A DNA stretch of 64,000 nucleotides from Paracoccaceae bacterium. GTDB taxonomy: Bacteria > Pseudomonadota > Alphaproteobacteria > Rhodobacterales > Rhodobacteraceae. This document shows positions 1 to 64,000 of the stretch, one piece after another. Each line of letters opens with the position of its first letter. Positions within the stretch are counted from its first letter, which is position 1. The position numbers and the translations under genes are program-made. The notes beneath the pieces were generated by a model. That model did no database searches. It was given only the letters and a program-made list of their open reading frames with translations, and was not told where the DNA came from. The DNA lies in assembly GCA_014879735.1 (NCBI GenBank), contig JACSRN010000080.1, positions 1 to 64,000 on the forward strand. The letters are read 5' to 3'.

Positions 1-19
1 AGATGTGTATAAGAGACAG
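1..19. other. Tn5/Nextera mosaic-end adapter (sequencing artefact)
   Basis: The first 19 bases, AGATGTGTATAAGAGACAG, are identical to the hyperactive Tn5 mosaic end used in tagmentation libraries. This is untrimmed adapter, not genomic DNA. Read on the minus strand it adds the peptide CLLYTS to the end of the gene at 20-471. Confidence 0.97.
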
Positions 20-471
20 GTATGAAAGTCGATCAGATGGATCGTCGCTGCAGCCTGCTGCGGTTCCAGCAAGGTCGCCTCAAAGCCTGGGCCTTTGGGA
101 TAGGAGCCGGCCGGCCCATAACTGCCATGCACCACGCGACCCTCGCCGGTGCCGGGGGTGCGGGCGGTGATCGTCGCCTCCAGCATGACCGACCCGCTGC
201 GGGGCACTTTGAAGGTTTCGGCGCTTGCGGCGAAATATTTGATGTGGTCGAGGACGCCATCATCCGCTCCCGTCCGGAACGGGATCGCCGAAACCGTGAA
301 TGCGCCGGCCTCGAAGGCCCGGCTGCCGCCACGGGCCAGTTCGCCCGGGCCGTAGATGTTGTTCCAGCGCTTCAGGTAGTCGTCCGGCCCGTATCCCGCC
401 GGGGATTGGAAGTCGTCATAGCGGATGACCCTGGTCCTGCTGGTGGAGCGCGCTGCAGAATGATCAAACAT
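20..471 (-). CDS. Hypothetical protein, DUF6081-like, 3' end cut by contig edge
   Basis: This open frame has no stop before the contig edge: 150 codons from ATG 471 down to base 22, then adapter. The start is supported by AGGAG about six bases upstream. The N-terminal part reads FDHSAARSTSRTRVIRYDDF, followed by a conserved-looking core (GYGPDDYLKRW, PFRTGADDGVLDHIKYF, GRVVHGSYGP). From memory this resembles DUF6081, a soluble family of unknown function in actinobacteria and alphaproteobacteria. There is no signal peptide, membrane segment or catalytic motif that I recognise. The true C-terminus is missing, so length cannot be compared with the family. Confidence 0.7.
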
Positions 472-1025
472 CGTCTTCTCCTTTCAACGTTCCTTGGTTG
501 GGCGAGGCATGGCCCCCCGGGGGACGGCAGAGGCCGGGCGGACCGGCCGCCGCCACCGGCGGCAAACATCGCCGCGCGACGAAAGTACCGGACCCGCGAT
601 CCCTGTGCCCCTGTCCCATGCAAGAGATATCGGGTGCCGCCCGTTCGGCACCAACGCTGAAACGGCAGACCCCATGTTCGACATATTCGAACGAAACAGC
701 CGCTGGCGATATCGCATCCTGAATCGGATCGCGGCCTTGGCTGATCTGGGGCCACAGTGGCCCGGCCATCGCCCCGCCTTGCGAAACCTGTCGCCGGACA
801 ATCCTGCATCGCGGTCCCGACGCCCCCGCCTGCCCGGTTGGCGCTCTGCCGAAATTGTGGCGCCCGGCTCGCGGCGGCCCGCCTGCCCGAAAGCCGCGGC
901 GCGGGATTGCGGACTTGACCCACAGGAGGTTCCTGCCCAGACTTTTCGGGCTGGACACAGGATCTTTTCGTTTTTCTCCATGCAGTGTCGGGCATTGTGC
1001 GGAAACCGAAGCAACCGAGTGGAAG
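472..1025. other. Non-coding stretch between divergent genes
   Basis: These 554 bases separate the cut gene on the minus strand from the CHAT gene on the plus strand. Open frames here lack ribosome sites and look like GC-driven shadows. One perfect 7-bp inverted repeat (GGTGCCG at 633-639, CGGCACC at 646-652, six-base spacer) is the only structure I noticed. It could be an operator, but it is not placed against any clear promoter. Confidence 0.5.
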
Positions 1026-4000
1026 ATGCGAACCATTCGATTCAAGGGTGCTGGAACATTGGGGCCGGCCCTGTTGGCGCTGGCGGTCTGCTCTTTGCTG
1101 CCGTCTCCGGCGCAGGCGCAGGACACCCATCCCCGGCTGGACGGCTGGATGGCCCTGATGTCAGAGGCCGACTGCACCCTGGATGGCACCGCGCCGGAGG
1201 TCGACGCGACAGTCGGTATCGCCATGGCGTTCGAGGGACTTTCGGTTGCCGCAATCTCGAACCGGACCGGGATCGACCTGCTGGGCTATGTCGAGGCCGG
1301 CAACTCGCTTGTCTGGTCGGATGATCCCGAGGGCGTTGCCGAAACCCTGCTGGCCGCGACGGCGGCCGGGTTCGACCGCGCAGTTTCGGCCGCGGGCGCA
1401 GACCCCGAGGCTTTCTGCGCCCTGGCCCAGGCGATCGGCAGCGAGACGCTGGAACAGCGCGCGGCCGGGCAGGCCGGCAAGAACGGCTATTATTCTCCCG
1501 ACCAGCGCCTGGCGCAAACCCTGCTGACCCTGCACGGCTGCCTTTCCGGCGCGGCCGATGGCGTCTTCGGCCCGCAGTCCCGCGCGGCCTGGAACAGGGC
1601 CGTCGAACAGCTTGCACCCGAACTTGCGCTGGATCGCGAAACCTATCCCGCGCCAGAACGGATACTGGCCTTTGCGGCGCTGCCGTTCCGCGCCCTGGCC
1701 TGCCGCTTCGCCAGCCCCACTGCCGGGCAGGCGCTGGTGGGCACCGCGATCCTGCGTCAGGCGACGGCCTGCGCGACCGGCGCCGATTTCTGGGTTTCCG
1801 GCGTGGGCGCCTTTCTCGCCGCAGCCCGCACGGAGCCGGACGCCCTGGCAGCAACGGTCGGGCATCTGGCCGATCTGTGCCCCACCGAAGACATCTGGCA
1901 ACATGTCGCAATGGCGGCAAAGCTGGGTGTCGAAGCCGGGCTTGCCATGGCGACAGACGACGAGGCGGCGGCCCGCCTGGCCTGGGATGTGGCCATGCTG
2001 GGGCGTGACCGGACCGATCTGATCGAGGTTCCGGGCTACGACGTGCGGCTTGCGGACGGCATGTTCGAACAGTCGGTCGACCTCATTTCCCGACCGGAAA
2101 CTGCGGCTTTCGGCGGCTGGTTGCTGATCGCGACCCTTGCCGATCCTACCGGGTTCTCGACCTGGTTCGAACCCGGCGAAGATTTCGCCACCGCGATCGA
2201 GGCCGATACCCTGCCCGCCGCGCTGCGCGACCGTCTTCGGGCAGCCTATGCCAGTTCGACGATTGCGCTGCGCGACCCGGTCATGGCCCATGCGGCGGTC
2301 GAGGATGCGCTGGCCGGACGCCGCGACGCGGGCGAAGTGGCGCTGCAACTGGCGCAAGCCGTGGATGCGCAGATTTCCGTCCAGGCCGAAGGGCCCGACA
2401 GCGATTTGACCGACACTGCCAGCGCCGCGACCTATGCCGGCGGGCTTCGGGTCAAACTTGCGCTGCGCTTCGCCGGGATCCAGCCGCTGATGCAGCTTGC
2501 CCGGCTGGTCGGGGCCCGGCCCGAGTTGGGCGGGCCCCTTGCCATCAAAGCCGGCGGGGTCGCAAATTTTGCGCTGGCGACGGTGCTTCTCGAAGGTTAT
2601 TCCGGCCAGCCCCGCACCGATGCGCTGCTGGCAGCCGCACGGCGCCACATGCAGGCCGCAGCCCAGGCGGGTATCGGCATCGCGGCGCTGCGCATGGCAC
2701 AGATGACCGAACAGGGCCTTGGCATGCCGGCCGATCCCCTGGCAGCGCGGACCTACTACCTTGCCGCAGCCGAAGACGGCCAGCCCGAGGCGCTGATCGC
2801 ACTGGCCCGTCAAGCCGAGGCCGGACTAGGTCAGCCCGCCGACCCGGCGATGGCGCTGGATCTCTATGCCCGGGCGGTGGGGATTTCGGGCGCGAAGCGG
2901 CCCACGGGCGCCGATGTCGCCACATTGCGCGCCTGGCTAACCCTGCGCGAGGGCGTCTTTGCCGGCCCCGACGCAGCGGCGCTGGAAGACCGGATACAGC
3001 GGCGCTTTCTCGAAGGCGATGCCTGGGACCTGTCCTGGCAGGCCTATGATATCGGACTGGCCTTCCTTGACACCCGTCAGGCATTGCCGGCCGATCCGGC
3101 ACGGGCTGTCGACTGGCTTCGGATCGCGGTCGCGCTGGAAGAACGGCGGGATGCAGCCGGGGGCGACGACACCGCATCCACCGGCCCGTCGCAGACCCAT
3201 GTTCTTCTTGCCCAGATCGTCCTGGCTTTTCCAGAGCTTGCCGATCGCCCGCCCCCAGCCGGCCTGGAGATGCCGCGGCTTTCCCCCGAGGCGCTGCTTG
3301 CAGGCTCGCCGCTGCTGTCGCTGTTGGCCGGCGGCACGCCCGATGCCGCAACCTATCCCTGGCTGGCCTGCGAGGATGCGGCCAGCGAGAGGATCGGCGA
3401 ATGCGTCGAGATCGCGGCCCGCGCGGCAACCGGCGGATTCGGGGCGGCCGCTCTGCGCGATGCGCTGGACTGGCTGGCGGCTCGGGCGGGCGAAGAGGCC
3501 ATCGAAATGCAGACCCATGGCCGGCTGGGGCGCAGCAACCAGGACTATGACCCCAGCCGCACGGCCGCCGCAAGCGCCGCCCATGCCGAAGTGCTGGCCT
3601 TCTGGGGCGACTGGCGCGGCGCCATTGCGGCCGCAGCGCCATTTGGCACATTGCCGTTCACCGAACATTTCGGGCCGCGACAAGACCAGTTCCGGCGCAT
3701 GACCAGCCGCTGGCTGGACGGCAAGGCGCCGGTCAGCTGGCCGGACTTCCTGGCAGTGGTGCAGGCCTTCGCGACACGGGGCGACCCGCAGTCGATCGAG
3801 ATCCTCGATGTCGTGGGCCTGGGCGAGGTTTTGCCGCGCAGTACGGTGGGCCCCGACCTTGCCACTGCACGCGAGGCCTTTGCCATTGCCGAACCCCTGG
3901 GCACCGGCAGCCCGGGCATGGCCCATGCCGCCCGGGTGCTGGCGCCGCTGGAAGCTGCGGCCGGCAACCGGACCCGGGCGATCGGACTGGAACTGATGGC

Positions 4001-5786
4001 GCTGAACACCGATCTGGCCAAGGCGCAGATCGACCAGATCCTCTATGGCACGGTGCCGGCCGACATGACCCGCATCTGCGGCTGGTCCCATGCCTCGGAA
4101 CGGCTGTTCGACATGGGCGAGACGGGACTGGCGCTGTCGCTTGCCGAACTGGCGGTAAACCGGCTGCAGGTCCAGCGTGGCCGGCTGGTTGGCCTGCCCG
4201 AAAGTCTGCAGCTCTGCTTTCGCGATCAGGTCAGCGACCATTATCGGTGGCTGGCGGGCCTTTATCTGGATGCGGGCAGGCTGGCCGAAGTCGACCGGGT
4301 CCTGATGATGCTGAAGGATTTCGAAACCTACCGCTTCGTGCGCCGCGATCCGGATTTCGGCGCGGAAGCCACCGGCGCGCTGGCGCCTGCGGCCGATGCT
4401 TCGAAATTCATCCAGGCCATCGCGCCCATCGCGCCCACCGTCACCGGCCAGTCGATGCGCCGCCGCGAACTCTTGCTGCAAAAGAAGCGTGGCGAGCTTT
4501 CGCCGGGTGACACCGCCGAACTGGCGAGGCTGGATGCAACCCTGGAGGCGGCGGCCCAGGATCGGGAAGCCGTGGTCGACCAGATCGTCGGCTCCATCGC
4601 CGATGCCCACGAGGTGCAGGATCTGACCTCGGGCAAAAGCGTCAAGCGCCTGCTCAGGGCGATGTCCGACAAGGGGCGGGCGGCAGCGCTGCAATATGTG
4701 GTGCTTGATGGGCGGATCGGCATCCTGCTGACAACGCCGGTTTCGCAACGCGCCTTCCTGCAGGATCGTCTGGGCGATGCGGCGCTGACCGCGGACGATC
4801 TGACTGCGGCCGTTGCGGCGTTCCGGGCGGATCTGTCGCGCCCGGGCAGCAACCCGCTGCCGCTGGCACAGGACATGCACGATCTCCTGTTTCCGCCCGA
4901 TCTGCGCGCCGAACTGGCTGCGGGCGGAATCGAACGGCTGGTCGTTTCGCTGGATGGCCCGCTGCGCTACATCCCGGTTGCGGCGCTGCATGACGGCACC
5001 CACTGGCTGGCAGAGGATTTTGTCCTGTCCCATGTGACGGGCGGCGCGGTGTCGGATGGGTCTGCCGAGATATCCGAACTGGCGGGATTCGGCGTCACGC
5101 GCTCAGTCGATGATCTTCCGGCCCTACCCGGGGTGGCAGAGGAACTTGCCGGCATCGCCGGTCCCCAGGGCGCCGCCTTGCCCGGCACGGTCTGGCTGGA
5201 CCGGGACTTCAATCGCGATACGCTGACCTCGGCGCTGGTCTTCGGAGACGGCTTCACCGATGACTTCGGCGTTCTGCATCTGGCCTCGCATTTCAAACTT
5301 GGTCCGACCGAAGCGGAATCCTTTCTGCTAATGGGGGACGGAACCCGCCTGTCGATGGCCGATCTGCGCACCGGCCTGGGCGCCGATCTCGACTTCAGCG
5401 AGGTCGGCCTCCTGACCCTTTCCGCCTGCGAGACCGGGTTCGGCGGCCTGACCGACGGCACCGAACTGGCAAGCTTTGCCGCCGTCGCGCAGGATGCCGG
5501 CGCCGGCACGGTTCTTGCCACGCTCTGGCCGGTGAACGACCGCTCGATCGCCGTCATGATGCGAGAGTTCTACCGGCTGGGCTTTCCAAAGGACGGGGTG
5601 CCGGCCGATCCGGCGCTGGCGCTGACGCTGGTGCAGCGCGGCCAGATCGCCTCGTCCGGGGCCCTTTCCGCCGCACCGGGCCGTTCCGCCGTTCCGCTGA
5701 AGCCTGTGGCGGATGCCCCGGAATTTTCCGCCTATTCCCATCCGTTTCACTGGGCGGCCATTGTCGTGCTGGAGGGGGCCGGATGA
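1026..5786 (+). CDS. Exported CHAT-domain (caspase-like) protein with Sel1-type and peptidoglycan-binding-like segments
   Basis: The 1586-residue product starts with a Sec signal peptide ending near AQA (about residue 30), so it should act in the periplasm or at the envelope. Around 158-200 lies a peptidoglycan-binding-1-like helical segment (LHGCLSGAADGVFGPQSRAAW). Around 540-625 are Sel1/TPR-type repeats with the usual G-A-x-x-x-L pattern. The C-terminal 220 residues are a CHAT domain: the histidine box LHLASH puts the catalytic His at 1422, and SACETG puts the catalytic Cys at 1468, followed by ATLWPVND. Known CHAT proteins are cysteine peptidases; the substrate here is unknown. An in-frame upstream ATG at 855 exists, but the signal peptide begins at 1026. 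The stop overlaps the next gene's start by four bases, so the two are probably translationally coupled. I see no gasdermin-like partner. Confidence 0.85.
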   Translation: MRTIRFKGAGTLGPALLALAVCSLLPSPAQAQDTHPRLDGWMALMSEADCTLDGTAPEVDATVGIAMAFEGLSVAAISNRTGIDLLGYVEAGNSLVWSDDPEGVAETLLAATAAGFDRAVSAAGADPEAFCALAQAIGSETLEQRAAGQAGKNGYYSPDQRLAQTLLTLHGCLSGAADGVFGPQSRAAWNRAVEQLAPELALDRETYPAPERILAFAALPFRALACRFASPTAGQALVGTAILRQATACATGADFWVSGVGAFLAAARTEPDALAATVGHLADLCPTEDIWQHVAMAAKLGVEAGLAMATDDEAAARLAWDVAMLGRDRTDLIEVPGYDVRLADGMFEQSVDLISRPETAAFGGWLLIATLADPTGFSTWFEPGEDFATAIEADTLPAALRDRLRAAYASSTIALRDPVMAHAAVEDALAGRRDAGEVALQLAQAVDAQISVQAEGPDSDLTDTASAATYAGGLRVKLALRFAGIQPLMQLARLVGARPELGGPLAIKAGGVANFALATVLLEGYSGQPRTDALLAAARRHMQAAAQAGIGIAALRMAQMTEQGLGMPADPLAARTYYLAAAEDGQPEALIALARQAEAGLGQPADPAMALDLYARAVGISGAKRPTGADVATLRAWLTLREGVFAGPDAAALEDRIQRRFLEGDAWDLSWQAYDIGLAFLDTRQALPADPARAVDWLRIAVALEERRDAAGGDDTASTGPSQTHVLLAQIVLAFPELADRPPPAGLEMPRLSPEALLAGSPLLSLLAGGTPDAATYPWLACEDAASERIGECVEIAARAATGGFGAAALRDALDWLAARAGEEAIEMQTHGRLGRSNQDYDPSRTAAASAAHAEVLAFWGDWRGAIAAAAPFGTLPFTEHFGPRQDQFRRMTSRWLDGKAPVSWPDFLAVVQAFATRGDPQSIEILDVVGLGEVLPRSTVGPDLATAREAFAIAEPLGTGSPGMAHAARVLAPLEAAAGNRTRAIGLELMALNTDLAKAQIDQILYGTVPADMTRICGWSHASERLFDMGETGLALSLAELAVNRLQVQRGRLVGLPESLQLCFRDQVSDHYRWLAGLYLDAGRLAEVDRVLMMLKDFETYRFVRRDPDFGAEATGALAPAADASKFIQAIAPIAPTVTGQSMRRRELLLQKKRGELSPGDTAELARLDATLEAAAQDREAVVDQIVGSIADAHEVQDLTSGKSVKRLLRAMSDKGRAAALQYVVLDGRIGILLTTPVSQRAFLQDRLGDAALTADDLTAAVAAFRADLSRPGSNPLPLAQDMHDLLFPPDLRAELAAGGIERLVVSLDGPLRYIPVAALHDGTHWLAEDFVLSHVTGGAVSDGSAEISELAGFGVTRSVDDLPALPGVAEELAGIAGPQGAALPGTVWLDRDFNRDTLTSALVFGDGFTDDFGVLHLASHFKLGPTEAESFLLMGDGTRLSMADLRTGLGADLDFSEVGLLTLSACETGFGGLTDGTELASFAAVAQDAGAGTVLATLWPVNDRSIAVMMREFYRLGFPKDGVPADPALALTLVQRGQIASSGALSAAPGRSAVPLKPVADAPEFSAYSHPFHWAAIVVLEGAG

Positions 5787-6460
5787 CCAGAACCCTTCTT
5801 GGCCCCGCGCTCTGTCTTGTCTTGCCGCTGCTGCCGGGCGCGGCGACAGCACAGGCGCCGTGCTATGCTTTCGAGGCCGGCGAGACGCCCGGTCCGGGTG
5901 GAATCGAGACCGTTACCTATGCGGCGGACGGCATTTTCACACTGGTTTACCGCGGCGCGCCCTTCGTGGCTTTCGATGGCGCCTGCCCGCTCGGCCCCGA
6001 CGGGACAGCCAGCTGTGCCATCGACTGCGATGGCGGCCAAGTCGAACTTGCCGTCGTGGCGGGCCAGTTGAACATAGCCTTCGACCATCTGCGCATCGAA
6101 AGCGTCAATTTCGAATCGCTGATCTTCGGTCTGGCGCAATGGGATGCCGATGGCCTTGCGGTCGGGGGTAACTTTACCCTGACGCCCGTCGCGCCGGAAA
6201 TCTGCACGGCAACCCAGAAACTCTCGCAGCCGCTGGTCCTGCAACCCGGCGACTATTTCCCGGCGGTGGAGCGGCTGGAGGCGGCACTGGCGCAGGCCGG
6301 TTATTTCATCGGCGCGGCCGACTGGTACTACACGGCGGAAACCGCCGAGGCCGTTGCGAATTTTCGTGGCGACATGGGGCTGGCGCCCGAGGGCCACGCC
6401 GACCGCGCCCTGCTGCGCCGCCTTGGCGTGCAGGTGACATACGGGTTCGGCGGCTGCTAG
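5783..6460 (+). CDS. Exported protein with C-terminal peptidoglycan-binding-like domain
   Basis: This 225-residue product begins with a clear signal peptide (LLGPALCLVLPLLPGAATA). Several cysteines in the first 80 mature residues (APCYAF, GACPLG, CAIDCDGG) could form disulfides. Residues about 155-218 form a peptidoglycan-binding-1-like domain (YFPAVERLEAALAQAGYF, then ETAEAVANFRGDMGL). Its ATG lies inside the stop of the CHAT gene, which suggests coordinated production and a shared job at the cell wall. The middle of the protein has no recognised fold. It may anchor or regulate the CHAT protein, but that is inference from adjacency and the shared domain type. Confidence 0.75.
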   Translation: MTRTLLGPALCLVLPLLPGAATAQAPCYAFEAGETPGPGGIETVTYAADGIFTLVYRGAPFVAFDGACPLGPDGTASCAIDCDGGQVELAVVAGQLNIAFDHLRIESVNFESLIFGLAQWDADGLAVGGNFTLTPVAPEICTATQKLSQPLVLQPGDYFPAVERLEAALAQAGYFIGAADWYYTAETAEAVANFRGDMGLAPEGHADRALLRRLGVQVTYGFGGC

Positions 6461-6596
6461 GGCGGCCGTCAGGCGGCAACCGGCACCGATCCACAGCGGC
6501 AGGCGCGGACCGACCATCGCCGGTTGGCGCTGATTTGCCGCAAACCCGCGCCCTGCCCCGTCTTCTGCCGAAATTGCCGGTGGACAGGGCTACTTA

Positions 6597-6606
6597 ATTA
6601 CGTAAT
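6597..6606. promoter_or_regulatory. AT-rich palindrome upstream of the sugar-catabolism operon
   Basis: ATTACGTAAT is a perfect 10-bp palindrome inside an AT-rich tract (about 6591-6620) in otherwise GC-rich DNA, 72 bases before the dehydrogenase start. Placement suits an operator or core promoter of the 6678-9366 operon. The regulator is unproven. Confidence 0.35.
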
Positions 6607-6677
6607 GTAATGAAATTAATTCGTCCGCCGTATCGGAGTCGTTGCGGCCGATTCATTCGTGACAGGGTTGAACTGAC

Positions 6678-7742
6678 ATGGCTGAACCATTGAATGTCGG
6701 CGTTCTGGGCTGTGGTCCCATCGCCCAGGCGGCGCATCTGGAAGGTGTCGTCAAGGCCGCGAATACCCGCCTTCATGCCGTATGCGACGTGGCCGAGGAC
6801 CTTGCGAAGCGGATGGCGATCACCCATGGCGCCGACCGGGTATATCTCGACTATGACGAGATGCTGGCCGATCCGGCCATCGATCTGGTGATTGTCGCCA
6901 CCTCCGATGCCTTCCATGTCGATGCGTCGAAGCGCGCGCTTCAGGCCGGCAAACATGTGCTGTGCGAAAAGCCGTTGGGCATGTCGGTCGAAGAGGTCGA
7001 GGATCTTGCGCGCGTGGCCGCCGACAGCGGGCGTCTGCTTCAGGTCGGCCACATGAAACGGTTCGATGCCGGCATCCAGAGCGCCCGGGCCTTCGTCACG
7101 GGCGAGATGGGCGATATGCTGGCGCTGAAGGCCTGGTATTGCGACGGCACGCGACGCTACGATGTGACCAACGCGGTGCAGCCGGTGATCCTGCGCAGCG
7201 CAAAGGCAAGAAAGCCCGCGGCGGATCCGAAGGCCGACCTGCGCCAGTATTACGCGCTGGCCCATGGCAGCCATCTGGTCGATACCGCGCGTTATCTGGC
7301 CGGCCCGATCACCGAGGTCGACGCGCGGTTCCGCAAGCTTGGCAAGGCGCATTGCTGGTTCATCGACGTGGCCTTCGAAAGCGGTGCACTGGGCCATCTC
7401 GACCTGACGGTGCCGATCTGCCTGGACTGGAGCGAAGGGTTCCAGATCTACGGCGAACGCGGCACGGTGCAGGCGCGGACCTACAACCCCTGGTTCTACA
7501 AGTCCTCGGATGTGGAAATCTTTCGGGAAGACACCGGCGAGACCACGCGGGTGCTGGGCGCGGACGGACATTTCTACCGCCGCCAGATCGAGGCGCTGGC
7601 CCTTGCCGCACAGACCGGTGGGCCGGTGCCGGGCGCCGATGCGGCAGATGGCATCGCCTCGATCCGGGCGCTGGTGGCAATCCGCGAGTCGGTGGACAGC
7701 GGCCGTCCCGTGCGGCTGGATTCGGTTTCGGGGATGGTGTGA
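6678..7742 (+). CDS. Gfo/Idh/MocA-family sugar or polyol dehydrogenase
   Basis: The 354-residue protein has an N-terminal Rossmann fold with GCGPIAQAAH at 11-20 and the family's hallmark EKPLG at 97-101, where Lys98 is the expected catalytic lysine. A C-terminal alpha/beta domain (about 125-330) holds LAHGSHLVDTARYL, matching the usual substrate-binding region. Members oxidise or reduce sugars, inositols and sugar derivatives with NAD(P). It opens a three-gene operon: its stop overlaps the next start (TGATG). The neighbouring sugar transporter and epimerases suggest it oxidises an imported sugar or derivative, perhaps at C3, but the substrate cannot be read from sequence. Confidence 0.9.
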   Translation: MAEPLNVGVLGCGPIAQAAHLEGVVKAANTRLHAVCDVAEDLAKRMAITHGADRVYLDYDEMLADPAIDLVIVATSDAFHVDASKRALQAGKHVLCEKPLGMSVEEVEDLARVAADSGRLLQVGHMKRFDAGIQSARAFVTGEMGDMLALKAWYCDGTRRYDVTNAVQPVILRSAKARKPAADPKADLRQYYALAHGSHLVDTARYLAGPITEVDARFRKLGKAHCWFIDVAFESGALGHLDLTVPICLDWSEGFQIYGERGTVQARTYNPWFYKSSDVEIFREDTGETTRVLGADGHFYRRQIEALALAAQTGGPVPGADAADGIASIRALVAIRESVDSGRPVRLDSVSGMV

Positions 7743-8563
7743 TGCAGGCGGGAATCTTTGCCAAGACCTTTCCGGGCACCACACCTTTTGCGGTCCTGCG
7801 GGCCGCCGGCGCCGCGGGATACCAGGTGGTGCAGTACAACATGGCCTGTTCGGGATTGTCCGCGCTGCCAACGGTGATACCACCCGCCACCGCCGAGGCG
7901 GTGGCCGCCGCAGCCGCGGATACCGGGGTTGGCGTTGTCGCCGTATCGGCGACCTATAACATGATCCATCCCGATGCCGCGCAGCGCGAGGCCGGCCGCG
8001 CCGCTTTTGCCGCGATCGCCGCTGCCGCGCCGCAGATGGGGGCAGGCATGGTCACGGTCTGCACCGGCAGCCGCGATCGCGATGACCAGTGGCGCCGCCA
8101 CCCCGACAACGACCTGCCCGAAAGCTGGGACGCGATGGTGGCCGAATTCCGCCGCATCCTGCCGCTGGCCGAACGCCATGGCGTTACCGTCGGCGTCGAG
8201 CCAGAGCTTGCCAATGTCGTCAGCACTGCAACACGGGCGCGGCGGCTGCTCGATCTGTTCCCCGGCGGGCCGATCCGCATCGTGCTGGATGCGGCAAACC
8301 TGTTCGAAGATGGCAAGGCCGACAGCGGTTCCGTCATCGAGGCGGCGGTCGACCTCCTTGGCCCCGATATCGCACTGGCGCATGCCAAGGATCGCGACGC
8401 CGCCGGCAACTTTGCCACGGCCGGACATGGGGTGATCGACTGGCCGCATTATATCGGTACTCTTCGGCGCGCGGGCTATGATGGCGCGCTGGTCACGCAC
8501 GGGCTGCGCGAGGCCGAGGCCGCCCAGACCGCCCGCTTCCTGCGCCGGCTGATCGGCGAATGA
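7742..8563 (+). CDS. Sugar phosphate isomerase/epimerase-family TIM barrel
   Basis: The 273-residue protein is an AP-endonuclease-2-like TIM barrel of the xylose isomerase-like superfamily. Recognisable barrel strands include GVGVVAVSATYNMIHP, GVTVGVEPE and LAHAKDRD, which carry the usual metal-binding Glu, Asp and His. Family members isomerise or epimerise sugars, or dehydrate inositol derivatives. The start ATG overlaps the stop of the dehydrogenase, so the two are probably translated together. It is distinct from the ketose 3-epimerase at 14714-15598. No specific substrate can be assigned. Confidence 0.85.
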   Translation: MQAGIFAKTFPGTTPFAVLRAAGAAGYQVVQYNMACSGLSALPTVIPPATAEAVAAAAADTGVGVVAVSATYNMIHPDAAQREAGRAAFAAIAAAAPQMGAGMVTVCTGSRDRDDQWRRHPDNDLPESWDAMVAEFRRILPLAERHGVTVGVEPELANVVSTATRARRLLDLFPGGPIRIVLDAANLFEDGKADSGSVIEAAVDLLGPDIALAHAKDRDAAGNFATAGHGVIDWPHYIGTLRRAGYDGALVTHGLREAEAAQTARFLRRLIGE

Positions 8564-9366
8564 CGCGGGTCGGCACCTTCCGGCATGACGGTGTCGCGCT
8601 GGCGGTTCACAGCAGCGGCACTGGCCGGGCGATGCTGTTCCAGCATGGCCTGTGCGGCGATGCAGCCCAGCCGGCCGAGGCCTTCCCCGCCGATGGCGGC
8701 TGGCAGGCGCTGACGGTGGAATGCCGCGGGCATGGCGCGTCGGAGGCCGGCAATCCGGCCGAATTCTCGCTTGCCACCTTTGCCGGCGACCTGATCGCCT
8801 GGCTTGACGCCCGCAAGCTCGGGCCGATCCCGGTTGGCGGCATTTCCATGGGTGCAGCGCTGGCTCTGCGGATTGCCGTGCTGCGTCCCGATCTGGTCTC
8901 GGCACTGATCCTTGCCCGCCCGGCATGGCTGTTTGACCGTTCGCCCGCAAACCTGCAACCCAATCGCGAGGTCGGCACGTTGCTGGCAGACCACCCGGCC
9001 GGCGAAGCCCGGGCGCTGTTCGACGCCGGCCCTACCGCGCGGATGCTGGCAGAGACATCGCCCGACAATCTGGCCTCGCTGCACGGCTTTTTCGCGCGCG
9101 CGCCGCTGGCGGTGACGGCTGCCCTGCTGACCCGGATCGGTGGCGATGGACCGGGCATTCTGCCGCGCGATGCCGCGGCGATCGCGGTGCCGACGCTGGT
9201 GATCGGCTCTGCGCGCGATGCAATCCACCCGCTGGCGCTGGCCCGCGCCACCGCCGATGCGATCCCCGGCGCCGAGATGGTCGAGATCCCCGACAAGACC
9301 ACGGACCGGGCCGCCTATCGCGCCGGCTTTTCCGCCGCATTGCGCGGGTTTCTCGCCGCGCTTTAG
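8560..9366 (+). CDS. Alpha/beta-fold hydrolase, catalytic His not evident
   Basis: The 268-residue protein shows the alpha/beta-hydrolase core: HGLCGD oxyanion strand, nucleophile elbow GGISMG, and a late acid (VIGSARDAIHP). At the position where the catalytic histidine normally follows the last strand, the sequence reads VEIPDKTTDRAAY with no His. It may therefore use another residue or be non-classical. It overlaps the preceding gene by four bases (ATGA) and closes the operon. In an oxidative sugar pathway it could act as a lactonase, but this is inference from context. Confidence 0.8.
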   Translation: MTRVGTFRHDGVALAVHSSGTGRAMLFQHGLCGDAAQPAEAFPADGGWQALTVECRGHGASEAGNPAEFSLATFAGDLIAWLDARKLGPIPVGGISMGAALALRIAVLRPDLVSALILARPAWLFDRSPANLQPNREVGTLLADHPAGEARALFDAGPTARMLAETSPDNLASLHGFFARAPLAVTAALLTRIGGDGPGILPRDAAAIAVPTLVIGSARDAIHPLALARATADAIPGAEMVEIPDKTTDRAAYRAGFSAALRGFLAAL

Positions 9367-9390
9367 CTGCTGCGGCCGATACGCCGCTAT

Positions 9391-9951
9391 CTAGCCCGAA
9401 TGTTTCGGGTTGGCCCGGACCTGCGGCCCGCCATCGGCCACGACGATGCGCCGCATGCCCCTGGTCGGGATCTCGGCATAATCATTGCCCGCCTCGACAT
9501 CGAGCACCCAGACGAAGACCAGCGGCTCTTGCCCGGTGTTTACCGAGCGATGCGCCCAGCCCGGCGGGATGAAGGCGATGCTGCCCGGTGTCATCTCGAC
9601 CTCGCGGGTCTCGCCCGCGCGATTTTCCAGCAGCAGCACGCCCTGGCCGCGCTGGGTATAGTAGACCTCGCCCAGATCGGGGCGGACATGGTAGTGCCCG
9701 CGCGTCATGAAATACTCGCCGGCCACCTGCCCCGGATACATGGTGGTGGTGCCGAAAAACAGGTCGGACCCCGGCTTGCGATATTCCTGCACCTCATATG
9801 CGACGCCATCGCCGCGGGCCAGAAGCGCATCATAGGCGCCGGCGTCCTGATAGAGGCCGCGCAGATCGCTCAACTTCTTGACGTAATGCCCGGTCTGGGG
9901 GGCAACAGCGCCCGAAACACCGTCGATCCTGACAAAATCGGGTTCCAGCAT
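9391..9951 (-). CDS. Cupin-type glucose-6-phosphate isomerase (archaeal class)
   Basis: The 186-residue protein is a single-domain cupin like the archaeal phosphoglucose isomerases, close to their usual length of about 190. Metal ligands are visible as His86 and His88 (GHYHVR), Glu95 and His134 (WAHRSV). The family interconverts glucose 6-phosphate and fructose 6-phosphate and is unrelated to the classical Pgi. ATG 9951 has GGAG nine bases upstream and lies five bases past the permease stop. As last gene of the transporter operon it probably feeds the pathway product into central metabolism. A related cupin isomerase with another substrate is possible. Confidence 0.85.
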   Translation of the reverse strand: MLEPDFVRIDGVSGAVAPQTGHYVKKLSDLRGLYQDAGAYDALLARGDGVAYEVQEYRKPGSDLFFGTTTMYPGQVAGEYFMTRGHYHVRPDLGEVYYTQRGQGVLLLENRAGETREVEMTPGSIAFIPPGWAHRSVNTGQEPLVFVWVLDVEAGNDYAEIPTRGMRRIVVADGGPQVRANPKHSG

Positions 9952-9956
9952 GGTCT

Positions 9957-11012
9957 TCACTCCTTCGTTTCGGGCCGGGCCGCCGCCTTGTCGCGCCCAA
10001 GGCCCAGTGCGCGGATCATGGCCTGGATTGAATGACGGCCCGTCAGATGCGAGACGGCGATCACGATCAGGATGATCGCACCCCACATCGCTGTCACGAA
10101 GAACGGGTCGACCCCCAGAAGGTTCACCCCGCTGGAAATGGTCTGCAGGATCACCGCCGCCAGCACGATTCCCGACAACCGCCCGTCGCCGCCGAACGGG
10201 TTGATGCCACCCAGAAAGCAGGCCAGAACCGTGACAAGCACATAGCTTTCCGCATAGTTGGCTTTGACCGAATTGAACTGGCCCATCATGATGAAGCCGG
10301 TCAGCGCCGCCAGCAGGAACGACAGCGCATATTGCTTCATCAGCACCATGCGCGTGTCGATGTTGGAATATTCCGCAGCCCGCGGGTTTGCCCCCAGCAT
10401 GTAGAGCTTGAAACCGAAGGGCGAGCGGTTCAGCACGAAATGCAGGGCAAGGATCACAAGGACAAGGATCACGAAGGCATTGGGGATCGCCCAGAACAGG
10501 CTGCCGTTGCCGATCTCGACCACGAAGGGCGGAAAGCCGGACAGCGTGTAACCCCGCGTCATCACGATGGATAGCCCGTCCAGCAGCATCATCACGCCCA
10601 GCGTCGCCAGGATCGGCGGGATTTCCAGCCAGGCGATCAGGAACCCGGTCAGCAGCGCGATCACCATGCAGGCGGCAAGGCCCACCGCCATCGACAACAG
10701 GATCACCGGCAACCCGGCCGTAGCCGCCGCACCCCCGGTCAGCCAGTCCATGGTCAGCGCCGTCACGATGCCGGTAAAGTTCGCGGCGGCAACGATGGCC
10801 AGGTTGATGCCGCCGCTGAGCATCGAGACCATCATGCCAATCGAAAGCAGCGCCAGCACCGGCAACTGGTTGGCCAGGTTGACCAGGTTGTAGCTGGCGA
10901 GAAACCGCCCGGGCAGCAGCAGCGCCATCAGCACGACCATGGCGATCAGGATGAACAGCAGCGGCGCATCGGCCGACAGGCGCTGCAGGAAGGGTTTGTG
11001 TCCGGGCTTCAT
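9957..11012 (-). CDS. CUT2-type sugar ABC transporter permease (RbsC family)
   Basis: The 351-residue inner-membrane protein has about ten hydrophobic segments and the RbsC/BPD_transp_2 pattern (SGGINLAIVAAANFTGIV, ALTGFIMMGQFNSV, CFLGGINPFGGDGRLSG). It forms half of the channel with the adjacent second permease, as a heterodimer. Its start codon overlaps the stop of the upstream permease gene, indicating strict co-translation. The C-terminal tail is charged and cytoplasmic. Substrate is set by the binding protein at 13651-14649. Confidence 0.93.
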   Translation of the reverse strand: MKPGHKPFLQRLSADAPLLFILIAMVVLMALLLPGRFLASYNLVNLANQLPVLALLSIGMMVSMLSGGINLAIVAAANFTGIVTALTMDWLTGGAAATAGLPVILLSMAVGLAACMVIALLTGFLIAWLEIPPILATLGVMMLLDGLSIVMTRGYTLSGFPPFVVEIGNGSLFWAIPNAFVILVLVILALHFVLNRSPFGFKLYMLGANPRAAEYSNIDTRMVLMKQYALSFLLAALTGFIMMGQFNSVKANYAESYVLVTVLACFLGGINPFGGDGRLSGIVLAAVILQTISSGVNLLGVDPFFVTAMWGAIILIVIAVSHLTGRHSIQAMIRALGLGRDKAAARPETKE

Positions 11013-12022
11013 CAGGGCGCCTCTCCTTCCACCGCGACATTCACCTGGTTGCGGCGGGCGCGCAGTTGCTGCCAGGCATTGGCCGACATGCCGAGGATGA
11101 TCGCGATCCCGATGGTCACGTCATACCAGTAGGACGAGATGTTCAACAGGACGAGGCCGTTGCGCAGGATCGCGAACAGCAGCACGCCCAGCATGGTGCC
11201 GGTCACGGTTCCCTTGCCACCGAACAGGCTGGCGCCACCCAGAACCACGGCGGCGATCACCTCCAGCTCGACCCCGACGATGCTGTTCGGGATTGCCGAC
11301 AGTACCAGCGAGGCATGGGCGATCCCCGCGATCCCCGCCAGCGCACCCACGAAGGAAAAGACGAACAGCCGGACGGCAAAGGTGTTTACGCCGATCCGCA
11401 CGGCCGATACCTCATCGCCACCCATGGCAAAGATCGACCGGCCCAGCATGGTCCGTCGCAGGATGAACCAGCCGACGATCATCACCGCCAGCCACAGCAC
11501 CGGCAGCAGCGACAGGCCATAGACGGCGCCGTTCGCACCTTCGCGCGCAAACAGCAGCGTGCCACCGAAATCGTGAAACGGCCTGGGCACCTCGAACAGG
11601 ACGTCGCCGCGCGACAGCACGTAGAGCATGCCGAAATAGAGGTTGAAGGTCGCGATGGTGACGACGATGGTCGTCACCCGAAAGATCTGGATGATGATCC
11701 CGTTCAGCGCGCCCATGACGGCGCCAAGGACGATGGCGATGGCAAAGGCCAGGGCGATGTTGCCGCCGCCGATGGCAATCAGCGCCAGGACCGCCACATA
11801 TTGCGTAACCTGGGCAATGGCGGGGAAAGACACGTCGGGCGTGCCGCCCAGGATCAGCACGAACAGCACGCCGACCGCGAAGATCCCGTTGACCGAGGCG
11901 CTGCGAAGAACGCCGTAGAGGTTCTGCAATGTCAGGAAGTTGGGGTTCTGGCTGGTGATGAAGATGCAGATCAGCGCGATCAGCACCACAAGATAGAATT
12001 CGCTGCGCTGGAACAGTTTCAT
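11012..12022 (-). CDS. CUT2-type sugar ABC transporter permease (RbsC family), second subunit
   Basis: The 336-residue membrane protein starts MKLFQRSEFYLVVLIALICI and shows the family pattern (ILGGTPDVSFPAIAQVTQYV, GVELEVIAAVVLGGASLFGGKGTV). ATG 12022 was preferred over an upstream in-frame ATG at 12145, which would overlap the ATPase gene and add a non-membrane, Arg-rich extension. Its periplasmic loops differ from those of the partner permease, as is usual for heterodimeric CUT2 channels of the Lsr/Rha type. It lies 43 bases downstream of the ATPase gene in the same operon. Confidence 0.92.
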   Translation of the reverse strand: MKLFQRSEFYLVVLIALICIFITSQNPNFLTLQNLYGVLRSASVNGIFAVGVLFVLILGGTPDVSFPAIAQVTQYVAVLALIAIGGGNIALAFAIAIVLGAVMGALNGIIIQIFRVTTIVVTIATFNLYFGMLYVLSRGDVLFEVPRPFHDFGGTLLFAREGANGAVYGLSLLPVLWLAVMIVGWFILRRTMLGRSIFAMGGDEVSAVRIGVNTFAVRLFVFSFVGALAGIAGIAHASLVLSAIPNSIVGVELEVIAAVVLGGASLFGGKGTVTGTMLGVLLFAILRNGLVLLNISSYWYDVTIGIAIILGMSANAWQQLRARRNQVNVAVEGEAP

Positions 12023-12065
12023 CTTGTGCCTCGGCGGTTGCGGCCCTGGGGCGGACGATCCGGTC

Positions 12066-13556
12066 TCACGATGCGGCGACCATGCGGTGAAGTTCCTGCG
12101 CCGAGGTCTGGCGCGTCTCAAGCTCGCGCTGCACCCGACCGCCACGAACCAGAAGGATGCGGTTGGAATTGTTCACGATCTCGGGCGCCTCGTCCGAAAT
12201 CAGGATGACGCCCGCGCCTTCATGGGCCAGATTGTGGACGATTTCATAGATATAGGCCTTGGCCGCGATGTCGACGCCAACTGTCGGTCCGTTCAGGATC
12301 AGCACCTTGGGGCGGCGCGTCAGCCATTTGCCGATCACCACCCGCTGCTGGTTGCCACCCGACAGGCTGCGTACCGGGGCTGAAGGATCCGCCACCTTGA
12401 TCGACAGCGCGCCGATCCACTCTGCCACCATCGCGGCCTTGCGGTCCTCGTCGATCAGCACGCCGCGGCCGGTCAGGTCGTCGATCACGTTCGACACCAG
12501 GTTGTCGCCCACGGCTTTCTGCAGGAACAGCCCTTCGGTCAGACGGTTTTCCGGCACATAGGCAATTCCGGCCGCCACCGCTTCGCGCACGTTGCGGATG
12601 GGCTGCACCTTGCCGCCGATCCGGATCTCGCCGCTGTCGGCTGGCGAGAACCCGAACAGCGCCTTGGCGATTTCGGTCCGGCCAGAGCCCAGAAGCCCCG
12701 CGATCCCCAGGATTTCACCGGGATAAAGGTCGAAGGTGACATCGGCAAAGTTGTGCCGCTTGGTCAGGTTGCGCACGCTCAGGACCGGCGCCTGCGTCGG
12801 GTCGATCCGCGCCACGAAGGGCACCGGCACGACCTCGCGTCCCGTCATCAGTTCCACGATACGGTCGTAAGTCAGCTCCTCGCCGGTCAGCGATCCGACA
12901 TTGCGCCCGTCACGCAGGCAGGTGACGCGATCAGCGACGTCGATCACCTCGTCGATCTTGTGGGTGATGAAGATGATCGCGATGCCACGGTCCTTCATCT
13001 CGCGCACCAGCGCCAGAAGGTGCTCGATCTCGGTCCGGTTCAGCGAGGCGGTGGGTTCGTCCAGGATCAGAAGTCGCAGGTCGCTGGTAAAGGCGCGGCA
13101 GATGGCGACCATCTGCTGCAGGCCGACCGGAAGATCGCCGACGGTTGCATCGGGGTCGATCTTGGCGCCGATCCGGTCCATCGCTTCTTGCGCGATCTGC
13201 CGCATCTCGCCCCAGCGCACCAACCGCCGGCCCTCGCGAATGGTGCGCGCCATGGCGATGTTCTCGGCCACCGTCAGGTTCGGCATGAGCGAGAGGTCCT
13301 GGTAGATCACCTGGATGCCGTGGCGGATCATTTCGGCCGTGGTCGCATCGCGCACGTCCTGGCCTTCGACGCGGATCGTGCCGCTGTCCTGCGGCTGGAC
13401 ACCCGAGACGATCTTGATCAGCGTCGACTTGCCCGAGCCGTTTTCGCCCATCAGGCAAAGAATCTCGCCGGAGTTCACCGTCAGGTCCACATCGACCAGC
13501 GCATGCACGCCGGCAAAGGACTTGCTGATGCCGTCAAGTTGCAGAAAGGGCTGCAT
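12066..13556 (-). CDS. CUT2-type sugar ABC transporter ATPase (RbsA/MglA family)
   Basis: The 496-residue protein has two fused nucleotide-binding domains. The first has a full Walker A (GENGSGKST, 37-45), Walker B LLILDEPTA, and a degenerate signature (PVGLQQ). The second has the lysine-less loop LLGSGRTE typical of RbsA C-terminal domains and an intact LSGGNQQ. It powers import through the two permeases. ATG 13556 (MQPFLQLDG) was chosen because GGAGAG precedes it; an upstream ATG at 13589 would run into the terminator-like hairpins separating this gene from the binding-protein gene. Confidence 0.95.
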   Translation of the reverse strand: MQPFLQLDGISKSFAGVHALVDVDLTVNSGEILCLMGENGSGKSTLIKIVSGVQPQDSGTIRVEGQDVRDATTAEMIRHGIQVIYQDLSLMPNLTVAENIAMARTIREGRRLVRWGEMRQIAQEAMDRIGAKIDPDATVGDLPVGLQQMVAICRAFTSDLRLLILDEPTASLNRTEIEHLLALVREMKDRGIAIIFITHKIDEVIDVADRVTCLRDGRNVGSLTGEELTYDRIVELMTGREVVPVPFVARIDPTQAPVLSVRNLTKRHNFADVTFDLYPGEILGIAGLLGSGRTEIAKALFGFSPADSGEIRIGGKVQPIRNVREAVAAGIAYVPENRLTEGLFLQKAVGDNLVSNVIDDLTGRGVLIDEDRKAAMVAEWIGALSIKVADPSAPVRSLSGGNQQRVVIGKWLTRRPKVLILNGPTVGVDIAAKAYIYEIVHNLAHEGAGVILISDEAPEIVNNSNRILLVRGGRVQRELETRQTSAQELHRMVAAS

Positions 13557-13579
13557 GGCCGGCCTCTCCGGAATAAAAT

Positions 13580-13641
13580 GCGGCCGCACCCGGAAGAAGG
13601 GTGCGGTCGCCAGTGGTCCGGCAGCGGGGAACTGCTGCCGG
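13580..13641 (-). terminator. Tandem hairpins with U-rich tail between binding-protein and ATPase genes
   Basis: On the minus strand two strong stems follow the binding-protein stop. The first is an 8-bp perfect stem (13634-13641 with 13618-13625). The second is a 12-bp stem with one G-U pair (13599-13610 with 13580-13591, loop of seven) followed by ATTTTATT. The second fits a Rho-independent, probably leaky, terminator. Such elements commonly let the binding protein be made in excess of the membrane subunits. Confidence 0.7.
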
Positions 13642-13650
13642 GGGAGAGCG

Positions 13651-14649
13651 TCAGAACGTCTCGTTCTCGTCCAGGTTCGCCTTGGTCACGATCAGCGGGC
13701 GGTTGTAGATGATGGTATTGCCCTCGACCGACAGCGGCTTGCCGAGACCGGGGATATCAAGGTCGGTCGACAACAGGCCGGTATTGCCCTGCAGAAGCTG
13801 CTGGCCCAGGTAGACCAGCGCATAGGCTGCTTCGCCCGGATCCCACAGCACGACGGCGCTGAGCGAATCGTCGCGGATGTACTGCGCCGCCTGTTTCGGG
13901 CTGGTGGTGCCGATGACGGCAACCTTGCCGATCAGGCCGCGCTCCTTCACCGCCTGCGCGGCGCCGGGGGCACCTTGGCTGCCGAAGGCCAGCACGCCCT
14001 TCAGGTCGGGATTGGCGGTCAGCACGTCAAGCGAGGTCTGGCGCGCCAGGCTCTGGTCTTCCGAGACGGGGAAGCGCTCGGCCACCACCTCGACCCCCGG
14101 ATAGGCCTCAGCCGCCCGCGCCAGCGCGGCATCGGCCCAGATGTTGTGGGCTGGCACCGTCAGCGAACCGACATAGACGACGATCTTGCCGCTGTCGGTC
14201 CCCATCTGCTCGACCAGCGTGTCCATGGCCGTTGCGCCGAATGCCACGTTGTCGATCATCTCGATGTCGATGTCGGCGCCTTCCTGTGCGGGCGATTCAT
14301 GGGTGAGGACAACGATGCCCTGCTCCTTCGCCCGCTTGAACGACGGGACCAGCGTGGCGGCGTTGTTCGGCACCACGATCAGGGCATTGACGCCCTGGCT
14401 GATCGCATCTTCGACCAGGCGGACCTGCAGCGCCTCGTCGGCACTGGCGGGGGCCTGCTGGCCCACATCGACGCCGAATTCCTCGCCCGCACGGTTCAGG
14501 CCGACCTCGAACTGGTTGAACCAGGGGGCGCGAACCTTGGGGATCGAGACCATCGACAGCCGGTCCTGCGCCAGCGCGGGACGCCAGCCGCCTGCCAGCG
14601 CCAAAGCGCTGACCGAGGCGGCGAGTGAAAAGAATTGACGTCTCTTCAT
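13651..14649 (-). CDS. Periplasmic sugar-binding protein of CUT2 ABC transporter
   Basis: The 332-residue precursor starts with a twin-arginine-type signal (KRRQFFSLAA) and a cleavage region near PALA-QD, so the mature protein is periplasmic. The fold is the periplasmic-binding-protein I / peripla_BP_4 type (VSIPKVRAPWFNQF, DAISQGVNALIVVPNN, GVLAFGSQGAPGAAQAV). Overall it resembles rhamnose- and AI-2-type binders (RhaS, LsrB) more than RbsB, judged by eye. AGGGAG precedes ATG 14649. It follows the ketose 3-epimerase gene by 64 bases, and terminator-like hairpins follow it. The ligand is unknown. Confidence 0.9.
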   Translation of the reverse strand: MKRRQFFSLAASVSALALAGGWRPALAQDRLSMVSIPKVRAPWFNQFEVGLNRAGEEFGVDVGQQAPASADEALQVRLVEDAISQGVNALIVVPNNAATLVPSFKRAKEQGIVVLTHESPAQEGADIDIEMIDNVAFGATAMDTLVEQMGTDSGKIVVYVGSLTVPAHNIWADAALARAAEAYPGVEVVAERFPVSEDQSLARQTSLDVLTANPDLKGVLAFGSQGAPGAAQAVKERGLIGKVAVIGTTSPKQAAQYIRDDSLSAVVLWDPGEAAYALVYLGQQLLQGNTGLLSTDLDIPGLGKPLSVEGNTIIYNRPLIVTKANLDENETF

Positions 14650-14713
14650 CGTGTTGTCTCCCTCTACAAAGCTGAATGAATCTGCTTGCCTGCCCGCCGG
14701 CCACCGCCGGATG

Positions 14714-15598
14714 TCAGACCTTCGCCAGAAGCGCCATGGTGCTGCGCGCATCGTCCATTTCGCGGCGCATCGCCGCAATCGCGCCAGCGGCGATCGCGTC
14801 GCTGTCCTGCCAGAGATCGCGCCAGATCCCCGCCATGCCGCCCAGCACGTCATCGGCAACCGAAGACGAGAAGGCCTCGAACCCGACGGGGCGGTCATAG
14901 CCGATCTCGGCCAGCGCCCGGAACAGCGGCTGCAGATGCATGGTGCCGGTCCCGAGAATGCCGCGATGATTTTCGTTGACGTGGAAATAGCCCAGCCGGT
15001 CGCCGCACAGCCGGATCGCTGCCGGCCCGTCGGTTTCCTCGATGTTCATGTGGAAGGTGTCGAGATGGACAATCAGATTGTCGAGCCCGACATCGTCGAG
15101 ATAGCGCATCACCTGCTGGCCGGTGTTCAGAAGATTGGTCTCGTAGCGGTTCACCGCCTCGATGCCGATGGTGATGCCGGACCGGGCCGCCTCCTGCGCC
15201 AGTTCCCGGATCACGCCCACCGAATTCGCCCTGCCGCGCGTGGTGGCCGGCCGGGTGTATTTCGTCAGCGCGGAATAGATCACGCCACCCAGGTAATTGC
15301 CGCCGATGGCGCGCGTCGCCGCCAGCGCCTTGTGCAGGATTTCCGACCCGTGGCGGACCGCTGCGGGATCTTCGCTGGAAATGTCGCCGGCCAGCGACAG
15401 GCCAAGGCTGATCGCACCGCGGATGCCGGCACGGTCCAGAAGTGCCCGCGTTGCCGCAACATCGATACGATCAGGGTCGAGCAGCGGGATTTCCAGGATG
15501 TCGTAGCCCAGCGCCGCGGCAGAGGTGATTGCCCGCTCGGCCTCGGCATTGCTCCATCCCGCAACCCAGACCATCGCATGAATGGCATATTCCGTCAT
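14714..15598 (-). CDS. D-tagatose/D-psicose 3-epimerase family ketose epimerase
   Basis: The 294-residue TIM barrel carries Glu147 (GIEAVNRYE), Asp180 (HLDTFHMN), His206 and Glu209 (FHVNENHRG) and Glu241 (GFEAFSS). The spacing of Glu147, Asp180, His206 and Glu241 is 33, 26 and 35 residues, the same as the metal ligands of characterised D-tagatose and D-psicose 3-epimerases. The enzyme therefore probably epimerises a free ketose at C3 with Mn or Co. It is the first gene of the minus-strand transporter operon, starting at the divergent regulatory region. Natural substrate could be psicose, tagatose, ribulose or a rare ketose; the family is promiscuous. Confidence 0.9.
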   Translation of the reverse strand: MTEYAIHAMVWVAGWSNAEAERAITSAAALGYDILEIPLLDPDRIDVAATRALLDRAGIRGAISLGLSLAGDISSEDPAAVRHGSEILHKALAATRAIGGNYLGGVIYSALTKYTRPATTRGRANSVGVIRELAQEAARSGITIGIEAVNRYETNLLNTGQQVMRYLDDVGLDNLIVHLDTFHMNIEETDGPAAIRLCGDRLGYFHVNENHRGILGTGTMHLQPLFRALAEIGYDRPVGFEAFSSSVADDVLGGMAGIWRDLWQDSDAIAAGAIAAMRREMDDARSTMALLAKV

Positions 15599-15646
15599 CG
15601 CCCACCCCCGGCCATCGGTCCGATCATTCGCAGGTTCGACAATAAT

Positions 15647-15737
15647 TTCTTTTAGTAAGAAATCCAGACGAAAAAACTGGTGCACTGGAATTTCTTGAAC
15701 CATCTTCCGACAGCCCGACGCGATCGCGTTATTTCTT
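15647..15737. promoter_or_regulatory. Candidate ROK operator cluster in divergent promoter region
   Basis: A perfect inverted repeat, ATTTCTT (15647-15653) and AAGAAAT (15659-15665) with spacer TTAGT, sits between the epimerase operon and the SIS-ROK genes. The same heptamer recurs at 15692-15698 and 15731-15737 in direct orientation. AT-rich palindromes of this kind are typical targets of ROK repressors such as NagC or XylR, and a ROK gene lies just downstream. The regulator assignment is inference. Confidence 0.6.
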
Positions 15738-15806
15738 GCAGCAGGCAACAAATAGTGCTGGTGTCGGCGCAAAGTGAGGCGCGACCTGGCGGAGAAAGGC
15801 ATCAGA

Positions 15807-16358
15807 ATGGACAGCTATCAGACGGCACTGGGCGAACTTGGCGGCGTTTTCGCGCGGCTGGACGATTCGCAGGTGGATGCGCTTGTCGAACGCCTGGCCG
15901 GAGCGCGGCGGATCGTGGTGTTCGGCGGCGGGCGCGAGCGGCTGCAGATCATGGGCTTCGCGATGCGGATGTTCCACATGGGCATGGGCGCTGCGGTCGA
16001 GGGCGACATGACGACCCCGGCCGTCGGACCGGGCGATGTCTTCCTTGTGACCTGCGGTCCGGGCTGGATCTCGACCGCCGAGGCGCTGATGCAGGTTGCA
16101 AAGGATGCCGGCGCCGACGTCCTCTTCATCACCGCACAGCCGAAGGGTCGCTGCGCCGCACTGGCTGATTTCATCCTGCATCTGCCGGCCCAGACCATGG
16201 CCGACGATCAGGGGGTGGCCGCGACCTCGGTCCTGCCGATGGGGTCGCTCTACGAGGGCGCGCTGTTCGTCCTGTTCGAGGTGATGGTGCTGAAGCTGAA
16301 AAAGCGGCTTGGCGTCACCGCAGAGGCGATGCGGGCCAACCACACCAACCTGGAATGA
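15807..16358 (+). CDS. SIS-domain isomerase, 6-phospho-3-hexuloisomerase-like, altered substrate loop
   Basis: The 183-residue protein matches the 6-phospho-3-hexuloisomerase (HxlB/PHI) branch of SIS proteins: GFAMRMFHMGMGAAVEGD, the signature TTPAVGPGD at 69-77, and a C-terminal MRANHTNLE. Canonical PHI has GRGRSG and SGSGET loops that bind the sugar phosphate; here they read GGGRERL (40-46) and CGPGWIS (83-89), so Ser/Thr phosphate contacts are lost. No hexulose-phosphate synthase lies nearby, so a role in formaldehyde fixation is unlikely. It may isomerise a keto-sugar made by this pathway. ATG 15807 is preferred for its position after GGAGAAAGGC. Confidence 0.8.
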   Translation: MDSYQTALGELGGVFARLDDSQVDALVERLAGARRIVVFGGGRERLQIMGFAMRMFHMGMGAAVEGDMTTPAVGPGDVFLVTCGPGWISTAEALMQVAKDAGADVLFITAQPKGRCAALADFILHLPAQTMADDQGVAATSVLPMGSLYEGALFVLFEVMVLKLKKRLGVTAEAMRANHTNLE

Positions 16359-16507
16359 TGCGGGGCAGCGCGGCATGAGCTGCAAGGCAGAATCGGCGCG
16401 GCGCGGATTTCCATTGTCTTTGGTCGCGCCGTCGTCCAGCATCCGGCTTGTCCGCGCATCGCCGGCGCATCTCGCGCTCTGCCGCCCGGCTGGCAATGGA
16501 CGGGGCG

Positions 16508-17818
16508 ATGGCTGATCAGACGCTGGCGAAACTTGTCAACGAGCGCAACATCCTGACCGTCCTGCTGCGTCAGCCGGCCACCCGGGCCGAACTGTCGCGC
16601 ATGCTGGAACTGACGCCGCCGTCGATCAGCCGCCTGACGGCGGACATGATGCAGCGCGGGCTGCTGTGCAGCACGACCAGCGGCCGCGACAGATCGGGCG
16701 AGCGCGAGTTGGGCCGGCCCGGCACCGCATTGGCGATCAATCCCGAGGCCGCCTATTTCCTCGGGATCGAGATCGGCGTGAAGGTGCTGCGCTTTGCCGT
16801 CATCAACCTCGCCGCGCAGATGGCCTGCTCGATCGAGCAGACCTTGCCGCATCCCGTGGCCCCCGAAGCCGTGGCGCGGACAATCGGCAGGCAGGTGGAG
16901 GTGCTCTGCGCCGACCGCCGGTTCCGCAATCGCCTGCTGGGCGCGACCGTGACGGTTCCTGGCCTGGTGCAGTTGACGGGGCATGTGGTGAACCTGCCCA
17001 TCGTCGGATGGAAGGACCTGGATCTGCACAGCATTCTGGCAGAGGTCCTGCCGATGCCCTTCACCATCGAGAACAGCGCGAATGCCGCAGCCTTTGGCGC
17101 GGCCTATGGCCATCCTGAAACGGCCGGGCGCAGCACATTGTATCTCAAGGTCGGCACAGGCTGCGGCGGGGCCGCCATTCTGGACGGCCGTCTGTTCCGC
17201 GGCGCCCACGGTACGGGGATGGAGGTGGGCCATATCCGCATTGCCAGCGATGGTCCGCCCTGCAGTTGCGGCCAGCGTGGCTGTCTTGAGACCTTCGTGA
17301 ACCTCGCGGCGCTGGCCGATCAATGCCGGGGATTCGACTGGGCGCAGGACATCGACACCGCGGACCTGCCGGCACGGGTTGCCCAGCGGGTTGTCGCGGG
17401 CGAACCGGATGCGATGGCGATTGCCGGGAACCTGGCGCGGGATCTGTCGCTTGGCCTTGTTTCGCTGGTCAATCTCTTCAATCCCGAGACGATCATCTTC
17501 GGCGGCGGCATGCTGCCGCTGATCGCAACGATTCTGCCCGATCTTGCCGTGCGGCTGGCGGCGCAGATCATTCCCGGCACCGGCCTGCCCGATTGCCTGC
17601 TGTCGCCGCTCGGAACCGAGGAATGCACCATCGGCGCCGCACGCATCGCCCATCACCGCCAGCTTGACGTGGCTCACCCCGAGCTTTCCATCGACCTGCG
17701 CCTTGGATTGCCGGCCGAGCGGGTCGCGGCGCAGCCGCCGGACAGCGGCGGCGGGCTTGCCCGCTACCCGACCGGGGGACCGCTTGGCCGGCAACCCAAG
17801 GCGCACCGCAGGGCATGA
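16508..17818 (+). CDS. ROK-family transcriptional repressor
   Basis: The 436-residue protein has an N-terminal winged helix (about 5-55: NILTVLLRQPATRAELSRML, SISRLTADMMQRGLL) and a C-terminal ROK domain. The zinc-site motif is present as His242 (EVGHIRI) and CSCGQRGC (252-259). In ROK kinases the catalytic Asp lies in ENDAN; here it is ENSAN with Ser190, so sugar phosphorylation is not expected and the protein should be a pure regulator. Starts at 16496 or 16448 are also possible. It most likely controls the surrounding sugar genes and senses a pathway sugar. The C-terminal 60 residues beyond the ROK fold are Gly/Arg/Pro-rich. Confidence 0.9.
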   Translation: MADQTLAKLVNERNILTVLLRQPATRAELSRMLELTPPSISRLTADMMQRGLLCSTTSGRDRSGERELGRPGTALAINPEAAYFLGIEIGVKVLRFAVINLAAQMACSIEQTLPHPVAPEAVARTIGRQVEVLCADRRFRNRLLGATVTVPGLVQLTGHVVNLPIVGWKDLDLHSILAEVLPMPFTIENSANAAAFGAAYGHPETAGRSTLYLKVGTGCGGAAILDGRLFRGAHGTGMEVGHIRIASDGPPCSCGQRGCLETFVNLAALADQCRGFDWAQDIDTADLPARVAQRVVAGEPDAMAIAGNLARDLSLGLVSLVNLFNPETIIFGGGMLPLIATILPDLAVRLAAQIIPGTGLPDCLLSPLGTEECTIGAARIAHHRQLDVAHPELSIDLRLGLPAERVAAQPPDSGGGLARYPTGGPLGRQPKAHRRA

Positions 17819-17893
17819 ACCCGCCATCCGCATTGCCCGACAAACCGGCGACACGGATGGTAAAATTCGCACGCGACGGTCGGATGCCTGCCG

Positions 17894-18592
17894 CTAGGGA
17901 TGCAGGGGTACCGGCCGGCTTGCGGCCTCTGTCACGATTGCCTGCAACGCGATGTCATGGGGTTGGGGAAAGATCGTGTCCAGGCGCGCCGATTCAAAAC
18001 CGATGCCGATGGCGAACGGCCGCGGCGACAGGGCTGCCAGCGTCCGGTCGAAATAACCACCGCCATAGCCCAGCCGGTAGCCGCCGTCCGTCCAGCCCAC
18101 CAGCGGGGCGAGGGTGATTTCCGGCGTGACCTGCGCCGCATCCGGCGGGGGGACGGGGATGTTCCAATCCCCGCGCACCATCCGGGTGTCCGGCGTCCAG
18201 CGGCGAAACACCAGCGGCGCGGCCTTCACCTCGACCAGCGGCAGCGCGACCAGAACGCCGGCACGGTGCAGATCCGCCATCAGCGGGCGCAGGTCCGGCT
18301 CGCCCTTGATCGGCCAATAGCCCGAGAACACGCGGCCACGCAGATCGCCGAACCTTTGGCGCAAGAGTTCGGCCAGACGCCGGCCGATGGCGCCGCCGGC
18401 GGCCTGCCGCTCTGCAACGCCAAGCGTGTCGCGTTCGGCGCGCAGACGGATGCGTTCAGCCTTGCGCCAGCGGGCGACATCGCGGGCCTGCTGGGGATCG
18501 ACGGCCAGGGGATCGAAATAGCCCGGGTCGACCTCTGCCGCCATGCAGGGCGGCGAGGCATAGCGGCCGGGGACTTCAGGGTCGCTCGTCAC
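17894..18592 (-). CDS. 5-formyltetrahydrofolate cyclo-ligase
   Basis: The 232-residue protein converts 5-formyl-THF to 5,10-methenyl-THF with ATP in the cytoplasm. The family signature is clear near the C-terminus (GWTDGGYRLGYGGGYFDR), and the N-terminal ATP-binding region includes RWRKAERIRLRAERD. I chose GTG 18592 because GGAGG lies six bases upstream and the product begins VTSDPEVPGRYASPPC, matching the start of related rhodobacterial proteins as I recall them. An ATG at 18697 would overlap the neighbouring gene and add an Arg-rich stretch. It converges with the ROK gene. Confidence 0.9.
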   Translation of the reverse strand: MTSDPEVPGRYASPPCMAAEVDPGYFDPLAVDPQQARDVARWRKAERIRLRAERDTLGVAERQAAGGAIGRRLAELLRQRFGDLRGRVFSGYWPIKGEPDLRPLMADLHRAGVLVALPLVEVKAAPLVFRRWTPDTRMVRGDWNIPVPPPDAAQVTPEITLAPLVGWTDGGYRLGYGGGYFDRTLAALSPRPFAIGIGFESARLDTIFPQPHDIALQAIVTEAASRPVPLHP

Positions 18593-18674
18593 CTCCCACC
18601 TCCGACGATGACGGCGGCGACAGGGGGCGTCGCGCGCGGCGCCGGCCGCCGCAGAAATGGCGCCGAACCAGCCA

Positions 18675-19055
18675 TCAACCGGCGGTCCGTTTTTCAAGAG
18701 AATCCGTCAGATACTCCTGTAGGACCACCGCCTGATTGTGTTCCCGGTCATGGGCGGAATAGAGCAGCGTCACAGGCCCGCGGCGGCACCAATCCAGCGC
18801 ATGGGCCACCGCCTCGGGCTCGGCGTCGAGTTCGCTTCGGTAGCGGGTCCGGAATTCCGCCCATCGCACCGGATCGTGGCCAAACCACTTGCGCAGCTCG
18901 TTGCTGGGCGCGATGTCGCGCAGCCAGTCGTCGGGCGCGAGTTCCACCTTCGATATGCCCCGCGGCCAGAGCCGGTCGACCAGAAGCCGCGCCCGGCCCG
19001 GTGTTTGCGGCCGGTCATAGACCCGGGCGATCGCGATGTCGGGTTGGCCCGTCAT
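18675..19055 (-). CDS. DUF488 family protein (YeaO-like)
   Basis: The 126-residue protein matches DUF488: RVYDRPQTPGRARLLVDRLWPRG near the start, then APSNELRKWFGHDP and VTLLYSAHDREHNQAVVL. The conserved Arg, Trp and Asp positions are all present and length is typical. Function is unknown; the family is a small soluble alpha/beta fold often found near stress or heme genes. It lies 78 bases downstream of the hemerythrin gene on the same strand and may be the tail of that operon. Confidence 0.9.
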   Translation of the reverse strand: MTGQPDIAIARVYDRPQTPGRARLLVDRLWPRGISKVELAPDDWLRDIAPSNELRKWFGHDPVRWAEFRTRYRSELDAEPEAVAHALDWCRRGPVTLLYSAHDREHNQAVVLQEYLTDSLEKRTAG

Positions 19056-19133
19056 GCCGTGGCCCCCCCGGCCGGCGAGGCGAGGGCATGATGCCGCGCC
19101 GCTGTCTCATGCCTGGGGCAGCGTGGCAGGGGG

Positions 19134-19622
19134 TCAGGCATGCGGCTGCTCCTCGGTCTCGAAAGCCGGAAAAAGCACATCGTTTTCCAGCCGGATATGT
19201 TCCGCCAGATCGTCGAGAAACTCTGCCAGCCCGCCATATAGCGCCGTCCAGGAACGGCAGGCGCCGGCAGGCAGCGTCAGATCCCGCGTCAAGCGGCGAA
19301 TCTCGGCGACCTCGGTTTCATGATTGTCATGATCGGCCCGCATCACCGCAATGGGATTCTCGATTCCCGGCATCCCGCCGCGCCGCATGGCGGGAAACAG
19401 GATCAACTCCTCTTTCTTCATATGCACTTCCAGATCGCCGATCATCCGGTGCAGCACGCTGGCCAGGCCTTCCGGCACGTCCTCATCGCCGAAATGCACG
19501 CCTTCGACCTTTTCGGCCAGAGCCGCCAGCGCGGGCAGTTGTTCCCGGTGGCGGGCGTGAAAGCGGGTCTCGATATACCGCGTCATTGCGGCGGGGTCGT
19601 CCAAAGGTATGGTGTCGGTCAT
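19134..19622 (-). CDS. Hemerythrin-domain protein, RIC/YtfE-like
   Basis: The 162-residue protein is a four-helix hemerythrin-like domain without the ScdA N-terminal extension. Putative di-iron ligands appear in HMKKEELILFP, DHDNHETE and HIRLENDVLFP, the HxxxE pattern of repair-of-iron-centres proteins. Proteins of this type repair iron-sulfur clusters or handle nitric oxide. GGAGG precedes ATG 19622. It lies 15 bases after the globin gene, in an operon divergent from nsrR, which supports a role under nitrosative stress. Confidence 0.88.
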   Translation of the reverse strand: MTDTIPLDDPAAMTRYIETRFHARHREQLPALAALAEKVEGVHFGDEDVPEGLASVLHRMIGDLEVHMKKEELILFPAMRRGGMPGIENPIAVMRADHDNHETEVAEIRRLTRDLTLPAGACRSWTALYGGLAEFLDDLAEHIRLENDVLFPAFETEEQPHA

Positions 19623-19637
19623 CTGATCCTCCCGGGT

Positions 19638-20096
19638 TCAGCGCAGGGACGGGGCCACCCGTACCCCCACCAGCGCGGCATCCTCCACCGCCATGTGCAG
19701 CGAGCGGGCGATACGCTCCGCACGTTCGATGACATGGGCGGCACCCGCCGGCGGACAGACCTCCTCGGCGGTTTCGCGAAACAGCAGCAGCCAGCGGTCG
19801 AAATGCGCCCAGGTGACGGGCAGCGTGGCATGGGCCGGCATTGGCGCGCCATGATATCGCCCGGTCATCAGCGCGACCGAGGACCAGAAATCGACCATCC
19901 GGTCCAGATGCGGCGCCCAGTCTTTGATGCGCGCATCGAAGATCGGCGCCAGAACCACATCGCTACGGACCCTGGCATAGAAGCGGTGCACCAGATCGTG
20001 CAGGATTTGCGCGTCCAGCCCGGTTTCCGCCATCAGGGCTGCCGTGATTGCGGGGCGGGCCGAGGATATGGAGGCGCGAGGCTGGGCATCAGGCAT
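19638..20096 (-). CDS. Group III truncated hemoglobin
   Basis: The 152-residue protein has the group III truncated-globin pattern: LVHRFYARVRSDVVLAPIF, WAPHLDRMVDFWSSVALMTGRY, and the proximal-histidine stretch PAHATLPVTWAHFDRW with His89 as the likely heme ligand. Such globins bind oxygen or NO and often take part in NO detoxification. ATG 20096 is used rather than 20165, since the longer form would run through the putative NsrR operator. It heads an operon with the hemerythrin protein. Confidence 0.9.
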   Translation of the reverse strand: MPDAQPRASISSARPAITAALMAETGLDAQILHDLVHRFYARVRSDVVLAPIFDARIKDWAPHLDRMVDFWSSVALMTGRYHGAPMPAHATLPVTWAHFDRWLLLFRETAEEVCPPAGAAHVIERAERIARSLHMAVEDAALVGVRVAPSLR

Positions 20097-20140
20097 GGCG
20101 AGAGATCCGGTTTTTCTTGCAATCCTGTCTAGCCCTGTTA

Positions 20141-20161
20141 ATTGGTATTGTAAATACTCAT
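20141..20161. promoter_or_regulatory. Candidate NsrR operator
   Basis: GTATT (20145-20149) and AATAC (20153-20157) form a perfect 5-3-5 inverted repeat, with outer AT/AT pairs extending the symmetry to 21 bp. It lies in the AT-rich gap between the globin and nsrR genes, 22 bases before the nsrR start, where autoregulation would be expected. Assignment to NsrR is by position. Confidence 0.6.
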
Positions 20162-20182
20162 TCAAGCCGGATCGCCGCTGCC

Positions 20183-20608
20183 ATGCGTCTTACCTCCTTC
20201 ACCGATTACGGATTTCGGATGCTCATGCGCATGGCCGGCGCTGCCGACCGGGGGTTTTCCACCGCCGAACTGGCCGAGGAATTCGGCCTGTCACGCCATC
20301 ACCTGTCCAAGATCATCCAGAAACTGGCGCAGGCGGGCTATGTCACCACCCGACGGGGCGGTGGCGGCGGGGCAATGCTGGCCCGGCCCGCCGCAGAGAT
20401 CCGCCTTGGCGCCGTCATGCGCCTGCTGGAAGACGGGCAGCCGCTGGTCGAATGTTTCGCCGCCGGGGGCAGCGACTGCACCATCGATGGGCACTGCCGG
20501 CTGAAGACCCGGCTGCGGTCGGCGGAGGCGGCCTTTCTGGCCGATCTGGACCGCTCGACACTGGCCGATATCGCCTTGCGGCCGGGGACACTGGACCAGG
20601 GGTTCTGA
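20183..20608 (+). CDS. nsrR: Rrf2-family NO-sensing repressor NsrR
   Basis: The 141-residue protein is an Rrf2 winged-helix regulator with HTH FSTAELAEEFGLSRHHLSKIIQKL. Cys91, Cys99 and Cys105 (ECFAAGGSDCTIDGHC) match the three cluster-binding cysteines of NsrR, and Asp8 (TDYG) matches the fourth ligand known in Streptomyces NsrR. It should bind a [4Fe-4S] cluster that reacts with NO and releases DNA. ATG 20183 gives the usual MRLTSFTDYG start. The divergent globin-hemerythrin operon is its likely target. RirA or IscR are less likely given the cysteine spacing and the neighbours. Confidence 0.9.
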   Translation: MRLTSFTDYGFRMLMRMAGAADRGFSTAELAEEFGLSRHHLSKIIQKLAQAGYVTTRRGGGGGAMLARPAAEIRLGAVMRLLEDGQPLVECFAAGGSDCTIDGHCRLKTRLRSAEAAFLADLDRSTLADIALRPGTLDQGF

Positions 20609-20844
20609 AGGCCGCGGGCGCCCAGCCATGTGCCCGCCCCCGCTGGCAACGGGCAAGCGGCGGCGGCGGCCTCGATCAGACCGGCTCGACGCAACGCCAA
20701 TGCGCGGATGCGGTTGTACCACACCCGTGGCGGGGCCGTTGCGGCGATGGCAATCAGCCAGGCAAAGATGGCGCATTCCACCACGGTAGCGGCCGCCACC
20801 GGCAATTGCCGCCGCGCAACCCGATGGGCGTCATCCTCTCGCCG

Positions 20845-21216
20845 TCATCCCCCCGTCTCGGTACAATGGCGGCGAAAGGCGCGTTTCAGCAAGTCCAGTT
20901 CGGCGCGCAACAGGTCGATCTCGGCACGCAGATCGTCCTCCAGTGCGGCGCCGGTGATGATGCTGAAATGCGCCAGCGTCTCGCCGCCCATCCGGATCAG
21001 GAAGGTCTGCACCCCCTCCGAAAGCAGGTCGGCCGGGATCGGCACCCGGACCGCATGTTCATTCGTGCCCCCCGGAACGGGGCGCACCTCGGCCGGGCCC
21101 AGCGTCTGGCCGCCCAGCACCACCTCCAGCACGGGGGAGAGGCCGGCATCGGTCAGGACGCCTTCCCAGATCCCCGCCCGGATCCGCGTCTCGGTCAGCC
21201 TTGCACCCTGGGTCAT
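20845..21216 (-). CDS. Conserved hypothetical protein, 123 residues
   Basis: The protein begins MTQGARLTETRIRAGIWEG and has a beta-rich middle (VLEVVLGGQTLGPAEV, HAVRVPIPADLLSEG) followed by a C-terminal amphipathic helix (DDLRAEIDLLRAELDLLKRAF) that could form a short coiled coil. GGAGG lies six bases before ATG 21216. It follows the DUF6478-like gene by 11 bases, so both are cotranscribed. I do not recognise a named family. No signal peptide or membrane segment is visible. Confidence 0.75.
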   Translation of the reverse strand: MTQGARLTETRIRAGIWEGVLTDAGLSPVLEVVLGGQTLGPAEVRPVPGGTNEHAVRVPIPADLLSEGVQTFLIRMGGETLAHFSIITGAALEDDLRAEIDLLRAELDLLKRAFRRHCTETGG

Positions 21217-21227
21217 CCCTGCCTCCG

Positions 21228-22001
21228 TCAGATCTCGGCACGCGGACGGCGGCTGACCGTCACGTCGCGCAGGATGACCTGGTTCATCTCTGGCCCCTCG
21301 AAGATCAGATCGATCCACAATTTCTCGATCCGCTTCTCATTCACCCGCGTGTAGGCCAGATCGAATTCGACCATCACCTCCTCTGCGCGCAAAGGCAGGT
21401 CGCGCACGATCTGCTCCACGTTCGGCCCATGCTTGACGTTCAGCCGGGCCAGAATGTCGAGCGGTCGCTCCACCTCGACCACGGCATCGAGCCGGATCAG
21501 ATGCCGCAGATCCAGGCCCCGCGCCGCCTCGTCCGGCAGGTCGAGCACCAGCGACAGGAAGCTGCCGTCAAAGCGGAACACATCGACGCGAAAGCCGAAA
21601 GGGGCGATATCCTCGACCCGGGTGTTGCGGATCTGGCGGATCGAAAGTTCGGACCGGCGGCAATCGTGAAACAGCGTTGCGCCGTCGCAGACCGGCGTCT
21701 TGCCCGGGACCGATGCCTGGCCGGGCACCGGGATCGGGCCGGTCCACAGATCCGGGCGCCAGATCCAGTCGGTCCCGATCGGGCGGCGCAGCGCTGCGGC
21801 ACCGATCGCTGGCAGGGCAAGGCGATTGTCGGCCCGATGCAGCACACGGTCAACCTCGCGCCGAAGATCACGGGCACGGCCCCGCAGGATGCGCAGGTCG
21901 GACAGCGAAAACTGCGGTGTCGCGGCCGCCAGCGCCGCCCAGCGCGCCAGCGTCCGGCGGAAGACCAGCCGGTCGAACAGCCTTTCGATCCGACGCACCA
22001 T
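21228..22001 (-). CDS. Conserved hypothetical protein, DUF6478-like
   Basis: The 257-residue soluble protein starts MVRRIERLFDRLVFRRTLARW with a basic helix and has a beta-rich second half (FGFRVDVFRFDGSFLSLVLDLP, DLRHLIRLDAVVEVERP, VEFDLAYTRVNEKRIEKLWIDLI). From memory this matches DUF6478, a family largely limited to Rhodobacterales. Function is unknown. It is the first gene of a two-gene unit with the 123-residue protein at 20845-21216. The central motif DWIWRPDLWTGP looks conserved. Confidence 0.75.
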   Translation of the reverse strand: MVRRIERLFDRLVFRRTLARWAALAAATPQFSLSDLRILRGRARDLRREVDRVLHRADNRLALPAIGAAALRRPIGTDWIWRPDLWTGPIPVPGQASVPGKTPVCDGATLFHDCRRSELSIRQIRNTRVEDIAPFGFRVDVFRFDGSFLSLVLDLPDEAARGLDLRHLIRLDAVVEVERPLDILARLNVKHGPNVEQIVRDLPLRAEEVMVEFDLAYTRVNEKRIEKLWIDLIFEGPEMNQVILRDVTVSRRPRAEI

Positions 22002-22108
22002 CTGCCGCCCCGTCCACCCCTGACAACCGTTTCCCAGTGCGAAACGATTCCCTTATGACGGAGAAATCGTCGCCTTGCCAACAGGATATGCCGCAGCCGT
22101 AAACAAAT

Positions 22109-22696
22109 TCATTCCGATGTGGCGGGATTTGCCTGCCGCATCGCCGCCATCGCCAGATCGACAATCCGGCGCCCCTGTGCGGGGTCGTCGGCACGAACCG
22201 AGATCGTCACAAGCCGCCCCCGCAGCCCGAAAATGACCCGCCAGTAATCACCCACGGCCCGGTCCACCACCCGCAGGACGAGCGCGCCGTCAACCACCGA
22301 GGTCTGCTGCACCCGGACCGAACCTGCCTTGCCATCCCGCGCCAGCGCCGCCCGGCCAGCAGGGGAGCGGAAATAGTCCGACAGCGCCTTCGCGCCGGAC
22401 TGCAGCACGGCGGAAGACCCCGGCTCGCCCACGGACAGGGTGATCAGCGCCGGCACCGCCGCCGTATCGCCGCTGCAGCGACCCATCAGGACAACCGCGC
22501 CGCCGCCCTGCGCTGCACTGGCCCCCTGGTCGACACAATAGCCCGCCGGAGGCTGGGCGATCATGTCGCCCTGAAACAGCGCCACCCGGCTGGAACCACC
22601 ACCGCCCGGCGAGACGCATCCCGCCACCAGCACCGCCAGCGCGAAAGCCGCGCGCCCGAGCGCACCCCTGAACAAGATTGCCGCCACCGCATCCAC
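22109..22696 (-). CDS. Putative lipoprotein, unknown function
   Basis: The 195-residue product starts at GTG 22696 and has a lipoprotein signal: a hydrophobic stretch ending LVAGC, with Cys27 as the lipid anchor, then a glycine/serine linker. The body (RVALFQGDMIAQPPAGYCVD, DYWRVIFGLRGRLVTISVRADDP) suggests a small beta-sandwich with one probable disulfide. It lies upstream of and divergent from pheT. I do not recognise the family, and a start a few codons later is possible. Confidence 0.7.
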   Translation of the reverse strand: MDAVAAILFRGALGRAAFALAVLVAGCVSPGGGGSSRVALFQGDMIAQPPAGYCVDQGASAAQGGGAVVLMGRCSGDTAAVPALITLSVGEPGSSAVLQSGAKALSDYFRSPAGRAALARDGKAGSVRVQQTSVVDGALVLRVVDRAVGDYWRVIFGLRGRLVTISVRADDPAQGRRIVDLAMAAMRQANPATSE

Positions 22697-22829
22697 GCCC
22701 CGTTTGGCCCCGTGCCGCCGGGATAGCGCCCGGCCGCGCCGCGGGCAAGATCGCGGATGCCCTGCCGCCCTTTCCCTCGGCGCCCCTTTGCGCTAATGCC
22801 GGGCCATTCCCAATCCGGCGGGCCCTGCG

Positions 22830-25253
22830 ATGAAATTCACCCTTTCCTGGCTGCACGATCATCTCGACACCTCGGCGACCGTCGCCGAGATTTCCGAGAC
22901 GCTGACCGACCTTGGGCTGGAGGTCGAGCGGGTCGAGGATCCGGCCGCCGCATTGTCGGCCTTCCGCATCTGCCGGGTGATCGAGGCGGTGCAGCACCCC
23001 AATGCCGACCGGCTGCGCGTCTGCCGCGTGGCAACCTGGCCCGATGGCCCGGAAACCGGCATGGTGGAGGTGCAGGTCGTCTGCGGCGCGCCGAATGCCC
23101 GCACCGGCCTGATCGGCGTTTTTGCCCCGCCCGGCACCCATGTCCCGGGCACCGGCGTCGATCTGAAGCCGGGTGTCATCCGTGGCGTGGAATCGAACGG
23201 CATGCTGTGTTCGGAACGCGAACTGATGCTGTCGGACAACCACGACGGTATCATCGAACTGCCCGAGGACGCACCGATGGGGGTACGGTTCGTCGATTAT
23301 CGCGGGCTGAACGATCCGGTGTTCGAGGTCAAGGTGACGCCGAACCGCCCCGATGCGCTGGGAATCCGCGGTATTGCCCGCGATCTGGCCGCGCGCGGCC
23401 TCGGCCGGCTGAAACCGCTGGAAATCGTGCCGGTGCAGGGCAGCTTTGACAGCCCGGTGGGCGTGCGGATCGCACCCTCGCTGAAGGCGAAGGGCTGCCC
23501 GCATTTTGCCGGCCGGGTCATCCGTGGCGTGAGGAACGGCCCCTCGCCCGACTGGCTGCAGAACCGGCTGAAGGCCATCGGCCTTCGCCCGATCTCTGCG
23601 CTGGTCGACATCACCAACTTCTTCACCATCGGCCTGAACCGGCCGCTGCATGTGTTCGACGTGGCAAAGGTCAGGGGCGGGATGCTGCAGATCCACCCCG
23701 CCGAGGGCGGCGAGGACCTGCTGGCGCTGGATGGGCGGACCTACAGGCTGGCGGCGGATCAGATGCTGATTTCCGACGGCGAAGGCACGCCGGAGTCGCT
23801 GGCCGGCATCATGGGCGGCGAGGCTTCGGGCTGCACTGCAGAGACGACCGAGGTCTTTCTCGAATCCGCCTATTGGGACCCGATCACCGTCGCTGCCACG
23901 GGGCGAGCGCTGAAGATCAATTCCGATGCCCGCTATCGCTTTGAGCGCGGGGTCGATCCGGCCTTCACCGTTCCGGGGCTGGAGCTGGCCACCCGGATGG
24001 TGCTGGATCTCTGCGGCGGCGAGGCGAGCCATGTCGTGCAGGACGGCGCGCCCCTCGACACCACGCGGGCCTACCGGCTGGACCCCGCCCGGGTGATCAG
24101 CCTGGTCGGCATGGACATTCCCGAGGGCGAACAGATCCGCACGCTGACCGCGCTTGGCTTCACCATGGACGGGCTGATGGCGACCCCGCCCAGCTGGCGC
24201 CCCGATGTGCTGGGCGAGGCCGACCTGATCGAGGAAGTCGCCCGGATCGCCAGTCTTGCCCGGCTGAAGGGCGCCGCGATGAAGCGCGGCCAGCCCGGCG
24301 TGCCCAAACCGATCCTGACGCCCCTGCAGGTGCGCGAAAAGGCAGCGCGGCGAACGATTGCCGCGCTCGGCTACAACGAATGTGTCACCTACAGCTTCAT
24401 CGATGCCAGGGCGGCGATGCTGTTTGGCGGCGGAACCGAGGCAGTGCGGGTGGAAAACCCGATCTCGTCCGAGATGTCGCATCTGCGCCCGGATCTGTTG
24501 CCCGGCCTGCTGTCGGCAGCCGCCCGCAATCAGGCGCGCGGCTTCATGGATCTGGCGCTGTTCGAGGTCGGCCCCGCCTTCCAGGGCGGTGAACCCGGCG
24601 ACCAGCATCTGCAGGCGACCGGCCTTCTGATCGGTGCCAGCGCCCCGCGCGATCCCTATGGCAGCCGGCGGCCGGTCGACGTCTTCGACGCCAAGGCCGA
24701 TGCCGAGGCTGTCCTGGCCGCCCTTGGCGCCCCGGCACGGACACAGATCGGCCGCAAGGTGCCGGGCTGGTGGCATCCCGGCCGCGCCGGTGTGATCGGG
24801 CTTGGCCCGAACACGCTGGCCACCTTCGGCGAGGTGCATCCGCGCATTCTGGCGGCGATGGGCGTGAAGGGGCCGGCGGTCGCCTTCAGCGTTCTGGTGG
24901 CCAATGTGCCCCTGCCCAAGGCAAAATCGCCTGTCCGCCCGGCGCTGACGATCAGCGACCTGCAGGCGGTGGACCGCGATTTCGCCTTTGTGGTGGATGC
25001 CCGCGTCGAGGCGATCAGCGCGGTGAATGCGGCGCAGGGCGCCGACAACGCGCTGATCGAAAGCGTGCGCGTCTTCGACCAGTTTGCCGGCGAAAAGGCC
25101 GAGGCGCAGATGGGCGCGGGCAAGAAGTCCATAGCGCTGACCGTGCGGCTGCAGCCTGTCGCAACCACGCTGACCGAAGCGGAGATCGAAGCCGTCTCGA
25201 AAAAGATCATCGAGAAGGTGACGAAAGCCACCGGCGGAACGCTGCGGGGATAG
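22830..25253 (+). CDS. pheT: Phenylalanine--tRNA ligase beta subunit
   Basis: The 807-residue protein has the full bacterial PheT architecture: start MKFTLSWLHDHLDT, a tRNA-binding OB domain (about 40-150, NADRLRVCRV), B3/B4 editing domain (DITNFFTIGLNRPLHVFD), B5, the catalytic-like core (RYRFERGVDPAF, NEC VTYSFID region), and a C-terminal anticodon-binding ferredoxin-like domain (DFAFVVDARV, VRVFDQFAGE). Length is normal. It pairs with PheS to charge tRNA-Phe. pheS is not in the window; separation of pheS and pheT by other genes is common in related bacteria. Confidence 0.98.
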   Translation: MKFTLSWLHDHLDTSATVAEISETLTDLGLEVERVEDPAAALSAFRICRVIEAVQHPNADRLRVCRVATWPDGPETGMVEVQVVCGAPNARTGLIGVFAPPGTHVPGTGVDLKPGVIRGVESNGMLCSERELMLSDNHDGIIELPEDAPMGVRFVDYRGLNDPVFEVKVTPNRPDALGIRGIARDLAARGLGRLKPLEIVPVQGSFDSPVGVRIAPSLKAKGCPHFAGRVIRGVRNGPSPDWLQNRLKAIGLRPISALVDITNFFTIGLNRPLHVFDVAKVRGGMLQIHPAEGGEDLLALDGRTYRLAADQMLISDGEGTPESLAGIMGGEASGCTAETTEVFLESAYWDPITVAATGRALKINSDARYRFERGVDPAFTVPGLELATRMVLDLCGGEASHVVQDGAPLDTTRAYRLDPARVISLVGMDIPEGEQIRTLTALGFTMDGLMATPPSWRPDVLGEADLIEEVARIASLARLKGAAMKRGQPGVPKPILTPLQVREKAARRTIAALGYNECVTYSFIDARAAMLFGGGTEAVRVENPISSEMSHLRPDLLPGLLSAAARNQARGFMDLALFEVGPAFQGGEPGDQHLQATGLLIGASAPRDPYGSRRPVDVFDAKADAEAVLAALGAPARTQIGRKVPGWWHPGRAGVIGLGPNTLATFGEVHPRILAAMGVKGPAVAFSVLVANVPLPKAKSPVRPALTISDLQAVDRDFAFVVDARVEAISAVNAAQGADNALIESVRVFDQFAGEKAEAQMGAGKKSIALTVRLQPVATTLTEAEIEAVSKKIIEKVTKATGGTLRG

Positions 25254-25275
25254 ACGGCAGCCTTCGGGAACCGAA

Positions 25276-25308
25276 CTCACCCCCGTTGCGATAAAACCGC
25301 GGGGTGAG
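25276..25308 (+). terminator. Hairpin downstream of pheT
   Basis: CTCACCCC (25276-25283) pairs perfectly with GGGGTGAG (25301-25308) across a 17-base loop, 23 bases after the pheT stop. No U-tract follows, so intrinsic termination is uncertain. The remaining gap to 25508 shows nothing else I can support. Confidence 0.4.
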
Positions 25309-25508
25309 GCGGCGCTTGGCCTGGGGTTTTCGGGATATCACACCGATACCAGACCGGGGGCCCCAGACAGGGCAGCGGGATCACCCGGTCATGCGACGGG
25401 CTTCCCCGCCCTCCACCGCAGACCAACGGCGGATCAGCAGCCCGCGGCCAGAGGATGCAGGATCACGATCGCCGGTCCGATCAGCGATCATGTACCTTCG
25501 GCTGAAGG

Positions 25509-26174
25509 CTATTTGCGCGGCTTGCCGCGCCAGGTGTCCAGCCAGCGGGTAAAGCGGCCCCAGACCCCGCGTGCGCCGGCGGCGGCGGCATCCGCCTCGG
25601 CGTCGATCCGGTCGATGGCCGGATCGACCATCCGTTCGCGGAACTGCAGCCACATCATCCGCGCCATCACCAGAACGAACAGCAGGAACGCGATGATGAT
25701 GATGTTCAGCCAGGGGATCAGCGTCACATCCGGCCCCGAGACCGGCGTGACCTTGACCGCATTGGGATAGATCGAGATCATGGCGATCCGCCAGCCGTAA
25801 TGGGTGATCGCCACCCATTGCGGATTGGCCTTGTCCGACTTGTAGTTCGTCGCCTCGGCCTGCAGCGTGCTGGAATCCCACTTGAAATAGGGCGGCCACA
25901 GCCAGCCGGTATCCTCGTTGCGGTAGACCATCACCGTCTTGCCATCAGGAAACACCGCGTCGATGAAGCGGATGTCGCGCTGGGTCGATGTGGTTTCAGA
26001 GCCGGTGCCGGAATCCTCGATCGCGTAGAACATCCAGTTCGACCCGATCGGCATCAGCTTGTTGTAGGTGTTGATGATCTGCACCACGTCGCGCTGTGGC
26101 AGCGTGTAATGCAGGAAAAGCCCGACGATCACGATCAGGATGATCCGCAGCGCCCATTTGATCTTCGTCCACAT
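25509..26174 (-). CDS. DUF1523 family membrane protein
   Basis: The 221-residue protein has an N-terminal membrane anchor (about 7-25, ALRIILIVIVGLFLHYTL), a domain of about 125 residues likely outside the cytoplasm (RDVVQIINTYNKLMP, DTGWLWPPYFKWDSSTLQAEA), a second segment (about 152-174, IPWLNIIIIAFLLFVLVMARMM) and a charged cytoplasmic tail with an Ala-rich linker. This fits DUF1523, known mainly from Rhodobacterales and of unknown function. It is the last gene of the AAA-ATPase operon, 12 bases after the small membrane-protein gene. Confidence 0.85.
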   Translation of the reverse strand: MWTKIKWALRIILIVIVGLFLHYTLPQRDVVQIINTYNKLMPIGSNWMFYAIEDSGTGSETTSTQRDIRFIDAVFPDGKTVMVYRNEDTGWLWPPYFKWDSSTLQAEATNYKSDKANPQWVAITHYGWRIAMISIYPNAVKVTPVSGPDVTLIPWLNIIIIAFLLFVLVMARMMWLQFRERMVDPAIDRIDAEADAAAAGARGVWGRFTRWLDTWRGKPRK

Positions 26175-26186
26175 CTGCGGCGACCC

Positions 26187-26456
26187 CTACCAGTTCACGA
26201 AATAGACCGTGGCGAAGAAGAACGCCATCGGCAGGATGTAGATAAGCCAGAGCAGGCGCCGTTTCAGCCCTTTTTCATAGGCGCGCATCCCCTCGTCGAT
26301 CCAGGCGTCGCGATCGCCGATCATCGCTTCGGCAACCCAGCGTTTTTCCAGCTTCTCGCGCCGAACCGAGCGCGAATAGGTGGCGGCAAGCCAATAGGCA
26401 ATCGTCAGCACGATCAGTGCAAAGACTGCAAGACGCAGCCAGCCAGCCACGATCAT
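26187..26456 (-). CDS. Small two-helix membrane protein
   Basis: The 89-residue protein has hydrophobic segments at about 5-25 (LRLAVFALIVLTIAYWLAA) and 67-86 (LLWLIYILPMAFFFATVYF) around a charged cytoplasmic-looking loop with KLEKRWVAEAMIGDRDAW. Its ATG overlaps the stop of the preceding gene by four bases, which supports it as real. I do not recognise the family. Together with the DUF1523 protein it gives the operon a membrane platform. Confidence 0.8.
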   Translation of the reverse strand: MIVAGWLRLAVFALIVLTIAYWLAATYSRSVRREKLEKRWVAEAMIGDRDAWIDEGMRAYEKGLKRRLLWLIYILPMAFFFATVYFVNW

Positions 26457-27823
26457 CCCCGCCCCCTGACAGCCCCCCAGGGGCCTACGATATCGCGCAG
26501 ATCGCGCGAAGGTTTCGGTCCGGCCCGCATTTCTGGCCGGGCCAACTCGTCCATCTTCGGCTCGGGGCCGAACAGCGCCTGGCGCGCACCCTCCTTGTCG
26601 ACCTGGTATTCGCGCGCAAGGAAATCGGCGACATGAATCCGCTTCGGCTCGGACCAGCCGCGATAGGCCTCGTAGAAGCGTTCCTTGTGGGTAATGAACA
26701 TCTGCCGCACATCCATCGGCGAAAGCTCGGACAACAGCATGTTCACAAGGTCGCGGTCCCGGCCAGGGCGGGCGCGAAGCGTGTAGAAATAGGCCGGATG
26801 CTCGCTGGAGATCCGCGGCCAGGGACCCGCGCCTTCCGCCCAGCGCAACAGGGCGGCAAGGCCCAGGAATTCTTCGGGCAGCGCGGTACCAAGGCGATAG
26901 GCCACCTTGCGCAATTCGGTCCGCCGGGCATCGCCAACCTCGATCCCCAGATGATCCGCCGCGTCGAGCAGGATGAAATCCATCTTTTGCCGCAGGATCG
27001 CACCGGCATCGGCGCCGCGGGCCTGGACGATGGGCTCTGCCAGTTGGTTGCGCTCCAGCCAGTCGGCAATATGGTTGCGATGGCTGAAATCCATCGCCTG
27101 GGCCACCGGCAGTGCGCCCAGCGTGCCGACGGGCTGCCGGGAGATGGCGCCGGGAAACTTCACGTCGCGAAAGATGTAGAGGCCCCCGAAAAGACTGGTC
27201 CAGAAATTCCCCTGCTCGAAGGTCATCGCGGGCAGGCTGATCGGGACACGGGTCACGTCGCCGGTACGGCGGGCAAGGGCGATCATCTCGCCGATCAGCC
27301 CCTCGTCACGCCAGCCATCCGGCTCGCGCCGGAAACGTTCGATCAGCCGGCCCAGTTTCGCCGCATCGGCGACATGGCCGCCAATCGTGTCGGCCTCGAC
27401 CGTGATCTGCCGGATCTCGAACAGTTTCGCCGGGCTGTCGACGGCATAGACCGAACCCTGCAATTCGCCGGCCACCGCATCGCGCGCCGTCAGGGCAAAG
27501 AGCTGCGCCTCGTTCCGTTCGATGAACTGGGTCAGGATGCCGCGGCTGGTCGAGAAGCGTATGTTCAGAAGCGGCGCTTCCTTCTGCGCGGTGGAGAGCA
27601 GGATGAAGCGCCGGTTCGCGCCATCGGGATTGAGATAGAGCGGATCGCCAAATTCATCGCCGATCTCCGGGCTGTAGCCCGACAGGTCGATGTGGAAATC
27701 GCCGAGCGCCGTGGTGCGCCCGGTCAGATGGGCCAGCGCCCGGTTGTAGCGCTCCACCAGTTGCGGCGAAGAGACCTCGATCAGGTTGCCGAACATCAGG
27801 CCGCGGGCGATGAGGGCGTTCAT
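26453..27823 (-). CDS. Conserved hypothetical protein of the AAA operon, DUF6638-like
   Basis: The 456-residue soluble protein starts MNALIARGLMFGNLIEVSSP. Notable conserved-looking stretches are DFHIDLSGYSPEIGDEFGD, LLNIRFSTSRGILTQFIERNE and PAYFYTLRARPGRDRDLVNMLLSELSPMDVRQMF. From memory it resembles DUF6638, a rhodobacterial family without known function. No nucleotide-binding or protease motif is visible. Its start overlaps the stop of the 90-codon gene (ATGA) and its stop overlaps the start of the next (ATGA). Such tight packing suggests a complex with fixed stoichiometry. Confidence 0.8.
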   Translation of the reverse strand: MNALIARGLMFGNLIEVSSPQLVERYNRALAHLTGRTTALGDFHIDLSGYSPEIGDEFGDPLYLNPDGANRRFILLSTAQKEAPLLNIRFSTSRGILTQFIERNEAQLFALTARDAVAGELQGSVYAVDSPAKLFEIRQITVEADTIGGHVADAAKLGRLIERFRREPDGWRDEGLIGEMIALARRTGDVTRVPISLPAMTFEQGNFWTSLFGGLYIFRDVKFPGAISRQPVGTLGALPVAQAMDFSHRNHIADWLERNQLAEPIVQARGADAGAILRQKMDFILLDAADHLGIEVGDARRTELRKVAYRLGTALPEEFLGLAALLRWAEGAGPWPRISSEHPAYFYTLRARPGRDRDLVNMLLSELSPMDVRQMFITHKERFYEAYRGWSEPKRIHVADFLAREYQVDKEGARQALFGPEPKMDELARPEMRAGPKPSRDLRDIVGPWGAVRGRG

Positions 27824-28092
27824 GGCTTGGGCATCCCCAGGAAAATGCGCTGCGCGAAACCGGTGGTCGCCCCGGCAACGCCATGCCGGCGCCTGGCGGT
27901 CAGGACCGGCCGCCCGGCCGCATCTGCGGCCCGCACCCCCGCCGATGGCGGCGCGGCCGATGCCCGCCTGCCGGGAACAGGGCCTGCCCCCCGCCGGGGG
28001 CCCGCATCACCGCCACCGCGGCACGCCGGCGACTGGCTTGCCCCGGCATCACGGATGGGCCGCCGCCCCGTCATCGGATCGAACCTGATCAC
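27820..28092 (-). CDS. Small Arg/Ala/Gly-rich protein, GTG start, coupled to both neighbours
   Basis: This 90-codon frame starts at GTG 28092 inside the stop of the AAA gene (GTGA) and ends inside the start of the next gene (ATGA). Without it there would be a 265-base hole in an otherwise contiguous operon. The ends look structured and possibly conserved (VIRFDPMTGRRPIRD at the start, TTGFAQRIFLGMPKP at the end), while the middle is a low-complexity Arg/Gly/Ala/Pro linker with two cysteines. It may be a linker or adaptor peptide. Function is unknown. Coding status rests on the overlaps, not on homology. Confidence 0.65.
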   Translation of the reverse strand: MIRFDPMTGRRPIRDAGASQSPACRGGGDAGPRRGAGPVPGRRASAAPPSAGVRAADAAGRPVLTARRRHGVAGATTGFAQRIFLGMPKP

Positions 28093-30023
28093 CCTTGCCC
28101 CGCCAGATACCGCCGCCGTGCCTCTTCGGCGCGCTGCATGTCGCGCACCATCGTCTCGATGGCCACCTCGTCCGATTTGTCGGCATAACGGAACTCGGAA
28201 TCCGCGTAACGGTTCACCTCCTGGATCACCATATCTACCGTGATCGGCCGCGTCAGCGCACGGATCATCGCCAGTTTCTCGTCATAGGGCTTGAACAGGA
28301 ACAGATCCGGTTCCTCCATCCATTCGTCTGGCAATTCGAAATCCATCGCGCGAACCTTCACCGCATCGGTGATGTTCTTGATCGCCCGGCCGGTGAACCG
28401 CTCGTCAGCCTCCTGGATCGCCTTCAGATAGGTGCCGATCTTTGCCAGCGTGTCGAGGGGGCCGATCTCGTCCGCCACCCGGTCCCAGACCCGCAGCAGA
28501 CCCGCCTCATGCGGGCGCGAATGGCCCTCGAAACTTGCCGCCACCGCGCGCTTGATCTCCTGCGCGGCGAAAAGGTCATGCGTGCCCAGCGGAATCGTAT
28601 GCGTCTTGCCCAGCAGAAGCGCCAGGATGTCGATGTAGTCGGCACGGCTCTGCGGCCCGTCGACCAGAAAGCGCGCGCCCGCCCGCTGGCGCAGGGCATC
28701 GTCAACATTCTCGGGATAGTTGCTGAACATGCCGAAGGTGCAGTTGCCGCGGACCACCGTGCCAGCCCCGGCAAAGGCCTGCATGAAGACCGCCGTCACT
28801 TCCTGCTGGCCGGCAGAGGACTGCCGGTCGCCCCGCTTGCCGGCCACCTGATCGATGTCGTCGATGGTGCCGAAGCCGATCACCGTCGGGTCAAGCACGG
28901 CATCGATGAAGGCCTTGGCGTTCTGCCCGGACTTGCCCTGATAGCTGTCGATCTGGTCGATCGAGAAGTTCTGGTAGCGGAACGGATAGCCCGCCACCTT
29001 GCAATAACCGTCCAGCAGGCCCGCCATCATCTGGATCAGCGTGGTCTTGCCCGTTCCCGGCTTACCATCGCCCATGAAGGTGAAGATGAAACCGCCCAGT
29101 TCGGCAAAGGGATTGAGCCGGCGGTCGAAATCATAGGCCATCAGCATCTTGGCCAGCCGCAGGCTTTGGTATTTGGCGATATGGTTGCCAACCACCTCCT
29201 GCGGTTTCTTGAAGGCCATGACCAGGGCGCCGCCCTTTGCGGCCCGCGCCGGCTTGAACCCCGCAATCGTCAGCCCGTCCGCCTCGACCCGCCACGACCC
29301 GGTCGTGAATACCGACAGCCGCGCGCCGTTCTCGGCCCGGATCTGCACCTTCTTCATCAGCGCTTCGGCAAAGGCCGAGATCACCGCCACCAGCCGGGCG
29401 TCATCCACCGCCAGCGCGGCGATGTCCTGATCCAGTTCCCACAGCGCACCCTGCAGCGCGAGGGGGGCATTGTCGGTCAGCACTTCCTCGACCTCGCCCA
29501 GTTCGACCGTCTGGCTGCCGACATGCGGCGCGATCAGGAAGGCCAGCGCATTGGCGAAGGTGAAAAGCACCACCAGCGCCTCGGCCTGCAGCAGTTCGGC
29601 GAATTCCGCGCGCCGGCGATCGGGGACGCGGCCCTCGAGATTGGCGCGCTTCAGTTCGGCCAGGCCCGAGGCCGCGGCAAAGGTTTCGCCCATGGCCAGC
29701 GCGATGGCCAGCGCCCGGCGCAAGGCCGTCAGGCTGGCCGCTTCGATCGGCGTGATCAGCCCGTCCGACAGCGCCTCCACCCGTTCGGCCAGGCGCACGC
29801 CGCCGGGGCGCGCGGTCGAGCGCGTGGTCATTCCCACCACCGTGGACCGGAACCGCGGCCGCGTGCCGATGCCGGGCGACCGCTCGGCCGCCGTCGCCGA
29901 GGCCTCGACCAGCGGTTTTGCCAGCCGCGGGGCATGATCGAAACCCTGAACCATCCCCAACGCCGCATCATATTGCGCGCGGATCGCCTCTTCCTTCAAT
30001 TCCATCGTGTCGCGCACGACCAT
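28089..30023 (-). CDS. AAA+ ATPase, core of an uncharacterised operon
   Basis: The 644-residue protein has a mostly helical N-terminal half (1-290) and one AAA+ domain. Walker A is GKPGTGKT (320-327). Walker B reads FGTIDDID (384-391), with Asp389 where a catalytic Glu usually stands. The sensor/second-region-of-homology stretch FSNYPENVDDALRQRAGARF (433-452) offers arginine-finger candidates Arg445 and Arg447. The C-terminal part (about 480-640) is helical. It resembles ring-forming classical AAA or ClpX-like remodellers. ATG 30023 is used because AAAGG lies nine bases upstream. With coiled-coil and membrane partners it may remodel a protein assembly at the membrane; that is inference. Confidence 0.88.
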   Translation of the reverse strand: MVVRDTMELKEEAIRAQYDAALGMVQGFDHAPRLAKPLVEASATAAERSPGIGTRPRFRSTVVGMTTRSTARPGGVRLAERVEALSDGLITPIEAASLTALRRALAIALAMGETFAAASGLAELKRANLEGRVPDRRRAEFAELLQAEALVVLFTFANALAFLIAPHVGSQTVELGEVEEVLTDNAPLALQGALWELDQDIAALAVDDARLVAVISAFAEALMKKVQIRAENGARLSVFTTGSWRVEADGLTIAGFKPARAAKGGALVMAFKKPQEVVGNHIAKYQSLRLAKMLMAYDFDRRLNPFAELGGFIFTFMGDGKPGTGKTTLIQMMAGLLDGYCKVAGYPFRYQNFSIDQIDSYQGKSGQNAKAFIDAVLDPTVIGFGTIDDIDQVAGKRGDRQSSAGQQEVTAVFMQAFAGAGTVVRGNCTFGMFSNYPENVDDALRQRAGARFLVDGPQSRADYIDILALLLGKTHTIPLGTHDLFAAQEIKRAVAASFEGHSRPHEAGLLRVWDRVADEIGPLDTLAKIGTYLKAIQEADERFTGRAIKNITDAVKVRAMDFELPDEWMEEPDLFLFKPYDEKLAMIRALTRPITVDMVIQEVNRYADSEFRYADKSDEVAIETMVRDMQRAEEARRRYLAGQG

Positions 30024-30072
30024 CGGCTCAGCCTTTCATCCGTCTGCAATCTTTGTCGCGGCGCCCGGCCGC

Positions 30073-31200
30073 TCAAACGCCGGGGATCAGTCGCCCGCCG
30101 GCCCCCACCACGAATTTCCGGATCCCGCGCAGCCCGGCCGGATTCTGTTCGACCAGCACCTGATAGGGTCGCTCCGGCAGCACGATCATCCGTTCGATGC
30201 CAGTCGTGCCGGTATCGGCGCCGGTCAGCGGGTCCAGCCGGAAGATCTGCTTCGGACGCGAGGAGAACCAGCCGTTCTTCACCATCTCCTCGCGGTCGGA
30301 AACCAGATCCTCCACCGTCCAGACCAGCGCCCAGTCCTCGCCCTGGGGCGCGCGGGCATCCTCCAGCACTTTCGAGATCGGGCCGGATTGCAGGGTGAAC
30401 CCGGCCGAATACATCGGGCCGAGGGTAATGCGGCGCAGCCGCTTGGGGTAGGTTGTCTCGAAATCGTCGTCAAAGCCCGTCGCGATGGTCAGCAGCTTCA
30501 GCCCGCCCACCGACTGCGCCAGCAGTTTCTGCTGCATCGGCGGCCAGCGATAGGCATCCTCGGGCAGGGGCCGGCTGCCGTCCTCCTCGACGTCAAGCAG
30601 ATAGACCACCGGCAGGTTGACCTGCCCGTCCCAGACGGCCCAGTGGATCAGGTATTTCCGCCGGCTTCCCGCCTGGCCCAGCCATTGCGCATCGGGGTCG
30701 TTTCTGGCCCAGAACAGCCCGCCCGCCTTCAGCGCCTCGTAATACAACCGTTGCGACAGCGCGAACTGCAGTTCTACCGGCACCTTCAGGTCGCGCAGGA
30801 TGGTGCGCACCATGCGGTCCTTGAATTCGGTCTCAGAGGCCATCCCCGACAGATGCTTGTCCGCCTGCTGGGCGTCGACGGCCATCATCAGCACTTCCTG
30901 CGCCACCGGAAACCCGCTTTCATGACGGTCAATGGTCAGGCGCGGCGCCCTCTCGGCACGGCCGGTCATCTGGTATTTGTGGTTCAGCGCCTGAAACGTG
31001 CCGATCACCCCTGCCAGATAGCGGCCAAGCAGCCGCGATTCCGTCCGGGTCAGGCGGCCTTCGGATTCCAGTTCCGCCGCGACGCGGGCCAGATGGCTGC
31101 CGATCCGCGCGAACTTGGCAAAGTAGCGGCGTGCGACCTCGGCGTCATACAACTCGGCATGGTCCGAGACGAGCGCCTCCTTGACGGAATTGTCAGCCAT
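30073..31200 (-). CDS. Conserved hypothetical protein of the AAA operon, 375 residues
   Basis: The soluble protein starts MADNSVKEALVSDHAELYDAEVARRYF with AAAGGA six bases before ATG 31200. The N-terminal 120 residues are helical. The centre has a beta-rich block (KYLIHWAVWDGQVNLPVVYLLDVEEDG) and the C-terminus another (RMIVLPERPYQVLVEQNPAGLRGIRKFVVGAGGRLIPGV). No catalytic motif is recognised and no export signal is seen. It lies 49 bases upstream of the AAA gene and is probably part of the same complex or pathway. Confidence 0.78.
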   Translation of the reverse strand: MADNSVKEALVSDHAELYDAEVARRYFAKFARIGSHLARVAAELESEGRLTRTESRLLGRYLAGVIGTFQALNHKYQMTGRAERAPRLTIDRHESGFPVAQEVLMMAVDAQQADKHLSGMASETEFKDRMVRTILRDLKVPVELQFALSQRLYYEALKAGGLFWARNDPDAQWLGQAGSRRKYLIHWAVWDGQVNLPVVYLLDVEEDGSRPLPEDAYRWPPMQQKLLAQSVGGLKLLTIATGFDDDFETTYPKRLRRITLGPMYSAGFTLQSGPISKVLEDARAPQGEDWALVWTVEDLVSDREEMVKNGWFSSRPKQIFRLDPLTGADTGTTGIERMIVLPERPYQVLVEQNPAGLRGIRKFVVGAGGRLIPGV

Positions 31201-31320
31201 CGCGGTCCTTTCCCGCTTCCCCCGCGCCGGGCCCGGTGCAAGCCACCGGCCGGATCGGGCCGGCGGCAGGCGGCGGCGACCGGCGCAATCCGCCACCTTT
31301 TCTGGCGCGGCCGGTGGAAA

Positions 31321-32391
31321 TCATCCGCCGTAGGCGTTCTTGTCGTGTTTCTCGACGATCGCGGCAAAGCGCCGGGCAAAACGCTCGTCGGCCTTGGCCT
31401 TCTGTTCCAGGATCTTCCGGGCAAAAACCATGTTCGCCTCGTGCGATTCCAGCATGTCGGCCATCTTGGCATTGGTGGCGGCACCGATCCCGGCCATGGC
31501 AGCCTGCGCCTCCTGGTCGGTCTTGACGCCGATCTCGTTGATGCGGTGGGCCACATCCTGCTGCTGAGCCGTCTTCAGGCTGGAGGTCAGCGCATCATAG
31601 AGCACCACGCGCTGCTTGGTGTCGGTCTGCAGCTTGTTGATCAGCACCAGTTGCGTCGCCGCCTGGTTGGTCAGCGAATCGACCCAGGTCTTGCCCTTCT
31701 CGATATAGCGTTCCAGCGTCTGGCTGCGGGCCAGCTTCACCTGTTCGTCCTGCACCAGCGCGTTGTGCTTGGCATTCTGTTCGGCCAGGTCGCTTTCCAG
31801 CCGGGTCCGCGCGGCGGCGTCCATCTCGACCGCGATCCGGTTTTCCAGCTCGATCAGCCGCGGGTCCATCGCCGCAATTTCGGCCCGCACGGCTTCCAGC
31901 GCGGCCACGGTCTCCTCGCGGTCGGCCAGGGTGGCGGACAGGTTCACCTCGACCTTTGTCTTCTGGTTGTTCAGCAAGTCAAGCTGGCCTTGCAGCAGCT
32001 TCACGATCACATCCGATTTCGAGATCAGATCCTGCAGCTTGTCGTCGATCGTCGCATCCCGCAGGCGTTCCTGCCGCATCGATTCGGATTTCGCGCTGGA
32101 AAAGATGCCGACAAAGCTCTCCCAGCCCGACTTGGTCCGCATCTCGTCGAAATCCTTCGAGAAGGCGGCCGTCACATCGTCAAGCCCCATGATCAGTTCG
32201 GCGATGTTGGCGTTCATCACCTCGGTGTGCTTGTGCACATCCTCCAGCGTGGCGTTCTCGACATCGATCATCGCGCCATCGTCGACCTTCTGCCTCGCGG
32301 CCTCGATCGTGGCGGTAATCGCGGTGATCTTGGCCTGCGCCGCCTTCACCTGCTTTTCGCTTTCGAGAATCTGGCTCTGCAAATCCGCCAT
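31321..32391 (-). CDS. Coiled-coil protein opening the AAA operon
   Basis: The 356-residue protein is almost wholly alpha-helical with heptad-rich stretches at about 1-50, 115-230 and 300-345 (SQILESEKQVKAAQAKITAI, LLQGQLDLLNNQKTKVEVNL). The order of long helices and the C-terminal INKLQTDTKQRVVLYDALTS vaguely recall TelA/toxic-anion-resistance proteins, but I cannot confirm that by eye. GGAGG lies six bases before ATG 32391. As first gene behind the regulatory repeats it likely sets expression of the operon. It may scaffold or be the substrate of the AAA ATPase. Confidence 0.8.
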   Translation of the reverse strand: MADLQSQILESEKQVKAAQAKITAITATIEAARQKVDDGAMIDVENATLEDVHKHTEVMNANIAELIMGLDDVTAAFSKDFDEMRTKSGWESFVGIFSSAKSESMRQERLRDATIDDKLQDLISKSDVIVKLLQGQLDLLNNQKTKVEVNLSATLADREETVAALEAVRAEIAAMDPRLIELENRIAVEMDAAARTRLESDLAEQNAKHNALVQDEQVKLARSQTLERYIEKGKTWVDSLTNQAATQLVLINKLQTDTKQRVVLYDALTSSLKTAQQQDVAHRINEIGVKTDQEAQAAMAGIGAATNAKMADMLESHEANMVFARKILEQKAKADERFARRFAAIVEKHDKNAYGG

Positions 32392-32411
32392 CGGGCCCTC
32401 CTGCCGGGTCT

Positions 32412-32453
32412 GTCAAAATTGACTTATACATGTTTCGGGGATTTACATCCCCG
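32412..32453. promoter_or_regulatory. Two inverted repeats in the divergent promoter region of the AAA operon
   Basis: Two perfect inverted repeats lie between the coiled-coil gene and the M20 peptidase gene: GTCAA-AA-TTGAC (32412-32423) and CGGGGAT-TTAC-ATCCCCG (32436-32453). A TATAAG hexamer on the minus strand (32423-32428) lies between them and could be a -10 element. These are candidate operators for an unknown regulator. Confidence 0.45.
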
Positions 32454-32505
32454 CTTGGCGCAATTTTCGTTGCCCTAAGCCCCGGGCGCAAGGCATTTTC
32501 GCTGC

Positions 32506-33777
32506 ATGTCCGACGCAATGCTGCTTTCCGCCGTCGCTGCCCGTCGCACCGGGCTGATCGGTCTTGCCCAGGAACTGGTCCGCATCCCGACGCTGAACCC
32601 GCCAGGGCTGAATTATCGCCGGATTTGCGACCATCTGGCCGAACGCCTGCTGGCCCAGGGCTGGGAGGTTCATATCCTGCGCGCCACCGGCAGCCCCGGT
32701 GACAGCGAGGCCTTTCCGCGCTGGAATCTGCTCGCGCGGTTCCGGGCCGGGCCTGGACCCTGCCTGCATTTCAACAGCCATCACGACGTGGTCGAGGTGG
32801 GACGGGGCTGGACGCACGATCCCTTTGGCGGCACGGTCGAGAACGGGCGGCTCTACGGCCGCGGCGCCTGCGACATGAAGGGCGGCCTGGCCGCCAGCGT
32901 GATCGCGGCCGAAGCCTTCATCGCCACCCGCCCCGGTTTTCACGGCACCATAGAGATCTCGGCCACGGCCGACGAGGAATCGGGCGGCTATGGCGGCGTG
33001 GCCTGGCTGGCCGAACAAGGCCATTTCGCCCGGGTCGACCATGTGATCATTCCCGAGCCGCTGAACAAGGACCGCATCTGCCTTGGCCACCGCGGCGTCT
33101 GGTGGGCCGAGGTGGAAACGCATGGCCGCATCGGCCACGGATCCATGCCCTTCCTCGGCGACAGCGCGATCCGGCACATGGTGGCCCTGCTGTCCGAGAT
33201 CGAGGACAGGCTGATGCCTGTCCTGGCCGGCCGCCAGACCACAATGCCGGTGGTGCCCGAAGGCGCCCGGGCGGCGACGCTGAACCTGAATTCCATTCAC
33301 GGCGGCCAGCCGGAACCTCTGGCGGGCGCCCTGCCTGCCCCGGTGGTGGCCGACAGCTGCCGCGTCGTACTGGACCGTCGCTTCCTGATCGAAGAGGATC
33401 TGCCGCAGGTAAAGGCGGAAATAACCGGCATCCTGAACCGGCTGGCCGAAACCCGGCCCGGCTTCCGCTTTACCTTGCGCGACCTGTTCGAGGTGCATCC
33501 GGTCATGACGCCCGAAGACGCCCCCATCGTCGGGGCCACTGCAGCCGCGATCGAGCGGGTGCTGGCGCGGCGTCCGGAATTCGTGGCCTCGCCCGGCACC
33601 TATGACCAGAAACACATCGACCGCATCGGCCGCTTGAAGAACTGCATTGCCTATGGCCCGGGCCTTCTGCATCTGGCGCATCAGCCAGACGAATGGGTCG
33701 GGATCGATGACATGGAGGACAGCGCCAAGGTCATGGCGCTGGTTCTGGACGATCTTCTGGGCGGGGCGGCGGGTTAG
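32506..33777 (+). CDS. M20-family metallopeptidase, ArgE/DapE type
   Basis: The 423-residue cytoplasmic enzyme has the M20 di-zinc ligands: His in NSHHDVVE, the shared Asp in GRGACDMKGG, the Glu pair in TADEESGG, Glu in IIPEPLN and His in LLHLAHQPDEW. The dimerisation domain follows EPLN. Members remove N-acyl groups from amino acids (acetylornithine deacetylase, succinyl-diaminopimelate desuccinylase and relatives). Exact substrate is unclear, and it lies outside arg or lys operons. It is transcribed away from the AAA operon. Confidence 0.9.
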   Translation: MSDAMLLSAVAARRTGLIGLAQELVRIPTLNPPGLNYRRICDHLAERLLAQGWEVHILRATGSPGDSEAFPRWNLLARFRAGPGPCLHFNSHHDVVEVGRGWTHDPFGGTVENGRLYGRGACDMKGGLAASVIAAEAFIATRPGFHGTIEISATADEESGGYGGVAWLAEQGHFARVDHVIIPEPLNKDRICLGHRGVWWAEVETHGRIGHGSMPFLGDSAIRHMVALLSEIEDRLMPVLAGRQTTMPVVPEGARAATLNLNSIHGGQPEPLAGALPAPVVADSCRVVLDRRFLIEEDLPQVKAEITGILNRLAETRPGFRFTLRDLFEVHPVMTPEDAPIVGATAAAIERVLARRPEFVASPGTYDQKHIDRIGRLKNCIAYGPGLLHLAHQPDEWVGIDDMEDSAKVMALVLDDLLGGAAG

Positions 33778-33862
33778 GACCTCCGCCCTTGGCGGCGTGC
33801 CCCGCGCGCGGTAGCTTGCGCCTGACACGACCAGCCCACATCCGCAACGAACGGAGCCGTCA

Positions 33863-34942
33863 ATGACCCCCGAAGACCTTCGCGCCGCCGTCCAGGCCGG
33901 GATTCTGACCGAGGCCCAGGCCGCAGGCGTGAAGGCGCTGGCCGAGGATCGCGCCGGCCGGCGTGCCAGGCTTCCCGCCGAAGATGAGCCCTTCGAGTTC
34001 TTTCGCGGGTTTTCCGAGATCTTCATCTCGCTCGGCCTCGTCATTCTGATGTCGGGTCTGGTGGCGCTGGTCCTCTGGGTCGGCGGGCTGGGCATGGCGA
34101 TGGCCGTCCCGGCCGCCGTGGCTGCCGTTTCCTGGTGGTGGGCCGGCTATTTCACCCTGAAACGGCGGATGAACCTGCCATCCATGGTTCTTGTCCTGGC
34201 ATTCGGCGGCGGCGTCTGGCTTTTCGTGCTGGCCATGATGCTGAAGGTCACGGAGGGCGATATCGGTGCCCGCATCACGGCCATCCTTCCCGCCTTGATC
34301 GCGGCGCTGGCCCTGCTGCTCTGGTACCGCCGCTTCCGCCTGCCGTTTACCATGTTCGTTCTGGGCGGCTTCGTCCTGACCGCACTTTACGGTGTCACCG
34401 CCTCCGGCACGGCGCTTGAGGCCTTCATCGATGGCAGCCGGACCGGCTTCGGTGGCTTCTTCGATCTGGGCCAGAGCCCCGCCTTCGCCACCGCGACACT
34501 GATCTTCGGCCTTGGCGCCTTTGCCGCCGGCATGTGGTTCGACCTGCGCGATCCCCACCGCCTGGGCCGCTATGCCGCCACCGCCTTCTGGCTGCATCTG
34601 ATGGCCGCGCCGGCGCTGGTGAACACGGTGGCGCTGTCGCTTTACAACAGCGGCAGCGGCGCGAATGTCGGGCTTCTGGCGCTGGCCCTGCTGGCGATCA
34701 CGCTGCTGGCGCTGGTGATCGACCGCCGGTCCTTCCTGACCGCCGCGCTGGGATACATCGCCATCGTCATCTTCTGGATCCTGGGCGACACCGGCGATTT
34801 CGGCAATTGGGTGGCGATCCTGCTGGTGATGGGCGCCCTGATCACCGCCGCCGGCACATGGTGGGTGCAACTGCGCCGCGCAGTGCTGAATGCACTGCCC
34901 GATTTTCCCGGAAAGGGCCGCCTTCCCCCCTGGGCGGCCTGA
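33863..34942 (+). CDS. Multi-pass membrane protein, DUF2157-like start
   Basis: The 359-residue protein has a short cytoplasmic N-terminal region (TPEDLRAAVQAGILTEAQAAGVKAL), resembling the helical start of DUF2157 proteins, followed by about ten hydrophobic segments from residue 50 to 345 (FISLGLVILMSGLVALVLWV, LLALALLAITLLALVIDR). No transport motif is recognised. CGGAG precedes ATG 33863. It lies 69 bases before hslU on the same strand. Function is unknown. Confidence 0.8.
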   Translation: MTPEDLRAAVQAGILTEAQAAGVKALAEDRAGRRARLPAEDEPFEFFRGFSEIFISLGLVILMSGLVALVLWVGGLGMAMAVPAAVAAVSWWWAGYFTLKRRMNLPSMVLVLAFGGGVWLFVLAMMLKVTEGDIGARITAILPALIAALALLLWYRRFRLPFTMFVLGGFVLTALYGVTASGTALEAFIDGSRTGFGGFFDLGQSPAFATATLIFGLGAFAAGMWFDLRDPHRLGRYAATAFWLHLMAAPALVNTVALSLYNSGSGANVGLLALALLAITLLALVIDRRSFLTAALGYIAIVIFWILGDTGDFGNWVAILLVMGALITAAGTWWVQLRRAVLNALPDFPGKGRLPPWAA

Positions 34943-35011
34943 CGGCTGCGGCTTGAACCCGGGGCGGCGGCGTCCTACGTCAGCCCCGATGCCCAAGAAA
35001 GGGACCGGCCC

Positions 35012-36310
35012 ATGACCGACCTGACCCCGCGCGAGATCGTCTCGGAACTCGACCGTTTCATCATCGGCCAGCGCGAGGCCAAGCGCGCCGTCGCCGTGGC
35101 TTTGCGCAACCGCTGGCGCAGAAAGCGGCTATCCGACGATCTGCGCGACGAGGTCTATCCGAAGAACATCCTGATGATCGGCCCGACCGGCGTCGGCAAG
35201 ACCGAGATCAGCCGCCGCCTTGCCCGGCTGGCGAAGGCGCCCTTCCTGAAGGTCGAGGCGACGAAATTCACCGAGGTGGGCTATGTCGGGCGCGATGTCG
35301 ATTCGATCATCCGCGATCTGGTCGACGCGGCCATCGTGGAAACCCGCGCCCGCATGCGCGACGAGGTGCGCGGCAAGGCCCGCCATGCCGCCGAGGAAAG
35401 GGTGATCGACGCCATCGCCGGCCGCGATTCGCGCGAACAGACCCGCGAGATGTTTCGCAGAAAACTGCGGGCGGGCGAGCTTGACAATACGGTGATCGAG
35501 ATCGAGGTGGCCGAGCCCGGCCCGGGATTTCCGATGATGCTGGGTGGCGGCGGCATGGAAACGCAGATGCAAGGCCTGCAGGACCTGTTCGGCAAGGCCT
35601 TCCAGCGCCAGACAAAGAAGCGCGTCGCCGTGGCCGACAGCTACGAGCTTCTGATGGGCCAGGAAGCGGACAAGCTGCTTGACGACGAGACGGTCAAGGC
35701 CGAGGCGCTGCGGGCGGTGCAGGAGAACGGCATCGTCTTTCTCGACGAGATCGACAAGATATGTGCCCGCGCCGAGACGCGGGGCGCCGATGTCAGCCGC
35801 GAAGGCGTGCAGCGCGACCTGCTGCCGCTGATCGAGGGCACCACGGTTTCCACCAAATACGGCCCGGTCAAGACCGACCACATCCTCTTCATCGCCTCGG
35901 GCGCCTTTCACGTCGCCAAGCCCTCGGATCTTCTGCCCGAACTGCAGGGCCGCCTGCCTATTCGCGTGGAACTGGGCGCCTTGGGCGAAGAGGATTTCAT
36001 CCGCATCCTGACCGAGACAGACAATGCCCTGACCCGGCAATACGAGGGGCTGATGGCAACAGAAGGCGTGACCGTGCGCTTTACCGAAGACGGAATTGCC
36101 GCCATCGCACGGATCGCCGCAGAGGTGAACCGCAGCGTGGAAAACATCGGTGCCAGGCGGCTTTACACGGTGATGGAGCGGGTGTTCGAGGATCTGTCCT
36201 TTGCTGCACCCGACCGCGATGGCCAGACCGTCACCGTCGACGAGGGTTTTGTCGAGGCCAATGTCGGGGCTCTGGCCAGGTCGGCCGACATTTCGCGCTA
36301 CGTGCTCTGA
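35012..36310 (+). CDS. hslU: HslU, ATPase subunit of the HslUV protease
   Basis: The 432-residue AAA+ unfoldase has the standard start ([17 protein letters not shown]), Walker A GPTGVGKT at 57-64, Walker [11 protein letters not shown], an intermediate domain (about 110-240), and the conserved C-terminal tail ending ISRYVL that docks into HslV. Length is typical. It unfolds substrates for the HslV peptidase in the cytoplasm. Unusually, no hslV lies upstream or anywhere in the window; the neighbour is a membrane-protein gene. Confidence 0.97.
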
Positions 36311-36341
36311 ACCGGGGCGTCCGCGACGGCGGGATGGCCGC

Positions 36342-37085
36342 TCAGGCCAGGGGCGGCAGGCCTGCCGCCTCGCGCAGCGATGGCGTGCGGATGTCGAGTT
36401 CCTGGCCGGCAAGCGGATCGGCCCCGTCGGTGCACAGCCAGGCTATGGCGCGCGCGGGCTGATCGGCCGGGGCAAGATCGCTGCGCTTCAGCTGCGAGAC
36501 CGGATTGATGCCCGAGGCGCGGATCTGTCCCTGCATGCCGGTATCCACTACGCCGGGCGCAAGGCCGAAAACACGGATGCCCTGCGCCCCGTATTCGAGA
36601 TGGACGGCCTTTGTCAGCATGGCAAGGCCGGCCTTGCCGGTGCAATAGGCCGCCCAGCCCTCTTGCGGGCGGTGGGCGGCACCGGAGGAGATGTTGACGA
36701 TGGTCCCCCGCCCGCGGGCCAGCATGGCAGGCAGGGCAAGGCGGATCGCATCGAATTGCGCGGTCACGTTGATGTCGATGCTGTGGGCAAAGGCCGCGGG
36801 GTCGAGGTCGGTGATGCGGCCAATGGGCGCGATGACGGCGGCGTTGTTCACGAGGATGTCGAACCCCGGCGCCAGAACCTCGGCCAGCCGCACCCGATCG
36901 GCGATGTCGCACAGAACGCCGGTCGCGCCGGGCAGCGCGGCACGGGCGGCGGCCAGGCTTTCGGCACTGCGGGCGGTGAAGGTGACGGCCGCACCAAGCG
37001 CGGCAAGCGCGGCCACCGTGGCCTGCCCTATTCCGCCCGCGCCGCCGGTGACAAGGGCCGCAAGGCCGGAAAGGGGCTGTGTCAT
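36342..37085 (-). CDS. SDR-family oxidoreductase
   Basis: The 247-residue classical short-chain dehydrogenase has the cofactor motif TGGAGGIG, the NNAAV stretch, catalytic Ser in NISSGAAH and YCTGK as the YxxxK pair. Asp in CDIAD sits where NAD/NADP choice is decided. ATG 37085 gives GAGG six bases upstream; the ATG three bases earlier is equally in frame. It converges with hslU, so the two are not cotranscribed. Substrate is unknown. Confidence 0.9.
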   Translation of the reverse strand: MTQPLSGLAALVTGGAGGIGQATVAALAALGAAVTFTARSAESLAAARAALPGATGVLCDIADRVRLAEVLAPGFDILVNNAAVIAPIGRITDLDPAAFAHSIDINVTAQFDAIRLALPAMLARGRGTIVNISSGAAHRPQEGWAAYCTGKAGLAMLTKAVHLEYGAQGIRVFGLAPGVVDTGMQGQIRASGINPVSQLKRSDLAPADQPARAIAWLCTDGADPLAGQELDIRTPSLREAAGLPPLA

Positions 37086-37206
37086 CATGAACCTCGCTGC
37101 CTTTTGCAAGGGGTAGCCGGCCCGGGCCACCCTGTCACCCCGCAAATGTCGCGCGCGGGATGGCATAATCCTGCGCTGCATGATTGATGGGCGGTGGAGA
37201 TCCGCA

Positions 37207-38433
37207 ATGCCCTTCCTCGCCTTCCTGCGCGCCAATGCGCCCTTCCTTCTGGCGGGGCTCCTGCTGTCGTTCCTGGCCAGCTTCGGGCTGACCTATTTCA
37301 TCGCCCCCTTTGCCGGCGACATCCGCGCGGCATATGGGTTGGGTCACGGCGAATGGGCGACGCAATATGCCGGCGCCACCATCGCGGCCGCGCTGGCGAT
37401 GATCTGGGCCGGCAGCCTACTGGACCGCTACCGGGTGCGGTTGATCGCCCCGATCGTGCTGATCGGGCTGGCGGGGGCGCTGGTGGCGATGGCGCTGAGC
37501 ACCTCGGTCCTGATGCTGCCCGTCATCATCTTTTTCCTGCGCTTTCTCGGCCAGGGCATGGCGGTGCAGGCCGCCGGCGTCGCGATGAGCCGCTGGTTCG
37601 TCGGCAGCCGGGGCCGGGCGCTTGCCGTTGCCGCGATGGGGTATTCGCTGGGCGAGGTGATCCTGCCCATCGGCTTCACCGCCGCCAAGGAGGTGATGCC
37701 CTGGCGCTGGCTCTTCGTCCTGGCCGCGGGGATCATCCTGGTCTTCCTGCCGCTTCTGCATCGTCTTTTGCGGCTGGAACGGACCCCGCAGCAGATGTCG
37801 GTCGGAGAAGATTCGGCCGGATTCGACGGGCGGCACTGGACGCGCGGTCAGGTGCTGCGCCACGGGCTGTTCTGGTGCCTGCTGCCGGCCCTTCTGGTGC
37901 CTTCATCCTTCATCACCATCCTTTTCTTCCACCAGGTGCAGATCGCAGCGGCAAAGGGCTGGTCGCATCTGGGGTTTCTGGCGGTCTTCCCGGCCTATAC
38001 AGTTGCGGCCGTGGTCGGGATGTTCGCCAGCGGCGCGGTGCTGGACCGGATCGGCACCCGGCCGATGATTCCGGTTTATCTGTTGCCCATGGCCGCCTGC
38101 CTTTTCCTGTTCCCGCAGGTTACAAGCCTGGCCTGGGCCATCCCGCCGCTCGCGTTGATGGGGTTGACGGCCGGGGCGCAGGCGACCGTGTTGATGGCCT
38201 TCTGGGCCGAGATCTACGGCACCCGGCATCTGGGCGGGATCCGGGCGCTGACCGGCGCACTGATGGTGGCGGGAACGGCCCTTGGCCCGATGGTCGCAGG
38301 CGCCCTGATCGACCGCGGAATAGCCGTGGAACAGCAGATGCCGCTGCAGGGCTGGCTGACGCTGATTGCGGCCGGGCTGGCGACACTGGGGCTTTTCCGC
38401 TACGCTGGAGGGATCGCCGTCAGGCGCCCTTGA
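37207..38433 (+). CDS. MFS transporter
   Basis: The 408-residue inner-membrane protein shows twelve probable membrane segments and the MFS loop motif between helices 2 and 3 (GSLLDRYRVRL), echoed in the second half (GAVLDRIGTRP). ATG 37207 was chosen over 37180 because GGAG lies seven bases upstream. It is divergent from the SDR gene. Substrate is unknown; the family includes drug, sugar and organic-acid carriers. Confidence 0.9.
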   Translation: MPFLAFLRANAPFLLAGLLLSFLASFGLTYFIAPFAGDIRAAYGLGHGEWATQYAGATIAAALAMIWAGSLLDRYRVRLIAPIVLIGLAGALVAMALSTSVLMLPVIIFFLRFLGQGMAVQAAGVAMSRWFVGSRGRALAVAAMGYSLGEVILPIGFTAAKEVMPWRWLFVLAAGIILVFLPLLHRLLRLERTPQQMSVGEDSAGFDGRHWTRGQVLRHGLFWCLLPALLVPSSFITILFFHQVQIAAAKGWSHLGFLAVFPAYTVAAVVGMFASGAVLDRIGTRPMIPVYLLPMAACLFLFPQVTSLAWAIPPLALMGLTAGAQATVLMAFWAEIYGTRHLGGIRALTGALMVAGTALGPMVAGALIDRGIAVEQQMPLQGWLTLIAAGLATLGLFRYAGGIAVRRP

Positions 38434-38464
38434 CCGCCGTTGCGGCCGCGGCAAAGCATGCAAC

Positions 38465-39673
38465 ATGCGCGCCCTTGTCACGATTCTCACGCTGTTGTTG
38501 CTCGTCTCCTGCGCTGCGCGGGGCGATTTCGTCTATGTCGACCAATTGCCGCCGGAAAAGGCCAGGGAGGCGCTGGAACTCGGCACGACCGAGGCGATCT
38601 TCGTGGGCACCTCGCGCAAGGAGACCGATGGCGTCTTCAATCATGAACGGTCGGAAAAGGCGACGTTCCTTCGCTATGACATCCAGGTTCCGCCTGACCG
38701 TGAACTGGGCCAGGTCAGCTGGCCGCGCAATCCCCGGCGGGCCAAGCCCGACAAGGATTTCCTGACGCTCGACGCCCGTCAATATGCCGATTCCGCGGAT
38801 TTTCGCGCCGATCTGCATGCCGCGATCATCCGGGGGTCGCAGCGCGACGTGGTCGTCTATGTGCATGGCTTCAACAACACGCTGGCCGAAGGCATCTATC
38901 GCGTCGCCCAGATGCACCATGACCTGAAGATCTCGGGCGTGGCCGTGCATTACGCCTGGCCGTCGCGCGCCTCGCCCTTCGGCTATGTCTATGATCGCGA
39001 TTCGGCGCTGTTCGGACGTGACGGGCTCGAGGATCTGCTGGCCCAGGTCGTGCAGGCAGGCGCCAGCCGGGTCGTGATCGTGGCTCATTCGATGGGCGGC
39101 GCCCTGACGATGGAAACACTGCGTCAGGTGGCCATCCGCCGCGACACCCGGATCCAGGATCGCCTTGCCGGCGTCGTACTGATCTCGCCCGATCTCGACG
39201 TGGACGTCTTTCGTTCGCAGGCACGCGACATGGGCAAGCTGCCCGAACCCTTTGTCATCTTCGGCTCGTCGCGCGATACGGTGCTGAGCATCTCGTCCAA
39301 ACTGTCGGGCGCGCCGGACCGGCTGGGCAACCTGAAGGACCTGTCGCCGATCCGGGATCTGAAAGTGACCTATTTCGATACCGTCGCCTATAACCAGGGT
39401 GCGGGGCATTTCAACGTCGGCACCTCGCCCGCGCTGCTGCAGCTTCTGGGCGGGATCGACCGGCTGGATGCCGCCTTCCGGGCCGAGGCGGCGGCGCGGG
39501 TGGGCCTGTTGCCGGGTGTTGTGCTGACGGTGAAGAACGCGACCTCCATCGTGCTGGCCCCGGTCGAGGCGGTGGCCGAAGGCAGCCTGGAGCGGAGAAG
39601 CTGCCCCGAAAACCAGGTCTGGCGCGATGGCCGCTGCTTTGCCCGGACCGAGCCGCCGGCCCTGCCCGACTAG
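38465..39673 (+). CDS. Lipoprotein alpha/beta hydrolase, DUF900 family
   Basis: The 402-residue product has a lipoprotein signal (LLLLVSC, Cys16) and then a DUF900-type alpha/beta hydrolase: VVYVHGFNNTL, WPSRAS, and nucleophile elbow AHSMGG with Ser209. A later acid (SPDLDVDVF) and His (GAGHFNVGTS) complete a plausible triad. It should be a membrane-attached esterase or lipase of unknown substrate. The C-terminal CPENQVWRDGRCF may form a disulfide. It follows the MFS gene by 31 bases and may be cotranscribed. Confidence 0.88.
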   Translation: MRALVTILTLLLLVSCAARGDFVYVDQLPPEKAREALELGTTEAIFVGTSRKETDGVFNHERSEKATFLRYDIQVPPDRELGQVSWPRNPRRAKPDKDFLTLDARQYADSADFRADLHAAIIRGSQRDVVVYVHGFNNTLAEGIYRVAQMHHDLKISGVAVHYAWPSRASPFGYVYDRDSALFGRDGLEDLLAQVVQAGASRVVIVAHSMGGALTMETLRQVAIRRDTRIQDRLAGVVLISPDLDVDVFRSQARDMGKLPEPFVIFGSSRDTVLSISSKLSGAPDRLGNLKDLSPIRDLKVTYFDTVAYNQGAGHFNVGTSPALLQLLGGIDRLDAAFRAEAAARVGLLPGVVLTVKNATSIVLAPVEAVAEGSLERRSCPENQVWRDGRCFARTEPPALPD

Positions 39674-39769
39674 AGAGTGGACTTAATAGCGCGTAGCCAG
39701 GTGCATGCCGAGGCGAGGGCGAGGGCGAGGGCGGCAAGGAAACTGGTCGCGTTCAGTTGCGTCCACGCC

Positions 39770-41023
39770 CTAGCGCAATGCACGACCCTTCATGATCGCC
39801 TCCGGCCCGAACCGGGCGCGGATCAGGTCGGTTGCGCGTTCGGCCGCAGCCCGGCGAACGGCCTCGGGGTCCAGCAGGTCGCCCAGCCGGTCGGCCCGAT
39901 CCTCGGGCACAAGATCCGCGATGCCGACGCCGATCAGCCGGAAGGGGCCTGCCGCCCCGGCATGGTCGAACAGCGCGCGGGCCGCATGATAGATGCGGTC
40001 GGCAAGCTGGGTGGCATCCGCCAGCGCATGCCGCCGCGCGACCAGTTGGAAATCGCCGCGCTTCAGTTTCAGCGTGACAGTGCGCCCGGCCAGCCCCCTG
40101 GCCTTGGCACGGTCCGCCACCTGTTCGGCCAGCCGCCAGAGATGACCATCCAGCAGATCGGGATCGGCGGTATCCTCATGAAAGGTCGTCTCTTTCGAGA
40201 TCGACTTCATCGGCTGGTCGCGGCTGACACGGCGCCGATCCTCGCCCCGGGCAAGGTGCCAGAGCCGGTCGCCCATCTGCCCGAAACGGGCCGACAGATC
40301 CTCGCGGCTCCAGCGCAGCAGATCGGCGATGGTGCGGATGCCGGCGCGGTCCAGCGCCGCCTGCGTCGCGGTGCCGACGCCCCAGATCAGCCGTACGGGC
40401 TGCGGCGCCAGAAACGCCTGGGTCTCGGCCCGGCCGATGACGGAAAACCCCCGTGGCTTGTCCAGATCCGAGGCGATCTTGGCCAGGAACTTGTTATGCG
40501 ACAGCCCGACGGAGCCGGTGACGCCCAATTCCTCTTCCATCCGCTTGGTCAGCCGCGCCAGCATCGTGGCGGGCGGCACACCATGCAGGCGTTCGGTTCC
40601 CGACAGATCGAGAAAGGCCTCATCAAGGCTGAGGGGCTCGATGGCCGGGGTCATTTCCTCCATCCTTGCCCGGATGGCACGGCTGACCTCGGCATAGACC
40701 CGCATCCGCGGCCGCACCACCACCGCCTCCGGGCAGAGCTTCAGCGCCTGGAACATCGGCATGGCCGAACGGACGCCGCGAATGCGGGCAAGATAGCAGC
40801 AGGTCGACACCACCCCGCGCTGGCCACCGCCGACGATGACCGGATGGTCGCGCAGCGCCGGATTGTCGCGCTTTTCCACACTGGCATAGAAGGCATCGCA
40901 ATCCATATGGGCGATGGACAGCCGGTTCAACTCGACATGCGCCACGACACGCGGCGACCGGCAGGCGGGGCAGCGCACGCCGGCAGAAAACGCGGTGAGG
41001 CAGTCGCGGCACAGGGCGGGCAT
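39770..41023 (-). CDS. dinB: DNA polymerase IV (DinB), with N-terminal CxxC pairs
   Basis: The 417-residue Y-family polymerase has catalytic Asp41 (HMDCDAFYASVEK) and Asp134/Glu135 (SLDEAFLDLS), palm, thumb and little-finger domains, and a normal C-terminus. Before the core, residues 5-21 carry CRDC and CPAC, a probable zinc knuckle that is common in alphaproteobacterial DinB. It copies past DNA lesions with low fidelity. No alphaproteobacterial LexA box (GAAC-N7-GAAC or its complement GTTC-N7-GTTC) was seen upstream, and no strong ribosome site precedes ATG 41023, so a longer start remains possible. Confidence 0.93.
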   Translation of the reverse strand: MPALCRDCLTAFSAGVRCPACRSPRVVAHVELNRLSIAHMDCDAFYASVEKRDNPALRDHPVIVGGGQRGVVSTCCYLARIRGVRSAMPMFQALKLCPEAVVVRPRMRVYAEVSRAIRARMEEMTPAIEPLSLDEAFLDLSGTERLHGVPPATMLARLTKRMEEELGVTGSVGLSHNKFLAKIASDLDKPRGFSVIGRAETQAFLAPQPVRLIWGVGTATQAALDRAGIRTIADLLRWSREDLSARFGQMGDRLWHLARGEDRRRVSRDQPMKSISKETTFHEDTADPDLLDGHLWRLAEQVADRAKARGLAGRTVTLKLKRGDFQLVARRHALADATQLADRIYHAARALFDHAGAAGPFRLIGVGIADLVPEDRADRLGDLLDPEAVRRAAAERATDLIRARFGPEAIMKGRALR

Positions 41024-41249
41024 GGTCGGGCGAATATAGCGGCCGCCGCACCGGCCGCATAGGGGGTGGACAGGGGCGGATCCCGATCTTCGGATCGGAC
41101 CAGACTGCGACACCACGGCATGCGCCATCGCCCTTCGGATGCCTGCCTGCAAGTGCTGCGCCTGTCGTGCCGCCGGCGCAGCCGGGTTCGTCGCACCAGA
41201 GGCACGGCAGGATGCGCCGACTGGGCTGGCCTGCGCCGACCGGGCCTTG

Positions 41250-42254
41250 TCAGCCCTTCTTTTCCAGATGCCCGCCGAAGGCATGTCGCATCGCCGAAAG
41301 CAGCCGGTTGGCATAATCGCCCTCATCGCGCGAGGTGAAGCGCTGGAACAGGGCCGACGCCAGAACCGGGGCGGGGGTGCCGGTGTCGATGGCGGCCTGC
41401 AGGGTCCAGCGTCCCTCGCCCGAATCCGAGACGCGGCCGGCATAGTCGGTCAGCTTGGCATCCTGGGCCAGCGCGGCGGCCGTCAGATCCAGCAGCCAGG
41501 ACGAGATCACCGAACCGTGGCGCCAGACCTCTGCCACGCTGGCAACGTCGATGGGATAGCGGAAATAGCGCGGCTCCGCGAGCGGCGCCGTCTCGGCATC
41601 GGCCGCGGCCGGGCGGTCGCCAGCATCAGCGCGGGCAAGGATGTTCATTCCCTCGGCATAGGCGGCCATCAGCCCGTATTCGATGCCGTTGTGCACCATC
41701 TTGACGAAATGCCCCGCCCCGGCCGGCCCGCAATGCAGATAGCCGAGGGGCGCGGTATCCGTGGCGCCCGGCACCGCCCCGGTGCCGTCCCTGCCCGGCG
41801 CCAGCGCAGCAAGGATCGGGTCGATATGGCGCACCGCGGCCGCATCACCGCCCAGCATCAGGCAATAGCCACGCTCCAGCCCCCAGACCCCGCCACTGGT
41901 GCCCGCATCGACGAAATGCACGCCGGCGCGGCCCAGTTCCTCGGCCAGATCGACCGCATCGCGATAGTTGCTGTTGCCGCCGTCGATCAGGATGTCGCCG
42001 GGCTGCATCTGCCCGGCAATCTGACGCGCGATGCGCCCGGTGATGGCGGCCGGCAACATCAGCCAGACCACCCGCGGCGCGGACAGCCGGGCCAGCATCT
42101 CGGCATCGCTGGCCGCACCCGCGGCACCCTCGGCCACCAGCGCGGCGACAGCGGCAGGATTGGCGTCATGGACCACGCAATCATGCCCAGCACGCATCAG
42201 GCGGCGAACCATGTTGGCCCCCATCCGCCCCAGACCCACCATCCCGATTTCCAT
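41250..42254 (-). CDS. gnd: 6-phosphogluconate dehydrogenase, short decarboxylating type
   Basis: The 334-residue enzyme has the Rossmann motif GLGRMG (7-12), GGNSNYRD, the TSGGVWGLERGY loop, and the catalytic region KMVHNGIEYGLM with Lys and His-Asn-Gly-Ile-Glu-Tyr. The length of about 330 marks it as the short, often NAD-dependent class rather than the classic protein of about 470. It makes ribulose 5-phosphate, CO2 and NAD(P)H. GGAG lies upstream of ATG 42254. It follows the glucoamylase gene by 33 bases, linking glucose release to the pentose phosphate route. Confidence 0.93.
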   Translation of the reverse strand: MEIGMVGLGRMGANMVRRLMRAGHDCVVHDANPAAVAALVAEGAAGAASDAEMLARLSAPRVVWLMLPAAITGRIARQIAGQMQPGDILIDGGNSNYRDAVDLAEELGRAGVHFVDAGTSGGVWGLERGYCLMLGGDAAAVRHIDPILAALAPGRDGTGAVPGATDTAPLGYLHCGPAGAGHFVKMVHNGIEYGLMAAYAEGMNILARADAGDRPAAADAETAPLAEPRYFRYPIDVASVAEVWRHGSVISSWLLDLTAAALAQDAKLTDYAGRVSDSGEGRWTLQAAIDTGTPAPVLASALFQRFTSRDEGDYANRLLSAMRHAFGGHLEKKG

Positions 42255-42287
42255 TCCGCATTCTCCTTCCGGACTTGCCCGTCCCGC

Positions 42288-44702
42288 TCAGGGGCGGGCG
42301 GTCACACTGACTTCGTAGTCGAGGTTCTCCCATAGTCCAGTGTCGCGCCACAGGAAGGTGAACCGCAAGATGCGGCCAGCCTCCAATGTTGCCGCGCCAA
42401 GATCAGCGACATAGACGCCAAGGCTGGTGGGCCTGGTTTCCAGATCCCTCGGCGCCTGCCAATCATCGGCGGACCAGTGAACCAGCGCCGGCCGCGGCAG
42501 GATCAGGCGCAGATCAAGGCCGCGGTCGATCCGCCGGATCCGGTTGTCGGGTCGCCAGATCCGCAGCCGCGCCGGCGTACGGTTCTTCTGATAGCGTTCC
42601 ACCCCCTGACGGGGCATGTCGAAGACGGCGCCCTCCGCCAGGCTCCGGCGCAGCTTGACATGCTCGGCATGGGCCCAGACCAGTGGCATAGCACTGCCCG
42701 ATGGCCGGCCGCGCCAGAGTTCGCGGTCCGGCAAGTCGTCGCTGTCCCAGACCTGCTCTGGCAGCAGGCCGCCGTCGCCGGCCGAGGCCTCCAGCGTTGC
42801 CAGCAAGGCCTCGGCTTCGATCCGCCGACCGGCAGCCAGTTCGTAATGCGCCCGCTCTCCCGTCAGCAGCGGCCAGGGGCGGCCGATTCCCATCCCATCG
42901 AAAGGCGCACCATCCGCATGCTCGCCATACCCATCGCCGGTGTAGCGATACCACAGCGGACCCTGCGGCAGGTCGATCTTGAGATGGTGGTCCAGCGCCT
43001 TCACCGTCTCGACGATGCGGGGATCGTCGGCCGCACGAAGCCCGAAACGTACCAGTGCCAGCGCATCGGGGCTGAGGATGTCGCGCGCGGGCAGGGCCGA
43101 AAGGTCGCACCCACGGTTGCGGATCGGCGTCCTTGCATTGCCGATGGCAGCGGAATCGGTCGGGCCTTCCGGTGCATTCCGGGCGTAATAGCCAAAGACA
43201 CCCGCCGGTTCGCAGATCGCCGGGCTGGCGGCGAAGGTCCAGTCTTCGATCTGCTCGTTCCAGGAATCTGCCGTATCGCGCAACAGCACGGCAGCCTCGG
43301 GATCGCCACCGACCTCCAGCAGGTCGGCCGCCGCCAGCAGTGCCGCGATCTCGACGGCCAGGGTAAAGGGGCTGTAGCCGCCGTTCTCCTCCCAGCGGTC
43401 CTGCGGCGTTGCGGGACCATGGGCCAGGATATAGCCCGCGGCCTTGCGCAGCATCGGCAGGTAGGGCTCCATCCGGCGGCGCGACAGCACAGATCTGCGC
43501 GACAGAAGGTCGGCCAGCAGGATCGGGAAGGCGCATTCATCCATCTGCACGCCGTGCCAGTAGGGTCGCCCGTCCAGCCACAGGTTTTGCGACCAGCGTC
43601 CCGAGGCAAGCTGAACCTCGCGCAGATAGTCGAGGATCGCCACCGCCTCCTTTGCATCGCCGGCCGCCAGAAAGCCGCCGGCCGTCTCGACCAGGTCGCG
43701 CGGCCAGACAAGATGATAGCCGCCCAGCTCGCCATCGCCCTTCGAGGCGCCCCAGGGAATGGACAGGCTGGCCACCACGGCCCCCGGCCGGTCTGCGGCA
43801 CGATGGCTGGCCAGAACCGCAGTCGAGACGCGATAGGCATTGCTGTTGTCGGCTGCCGCCCGGTCGTCCAGATTCCGCAACCGACCCTGCCAGCCGGCCC
43901 AGCCCTTGCGATAGGCCTCGAGCGCGGGCTTGACCCCCACCTTCAGGCTTTTTGCCGCAACGGCCGCGGCCTCGGTCTCGGAATGGCCGAAGCCCAGCGC
44001 CAGGACGACGGTCGGGTTCTCGGCATCAAAGCCGATCTCGCCACAAAGCGCGACATTGCCATCGTCGGCACGCTGGTAGCAGGGCGTCAGGCTGCCGCTG
44101 GCACGCAACTGCTGATAGCCATCGGACCGCCCGACATAGCCGGCCGAGGCCGCGCGCCAGGGCAGCGAAGCGGCAAGCGCCAGATACTTCGCGCGCGCCG
44201 TCGCCAAAAGCACCCTCGCATCGCCCGACCCACCGATCCAGGCGGAATTGCCCATGCCGCCATTGCCCAGATGCGGCGCCAGCAGTGCATGCACGCGGAA
44301 ATCCGATGGCCGCCCCACCAGCGGCACGAAAGTGATCCGCTGCAGTACCACCGCCCGCGCGGGATCGGTAAAGATCAGCTTCTCAATCCGGTAAAACTCG
44401 TCGCGCGCGGAATTGACGATCCGAAATGTCGGTATTCCCGCCTCGGTCATGCGGATTTCCGAAACGCAATCGCGCTTTTCCTCCGAGAAATAACCCTCGG
44501 GCCCGGTAACGATCAGCTCCATATCGCGAATGCAGGCGCTGTCGACCCGCGGGAAATAGACCTCGTTCAGGATGCCATGGCCGAGCGTGAACCAGACCGG
44601 CGAGGTCGGCGAGAGCGCCGTTCCCACTCCCGTCTTCGCGCTGGAGGTCCAGCGCGGCTCTATGCCGGGGGCGCCGGGCGCATTGTCGAGGAGATGCGGC
44701 AT
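42288..44702 (-). CDS. Glycoside hydrolase family 15 glucan 1,4-alpha-glucosidase
   Basis: The 804-residue protein has an N-terminal beta-sandwich domain (about 1-280), an (alpha/alpha)6 catalytic barrel (about 290-680) and a short C-terminal beta region. The general acid lies in RWEENGGYSP (about 435) and the general base in LLPEQVWD (about 650). It releases glucose from alpha-glucan ends. No signal peptide is present, so it probably acts in the cytoplasm on glycogen or maltodextrin. It is first in an operon with gnd. Dextranase-type specificity within GH15 is also possible. Confidence 0.92.
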   Translation of the reverse strand: MPHLLDNAPGAPGIEPRWTSSAKTGVGTALSPTSPVWFTLGHGILNEVYFPRVDSACIRDMELIVTGPEGYFSEEKRDCVSEIRMTEAGIPTFRIVNSARDEFYRIEKLIFTDPARAVVLQRITFVPLVGRPSDFRVHALLAPHLGNGGMGNSAWIGGSGDARVLLATARAKYLALAASLPWRAASAGYVGRSDGYQQLRASGSLTPCYQRADDGNVALCGEIGFDAENPTVVLALGFGHSETEAAAVAAKSLKVGVKPALEAYRKGWAGWQGRLRNLDDRAAADNSNAYRVSTAVLASHRAADRPGAVVASLSIPWGASKGDGELGGYHLVWPRDLVETAGGFLAAGDAKEAVAILDYLREVQLASGRWSQNLWLDGRPYWHGVQMDECAFPILLADLLSRRSVLSRRRMEPYLPMLRKAAGYILAHGPATPQDRWEENGGYSPFTLAVEIAALLAAADLLEVGGDPEAAVLLRDTADSWNEQIEDWTFAASPAICEPAGVFGYYARNAPEGPTDSAAIGNARTPIRNRGCDLSALPARDILSPDALALVRFGLRAADDPRIVETVKALDHHLKIDLPQGPLWYRYTGDGYGEHADGAPFDGMGIGRPWPLLTGERAHYELAAGRRIEAEALLATLEASAGDGGLLPEQVWDSDDLPDRELWRGRPSGSAMPLVWAHAEHVKLRRSLAEGAVFDMPRQGVERYQKNRTPARLRIWRPDNRIRRIDRGLDLRLILPRPALVHWSADDWQAPRDLETRPTSLGVYVADLGAATLEAGRILRFTFLWRDTGLWENLDYEVSVTARP

Positions 44703-44901
44703 TGCGGAAGAACCTTCGCGACACGGACGAGCCTGCCCTCACCATGGCGGGCGCGGCTGCCGCGGGCAACGCCCGTTTTTGCGCAGGCGCGGGAACGTGA
44801 ATCAACGGGCCGAAAGTTCAGCGAAACACCGGGAACGCGCGATGCATCTCACCGCGCGCCCATCGAAATCCGGTCTGATGGGGGCCGCCTTCGCGATCGG
44901 G

Positions 44902-44927
44902 GGCCGGGCCGGTTTCACCACCCGGCC
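44902..44927 (-). terminator. Hairpin downstream of hvrA
   Basis: GGCCGGG (44902-44908) pairs with CCCGGCC (44921-44927), seven bases beyond the hvrA stop on the minus strand, with a 12-base loop. No U-tract follows. It may stabilise the transcript end. Confidence 0.4.
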
Positions 44928-44933
44928 ACCGCT

Positions 44934-45248
44934 TCATACCCGCATGTCGTCGTCGCTCTTTCCCGCGGCCAAGGCTTCGGTATACCAGCGCGGCTTGCGG
45001 CCGCGGCCCGACCAGGTGTCGGCGGGATTGGCAGGATTGGCGTATTTCGCCGTGGTGGTGGTCTTTTTGCGCGTCGGGGCCATGCCCGTCAGCTCCGCCA
45101 GAGAAAATCCCATTTCGCGGGCTTTTTCTTCCAGCGTCTCGATTGCCAATCGCTTCTGGCGTTCTTCATAGCCAGAAATTTCCCGAGCTACCTGGGATTG
45201 CAAATCTTTAAGCTCCTTCAACGAAAGAGACTTGAGATCGAAATTCAT
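44934..45248 (-). CDS. hvrA: H-NS-family DNA-binding protein, HvrA-like
   Basis: The 104-residue protein has an N-terminal coiled-coil oligomerisation helix (LKSLSLKELKDLQSQVAREISGYEERQ) and a C-terminal H-NS DNA-binding core (TWSGRGRKPRWYTEAL) that contacts the AT-rich minor groove. Position directly after regA matches hvrA in Rhodobacter capsulatus, where it is a light- and redox-linked regulator. It is separated from regA by 80 bases and may have its own promoter there. Function in this organism as global silencer or photosynthesis regulator is inference. Confidence 0.88.
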   Translation of the reverse strand: MNFDLKSLSLKELKDLQSQVAREISGYEERQKRLAIETLEEKAREMGFSLAELTGMAPTRKKTTTTAKYANPANPADTWSGRGRKPRWYTEALAAGKSDDDMRV

Positions 45249-45328
45249 GCGCGCTTTCCTTGTGTTTCCTTCCGCGCAGAAAGTAATAAGCTGTAGCACA
45301 TATTGCAACTGCCATCCTTCGGACGGGG

Positions 45329-45883
45329 TTATTTCGGGCTGCGCTTGGCAAGAATTCTTTGCAACGTCCTGCGATGCATGTTCAGGCGCCGGGCGGTTTC
45401 GGAAACATTGCGGTCGCACATTTCATAGACCCGCTGAATATGCTCCCACCGCACGCGGTCGGCAGACATCGGGTTGTCGGGCGGCGGCGGCAGGATCTCG
45501 CGCCGGGCCAGCAGCGCATTGGTCACGTCGTTGGCATCGGCGGGTTTCGACAGATAGTCGATGGCGCCGATCTTTACAGCGGCAACCGCTGTCGCAATCG
45601 CACCGTAACCCGTCAACACCACGATCCGGCAATCCGGTCGGCGCCCGCGCAAGGTTTCGACCACATCGAGGCCGTTGCCATCTTCCAACCGCAGGTCAAT
45701 CACGGCATAGGCGGGGGGGCGGCTTTGCGCGATCACCTTGCCGGCCGCCACGCTTTCTGCCGTCTCGGGCAGGAAGCCGCGCTTTTCCATCGCCTTGGCC
45801 AGCCGCTTGACAAAGGGTTCGTCGTCATCCACCAGCAGCAGCGAACGATCGGCTCCCAGTTCCGTGCCAGGCTCGTTGGCCAT
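45329..45883 (-). CDS. regA: Response regulator RegA/PrrA/ActR
   Basis: The 184-residue regulator has a receiver domain with acidic pocket Asp19/Asp20/Asp21, phosphoacceptor Asp63 (VIDLRLEDG) exactly as in RegA, Thr (VLTGYG) and Lys (LSKPAD). A proline-rich linker (ILPPPPDNP) leads to the Fis-type HTH NVSETARRLNMHRRTLQRIL. It controls redox-responsive genes such as respiration, carbon fixation, nitrogen fixation and, where present, photosynthesis. AAGGGG lies before ATG 45883. Order senC-regA-hvrA opposite regB is the classical arrangement. Confidence 0.97.
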   Translation of the reverse strand: MANEPGTELGADRSLLLVDDDEPFVKRLAKAMEKRGFLPETAESVAAGKVIAQSRPPAYAVIDLRLEDGNGLDVVETLRGRRPDCRIVVLTGYGAIATAVAAVKIGAIDYLSKPADANDVTNALLARREILPPPPDNPMSADRVRWEHIQRVYEMCDRNVSETARRLNMHRRTLQRILAKRSPK

Positions 45884-45935
45884 GGTGTTCCCCTTTTTTC
45901 TGTTTTCCGTTACCTATGGGCCTGTTGGCACAGGG

Positions 45936-46562
45936 TCAATTTGACGTCTCCGCGACGTCCATTGCGCAGGAGACGCTTTTTGCCACATCTTCCACAGAGG
46001 TATCAACCCTGTAGAAATCCACCAGACCCGTTCCCGGCACCATCAGATAGGTAAACGCCGTGTGATCGACCGGATAATAGTCTGTACCGTCATCATTCAC
46101 CTTGAAATAGACCTTGTAGGCCTTGGCCGCCGCCGTGATCTGATCGACCGTTCCGGTCAGGCCGATGGCATCGGGGTGGTGGTTCGCGGCGAACTCTCCC
46201 ACCACTTGCGGCGTATCGCGTGCCGGATCGACCGTGATGAAGACGAGGCCAAGCTTGCGGCCCTCTGCCGCCATCATGTCCGCCACCTCGGCATTGCGCG
46301 ACATGTCGAGCGGGCAGACATCGGGGCAGAATGTGTAGCCGAAATAGACCAGCGTCGGCCCGGTGATCGCCTCCTTGTCCGTGACAGTGGCGCCGGCCTT
46401 GTCGACAAGGCTGAACGGCCCGCCGATGGCGGCGCCACCGGCCTCGGCTTGCCGGCAGGCCGCGAAAGCGTCATCCTGCCGGCCAAACCAGACATAGCCG
46501 CTCATCGCCCCCAGGGCCGCGACGGTGATCACCACCGCTCCAATTGCGAAGAATTTCGACAT
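45936..46562 (-). CDS. senC: SCO1/SenC/PrrC copper-binding thioredoxin-fold protein
   Basis: The 208-residue protein has one N-terminal membrane anchor (about 5-24) and a periplasmic thioredoxin-like domain. Copper ligands are Cys79 and Cys83 (FCPDVCP) and His167 (VDHTAF). SCO proteins deliver copper to the CuA site of cytochrome oxidase; the PrrC/SenC branch is also tied to redox signalling with RegB. AGGAG lies upstream of ATG 46562. It is divergent from regB over 101 bases and probably cotranscribed with regA. Confidence 0.95.
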   Translation of the reverse strand: MSKFFAIGAVVITVAALGAMSGYVWFGRQDDAFAACRQAEAGGAAIGGPFSLVDKAGATVTDKEAITGPTLVYFGYTFCPDVCPLDMSRNAEVADMMAAEGRKLGLVFITVDPARDTPQVVGEFAANHHPDAIGLTGTVDQITAAAKAYKVYFKVNDDGTDYYPVDHTAFTYLMVPGTGLVDFYRVDTSVEDVAKSVSCAMDVAETSN

Positions 46563-46663
46563 CGTCCGCTCTCCTGTCTCGCGCTTCCTGCGGGCATCGG
46601 GCATTGATCGCATCCGCCACCCTCCCTAACAATGCGCGCGTCTACCCGAAAGGCCCCCTGGGA

Positions 46664-48052
46664 ATGAGACAAGACGGTATGGACCCGCTGTTTTCCGCCT
46701 CGGGGGCGAATTCGATCCGGCTGCGCACGTTGATCCATCTGCGCTGGCTGGCGATTGCCGGACAGCTTGTCGCCATTACCATCGTCAGCCGGGGGCTGGG
46801 AATCTCCATTCCGCTGGGCCTGTGCTATCTGGCCGTCGGGGCCTCGATCATCGTCAACCTGCTCGCGGTCTTTCTCTTCCCGGAAAACAAGCGCCTGACC
46901 GAGGTGCAGGCGCTTGTCCTGCTGCTGTTCGACCTGGCGCAACTGTGCCTGCTGATCTGCGCCACCGGCGGGCTGACAAATCCCTTCACGCTTCTGATCC
47001 TCGCCCCCGTCACCATCTCGGCCAGCGCGCTCGGTCTGCGTTCGACGCTGATTCTCGGCACCTCGGCAATCGCGCTGGTTTCGGTGGTGGCGATCCTGTC
47101 GCGGCCAATGATCCTGCCGGATGGCACGCCCCTCGCGGTGCCGCGGTTGTTCGAGATCGGGTTCTGGACGGCGATTGTCGTCGGCATCGTCTTTCTCGGC
47201 ATCTATTCCCGCCGGGTTGCAACCGAGACGCGCGCAATGTCCGATGCCCTGCTGGCCACCCAGATGGCACTGGCCCGCGAACAGAAGCTGACCGATCTGG
47301 GCCGCGTGGTCGCGGCGGCGGCGCATGAGTTGGGCACGCCGCTGGCGACGATCAAGCTGGTCAGTTCCGAACTGATGAGCGAGCTGGAAGACCAGCCCGA
47401 TCTGTACGACGATGTGAAGCTGATCCGCGAACAGGCGGACCGCTGCCGCGATATCCTGCATGGTATGGGTCGCGCGGGCAAAGACGACCTGCACCTGCGG
47501 CAAGCCCCGCTGGAGACGCTGCTGCGCGAGGCGGCCGAGCCGCATCTGGTGCGTGGCAAGACCGTGATTTTCGACCTGCAGCCCGGACCCGAGGCCGATC
47601 CGCAGCAGCCCGTCGTGCTGCGCCGGCCTGAGGTGATCCACGGGCTGCGCAACCTGATCCAGAACGCGGTGGACTTCGCCCGCACCACCGTTTGGGTCGA
47701 GGGCGAATGGACGGCGCGCCGCCTGCTTGTCCGCATCGTCGACGATGGCGAGGGCTTCCCGCCCCAGGTCATCGGCCGCATCGGCGACCCCTTCGTCCGC
47801 GCCCGTCGCGACGACCGGCCGCAACACCAGCGCCCTGAATACGAAGGCATGGGCCTTGGCCTGTTCATCGCCAAGACCCTGCTCGAACGCACCGGCGCGA
47901 CGCTGACCTTTGCCAATGCCGCCGATCCCTTTCTTGCCCCCGACGAGCGGCCCGCCCGCTGCGGCGCCGTTGTCGAGGCGGTCTGGTCGCTGTCCGACAT
48001 CCGGGCCCCGCACAACCTGACCGCCGCCCGCAACCAGCCTTTCGACTATTGA
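46664..48052 (+). CDS. regB: Redox sensor histidine kinase RegB/PrrB/ActS
   Basis: The 462-residue kinase has six membrane segments (about 25-180). The heptapeptide GGLTNPF (102-108) is the quinone-responsive motif of RegB. The H-box AAAAHELGTPLA gives His221, and Cys261 (DRCRDIL) is the redox-active cysteine; both are shifted by four from R. capsulatus His225 and Cys265. N-box NLIQNAVDF, DDGEGFP and GMGLGLFIAK complete the ATPase domain. It phosphorylates RegA when the quinone pool is reduced. Start 46664 is weakly supported; 46679 is an alternative. Confidence 0.96.
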   Translation: MRQDGMDPLFSASGANSIRLRTLIHLRWLAIAGQLVAITIVSRGLGISIPLGLCYLAVGASIIVNLLAVFLFPENKRLTEVQALVLLLFDLAQLCLLICATGGLTNPFTLLILAPVTISASALGLRSTLILGTSAIALVSVVAILSRPMILPDGTPLAVPRLFEIGFWTAIVVGIVFLGIYSRRVATETRAMSDALLATQMALAREQKLTDLGRVVAAAAHELGTPLATIKLVSSELMSELEDQPDLYDDVKLIREQADRCRDILHGMGRAGKDDLHLRQAPLETLLREAAEPHLVRGKTVIFDLQPGPEADPQQPVVLRRPEVIHGLRNLIQNAVDFARTTVWVEGEWTARRLLVRIVDDGEGFPPQVIGRIGDPFVRARRDDRPQHQRPEYEGMGLGLFIAKTLLERTGATLTFANAADPFLAPDERPARCGAVVEAVWSLSDIRAPHNLTAARNQPFDY

Positions 48053-48062
48053 CGGCTCCCCG

Positions 48063-48078
48063 TTAACGACCCGTTAAC
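48063..48078 (+). promoter_or_regulatory. Perfect CtrA-type binding site upstream of the DivL-like gene
   Basis: TTAA (48063-48066), seven bases, then TTAAC (48074-48078) match the CtrA consensus TTAA-N7-TTAAC exactly. The site is 61 bases before the GTG start of the PAS gene. CtrA is the cell-cycle and motility regulator of alphaproteobacteria, and DivL acts in its activation, so feedback control is plausible. Confidence 0.65.
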
Positions 48079-48139
48079 GTCACCGCCGCTAGCCTTGCTG
48101 CCGAGACGGACTGCGAAAACTGACAAAGAGGTCGGGCTG

Positions 48140-49696
48140 GTGGAATTCGTGCTTGCGCTGGGCATGGTGGTCACGGCCGTACTGGTTGCGCTGGCCGCGC
48201 TGCTGGCTGTCTCGGCGCTGACGCTGCGCAGCGCCGCCTCCGCAACCTCGATCTTCACCGCCCAGACTGCGGGGACTGTCCTTCTCTTCGACGGCGAGAC
48301 ATTGGTCGACGCCACGCCCCCGGCCCGTGCGATGATCGATTCGGTCGTGGAATCCGGCGGGCCGTGGTTTCGCACGCTGATCCGGCTGGAGCCGGTCTTT
48401 CCCGGTCTCACCTCCCGGCTGGAGGGGTTGGCGCGCGAAGGCCGGTTCGTCCTCTGCGCGCATGAGGAGGTGTCACCGCCGCTGGCGCTGCGGGCGGAAC
48501 ATCTGGGCGGGCTGACCCGCCTGACGCTGCTTCAGGGCGACGGCACGGCACCTGGCACCGATGCGGCCGCCGAATCGGTGTTGCTCGATGAACTCGGCGC
48601 ATTGCGCGAGACGCTGGCCCAGGCGCCGATGCCGATCTGGCGCGAGGCGGCCGATGGCCGGGTGATCTGGGCCAATGGCGAATATATGCGCCTTCTGGGC
48701 GAACTGGCCGAGCCCGGCAAGGAACTGTCCTGGCCGCTTCCCGCGCTGTTCGGCGCCGATACCGCCACCGGCAAGACCTCGGCCCGACGCCGGCTGGCGC
48801 TGCCGTCGGAGGTCCGTTTCTACGAGGTCATGGCCGTCCCGGCCGATCGGCAGCAGCAGTTCTATGCCTTTCCGACCGACCGGCTGGTGCAGGCCGAAAC
48901 CACGCTGACCGAATTCAAGCATACCCTGACCAAGACCTTTGCCCAGTTGCCCATCGGCCTTGCCGTCTTTGACGGCAGCCGGGTGCTGCAGATGTTCAAT
49001 CCCGCGCTGATCGACCTGACCGGCCTGCCGGCCGAAACGCTGGTTGCGCGGCCCACGCTCGCGGCGGTCCTCGACGCGATGCGCGAACGCTCGATGATCC
49101 CCGAACCACGCGATTACCGCAGCTGGCGCCGGCAGATCGTCGAGATGGAAGAGGCCGCCGCCTCGGGCCTGTTTCAGGACACCTGGACATTACCCAAGGG
49201 CCAGACCTACCGCATCACCGGGCGCCCGCATCCGAATGGCGCGCTGGCCTTCATGATCGAGGACATCTCGACCGAGATGACCCGCACCCGCCGCTTCCGG
49301 GCCGAGATTGAGGCGGCGCAGGCCGTGGTCGACGCCCTGCCGGAGGCGGTGGCCGTCTTCGCCCGCGACGGTCGGCTGGTGCAGGCCAACCCCGCGTTCC
49401 ATGAACTCTGGGCCACGGGCGGCGTGCTGCCCTTCACAGACAGCACCGGCGCGCTGGCCCATTGGCGCGAGGCCAGCGCCCCGGGCCTGCTGTGGTCCGA
49501 ACTTGCCGGATCGATCGGCACCTTCAGCCCGCGCGAGGGCTGGTCAGGCGAAACCCGGCTGAACGACGGCCGCCGGATCGATTGCCGGGTGGCGCCGCTG
49601 CCCCAGGGGTCGACCCTGGTCAGCTTCAGGTTCGACCCGCAGCGCCCCGATGCGCCGCCGGCAGACCCGCCCGCGCTGGCCATGCGCATTGCCTGA
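48140..49696 (+). CDS. DivL-like multi-PAS protein without kinase domain
   Basis: The 518-residue product starts at GTG 48140 with GAGG eight bases upstream and a membrane segment at about 5-28 (LALGMVVTAVLVALAALLAVSAL). Three PAS-like regions follow: about 155-220 (MPIWREAADGRVIWANGEYMRLLG), 258-350 (LPIGLAVFDGSRVLQMFNPALIDLTGL) and 400-490 (LPEAVAVFARDGRLVQANPAFHELW). No H-box or ATPase domain is present. Sequence and position before tsaE match DivL-related proteins of Rhodobacterales, which in Caulobacter steer CckA and CtrA. Here it could only be a sensor or scaffold. Confidence 0.82.
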   Translation: MEFVLALGMVVTAVLVALAALLAVSALTLRSAASATSIFTAQTAGTVLLFDGETLVDATPPARAMIDSVVESGGPWFRTLIRLEPVFPGLTSRLEGLAREGRFVLCAHEEVSPPLALRAEHLGGLTRLTLLQGDGTAPGTDAAAESVLLDELGALRETLAQAPMPIWREAADGRVIWANGEYMRLLGELAEPGKELSWPLPALFGADTATGKTSARRRLALPSEVRFYEVMAVPADRQQQFYAFPTDRLVQAETTLTEFKHTLTKTFAQLPIGLAVFDGSRVLQMFNPALIDLTGLPAETLVARPTLAAVLDAMRERSMIPEPRDYRSWRRQIVEMEEAAASGLFQDTWTLPKGQTYRITGRPHPNGALAFMIEDISTEMTRTRRFRAEIEAAQAVVDALPEAVAVFARDGRLVQANPAFHELWATGGVLPFTDSTGALAHWREASAPGLLWSELAGSIGTFSPREGWSGETRLNDGRRIDCRVAPLPQGSTLVSFRFDPQRPDAPPADPPALAMRIA

Positions 49697-49741
49697 CCGC
49701 CGGCACCTTGCACCTGCGGGGCGAACCGCTAGATTTACGCC

Positions 49742-50209
49742 ATGTGCGCCGCCAAGCCACCCGAATTCCTGCTCGCCACCGACGAGGACGCCCGCCTGTT
49801 CGGCGCGCGGCTGGGCCGCTGCCTGAACCCGGGCATGACCGTCCTGCTGGAAGGCCCGGTCGGCGCAGGAAAATCACATATCGCCCGCGCGGCGATCCGT
49901 GCCCGGGCGGGCGAGGAAACCGAAGTGCCCTCGCCCACCTTCACGCTGGTACAGACCTACGATACCCCCGACGCCGTGATCTGGCATGCCGATCTCTACC
50001 GGCTGACCGACCCGTCGGAGGTCGAGGAACTCGGCCTTGTCGAGGCCATGGAAGCGGCCATCGTCCTGATCGAATGGCCCGACCGACTGGGCAGCCTGCG
50101 GCCCGGCGGCGCGATGACCCTGCGCCTGAAGCCCGAGGGCGACAGCCGCCGCGCCACGCTTGCCGGCGCGACAGCCGCGCTTCTGCAGTGTCTCGGGGTC
50201 GGGGCGTGA
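49742..50209 (+). CDS. tsaE: tRNA threonylcarbamoyladenosine biosynthesis ATPase TsaE
   Basis: The 155-residue protein has Walker A EGPVGAGKS, SPTFTLVQTY, HADLYRL and the late IEWPDRLG, all hallmarks of TsaE. It drives the TsaBD complex that forms t6A37 on ANN-decoding tRNAs. Its stop overlaps the GTG start of amgK by four bases. The order divL-like, tsaE, amgK, murU is a familiar alphaproteobacterial block. Confidence 0.96.
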   Translation: MCAAKPPEFLLATDEDARLFGARLGRCLNPGMTVLLEGPVGAGKSHIARAAIRARAGEETEVPSPTFTLVQTYDTPDAVIWHADLYRLTDPSEVEELGLVEAMEAAIVLIEWPDRLGSLRPGGAMTLRLKPEGDSRRATLAGATAALLQCLGVGA

Positions 50210-51228
50210 CCCAGCGCGACGCCGAAAAACAGGCCTTCCTGCAGGCGGCAGGCTGGGGCGCGGCGCGGCGCATGCATCTGGCCGGCGATGCCTCGGCCCG
50301 CCGCTACGAACGGCTCGACCGGGGCGGCGATGCCGCCGTGCTGATGGATGCCCCACCCGGCTGCGGCGACGATGCCGCCGATTTCCTGCGCATCGCGGAT
50401 CACCTTGCCGGGCTTGGCCTTTCACCGCCGGCGGTGCTGCACGCCGATGTCCCGCGCGGCCTTGTCCTGCTGGAGGATCTGGGCGACGGTCTCGTCAACA
50501 CGCTGGTGGCTGCAGATCCTGGCCGCGAGCGCCCGCTTCTGACGCTCGCGGCCGAGGTCCTGCTGCATCTGCAGTCCGCGCCACCGCCGATACAGCCGCC
50601 GGACCTGCCCGATCTTTCCGCCGCCGACTGGGCCGCGACCACCGCCATCGCAGCCGAGGTCTATGCCCGCGCCGTCACCGGCACCGCCCCCGAGGCGGCG
50701 CCGATCACCGTGGCGCTGGCCGCGGCGCTGGCGGCCCATGCGGACGGACCCCGCGTCCTGATCCTGCGCGATTATTTCGGTGGCAACCTGCTTTGGCTGC
50801 CGCAGCGCCGGGGCCTTGCGCGGCTTGGCCTGCTGGATTTCCAGCTCGCGCAGATGGGCCAGCCGGAATACGACCTCGTGTCGCTGCTGCAGGATGCCCG
50901 GCGCGACATCGCACCGGAAACCGAGACGGCCGTCATCGCCCGCTTTGCCAACGCCCGCGGGCAGACCGCGGCCGGGATTGCCCCTGCCATCGCCACGCTG
51001 GGCGCGCTGCGGGCCCTTCGCATCCTGGGGGTCTTCGCGCGACTTTGTCTGGTTGCCGGCAAACCCGGATATCTGGCGCATCTGCCGCGGGTCTGGGGTC
51101 AGTTGCAGCGCAACCTGGCCCATCCAGCACTGGCCGAATTGCATGCGGCCTGTGCCGTCCTGCCGCCGCCCGACCCCCGGGCCATCGAAAGGATCCGTGC
51201 CCGATGCGGCAGCGAAGCTTCCCCTTGA
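50206..51228 (+). CDS. amgK: N-acetylmuramate/N-acetylglucosamine 1-kinase AmgK
   Basis: The 340-residue aminoglycoside-phosphotransferase-fold kinase starts at GTG 50206 (VTQRDAEKQAFLQAAGW) coupled to tsaE. Visible motifs are LAGDASARRYERL in the N-lobe, LRDYFGGNLLWL as catalytic loop and GLLDFQLAQMG as metal loop. AmgK phosphorylates MurNAc and GlcNAc at C1 in peptidoglycan recycling. The next gene encodes the partner MurU and overlaps it by 25 bases, which strengthens the call. Confidence 0.92.
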   Translation: MTQRDAEKQAFLQAAGWGAARRMHLAGDASARRYERLDRGGDAAVLMDAPPGCGDDAADFLRIADHLAGLGLSPPAVLHADVPRGLVLLEDLGDGLVNTLVAADPGRERPLLTLAAEVLLHLQSAPPPIQPPDLPDLSAADWAATTAIAAEVYARAVTGTAPEAAPITVALAAALAAHADGPRVLILRDYFGGNLLWLPQRRGLARLGLLDFQLAQMGQPEYDLVSLLQDARRDIAPETETAVIARFANARGQTAAGIAPAIATLGALRALRILGVFARLCLVAGKPGYLAHLPRVWGQLQRNLAHPALAELHAACAVLPPPDPRAIERIRARCGSEASP

Positions 51229-51893
51229 TGATCTTCGCCGCCGGCTTCGGCACCCGGATGCGGCACCTGACCGCCGACCTGCCCAAGCCGCTGCTTCGCC
51301 TCGGCGGCCGGCCGTTGATCGACCGCGCACTCGATCTGGCCGCGGAGGCCGGCGCCGGGCCGGTGGTGGTGAACATCCATTACCTCGGCGCCCGGATCGC
51401 CGCGCATCTGCGGGGTCGCCCGGTGGCCCTCAGCGATGAGAGCACGCGCATCCTCGAAACCGGCGGCGGGCTGCGCAAGGCGCTGCCGCTGCTGGGGCCC
51501 GGCCCGGTGATGACACTGAACCCCGATGTGGTCTGGCGCGGCCCGAACCCGCTGCGCCTGCTGGCCGAGGCCTGGGATCCGGCCCGCATGGACGGGCTTT
51601 TGCTGACGCTCGACCGCGGGCGCGTGCGGGGCCGGACCGGCAATGCAGATTTCCGGATCGACGCCACTGGCAGCCTGACACGCGCCAGCGGCGCCGAGGG
51701 TGTCGTCTATCTGGGCGCGCAGATCCTGGTTCCCGATGGGCTGGCACAGATCGCGGACGAGGTGTTCTCGCTCAATCGGCTCTGGGACCGGATGATCGCC
51801 GAGGGCCGCCTGTTCGGCCTGCCCTATCCCGGGCAATGGTGCGACGTCGGGTCGCCCGAAGGGCTGGTCGAGGCCGAGGCCCTGCTGTCATGA
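51204..51893 (+). CDS. murU: N-acetylmuramate 1-phosphate uridylyltransferase MurU
   Basis: The 229-residue nucleotidyltransferase has the signature MIFAAGFGTRMRHLTADLPKPLL, then VVNIHYLGARI, LETGGGLRKAL and NPDVVW. It makes UDP-MurNAc from MurNAc 1-phosphate, bypassing de novo synthesis and giving intrinsic fosfomycin tolerance in other bacteria. ATG 51204 lies inside amgK with AAAGGA upstream. Its stop overlaps the addB start (ATGA). Confidence 0.92.
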   Translation: MRQRSFPLMIFAAGFGTRMRHLTADLPKPLLRLGGRPLIDRALDLAAEAGAGPVVVNIHYLGARIAAHLRGRPVALSDESTRILETGGGLRKALPLLGPGPVMTLNPDVVWRGPNPLRLLAEAWDPARMDGLLLTLDRGRVRGRTGNADFRIDATGSLTRASGAEGVVYLGAQILVPDGLAQIADEVFSLNRLWDRMIAEGRLFGLPYPGQWCDVGSPEGLVEAEALLS

Positions 51894-54838
51894 TCGCGCG
51901 CGCCTCTGATCCCCCGCTCTTTCCCGGGGCCGGGCCGCATGTTTTCGCCCTGCCGCCCGGCGCCGACTTTCCTGCCCGGCTGGCCGGTGGGCTGGTCCGC
52001 CGGCTGGGCTCTGCGCCGCCCGAGGCTCTGGCCCGCGTCACGCTCTATCTCAACACCCAGCGCATGCGTCGGCGCCTGCGCGAGGCGTTCCTCGCCCGCG
52101 GCGCACTTCTGCTGCCAAGGCTGCGGCTTGTCACCGAGCTTGCCGAAGATCCGTTTTCCGGTGGGCGACCCGCCATCTCGGCCCTTGGCCGCCGGCTGGA
52201 GCTTGCCGTGCTGGTCGATCGCCTGCTGACGGCCCGCCCCGACCTTGCCCCCCGCAGCGCGCTTTACGGCCTTGCCGACAGTCTTGCCGCCCTGATGGAC
52301 GAATTGCGCGCCGAGGGGGTGGCACCGAAGGTGTTGTCGCAGCTCGACATGGCCGGCCATGCGGCGCATTGGGGCCGCAGTCAACGCTTTCTGGCCCTGG
52401 TCGAGCAGTTCTTCGACCCCGCCGTTTCCCCCGACGCCGAGGCGCGGCTGCGCGCGGCGACCGAGGCACAGGTCGCCGCCTGGGAGGCGATGCCCCCCGG
52501 GGGCCCGGTCATCGTAGCCGGTTCGACCGGATCGCGCGGAACGACGGCACTGCTGATGCGGGCCGTGGCACGGCTGCCGCAAGGTGCGCTGGTCCTGCCC
52601 GGCTTTGACAGCACGCTGCCCGATCCGGTCTGGCAGGCGATGGACGTGGGAACGGGGCAGGAGGACCATCCGCAATACCGTTATCGCCGGCTGACGCAGG
52701 CGCTGGGAATCGCGCCCGGCGCCGTGCGGGACTGGGATAGCGCGCCGGCCCCCGATCCCGCCCGCAATGCGCTGGTTTCGCTGGCGCTGCGGCCTGCCCC
52801 CGTCACCGATCAGTGGATCGCCGAGGGGCCGGCCCTGGGCGATCTGGCGCAAGCCACCTCCGGGCTGACGCTGATCGAGGCGCCGACGCCGCGCGCCGAG
52901 GCGCAGGCCATCGCGCTGCGATTGCGGCAGGCGGTCGAAGACGGCCAGAGCGCGGCGCTGATCACGCCCGACCGCGAACTGACCCGCCGCGTGACAGCCG
53001 CGCTGGACCGCTGGCGGCTGGTGCCCGACGATTCCGCGGGCCAGCCGCTGATCCATGCCCCGCCCGGCCGGCTGCTGCGGCTGGTCGCCCGGGCGATGGG
53101 CCGGCGGCTGATGCCGGACGAGATCCTGGCACTGCTGAAACATCCCCTTGCCTTCACCGGCGGCGAACGCGGGCCGCATCTTCTGCTGACCCGCGAGTTG
53201 GAACTTCACCTGCGCCGCCATGGCCCGGCCTTTCCCGATGTCGCGGCGCTGACCGCCTGGGCCACCGCCCGGCAGGAACCGCTGGCCGCCCTCTGGGCGG
53301 AGCGGTTGGGCGCCGTCCTGTCGGCGCTGGCCCTGCCGGGCGGGGCGGCCCTGGCCGATCTGGTCGCCCGTCACCGGACCCTTGCCGAGGCGCTGGCCCG
53401 CGGTACGGGAGAGGAGGGGACCGGGGAACTCTGGCTGCAGGCGGCGGGGGGCGAGGCGCTGGCGGCGATGGAGGAGCTGGCCCGGGAGGCACCGGCCGGG
53501 TTCATCCTGTCGCCGGGTGACTACAGCGCGCTGCTGGACGGCGTTCTCTCGCGCGGCCAGGTCCGCGAGGCGCTGGTGGCCGATGCGCGGGTGCAGATCC
53601 TCGGGCCGCAGGAGGCGCGGGTGCTGGGTGCCGATCTGGTGATCCTTGCAGGGTTGAACGAAGGCGTCTGGCCGGCCCAGCCCGCGCCCGACCCCTGGCT
53701 GAACCGGCGGATGCGGATCGAGGCCGGACTTCTTCTGCCCGAGCGCCGCATCGGTCTGTCGGCGCATGATTTCCAGATGGCGGCCGGCGCGCCCCGCGTG
53801 GTGCTGTCGCGGGCGCGGCGCGATGCCGAGGCCGAGACGGTGCCCGCCCGCTGGCTGAACCGGCTGACGAACCTGCTGGACGGGCTGGCCGCCGGCGACG
53901 GACCGGCGGCACTGGCGGCAATGCGCGACCGTGGCACGCGCCTGCTGCGGCAGGCCGCAGCGCTGGAGCGGCCGCAGCCCGCGCCGCGCGTCCGCCGCCC
54001 CTCTCCCCGGCCGCCGCTGCACCTGCGCCCCGCGCGGCTGTCCCTGACCGAGGTGGAGCGGCTGATCCGCGACCCCTATGCAATCTATGCCCGGCATGTC
54101 CTGCGACTGGACCCGCTGCCCGCCGCGCGGCCGCTGGCCGATGCCCGCCTGCGCGGCGAAGTGCTGCACCGGGTGCCCGAGGCCTTTCTGCGCAAGGCCG
54201 TGCCGCTCGATCCCGCCGCCGCGGCCACCCTGCTGATGCGGATCGCAGACGAGATCCTGGCTCGCGATGTGCCCTGGCCCGCCACGCGGGCGATCTGGCG
54301 TGCCCGGATGGCCGATCTGGCCCGCCCCTTCGCCGAAAGCGTGATCGAGGGCGGGGGCACCGCCGTCTCGCTGGAACGGAAATATGCGGTCGAGGTGCCG
54401 GGGCTGGATTTCACCCTGGTCGGCAAGCCCGACCGGATCGACCTGATGGCCGATGGTCGCATCCGCATCGTCGATTACAAGACCGGCGCGCCGCCGTCGA
54501 AGCCGCAGCAGAAGGCCTTTGCCAAGCAGTTGCATCTGGCGGCCGTCATGGCCCATCTTGGTGCCTTTCCCGAAGTGGGGCCGCAGACCGAAGCCAGCAT
54601 CGCCTATGTCCAGCTGAAACGCGACCTGAAGGAGATTGCCGCCGACCTGACCTCGGACGAGATTGCAGCGGTGCTGGACGAGTTTCGCCGTCTCGTCCTT
54701 GCCTATCGCGACCCCGGGCGCGGCTATACCTCGCGCCGCGCCATGGTCGAGATGGCAACGACGGGCGATTACGACGACCTTGCCCGCCATGGCGAATGGG
54801 CGATCACCGACCCTGCCTTCCCCGAGGACGTGTCATGA
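51890..54838 (+). CDS. addB: Double-strand break repair protein AddB
   Basis: The 982-residue protein matches alphaproteobacterial AddB: N-terminal region (LYLNTQRMRRRLREAFLARGALLLP), long helicase-like but inactive middle (VWPAQPAPDPWLNRRMR) and a C-terminal RecB-family nuclease domain with motif RIVDYKTG (about 880). With AddA it resects broken ends for recombination. Four-base overlaps tie it to murU and addA. Confidence 0.95.
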   Translation: MIARASDPPLFPGAGPHVFALPPGADFPARLAGGLVRRLGSAPPEALARVTLYLNTQRMRRRLREAFLARGALLLPRLRLVTELAEDPFSGGRPAISALGRRLELAVLVDRLLTARPDLAPRSALYGLADSLAALMDELRAEGVAPKVLSQLDMAGHAAHWGRSQRFLALVEQFFDPAVSPDAEARLRAATEAQVAAWEAMPPGGPVIVAGSTGSRGTTALLMRAVARLPQGALVLPGFDSTLPDPVWQAMDVGTGQEDHPQYRYRRLTQALGIAPGAVRDWDSAPAPDPARNALVSLALRPAPVTDQWIAEGPALGDLAQATSGLTLIEAPTPRAEAQAIALRLRQAVEDGQSAALITPDRELTRRVTAALDRWRLVPDDSAGQPLIHAPPGRLLRLVARAMGRRLMPDEILALLKHPLAFTGGERGPHLLLTRELELHLRRHGPAFPDVAALTAWATARQEPLAALWAERLGAVLSALALPGGAALADLVARHRTLAEALARGTGEEGTGELWLQAAGGEALAAMEELAREAPAGFILSPGDYSALLDGVLSRGQVREALVADARVQILGPQEARVLGADLVILAGLNEGVWPAQPAPDPWLNRRMRIEAGLLLPERRIGLSAHDFQMAAGAPRVVLSRARRDAEAETVPARWLNRLTNLLDGLAAGDGPAALAAMRDRGTRLLRQAAALERPQPAPRVRRPSPRPPLHLRPARLSLTEVERLIRDPYAIYARHVLRLDPLPAARPLADARLRGEVLHRVPEAFLRKAVPLDPAAAATLLMRIADEILARDVPWPATRAIWRARMADLARPFAESVIEGGGTAVSLERKYAVEVPGLDFTLVGKPDRIDLMADGRIRIVDYKTGAPPSKPQQKAFAKQLHLAAVMAHLGAFPEVGPQTEASIAYVQLKRDLKEIAADLTSDEIAAVLDEFRRLVLAYRDPGRGYTSRRAMVEMATTGDYDDLARHGEWAITDPAFPEDVS

Positions 54839-57800
54839 CCGCACCGAATGCCGCAGGCGCCGCCCAGATCGCCGCGGCCGATCCCGATGCGAATGTCTGG
54901 CTGGTGGCCAATGCCGGTTCCGGCAAGACCAAGGTTCTGACCGACCGGGTGGCGCGGCTGCTGCTGCGCGGGGTGGATCCGCAGAACATCCTGTGCCTGA
55001 CCTATACCAAGGCCGCCGCCGCCGAGATGCAGAACCGCCTGTTCAGGCGTCTTGGCGCCTGGGCGATGGCCGAAGACGGCGCGCTGCGCGGCAATCTGGC
55101 CGATCTGGGCGAAGTCGTGCCGGATGCCAGCCGCCTGCGGCTGGCCCGCCAGTTGTTTGCCCGCGCGATCGAAACGCCGGGTGGCATCCGCATCCAGACC
55201 ATTCACAGTTTCTGCGCCGGCCTTCTGCGTCGCTTTCCGCTGGAGGCCGGCGTCAGCCCCGCCTTTCGCGAACTCGACGACCGTTCCGCCACGCTGTTGC
55301 GCGCCGAAATCCTCGACACCATGGCCGAAGGGCACGAGGTCCGGCTTCTCGATGCCGTCCTGCCCGAGGTGGGCGAGGCCGTCGACGGTTTTCTGGCCCA
55401 GGTCGCCGCCCGCCGCGCCGATCTGGCGCGGATGCCCGGGGATGCCGCGCTTCGCCAGGCCTTCGGCGTGCCGCTGGCTCTCGACGAGGCGGCGCTGCTG
55501 GGCCAGGTCCTTGGCCCCGGCGATGCGGCACTGCTGGCCGGGCTGGTGGCACCGCTGCTGGCCGGGTCGGCGACGGATCAGGCGGCAGGGCGGACGCTTG
55601 CCCTGCTGCCCGCAACGCCTGATCTGGCGGCGCTGGAACGGCTGGAAGGTGTCTTCCTGACCAAGACGGGAGAGAATGCGGGCCAGCCGAAGCTGGAGCG
55701 GTTCCCCACCAAATCCACCCGTGCCGCGCTGGGGGACCGACTGGCCCACCTTCACGCCCTGATGGGGCGCGTGGCCGATGCCCGCCCGCTGCGCCTTGCC
55801 TTTCAGGCCTATCGCAAGGCCGAGGCGCTGCACCGTTTCGCCGCCGCCTTCCTCGCCCGCTACGAGGCCGCAAAGGCCGTGCAGGGCTGGCTAGACTTTG
55901 ACGATTTCATCACCCGCGCCTCGGCGCTGCTGGCCGATCCGGGCACGGCGCCCTGGGTGCTTTACCGGCTGGACGGGTCGATCGACCATGTGCTGGTGGA
56001 CGAGGCGCAGGACACCAGCCCCGCGCAATGGCGGATCGTGGCGGCGCTGACCGAGGAATTCACCGCCGGGCTGGGCGCGCGGCCTGTGCCGCGGTCGCTG
56101 TTCGTCGTGGGCGACAAGAAGCAGTCGATCTATTCCTTCCAGGGTGCCGACGTGGTCGGGTTCGACCGGGTGAAGACCGATTTCGCCAGCCGTTTCGACG
56201 CGGTTGGCGCGCCGCTTGGGCAGGGGGAACTGGTCCATTCCTTCCGCTCCGCGCCGGCGATCCTCGATCTGGTCGACCGCGCCTTTCCGGGCACGCTGGA
56301 GGTGGCCCTGGGCGGCCCCTTCCGCCATCGCGCCTTTCACGATGCGATGCCGGGGCGGGTGGACATCTGGCCCGTGGTGCCCAAGCCGGAAAGACCCGAA
56401 GCCGGCGACTGGTTCGATCCGGTCGACATGCAGGGCGAAACGGATGCGCCCATCGTTCTGGCCCGCCAGATCGCGGCCGAGATCCGGCGGATGCTGCAGG
56501 CGGGAGAACAGATTCCCGACAAGGACGGCTTTCGCCCCGTCCGGCCGGGGGATTTCCTGATCCTGGTCCAGCGCCGGCAAGCGCTGTTCGAGGCGCTGAT
56601 CCGCGCCTGCAAGGCCGAGGGACTGCCGATCTCCGGCCCCGACCGGCTGACCCTGACCGAAGAACTCGCCGTCCGCGACATCCTGGCGCTGTTGACCTTT
56701 CTCAACACCCCCGAGGACGATCTGGCCCTTGCCACGGCGCTGCGCTCGCCGCTGTTCGGCTGGTCGGAGCAGCGGCTTTTCGCGCTGGCGCAACCGCGCA
56801 AGGGGTATCTGTGGGAAGCCCTGCGTGCCGCGGACGAGGTCGAGACGCTGGCGATGCTGAACGACCTGCGGCGCTGGACCGAATATCTGCGCCCCTTCGA
56901 ACTGATCGACCGCATTCTGACGCGCCACGGCGGACGCGAGCGCCTTCTGGGCCGCATGGGCGAAGAGGCAGCGGATGCGCTGGACGAGCTTTGCCAGCAG
57001 GCGCTGGCCTATGAACGTGCCGAGGTGCCCAGCCTGACCGGCTTTCTGGTCTGGATGGCCGCCGGCGAGGTCGAGGTGAAACGGCAGGCCGAGGGCGAGG
57101 GACAGGTCATCCGGGTGATGACGGTACATGGCGCGAAAGGACTTGAGGCGCCGGTGGTGATCCTGCCCGAAACCGCCGACCGCGACCTCTCGCGCGAGAA
57201 GGACCTGATCCTGCCGCTTTCCGCGGGTCTGGCCACCTGGGCCGGCCGCAAGGCCGAGGATCCGCCCGCGGTGGCAGCGCTGAAAGCGGCGCGCGCGCTG
57301 TTGCGCGAGGCGGAAAACCTGCGGCTTCTCTATGTCGCGATGACGCGGGCGAAATGCTGGCTGATCATTGCGGCCGCAGGCGAGGCTTCCGAAAGCTCGT
57401 GGCACGGCATCCTGAGCAATGCCATTGCCGGCATGCCGACCACCGCCCTGGGCGAGGGCCGGTTGCGCCACCAATCCGGCGACTGGCCCGATCCGGCGCC
57501 CCAGGGCGTCCCGCCGATCCTGCCCGACGATCTGCCGCCCTGGCTCGGCCATGCCGCCCCGCCGCCGCCACCGCAGCCCGCGACGCGCAGCCCCTCGGAC
57601 CTTGGCGGCGAGAAGATCGTGCCGGCCACGATGGCAGACCCCGCGGCCGGGGCCGACGCGGCCGAGACGCCTTCGGATGGCGCACGCGCACGCGGTACGC
57701 TGCTGCACCTGTTGCTGCAGCACCTGAGCGGCCTGCCCGCCGCGGACCGTGCGGCACTGGCCCAGCGACTGCGGGCGCCCGAAGACCTGCTGTCGGAGGC

Positions 57801-58158
57801 TGTGGCGATTCTCGACGAGCCGGCACTCGGCTGGATCTTCGGCCCCGAAAGCCTGGCCGAGGTGGAAATCGCCGCCCCCTGGCAGGGCGCCGTGCTTGAC
57901 GGGGCCATCGACCGGCTGGTCGTGCTGCCCGACCGGGTGATCGCCATCGACTTCAAGTCGAATGCCGTGCTGCCGGCCGGTGCCGATCAGGTGCCCGAGG
58001 CCTATCTGCGCCAGCTTGGCGCCTATGCCCATGCGCTGGCGGCCATCTATCCCGGCCGCCGAATCGAGACCGCAATCCTCTGGACGCGGGGGCCTGTCCT
58101 GATGCCACTTCCTCCCGCAAACGTGACTGCGGCACTGTTGCGGGCCGGGCCTGCTTGA
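54835..58158 (+). CDS. addA: Double-strand break repair helicase AddA
   Basis: The 1107-residue UvrD/Rep-type helicase-nuclease has Walker A ANAGSGKT (25-32), [27 protein letters not shown], Walker [27 protein letters not shown] and [12 protein letters not shown]. The C-terminal nuclease domain carries VIAIDFKSN (about 1040). It is the motor and second nuclease of the AddAB complex. ATG 54835 overlaps the addB stop. Confidence 0.96.
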
Positions 58159-58216
58159 CGCCCGCCCCCCCCGCACCTACGTTTTCGACCAACATCAGCT
58201 TTCAGGAGATACGCCA

Positions 58217-58543
58217 ATGGGCGCTGCTACCGTTGCCGTCAGCGATTCCACCTTCGACGCCGAGGTCCGCAAGTCGGATATCCCGGTTGTCGTGGATTTC
58301 TGGGCCGAATGGTGCGGACCGTGCCGCCAGATCGGGCCGGCACTTGAGGAACTGGCCACGGAATATGCCGGCCGGGTGAAGATCGCCAAGATCAACGTCG
58401 ACGAAAACCCCGACAGCCCGGCCATGCTGGGGGTGCGCGGCATTCCCGCACTGTTCCTGTTCAAGGACGGCGAGGTGGTCTCCAGCAAGATCGGTGCCGC
58501 CCCGAAGGGTGTGCTGGAAAACTGGATCAAATCGTCGATCTGA
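58217..58543 (+). CDS. trxA: Thioredoxin
   Basis: The 108-residue protein is a standard cytoplasmic thioredoxin with active site WCGPC (Cys33, Cys36), cis-Pro stretch [11 protein letters not shown] and PKGVLENWI. It reduces protein disulfides with NADPH via thioredoxin reductase. AGGAG precedes ATG 58217. It lies 58 bases after addA and may be cotranscribed. A loopless palindrome follows at 58579. Confidence 0.97.
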
Positions 58544-58578
58544 TCCGCGACCGGCGCCGCGCCCCCTGATGCCGGGGA

Positions 58579-58594
58579 GCGGTGCCGGCACCGC
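58579..58594 (+). terminator. GC palindrome after trxA
   Basis: A perfect 16-bp palindrome, GCGGTGCCGGCACCGC, lies 36 bases after the trxA stop. It could fold as a short hairpin, but no U-tract follows. Termination is uncertain. Confidence 0.3.
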
Positions 58595-58722
58595 CTGCAA
58601 GCTGCAGTCTTCGTTCTGGCCGTGTCTTGCCTGTGCACGGCCAGTCATCGTGCGCCCTTGCGCGCGGGCTGTCCTTCGGATCATCTGCCGCTGACGGGGC
58701 AGCAGCGCGGAAAGGACAGGGC

Positions 58723-59982
58723 ATGGCGGAGGGCTGGATCGGAACGGGCGGCATCGATCTGACCGAACGGCCGGTGCACCGCGACTGGCTGATGGCGCAG
58801 GCAGCCGGGCTGATCACCTTCTTCGGCGCGGCGCTGAACCCCGCGGGCGGGTTCTTCGCTCTGGACACGTCCGGCCGGCCATTGCCCGCACCCGGCGGGA
58901 ATGGAACGGTCCGGCATCTGCACGAAACCACGCGGATGGTGCATTGCTTTGCCATTGCCCATCTTCTGGGCCTGCCCGGCGCCGACCGGATGGTCGATCA
59001 CGGCATGGCCTTCCTGCGTGGCCATCACGAAGACCGGGCGCATGGCGGCTGGTTCTGGTCGGTCGACGATACCGGGCCGGTCGATGCCACGAAACAGGCC
59101 TATGGCCATGCCTTCGTGCTGCTGGCCGGGGCTTCGGCAAAGGTGGTGGGCCACCCGGACGCCGATGCGCTGATTGCCGATGCGACAGCCGTGCTGAAGA
59201 CCCGCTTCTGGGACGATGCCGCCGGCGCCACGACCGAGGAATACAGTGCCGACTGGCAGCCCCTCGGCGACTATCGCGGCCAGAACTCGAACATGCATCT
59301 GACCGAGGCGCTGATGGCCGCCTTCGAAGCGACGGGCGAGGCGGGCTATCTGGCCATGGCCGAACGTATTGCCGGGCTGATCATCGACCGTCATGCCCGC
59401 GCGCTCGGTTGGCGGGTGGCCGAACATTTTCGCGCCGACTGGAGCCTGGACCCCGATTACGAAGGCAGCCCGATGTTCCGCCCGGCCGGAACCACGCCCG
59501 GCCATGCGCTGGAATGGAGCCGGCTGCTGATCCAGCTCTGGGAGCTGGGGCAGCGCCGGCAGGGCTGGATGCCCGAGGCCGCGCGGGCATTGTTCCTGCA
59601 CACCTGCAACATCGGCTGGGATGACGCGGGGGGCGGGTTCTACTATACGCTCGACTGGGACGACCGCGCCGCCCGCAGCGACCGCTACTGGTGGCCCTGC
59701 GCCGAGGGCATCGGCGCCGCGGCGGTGCTGCGCAAATCCGGCGGCGACCGGCGGTTCGAGGATTGGTATCGCCGGATCTGGGATTTCACAGCCCGGCATC
59801 TGATCGACACCGCCCATGGCGGCTGGCATCCCGAACTGGACGATGACCTGCGCCCGGTCACGCGCGTCTTTGCCGGCAAGCCGGATCTGTATCACGCGCT
59901 GCAGGCCTGCCTCATCCCGCTCTTGCCGCCCGATGGCAGCATCACCCGCGGGCTGGCGGCGCAGGTGGCGGCGGCACGCTAG
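58723..59982 (+). CDS. AGE-family sugar epimerase/isomerase (YihS-like)
   Basis: The 419-residue protein has the (alpha/alpha)6 pattern of the N-acylglucosamine 2-epimerase family: RHLHETTRMVHCFAIAH, KQAYGHAFVLLAGA, NSNMHLTEALMAAFEATG, GHALEWSRLLIQLW and DLYHALQACLIPL. This motif set is closest to YihS-type aldose-ketose isomerases acting on mannose or sulfoquinovose, not to renin-binding epimerases. GGAAAGGA precedes ATG 58723. No sulfoquinovose genes lie nearby, so mannose-fructose isomerisation is as likely. Its 3' end overlaps the opposing gene by 41 bases. Confidence 0.85.
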   Translation: MAEGWIGTGGIDLTERPVHRDWLMAQAAGLITFFGAALNPAGGFFALDTSGRPLPAPGGNGTVRHLHETTRMVHCFAIAHLLGLPGADRMVDHGMAFLRGHHEDRAHGGWFWSVDDTGPVDATKQAYGHAFVLLAGASAKVVGHPDADALIADATAVLKTRFWDDAAGATTEEYSADWQPLGDYRGQNSNMHLTEALMAAFEATGEAGYLAMAERIAGLIIDRHARALGWRVAEHFRADWSLDPDYEGSPMFRPAGTTPGHALEWSRLLIQLWELGQRRQGWMPEAARALFLHTCNIGWDDAGGGFYYTLDWDDRAARSDRYWWPCAEGIGAAAVLRKSGGDRRFEDWYRRIWDFTARHLIDTAHGGWHPELDDDLRPVTRVFAGKPDLYHALQACLIPLLPPDGSITRGLAAQVAAAR

Positions 59983-60475
59983 CGGCAACTCCGGTGGCCA
60001 GCCAGCCGAACACCAGATCGGGGTCGGCGGACAGCGCCTCGGCCTGATCTTCGACAAAGGCCAGGAAGGCCGGACGCCATTCCGGTGCGACACCGAGCAG
60101 AACCGGAATCCCCCGTTCGCAGGCCATGCCCATCGCACCGACCAGCCCGCGCCCTGCGGCCTCTTGCTTGCCGAACTTGTTCGCGATCAGCGCCTGCGCA
60201 TCGGGAAGCCCGGCCAGGACCTCCAGCGCCAGGCCTTCCAGCGCGCCGGCATCCAGCCTGCAGGCCGTGGCGCCGGCATCCGGGCCAAGGCTGACATCGC
60301 GCACCGGCCCGGCCGGCAGAACGCGCAGCACGATCCGGCAGCCTTGTGACGCGGCCGCCGGTTCCGCAATCGCCCCTGCCAGTGCCAGCCCGGCCGCCAT
60401 GGCGCGATCGGCCACCTCGGCCAGCACGCGGTCGACCAGGCCCGGCGTGTCGCTTGTCACATATCCGATCCGCAT
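59942..60475 (-). CDS. DUF2478 family protein
   Basis: The 177-residue protein has the DUF2478 features: MRIGYVTSDTPG nucleotide-like start, GCRIVLRVL, RLDAGALEGLALEVLAGL, ALIANKFGKQEAAGRG and GIPVLLGVAPEW. The family has an NTPase-like fold and often lies beside molybdate or molybdopterin genes; none is seen here. ATG 60475 or 60478 are both possible after a G-rich stretch. The Pro-rich tail overlaps the AGE gene end. Confidence 0.85.
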   Translation of the reverse strand: MRIGYVTSDTPGLVDRVLAEVADRAMAAGLALAGAIAEPAAASQGCRIVLRVLPAGPVRDVSLGPDAGATACRLDAGALEGLALEVLAGLPDAQALIANKFGKQEAAGRGLVGAMGMACERGIPVLLGVAPEWRPAFLAFVEDQAEALSADPDLVFGWLATGVAASVPPPPAPPARG

Positions 60476-60540
60476 CATTACCCCCCCGCGCCCGCGCCCA
60501 TCCTGGCCCGGACGGATCGTGCCGTGCAACCCTGTCTGCA

Positions 60541-61413
60541 TCAGCCGCCGCGCAACTGCCGGGCGACGGCGAAGAAGGCCTGCACCAGCTTTGCCCCATG
60601 CCGTTCGCGCAGGGCGATCAGCGCCTCGTCCATCATCAGCCCGGCATCGGGGTCAAGCCGGATCGGAACCAGCCGCCGGTCCTTGCCGAATTCGGCCTGC
60701 GAAACGAAGCCGATCCCCGCACCGGAGGCGACGATCTCGCGCACCGCTTCACGCCCCTCCGCCTCGATTGCCGGCGTCAGGTCGATCCCCGCGGCGCGCG
60801 CGGCCTGTTCCAGCTTCGCCCGCGTCTTCGAACCGCGCTCGCGCAGCACCAGCGGATGCGCCGGCAGATCCGTCAGCGCCAGCCGCCCGGCGCCGGCCAG
60901 CGGATGACCGCGCGCCACGAAAGCGATGATCGGCGAAGTGCCCAGAACCTCGCAGTCGAAATGCGCCAGTTCCGGGCGCTCGCCCAAGATGCCGAGGTCG
61001 GCCTCATAGCGAAACAGCAGGCCGACCACCGTTTCGGTATTGCCCGACCGGACCGAGACCGTCACCCGCGGATATCTTTCGCGAAAGGTTGCCAGGATAT
61101 GCAGCAGATGATGCGCGCTGTCGGCGACGATGCGCAGGTGCCCGGCCTGCAAGGCCCTGTTTTCCAGCAGATAATCCAGCGCCTGCTGTTCGCTGTCAAA
61201 CAGCCGGCGGGTGATCTGCAACAGCCCTTCGCCGGCTTCGGTCAGCGTCACCTGCTTGCGCTGCCTGTTGAAGAGCAGAACGTCGTATTCTTCCTCCAGC
61301 TTGCGCACCTGATCGGAAATTGCCGGCTGGGTCAGCAAAAGCTGCTCGGCCGCGCGGGAAAAACCACCGCTGATGGCGACGTGGTGGAAGGCCCGCAGTT
61401 GAACATGCCGCAT
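60541..61413 (-). CDS. LysR-family regulator, probably of phosphonate catabolism
   Basis: The 290-residue regulator has the LysR HTH (AFHHVAISGGFSRAAEQLLLTQPAISDQV, about 8-36) and a periplasmic-binding-like effector domain (from 92: GHLRIVADSAHHLLHIL). It is divergent from phnW with a perfect inverted repeat between, the usual LysR design. It probably senses 2-aminoethylphosphonate or an intermediate and activates phnW-phnA. Effector identity is inference from the neighbours. Confidence 0.92.
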   Translation of the reverse strand: MRHVQLRAFHHVAISGGFSRAAEQLLLTQPAISDQVRKLEEEYDVLLFNRQRKQVTLTEAGEGLLQITRRLFDSEQQALDYLLENRALQAGHLRIVADSAHHLLHILATFRERYPRVTVSVRSGNTETVVGLLFRYEADLGILGERPELAHFDCEVLGTSPIIAFVARGHPLAGAGRLALTDLPAHPLVLRERGSKTRAKLEQAARAAGIDLTPAIEAEGREAVREIVASGAGIGFVSQAEFGKDRRLVPIRLDPDAGLMMDEALIALRERHGAKLVQAFFAVARQLRGG

Positions 61414-61443
61414 CGCATCCCCCTTCGTCGGGCTGTCATCTGG

Positions 61444-61470
61444 CTTATCATCAGTTCAGCTGATGATAAG
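61444..61470. promoter_or_regulatory. Perfect 11-bp inverted repeat, candidate LysR operator
   Basis: CTTATCATCAG (61444-61454) and CTGATGATAAG (61460-61470) are exact reverse complements separated by TTCAG. The repeat lies 31 bases before the LysR gene start and 83 before phnW in an AT-rich gap. It contains the T-N11-A arrangement expected of a LysR recognition site. Confidence 0.8.
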
Positions 61471-61552
61471 ATATGAATTAGCGATTTTACATATGCTCTC
61501 TGGAATGGGAACCTGCCGCCAGCGTCGAACGCTCCGCTGCACGAGGCCCGCA

Positions 61553-62734
61553 ATGACCGCCCACACCTTTCCCGACCCTGGGATGGGGGAACCCTTCCTC
61601 CTGACCCCCGGCCCGCTGACCACCGCCTATTCGGTGAAGGAGGCAATGCTGAAGGACTGGGGATCCTGGGACGAGGATTTCCGGGCCATGACCCGCAACC
61701 TGCGCGACCGGCTGGTTGCCATGGCCGGCGATACGACGGGCGCGTTCACCTGCGTGCCGCTGCAGGGCTCCGGTTCCTATTGCGTCGAGGCGATGCTGGG
61801 CACGCTGGTCCCGCGCGACGGCAAGGTGCTGGTTCTGGCCAACGGCGCCTATGGCCTGCGCGCAGCCGAGACCCTGCGGGTGATGGGCCGCGCCTTCACG
61901 CTGATCGACAAGGGCGACTATCTGCCACCGCGCGGCGAAGAGGTGGCCCGGGCGCTGGATGCCGACCCGGCCATCACCCATGTGATCGCGATCCATTGCG
62001 AAACCTCCAGCGGCATCCTGAACCCGCTGGCCGAGATCGCCGCGGCCACGGCTTCGCGCGGGCGGCGGCTGCTGATCGACACGATGTCGGCCTTCGGCGC
62101 GGTCGATCTGGATGTGACGCACCTTCCCTGCGACGCGCTCGTCTCCTCGGCCAACAAATGCATCGAGGGCGTGCCCGGCTTCGGCTTCGTCATCGCCCGA
62201 CGTTCCGCGCTGGAGGCTGCGCGCGGCAATGCCCATTCGCTGAGCCTGGACGTGCATGCGCAATGGGCGACGATGGAAAAGACCGGCCAATGGCGCTTCA
62301 CCCCGCCGACCCATGTCGTCGCGGCCTTCCTGACCGCGCTGGATCTGCACGAGGCCGAAGGCGGCGTGGCCGGGCGCGGCGCACGCTACGGCCGCAACCG
62401 CGACGTGCTGGTCGAGGGCATGCGTGGCCTGGGCTTCGAGACGCTTCTGGGCGACCGCTGGCTTTCGCCGATCATCGTGACCTTCTTCAACCCCGCCCAC
62501 CCCCGCTTTGACTTTGCCGCCTTCTATGCGCAGATGAAGGCGCGGGGATTCATCATCTACCCGGGCAAGCTGACGGCGGTCGACAGCTTCCGCCTGGGCT
62601 GCATCGGCCGCCTGGACGAGGCGGTGATGCGTCGCGTCGTCAGGGCCGCCGCCGACAGCCTGCATGCCATGGGTGTCGACAGCGCCGCACCGCCGGCCGC
62701 GGCCCTGGCCGAACGCACCCGGCTGGCCGCCTGA
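61553..62734 (+). CDS. phnW: 2-aminoethylphosphonate--pyruvate transaminase
   Basis: The 393-residue class V aminotransferase has FLLTPGPLTT at 16-25, LLIDTMSAFG with Asp176, and the PLP lysine Lys202 in SSANKCIEGVPGFGF. It converts 2-aminoethylphosphonate and pyruvate to phosphonoacetaldehyde and alanine. GAGG lies seven bases before ATG 61553; an earlier in-frame start at 61463 would cover the regulatory region. The next gene, phnA, indicates the oxidative branch via phosphonoacetate. Confidence 0.95.
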   Translation: MTAHTFPDPGMGEPFLLTPGPLTTAYSVKEAMLKDWGSWDEDFRAMTRNLRDRLVAMAGDTTGAFTCVPLQGSGSYCVEAMLGTLVPRDGKVLVLANGAYGLRAAETLRVMGRAFTLIDKGDYLPPRGEEVARALDADPAITHVIAIHCETSSGILNPLAEIAAATASRGRRLLIDTMSAFGAVDLDVTHLPCDALVSSANKCIEGVPGFGFVIARRSALEAARGNAHSLSLDVHAQWATMEKTGQWRFTPPTHVVAAFLTALDLHEAEGGVAGRGARYGRNRDVLVEGMRGLGFETLLGDRWLSPIIVTFFNPAHPRFDFAAFYAQMKARGFIIYPGKLTAVDSFRLGCIGRLDEAVMRRVVRAAADSLHAMGVDSAAPPAAALAERTRLAA

Positions 62735-62763
62735 CCTCCCTTTCCCAGAAACGGAAACCCGAA

Positions 62764-64000
62764 ATGAACGCCCCCCTTCGCCCCCCCGTCCTGGCCAATG
62801 GCCGCGCCTATCCCTGGCCGAAGGTGCCGGCCATCGCCATCTGTCTTGACGGTTGCGAACCGGCCTATCTGGATGCCGCCATTGCCGGCGGCCTGATGCC
62901 GACGCTGGCCCGGCTGCGCGAGACCGGCACCGACCGGCTGGCCCATTCGGTGATCCCCTCGTTCACCAACCCCAACAACCTGTCCATCGCCACCGGCCGC
63001 CAGCCCATCGTGCACGGGATTTGCGGCAACTATCTCTACGACCCGGAAACCGGCGAGGAGGTGATGATGAACGATGTCCGTTTCCTGCGCGCGCCTACGG
63101 TTTTCAGCCAGTTCTACGAGGCCGGCGCCCGGGTGGCGGTGGTGACGGCAAAGGACAAGCTGCGCGCATTGCTCGGCGCGGGTCTGCGCTTCGACGAGGG
63201 GCGCGCGATCTGCTTTTCCTCGGAACGGTCGGACAGCACGACGCTGGGCGCAAACGGCATCGACAATGCCGCCGCCTGGCTCGACCGGCCGGTGCCCGAG
63301 GTCTATTCTGCGGATCTTTCGGAATTTGTCTTCGCCGCGGGTGCAAAGCTGCTGCAGGAGTGGCGGCCCGACGTGATGTATCTGACGACAACCGATTACA
63401 TCCAGCACAAATACGCCCCCGGGGATGCCGCCGCGCAGGACTTCTATCGCATGTTCGACCACTATCTCGCGCAGCTTGACGCGGCAGGGGCCGCCATTGT
63501 CGTGACCGCTGACCACGGGATGAAACCCAAGCATCTGCCCGATGGCAGCCCTGCCGTGATCTATGTGCAGGACCATCTGGATGCGCAGCTTGGACAGGAT
63601 GCTGCGCGGGTGATCCTGCCGATCACCGACCCCTATGTCGTCCATCATGGCGCGCTGGGTTCCTTTGCCACCGCCTATCTGCCGGCGGGCGCCGATCGCG
63701 CGGCGGTGATCGCCAGCCTGCAGGCGCTGCCCGGGATGCTGCTGGTTGTCGATCGCGACGAGGCGGTGCGGCGGTTCGAGCTTCCGGCCGACCGCATCGG
63801 CGATGTGGTGATGATCTCGGGCGAAAACATGACGCTTGGCACCAGCGCGCATCGGCACGACCTGGCTGCGCTGAAGGAACCGCTGCGCAGCCATGGCGGG
63901 CTGACGGAACAGGAGGTGCCCTTCATCGTCAACCGCCGGATCGACCTCCCCGCGGCGCCGATCCTGCGCAATTTTGATGCCCTGTTCTATGCCTGCACGG
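62764..64000 (+). CDS. phnA: Phosphonoacetate hydrolase, 3' end beyond window
   Basis: The open frame of 412 codons runs off the right edge, so only the last few residues can be missing against the known length of about 407-420. Metal ligands of the alkaline-phosphatase superfamily are visible: Asp29 (CLDG), Thr68 (SFTNPNN, nucleophile), Asp211 and His215 (TTDYIQHK), Asp250 and His251 (ADHGMK), His377 (SHGG). The set matches Pseudomonas PhnA ligands as I recall them, with a constant shift of nine after residue 68. It splits phosphonoacetate to phosphate and acetate. phnY is expected beyond the window. Confidence 0.95.
   Translation, partial: MNAPLRPPVLANGRAYPWPKVPAIAICLDGCEPAYLDAAIAGGLMPTLARLRETGTDRLAHSVIPSFTNPNNLSIATGRQPIVHGICGNYLYDPETGEEVMMNDVRFLRAPTVFSQFYEAGARVAVVTAKDKLRALLGAGLRFDEGRAICFSSERSDSTTLGANGIDNAAAWLDRPVPEVYSADLSEFVFAAGAKLLQEWRPDVMYLTTTDYIQHKYAPGDAAAQDFYRMFDHYLAQLDAAGAAIVVTADHGMKPKHLPDGSPAVIYVQDHLDAQLGQDAARVILPITDPYVVHHGALGSFATAYLPAGADRAAVIASLQALPGMLLVVDRDEAVRRFELPADRIGDVVMISGENMTLGTSAHRHDLAALKEPLRSHGGLTEQEVPFIVNRRIDLPAAPILRNFDALFYACT

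Follow-up and report, generated by a model that had tools for sequence, protein, structure and literature searches.

The window (the whole 64,000-nucleotide stretch of DNA analyzed, to which all coordinates refer) contains seven minus-strand open reading frames (ORFs), numbered here g1 to g7 from the highest coordinate down, with a plus-strand gene on either side. Of these, g1, g2, g3, and g5 are referred to below as the core.

31321..32391, minus strand: g1, first core gene, encoding a soluble, probably helical protein of 356 residues with no Pfam family
30073..31200, minus strand: g2, core protein of 375 residues with no family match; a longer ORF begins at 31296
28089..30023, minus strand: g3, AAA ATPase of the core (PF00004)
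27820..28092, minus strand: g4, doubtful ORF of 90 codons, within a variable slot (27824-28088) between g3 and g5
26453..27823, minus strand: g5, DUF6638 protein (PF20343), last core gene
26187..26456, minus strand: g6, resident neighbor encoding a small protein with two hydrophobic segments
25509..26174, minus strand: g7, DUF1523 membrane protein (PF07509), resident neighbor
32506..33777, plus strand: M20 peptidase-like gene, divergent outer flank; flank homologs match Peptidase_M20
22830..25253, plus strand: pheT-like gene, outer flank beyond g7; one flank ORF matches tRNA_synthFbeta

All seven ORFs are present as an earlier note on this DNA had claimed. With the g2 start taken as 31200, the junctions from g1 to g7 measure +120, +49, -4, -4, -4, and +12 bases, in agreement with its count of three 4-base overlaps and a single gap of 12 bases, and two of the three overlaps involve the doubtful g4. 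Its assignments also hold for g3 as an AAA+ ATPase (PF00004, 1.1e-11; 45.8 bits against a curated cutoff of 21.2), g5 as a DUF6638-like protein (PF20343, 3.7e-199; 662.5 bits against a cutoff of 27), and g7 as a DUF1523 protein (PF07509, 4.4e-64), and the two-helix membrane protein proposed for g6 is borne out by two hydrophobic segments in 81/81 g6 homologs. g1, g2, g4, and g6 have no Pfam match above the curated cutoff, and the coiled coil claimed for g1 was left unconfirmed by a crude 3.5-residue periodicity test, whose result was equaled by 148/500 shuffles. No characterized system was matched in Pfam, NCBIfam, or PADLOC, consistent with the statement that no named pathway is apparent.

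The 90-residue basic protein claimed for g4 is not supported. The GC contents at codon positions 1/2/3 are.76/.75/.78 in g4 and.63-.69/.36-.46/.81-.85 in g1, g2, g3, and g5, and no g4 homolog was found in loci L048 to L141 (phmmer, E <= 1e-3). Because of this flat GC profile and the lack of a homolog in these loci, g4 is doubtful as a gene and is probably not functional. The variable slot in which it lies was overlooked in the earlier reading. The window copy of the module carries no credible cargo, as in the 17 of 94 loci with slots of <150 bases, which indicates that the core can persist alone.

In a sample of 196 Rhodobacterales genomes, g1, g2, g3, and g5 each occur in the same 113 genomes (sameness judged by eye from the genome lists), and the distribution is patchy, also within one genus (11/13). 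The g1-g2-g3-g5 order is constant in Rhodobacterales, Sinorhizobium, and Vibrio, and in the latter two, the core occurs without g6 or g7. The site is known in occupied and empty versions with the same flanks. The loci L051 to L130 are the best 80 g3 matches and are therefore biased to close relatives. The gene encoding DUF1523 (g7) was found in 189/196 genomes, and g6 lies beside g7 without the core in 17/20 core-negative regions, next to the same outer genes. The M20 peptidase-like gene is 115 to 770 bases from g1 in 25/90 core-positive loci and 94 to 532 bases from g6 or g7 in 8/21 core-negative loci, and the pheT-like gene is within 2.5 kb of g7 in 15/90 and 1/21 of these loci, respectively, counts that may include duplicate loci. 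g1-g2-g3-g5 is an accessory four-gene module that comes and goes as a whole next to g6-g7, and DUF1523 and its small partner g6 stand apart from it as genes found almost universally in the order. In the gene order check in Rhodobacterales suggested by the earlier note, the core order was kept, and g6-g7 were found without the core. What had been described as a seven-gene operon is a four-gene core with the resident neighbors g6-g7 and a doubtful ORF in a variable slot. One complex of all seven genes is not supported, since g7 is present in nearly all genomes, g6-g7 also occur in regions lacking the core, and g4 is not credible; the candidate undescribed system holds as a conserved, unnamed, AAA-centered set comprising only g1, g2, g3, and g5.

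The earlier working idea was that an ATPase powers an inner-membrane assembly, with g6 and g7 among its members, which would remodel a scaffold under envelope stress. The persistence of g6-g7 where the core is absent and the core without g6 and g7 in Sinorhizobium and Vibrio make this improbable, and the distances of g6 and g7 track those of the core less (0.45 to 0.59 versus 0.66 to 0.80), with both genes also evolving faster. In its favor, the membrane proteins g6 and g7 adjoin g5, g5 and g6 overlap by 4 bases in 31/81 loci (a count that may include duplicate loci), and DUF1523 was found in 113/113 core-positive versus 76/83 core-negative genomes; this excess and the overlaps are a mild point for a link between g6-g7 and the core. 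In addition, g6 and g7 accompany the core in L131 (G245), g7 accompanies it in L132 (G444), and the membrane gene DUF2333 follows g5 in S. meliloti.

The g1 protein has one proline in its 356 residues, and its profile gave only weak matches to the PDB (E, 0.09 to 0.82), mostly to coiled-coil constructs; homology with TelA (PF05816) was considered and set aside for lack of a Pfam match at E <= 0.1, and a profile-profile comparison gave an hhalign probability of 0.2%, with a TelA alignment of three rows only. PDB sequence searches with the g1, g2, and g5 profiles gave nothing significant. The predicted models of g2 and g5 (pLDDT of 92 and 86, respectively) had no Foldseek match at E <= 0.001. 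For the g2 beta domain, VIA-align gave tunnelling-fold enzymes, urate oxidase among them, at a Z of up to 5.9 (3.4 A, 115 aligned), which is below the trust level of the tool; for g5, Z was at most 4.4 (3.0 A, 43 aligned). Homology of g2 with DUF6638 was also rejected (hhalign probability of 0.4%). Phage records searched with g3 and g5 gave no match, a literature search found no paper mentioning DUF6638, and PADLOC gave no match specific to any core protein, only weak AAA or coil cross-matches.

Like classical AAA ATPases such as the i-AAA protease and 26S Rpt4, g3 has an AAA domain with a Walker A motif (GDGxPGTGKT in 94/94 homologs). The Walker B motif of classical AAA proteins carries a catalytic Glu. 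In contrast, the motif has DD in 91/94 g3 homologs and was unmatched in 3 (these motif counts may include duplicate loci), the second Asp being aligned opposite the Glu of 5ubv, and the N-terminal part of g3, about 300 residues, has no Pfam family match. g3 therefore appears to carry Asp where Walker B usually has Glu, a change that would bear on its activity, with its family assignment resting on the profile. The PADLOC TRIP13 model matches g3 (6.6e-5, residues 320 to 497), which raises the idea of a TRIP13/HORMA-type remodeler similar to type III CBASS, with g2 or the DUF6638 protein as the client. This is very improbable, as the match covers no more than the generic AAA domain, with comparable matches from i-AAA and Rpt4 chains, and as neither a cyclase nor a HORMA model, and hence no type III CBASS set (CD-NTase and HORMA next to a TRIP13-like ATPase), was found among the seven proteins (PADLOC, E <= 1).

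Over 94 distinct loci, with those having identical g3 ends counted once, the g3-g5 slot contains 102 ORFs in 50 sequence families, a count made without a GC filter that includes g4 of the window and may include spurious ORFs. A slot ORF overlaps the g3 stop by 4 bases in 30/77 cases and the g5 start in 48/77; the slot contents turn over between strains and are often translationally coupled to g3 or g5. Small membrane proteins make up most of the cargo, alongside TIR, Mrr, PIN, exonuclease, Schlafen-AlbA, and DUF559 proteins. For the Pfam and PADLOC analyses, 78 of the 84 ORFs passing a codon-GC filter, which loses low-GC genes, were used, with six left out by hand. TIR_2, Mrr_cat, PIN_10, RNase_T, and SLFN_AlbA_2 were matched once each and DUF559 in 7/78, some of which were confirmed singly, and DEDDh and PDC matches also occur in part of the slot families. 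At least two hydrophobic segments were predicted in 49/78 slot ORFs versus 10/78 flanking ORFs. A membrane cargo protein of about 280 residues was considered as abortive infection-like and rejected, with no Pfam match for L198 and no PADLOC match for L114. Judged by these domain matches, the slot appears to be a conserved internal junction that holds unrelated, defense-related genes in different strains.

PADLOC matches were obtained for 7 to 10 of 78 ORFs in the slot versus 1 to 5 of 78 in the flanks (Fisher p between 0.009 and 0.77), an excess that is weak by ORF count. The 30 PADLOC families in the slot stem from few ORFs, with 26 of them from L058 (8), L112 (10), L127 (4), L055 (3), and L091 (1); 6/10 cargo proteins checked singly had no PADLOC match, and one flank match, mad3, reached 1.3e-19. 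The flank control comprised 78 of 372 flank ORFs (the first 78 of a random 148), and its Pfam families are mainly metabolic among the 25 of 103 that were listed, so the absence of nucleases in the flanks rests on the PADLOC control. It is possible, if doubtful, that the core serves a non-defense role in protein or membrane remodeling and that the g3-g5 junction does no more than tolerate and express incoming genes, with membrane, nuclease, and other types being exchanged through recombination in the conserved genes on either side. The weak PADLOC excess and the loci without cargo are consistent with such a carrier role, no core protein matches a defense family beyond generic AAA, and other junctions of the locus also take inserts (Fic, DUF4279, Glycolipid_bind, and CopD, one each among 29 of 31 ORFs analyzed). 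However, the membrane content of the cargo is far from that of the flanks, the cargo lacks metabolic enzymes, unlike the flanks (among the families listed), and the core itself is patchily gained and lost.

The reading that we favor tentatively, at close to even likelihood, is that of a defense-related four-gene core with a slot for swappable effectors or embedded defense genes. The presence of the core genes in the same genomes, their order outside Rhodobacterales, the occupied and empty sites, the coupled cargo, the defense domains in the cargo, its membrane content, and the patchiness argue for this reading; against it, no core protein is a known defense protein, cargo is missing in 17/94 loci, the PADLOC excess is weak, and housekeeping genes adjoin the locus. 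Because the slot contents are strain variable and include some antivirus-like genes, the locus may be one for bacterial immunity that has not been described before. The g1, g2, g3, and g5 proteins would then form one ATP-driven assembly for phage or plasmid defense, whose AAA ring, having Asp in place of the Walker B Glu, is perhaps slow and switch-like. An infection signal would cause the ring to remodel or release the g1/g2/DUF6638 assembly, and the slot would provide a swappable executioner, such as a membrane protein, TIR protein, or nuclease, or alternatively would hold an independent embedded defense gene expressed from the same operon. It is rather unlikely that the locus represents a new class of immune system, with a four-protein ATP-driven sensor core of uncharacterized families (a perhaps slow AAA protein, a helical protein, and two proteins with no clear solved relative) and a cassette slot for an effector gene, in which recombination within the core genes on either side would exchange effectors with translational coupling retained. 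If the core is a defense system, it adds one that is present in 113/196 sampled genomes of the order and whose effectors can be found by reading what separates the AAA gene from the DUF6638 gene; even if the core is just a carrier, the slot still brings together small membrane proteins and nucleases.

Defense genes nested in other operons have been described. DarTG2 is embedded between hsdS and hsdR of a type I restriction-modification operon, at a site called a potential recombination hotspot (PMC12255303). As in the g3-g5 slot, an internal junction of a conserved operon there hosts unrelated defense genes; however, that host operon is itself a proven defense system, and the present core shares no matched Pfam family with HsdM, HsdS, or HsdR. 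BREX loci contain varied embedded nuclease effectors and resemble the present locus in having an AAA-containing core with such nucleases (PMC12839542). Unlike in BREX, neither a methyltransferase nor PglZ was matched in the core, and no BREX model was found among the seven proteins (PADLOC, E <= 1). The PDC and Hma-embedded candidates were identified by guilt-by-embedding inside known systems (PMC12988326); some of the cargo here matches the PDC-S02, S16, S31, S37, S48, or S66 model, but the host is an uncharacterized core rather than a known system.

All seven ORFs that the earlier note had placed on the minus strand at 25509-32391 (g1 to g7, numbered from the high-coordinate end) are present, and the successive junctions from g1 to g7 (+120, +49, -4, -4, -4, and +12 bases) match its three four-base overlaps and one 12-base gap. 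Pfam and NCBIfam assign g3 to the AAA ATPases, g5 to DUF6638, and g7 to DUF1523, and no family match over the cutoff was found for g1, g2, g4, and g6. PADLOC gave weak cross-matches for the seven proteins and nothing more. The g3 gene is single copy in the window's genome, and its Walker A motif, GDGxPGTGKT, is conserved in 94/94 homologs and its Walker B DD in 91/94; in an alignment with 5ubv, the second Walker B D lies opposite E, and this D may slow hydrolysis by g3. The predicted models of g2 (pLDDT, 92.0) and DUF6638 (85.7) are good and fair, respectively; Foldseek returned no match to either at an E value of ≤0.001, and their VIA-align Z scores were middling at best. A sequence test of g1 did not bear out the coiled coil ascribed to it, and the test made showed no relation of g1 to a separate TelA gene in genome G000 (C199:3017-4006). 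The "90-residue basic protein," g4, is doubtful as an operon gene: its GC contents at codon positions 1, 2, and 3 are nearly equal (.76,.75, and.78), unlike those of g1, g2, g3, and g5 (.63 to.69,.36 to.46, and.81 to.85), and no homolog was found across loci L048 to L141. It is probably not a gene, although it occupies exactly the position of the relatives' cargo. ARAGORN called a tRNA-Arg (gcg) at 27016-27104 on the plus strand, antisense within the DUF6638 gene, a probable false positive.

The conserved unit is the four genes g1, g2, g3, and g5 (the core), each found in 113/196 genomes of the Rhodobacterales, with genome lists that agree when compared by eye. In a phylum sample (n = 299), g3 and DUF6638 share one set of 20 genomes. 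The gene-order conservation that the earlier note proposed to check was found: g1-g2-g3-g5 holds at Rhodobacterales loci not interrupted by a contig end, and likewise in Sinorhizobium and Vibrio, neither of which yielded g6 or g7. Of the proposed seven-gene set, these four genes stand together, while g4 is doubtful as a gene and g7 occurs in 189/196 genomes of the order. Since DUF1523 is present in 113/113 core-positive versus 76/83 core-negative genomes (Fisher P = 0.002), a mild link with the core remains. Pairwise distances at 77 loci correlate at 0.66 to 0.80 among core genes, compared with 0.45 to 0.59 when a core gene is paired with g6 or g7, both of which also evolve faster. The inheritance of the core as a block implies that its four proteins may act together. 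In genome G123 (C52:21357-24806), all four genes are partial matches or fragments, some with internal stops, so the entire module is apparently in decay in this genome. About 5.6 kb separates g2 from g3 in genome G170 (C2:2327816-2339027), far more than at other loci.

The stretch between g3 and g5 (the slot) ranges from -4 to 2129 bases (88 loci) and reaches at least 150 bases in 77/94 distinct loci, the window included, with cargo missing in the other 17/94. The 102 slot ORFs from the 94 loci fall into 50 families (phmmer, 1e-4), 35 of which are singletons. Of the 77 loci, 30 have a four-base overlap between the first slot ORF and the g3 stop, 48 have one between the last slot ORF and the g5 start, and 20 have both; slot GC is lower than g3 GC by more than 0.05 in 38. 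The window slot holds no credible cargo, and cargo varies among congeners. Slot contents at the congener loci were as follows:
L197 (same contig as L058): TIR protein
L198 and L200: ~280-residue membrane proteins
L196, L201, and the L199/L202/L203/L204 type: small membrane proteins, not grouping together
L205: 250-residue protein plus a further small membrane protein

Among 78 slot ORFs, Pfam (E ≤ 0.01) identified DUF559 in seven and MTES_1575 in six, possibly among those seven, while single ORFs matched TIR_2, Mrr_cat, PIN_10, RNase_T, SLFN_AlbA_2, and NA-iREase1; NCBIfam named anti-phage ProA in two and Hhe in two, besides DUF559 and exonucleases. Run singly, cargo was Mrr-like at L112 (mREase_IV, 9e-33), a DEDDh exonuclease at L055, PDC-S31 at L127, and a weak CARF-HEPN match at L091; PADLOC found no match for six of ten cargo proteins. 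In another ten run singly against Pfam, six had no match or a weak match only; in that batch, L054 carries AlbA_2 and L084 carries DUF433 (just over the cutoff) adjoining PIN_10, an arrangement resembling a toxin-antitoxin pair. A 345-residue cargo protein at L097:9923-10960 has a subthreshold HATPase_c_2 match (7e-4).

At least two hydrophobic segments occur in 49/78 slot ORFs versus 10/78 flanking control ORFs (Fisher, 1e-10), and the control's Pfam families (103) are mainly metabolic among the 25 listed. The control yielded five PADLOC families with a single member each, the best being mad3 (1.3e-19) and AriA (5.6e-7). Just 7 to 10 ORFs account for the 30 PADLOC families of the slot (25 listed), and its excess by ORF count is therefore weak (7 to 10 versus 1 to 5; P = 0.009 to 0.77). 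The kinds of match differ more than their number does: the slot includes TIR, Mrr, and DEDDh proteins, which do not appear among the PADLOC matches of the control. A swappable, translationally coupled position occupied by membrane proteins, nucleases, and a TIR protein would be expected if the slot held exchangeable effectors or embedded defense genes, and on this ground we tentatively favor a defense-related core. That the core is a carrier operon is somewhat less probable. This reading stays a strong rival because 17/94 loci lack cargo, none of the core proteins is a known defense protein, and the slot's excess of PADLOC matches is weak when ORFs are counted. Comparable embedding is known for DarTG2, within a type I restriction operon (PMC12255303), for nuclease genes at BREX loci (PMC12839542), and for the PDC candidates (PMC12988326). 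A literature search covering few subscription papers or preprints found no paper on DUF6638 and none that brings together effectors, an AAA ATPase, a coiled-coil protein, and TIR, which falls short of proof that the core is undescribed. The g1-g2 and g2-g3 inserts (29 ORFs) matched Fic, DUF4279, Glycolipid_bind, and CopD, one each; the g2-g3 ORF at L139:7803-8633 reads like a Fic protein, the one Fic match among the 29 being assigned to it by eye.

Of 20 regions surrounding DUF1523 in genomes that lack the core, all 20 contain g7, 17 have g6 beside it, and none yielded a core gene, which argues against g6 and g7 as parts of one complex with the core. A divergent M20 peptidase gene lies 115 to 770 bases from g1 in 25/90 core-positive loci and 94 to 532 bases from g6 or g7 in 8/21 core-negative loci. 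At congener locus L206, panC, g6, g7, and pheT are adjacent and the core is absent; L054, L055, L057, L059, L061, and L066 have panC, core, g6, g7, and pheT. L206 also has a gene that reads like panB beside panC. Counting the window's own genome, its genus has g3 in 11/13 genomes and g7 in 12/13. There is also a second site: the S. meliloti gene order is thymidine kinase-g1-g2-g3-insert-g5-DUF2333, and in R. leguminosarum pSK03 a 357-residue g1 relative lies between thymidine kinase and DUF2333. This distant relative (L207:8794-9867) stands alone, lacks part of the stretch conserved elsewhere, and may be what is left of a lost module.

Genome G245, of the window's phylum and not listed in its class, carries the core block plus g6 and g7, with g3 at 70% identity; among 229 genomes sampled from the class of G245, no other gave a match at an E value of ≤1e-60, which suggests horizontal transfer. 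For the window's g7 (25509-26174, minus strand), identity is 77% with the g7 of congener G705 and just 51 to 55% with that of each of nine further congeners. Because g3 identities are 81 to 89% throughout, g7 and g3 have had different histories within the genus.
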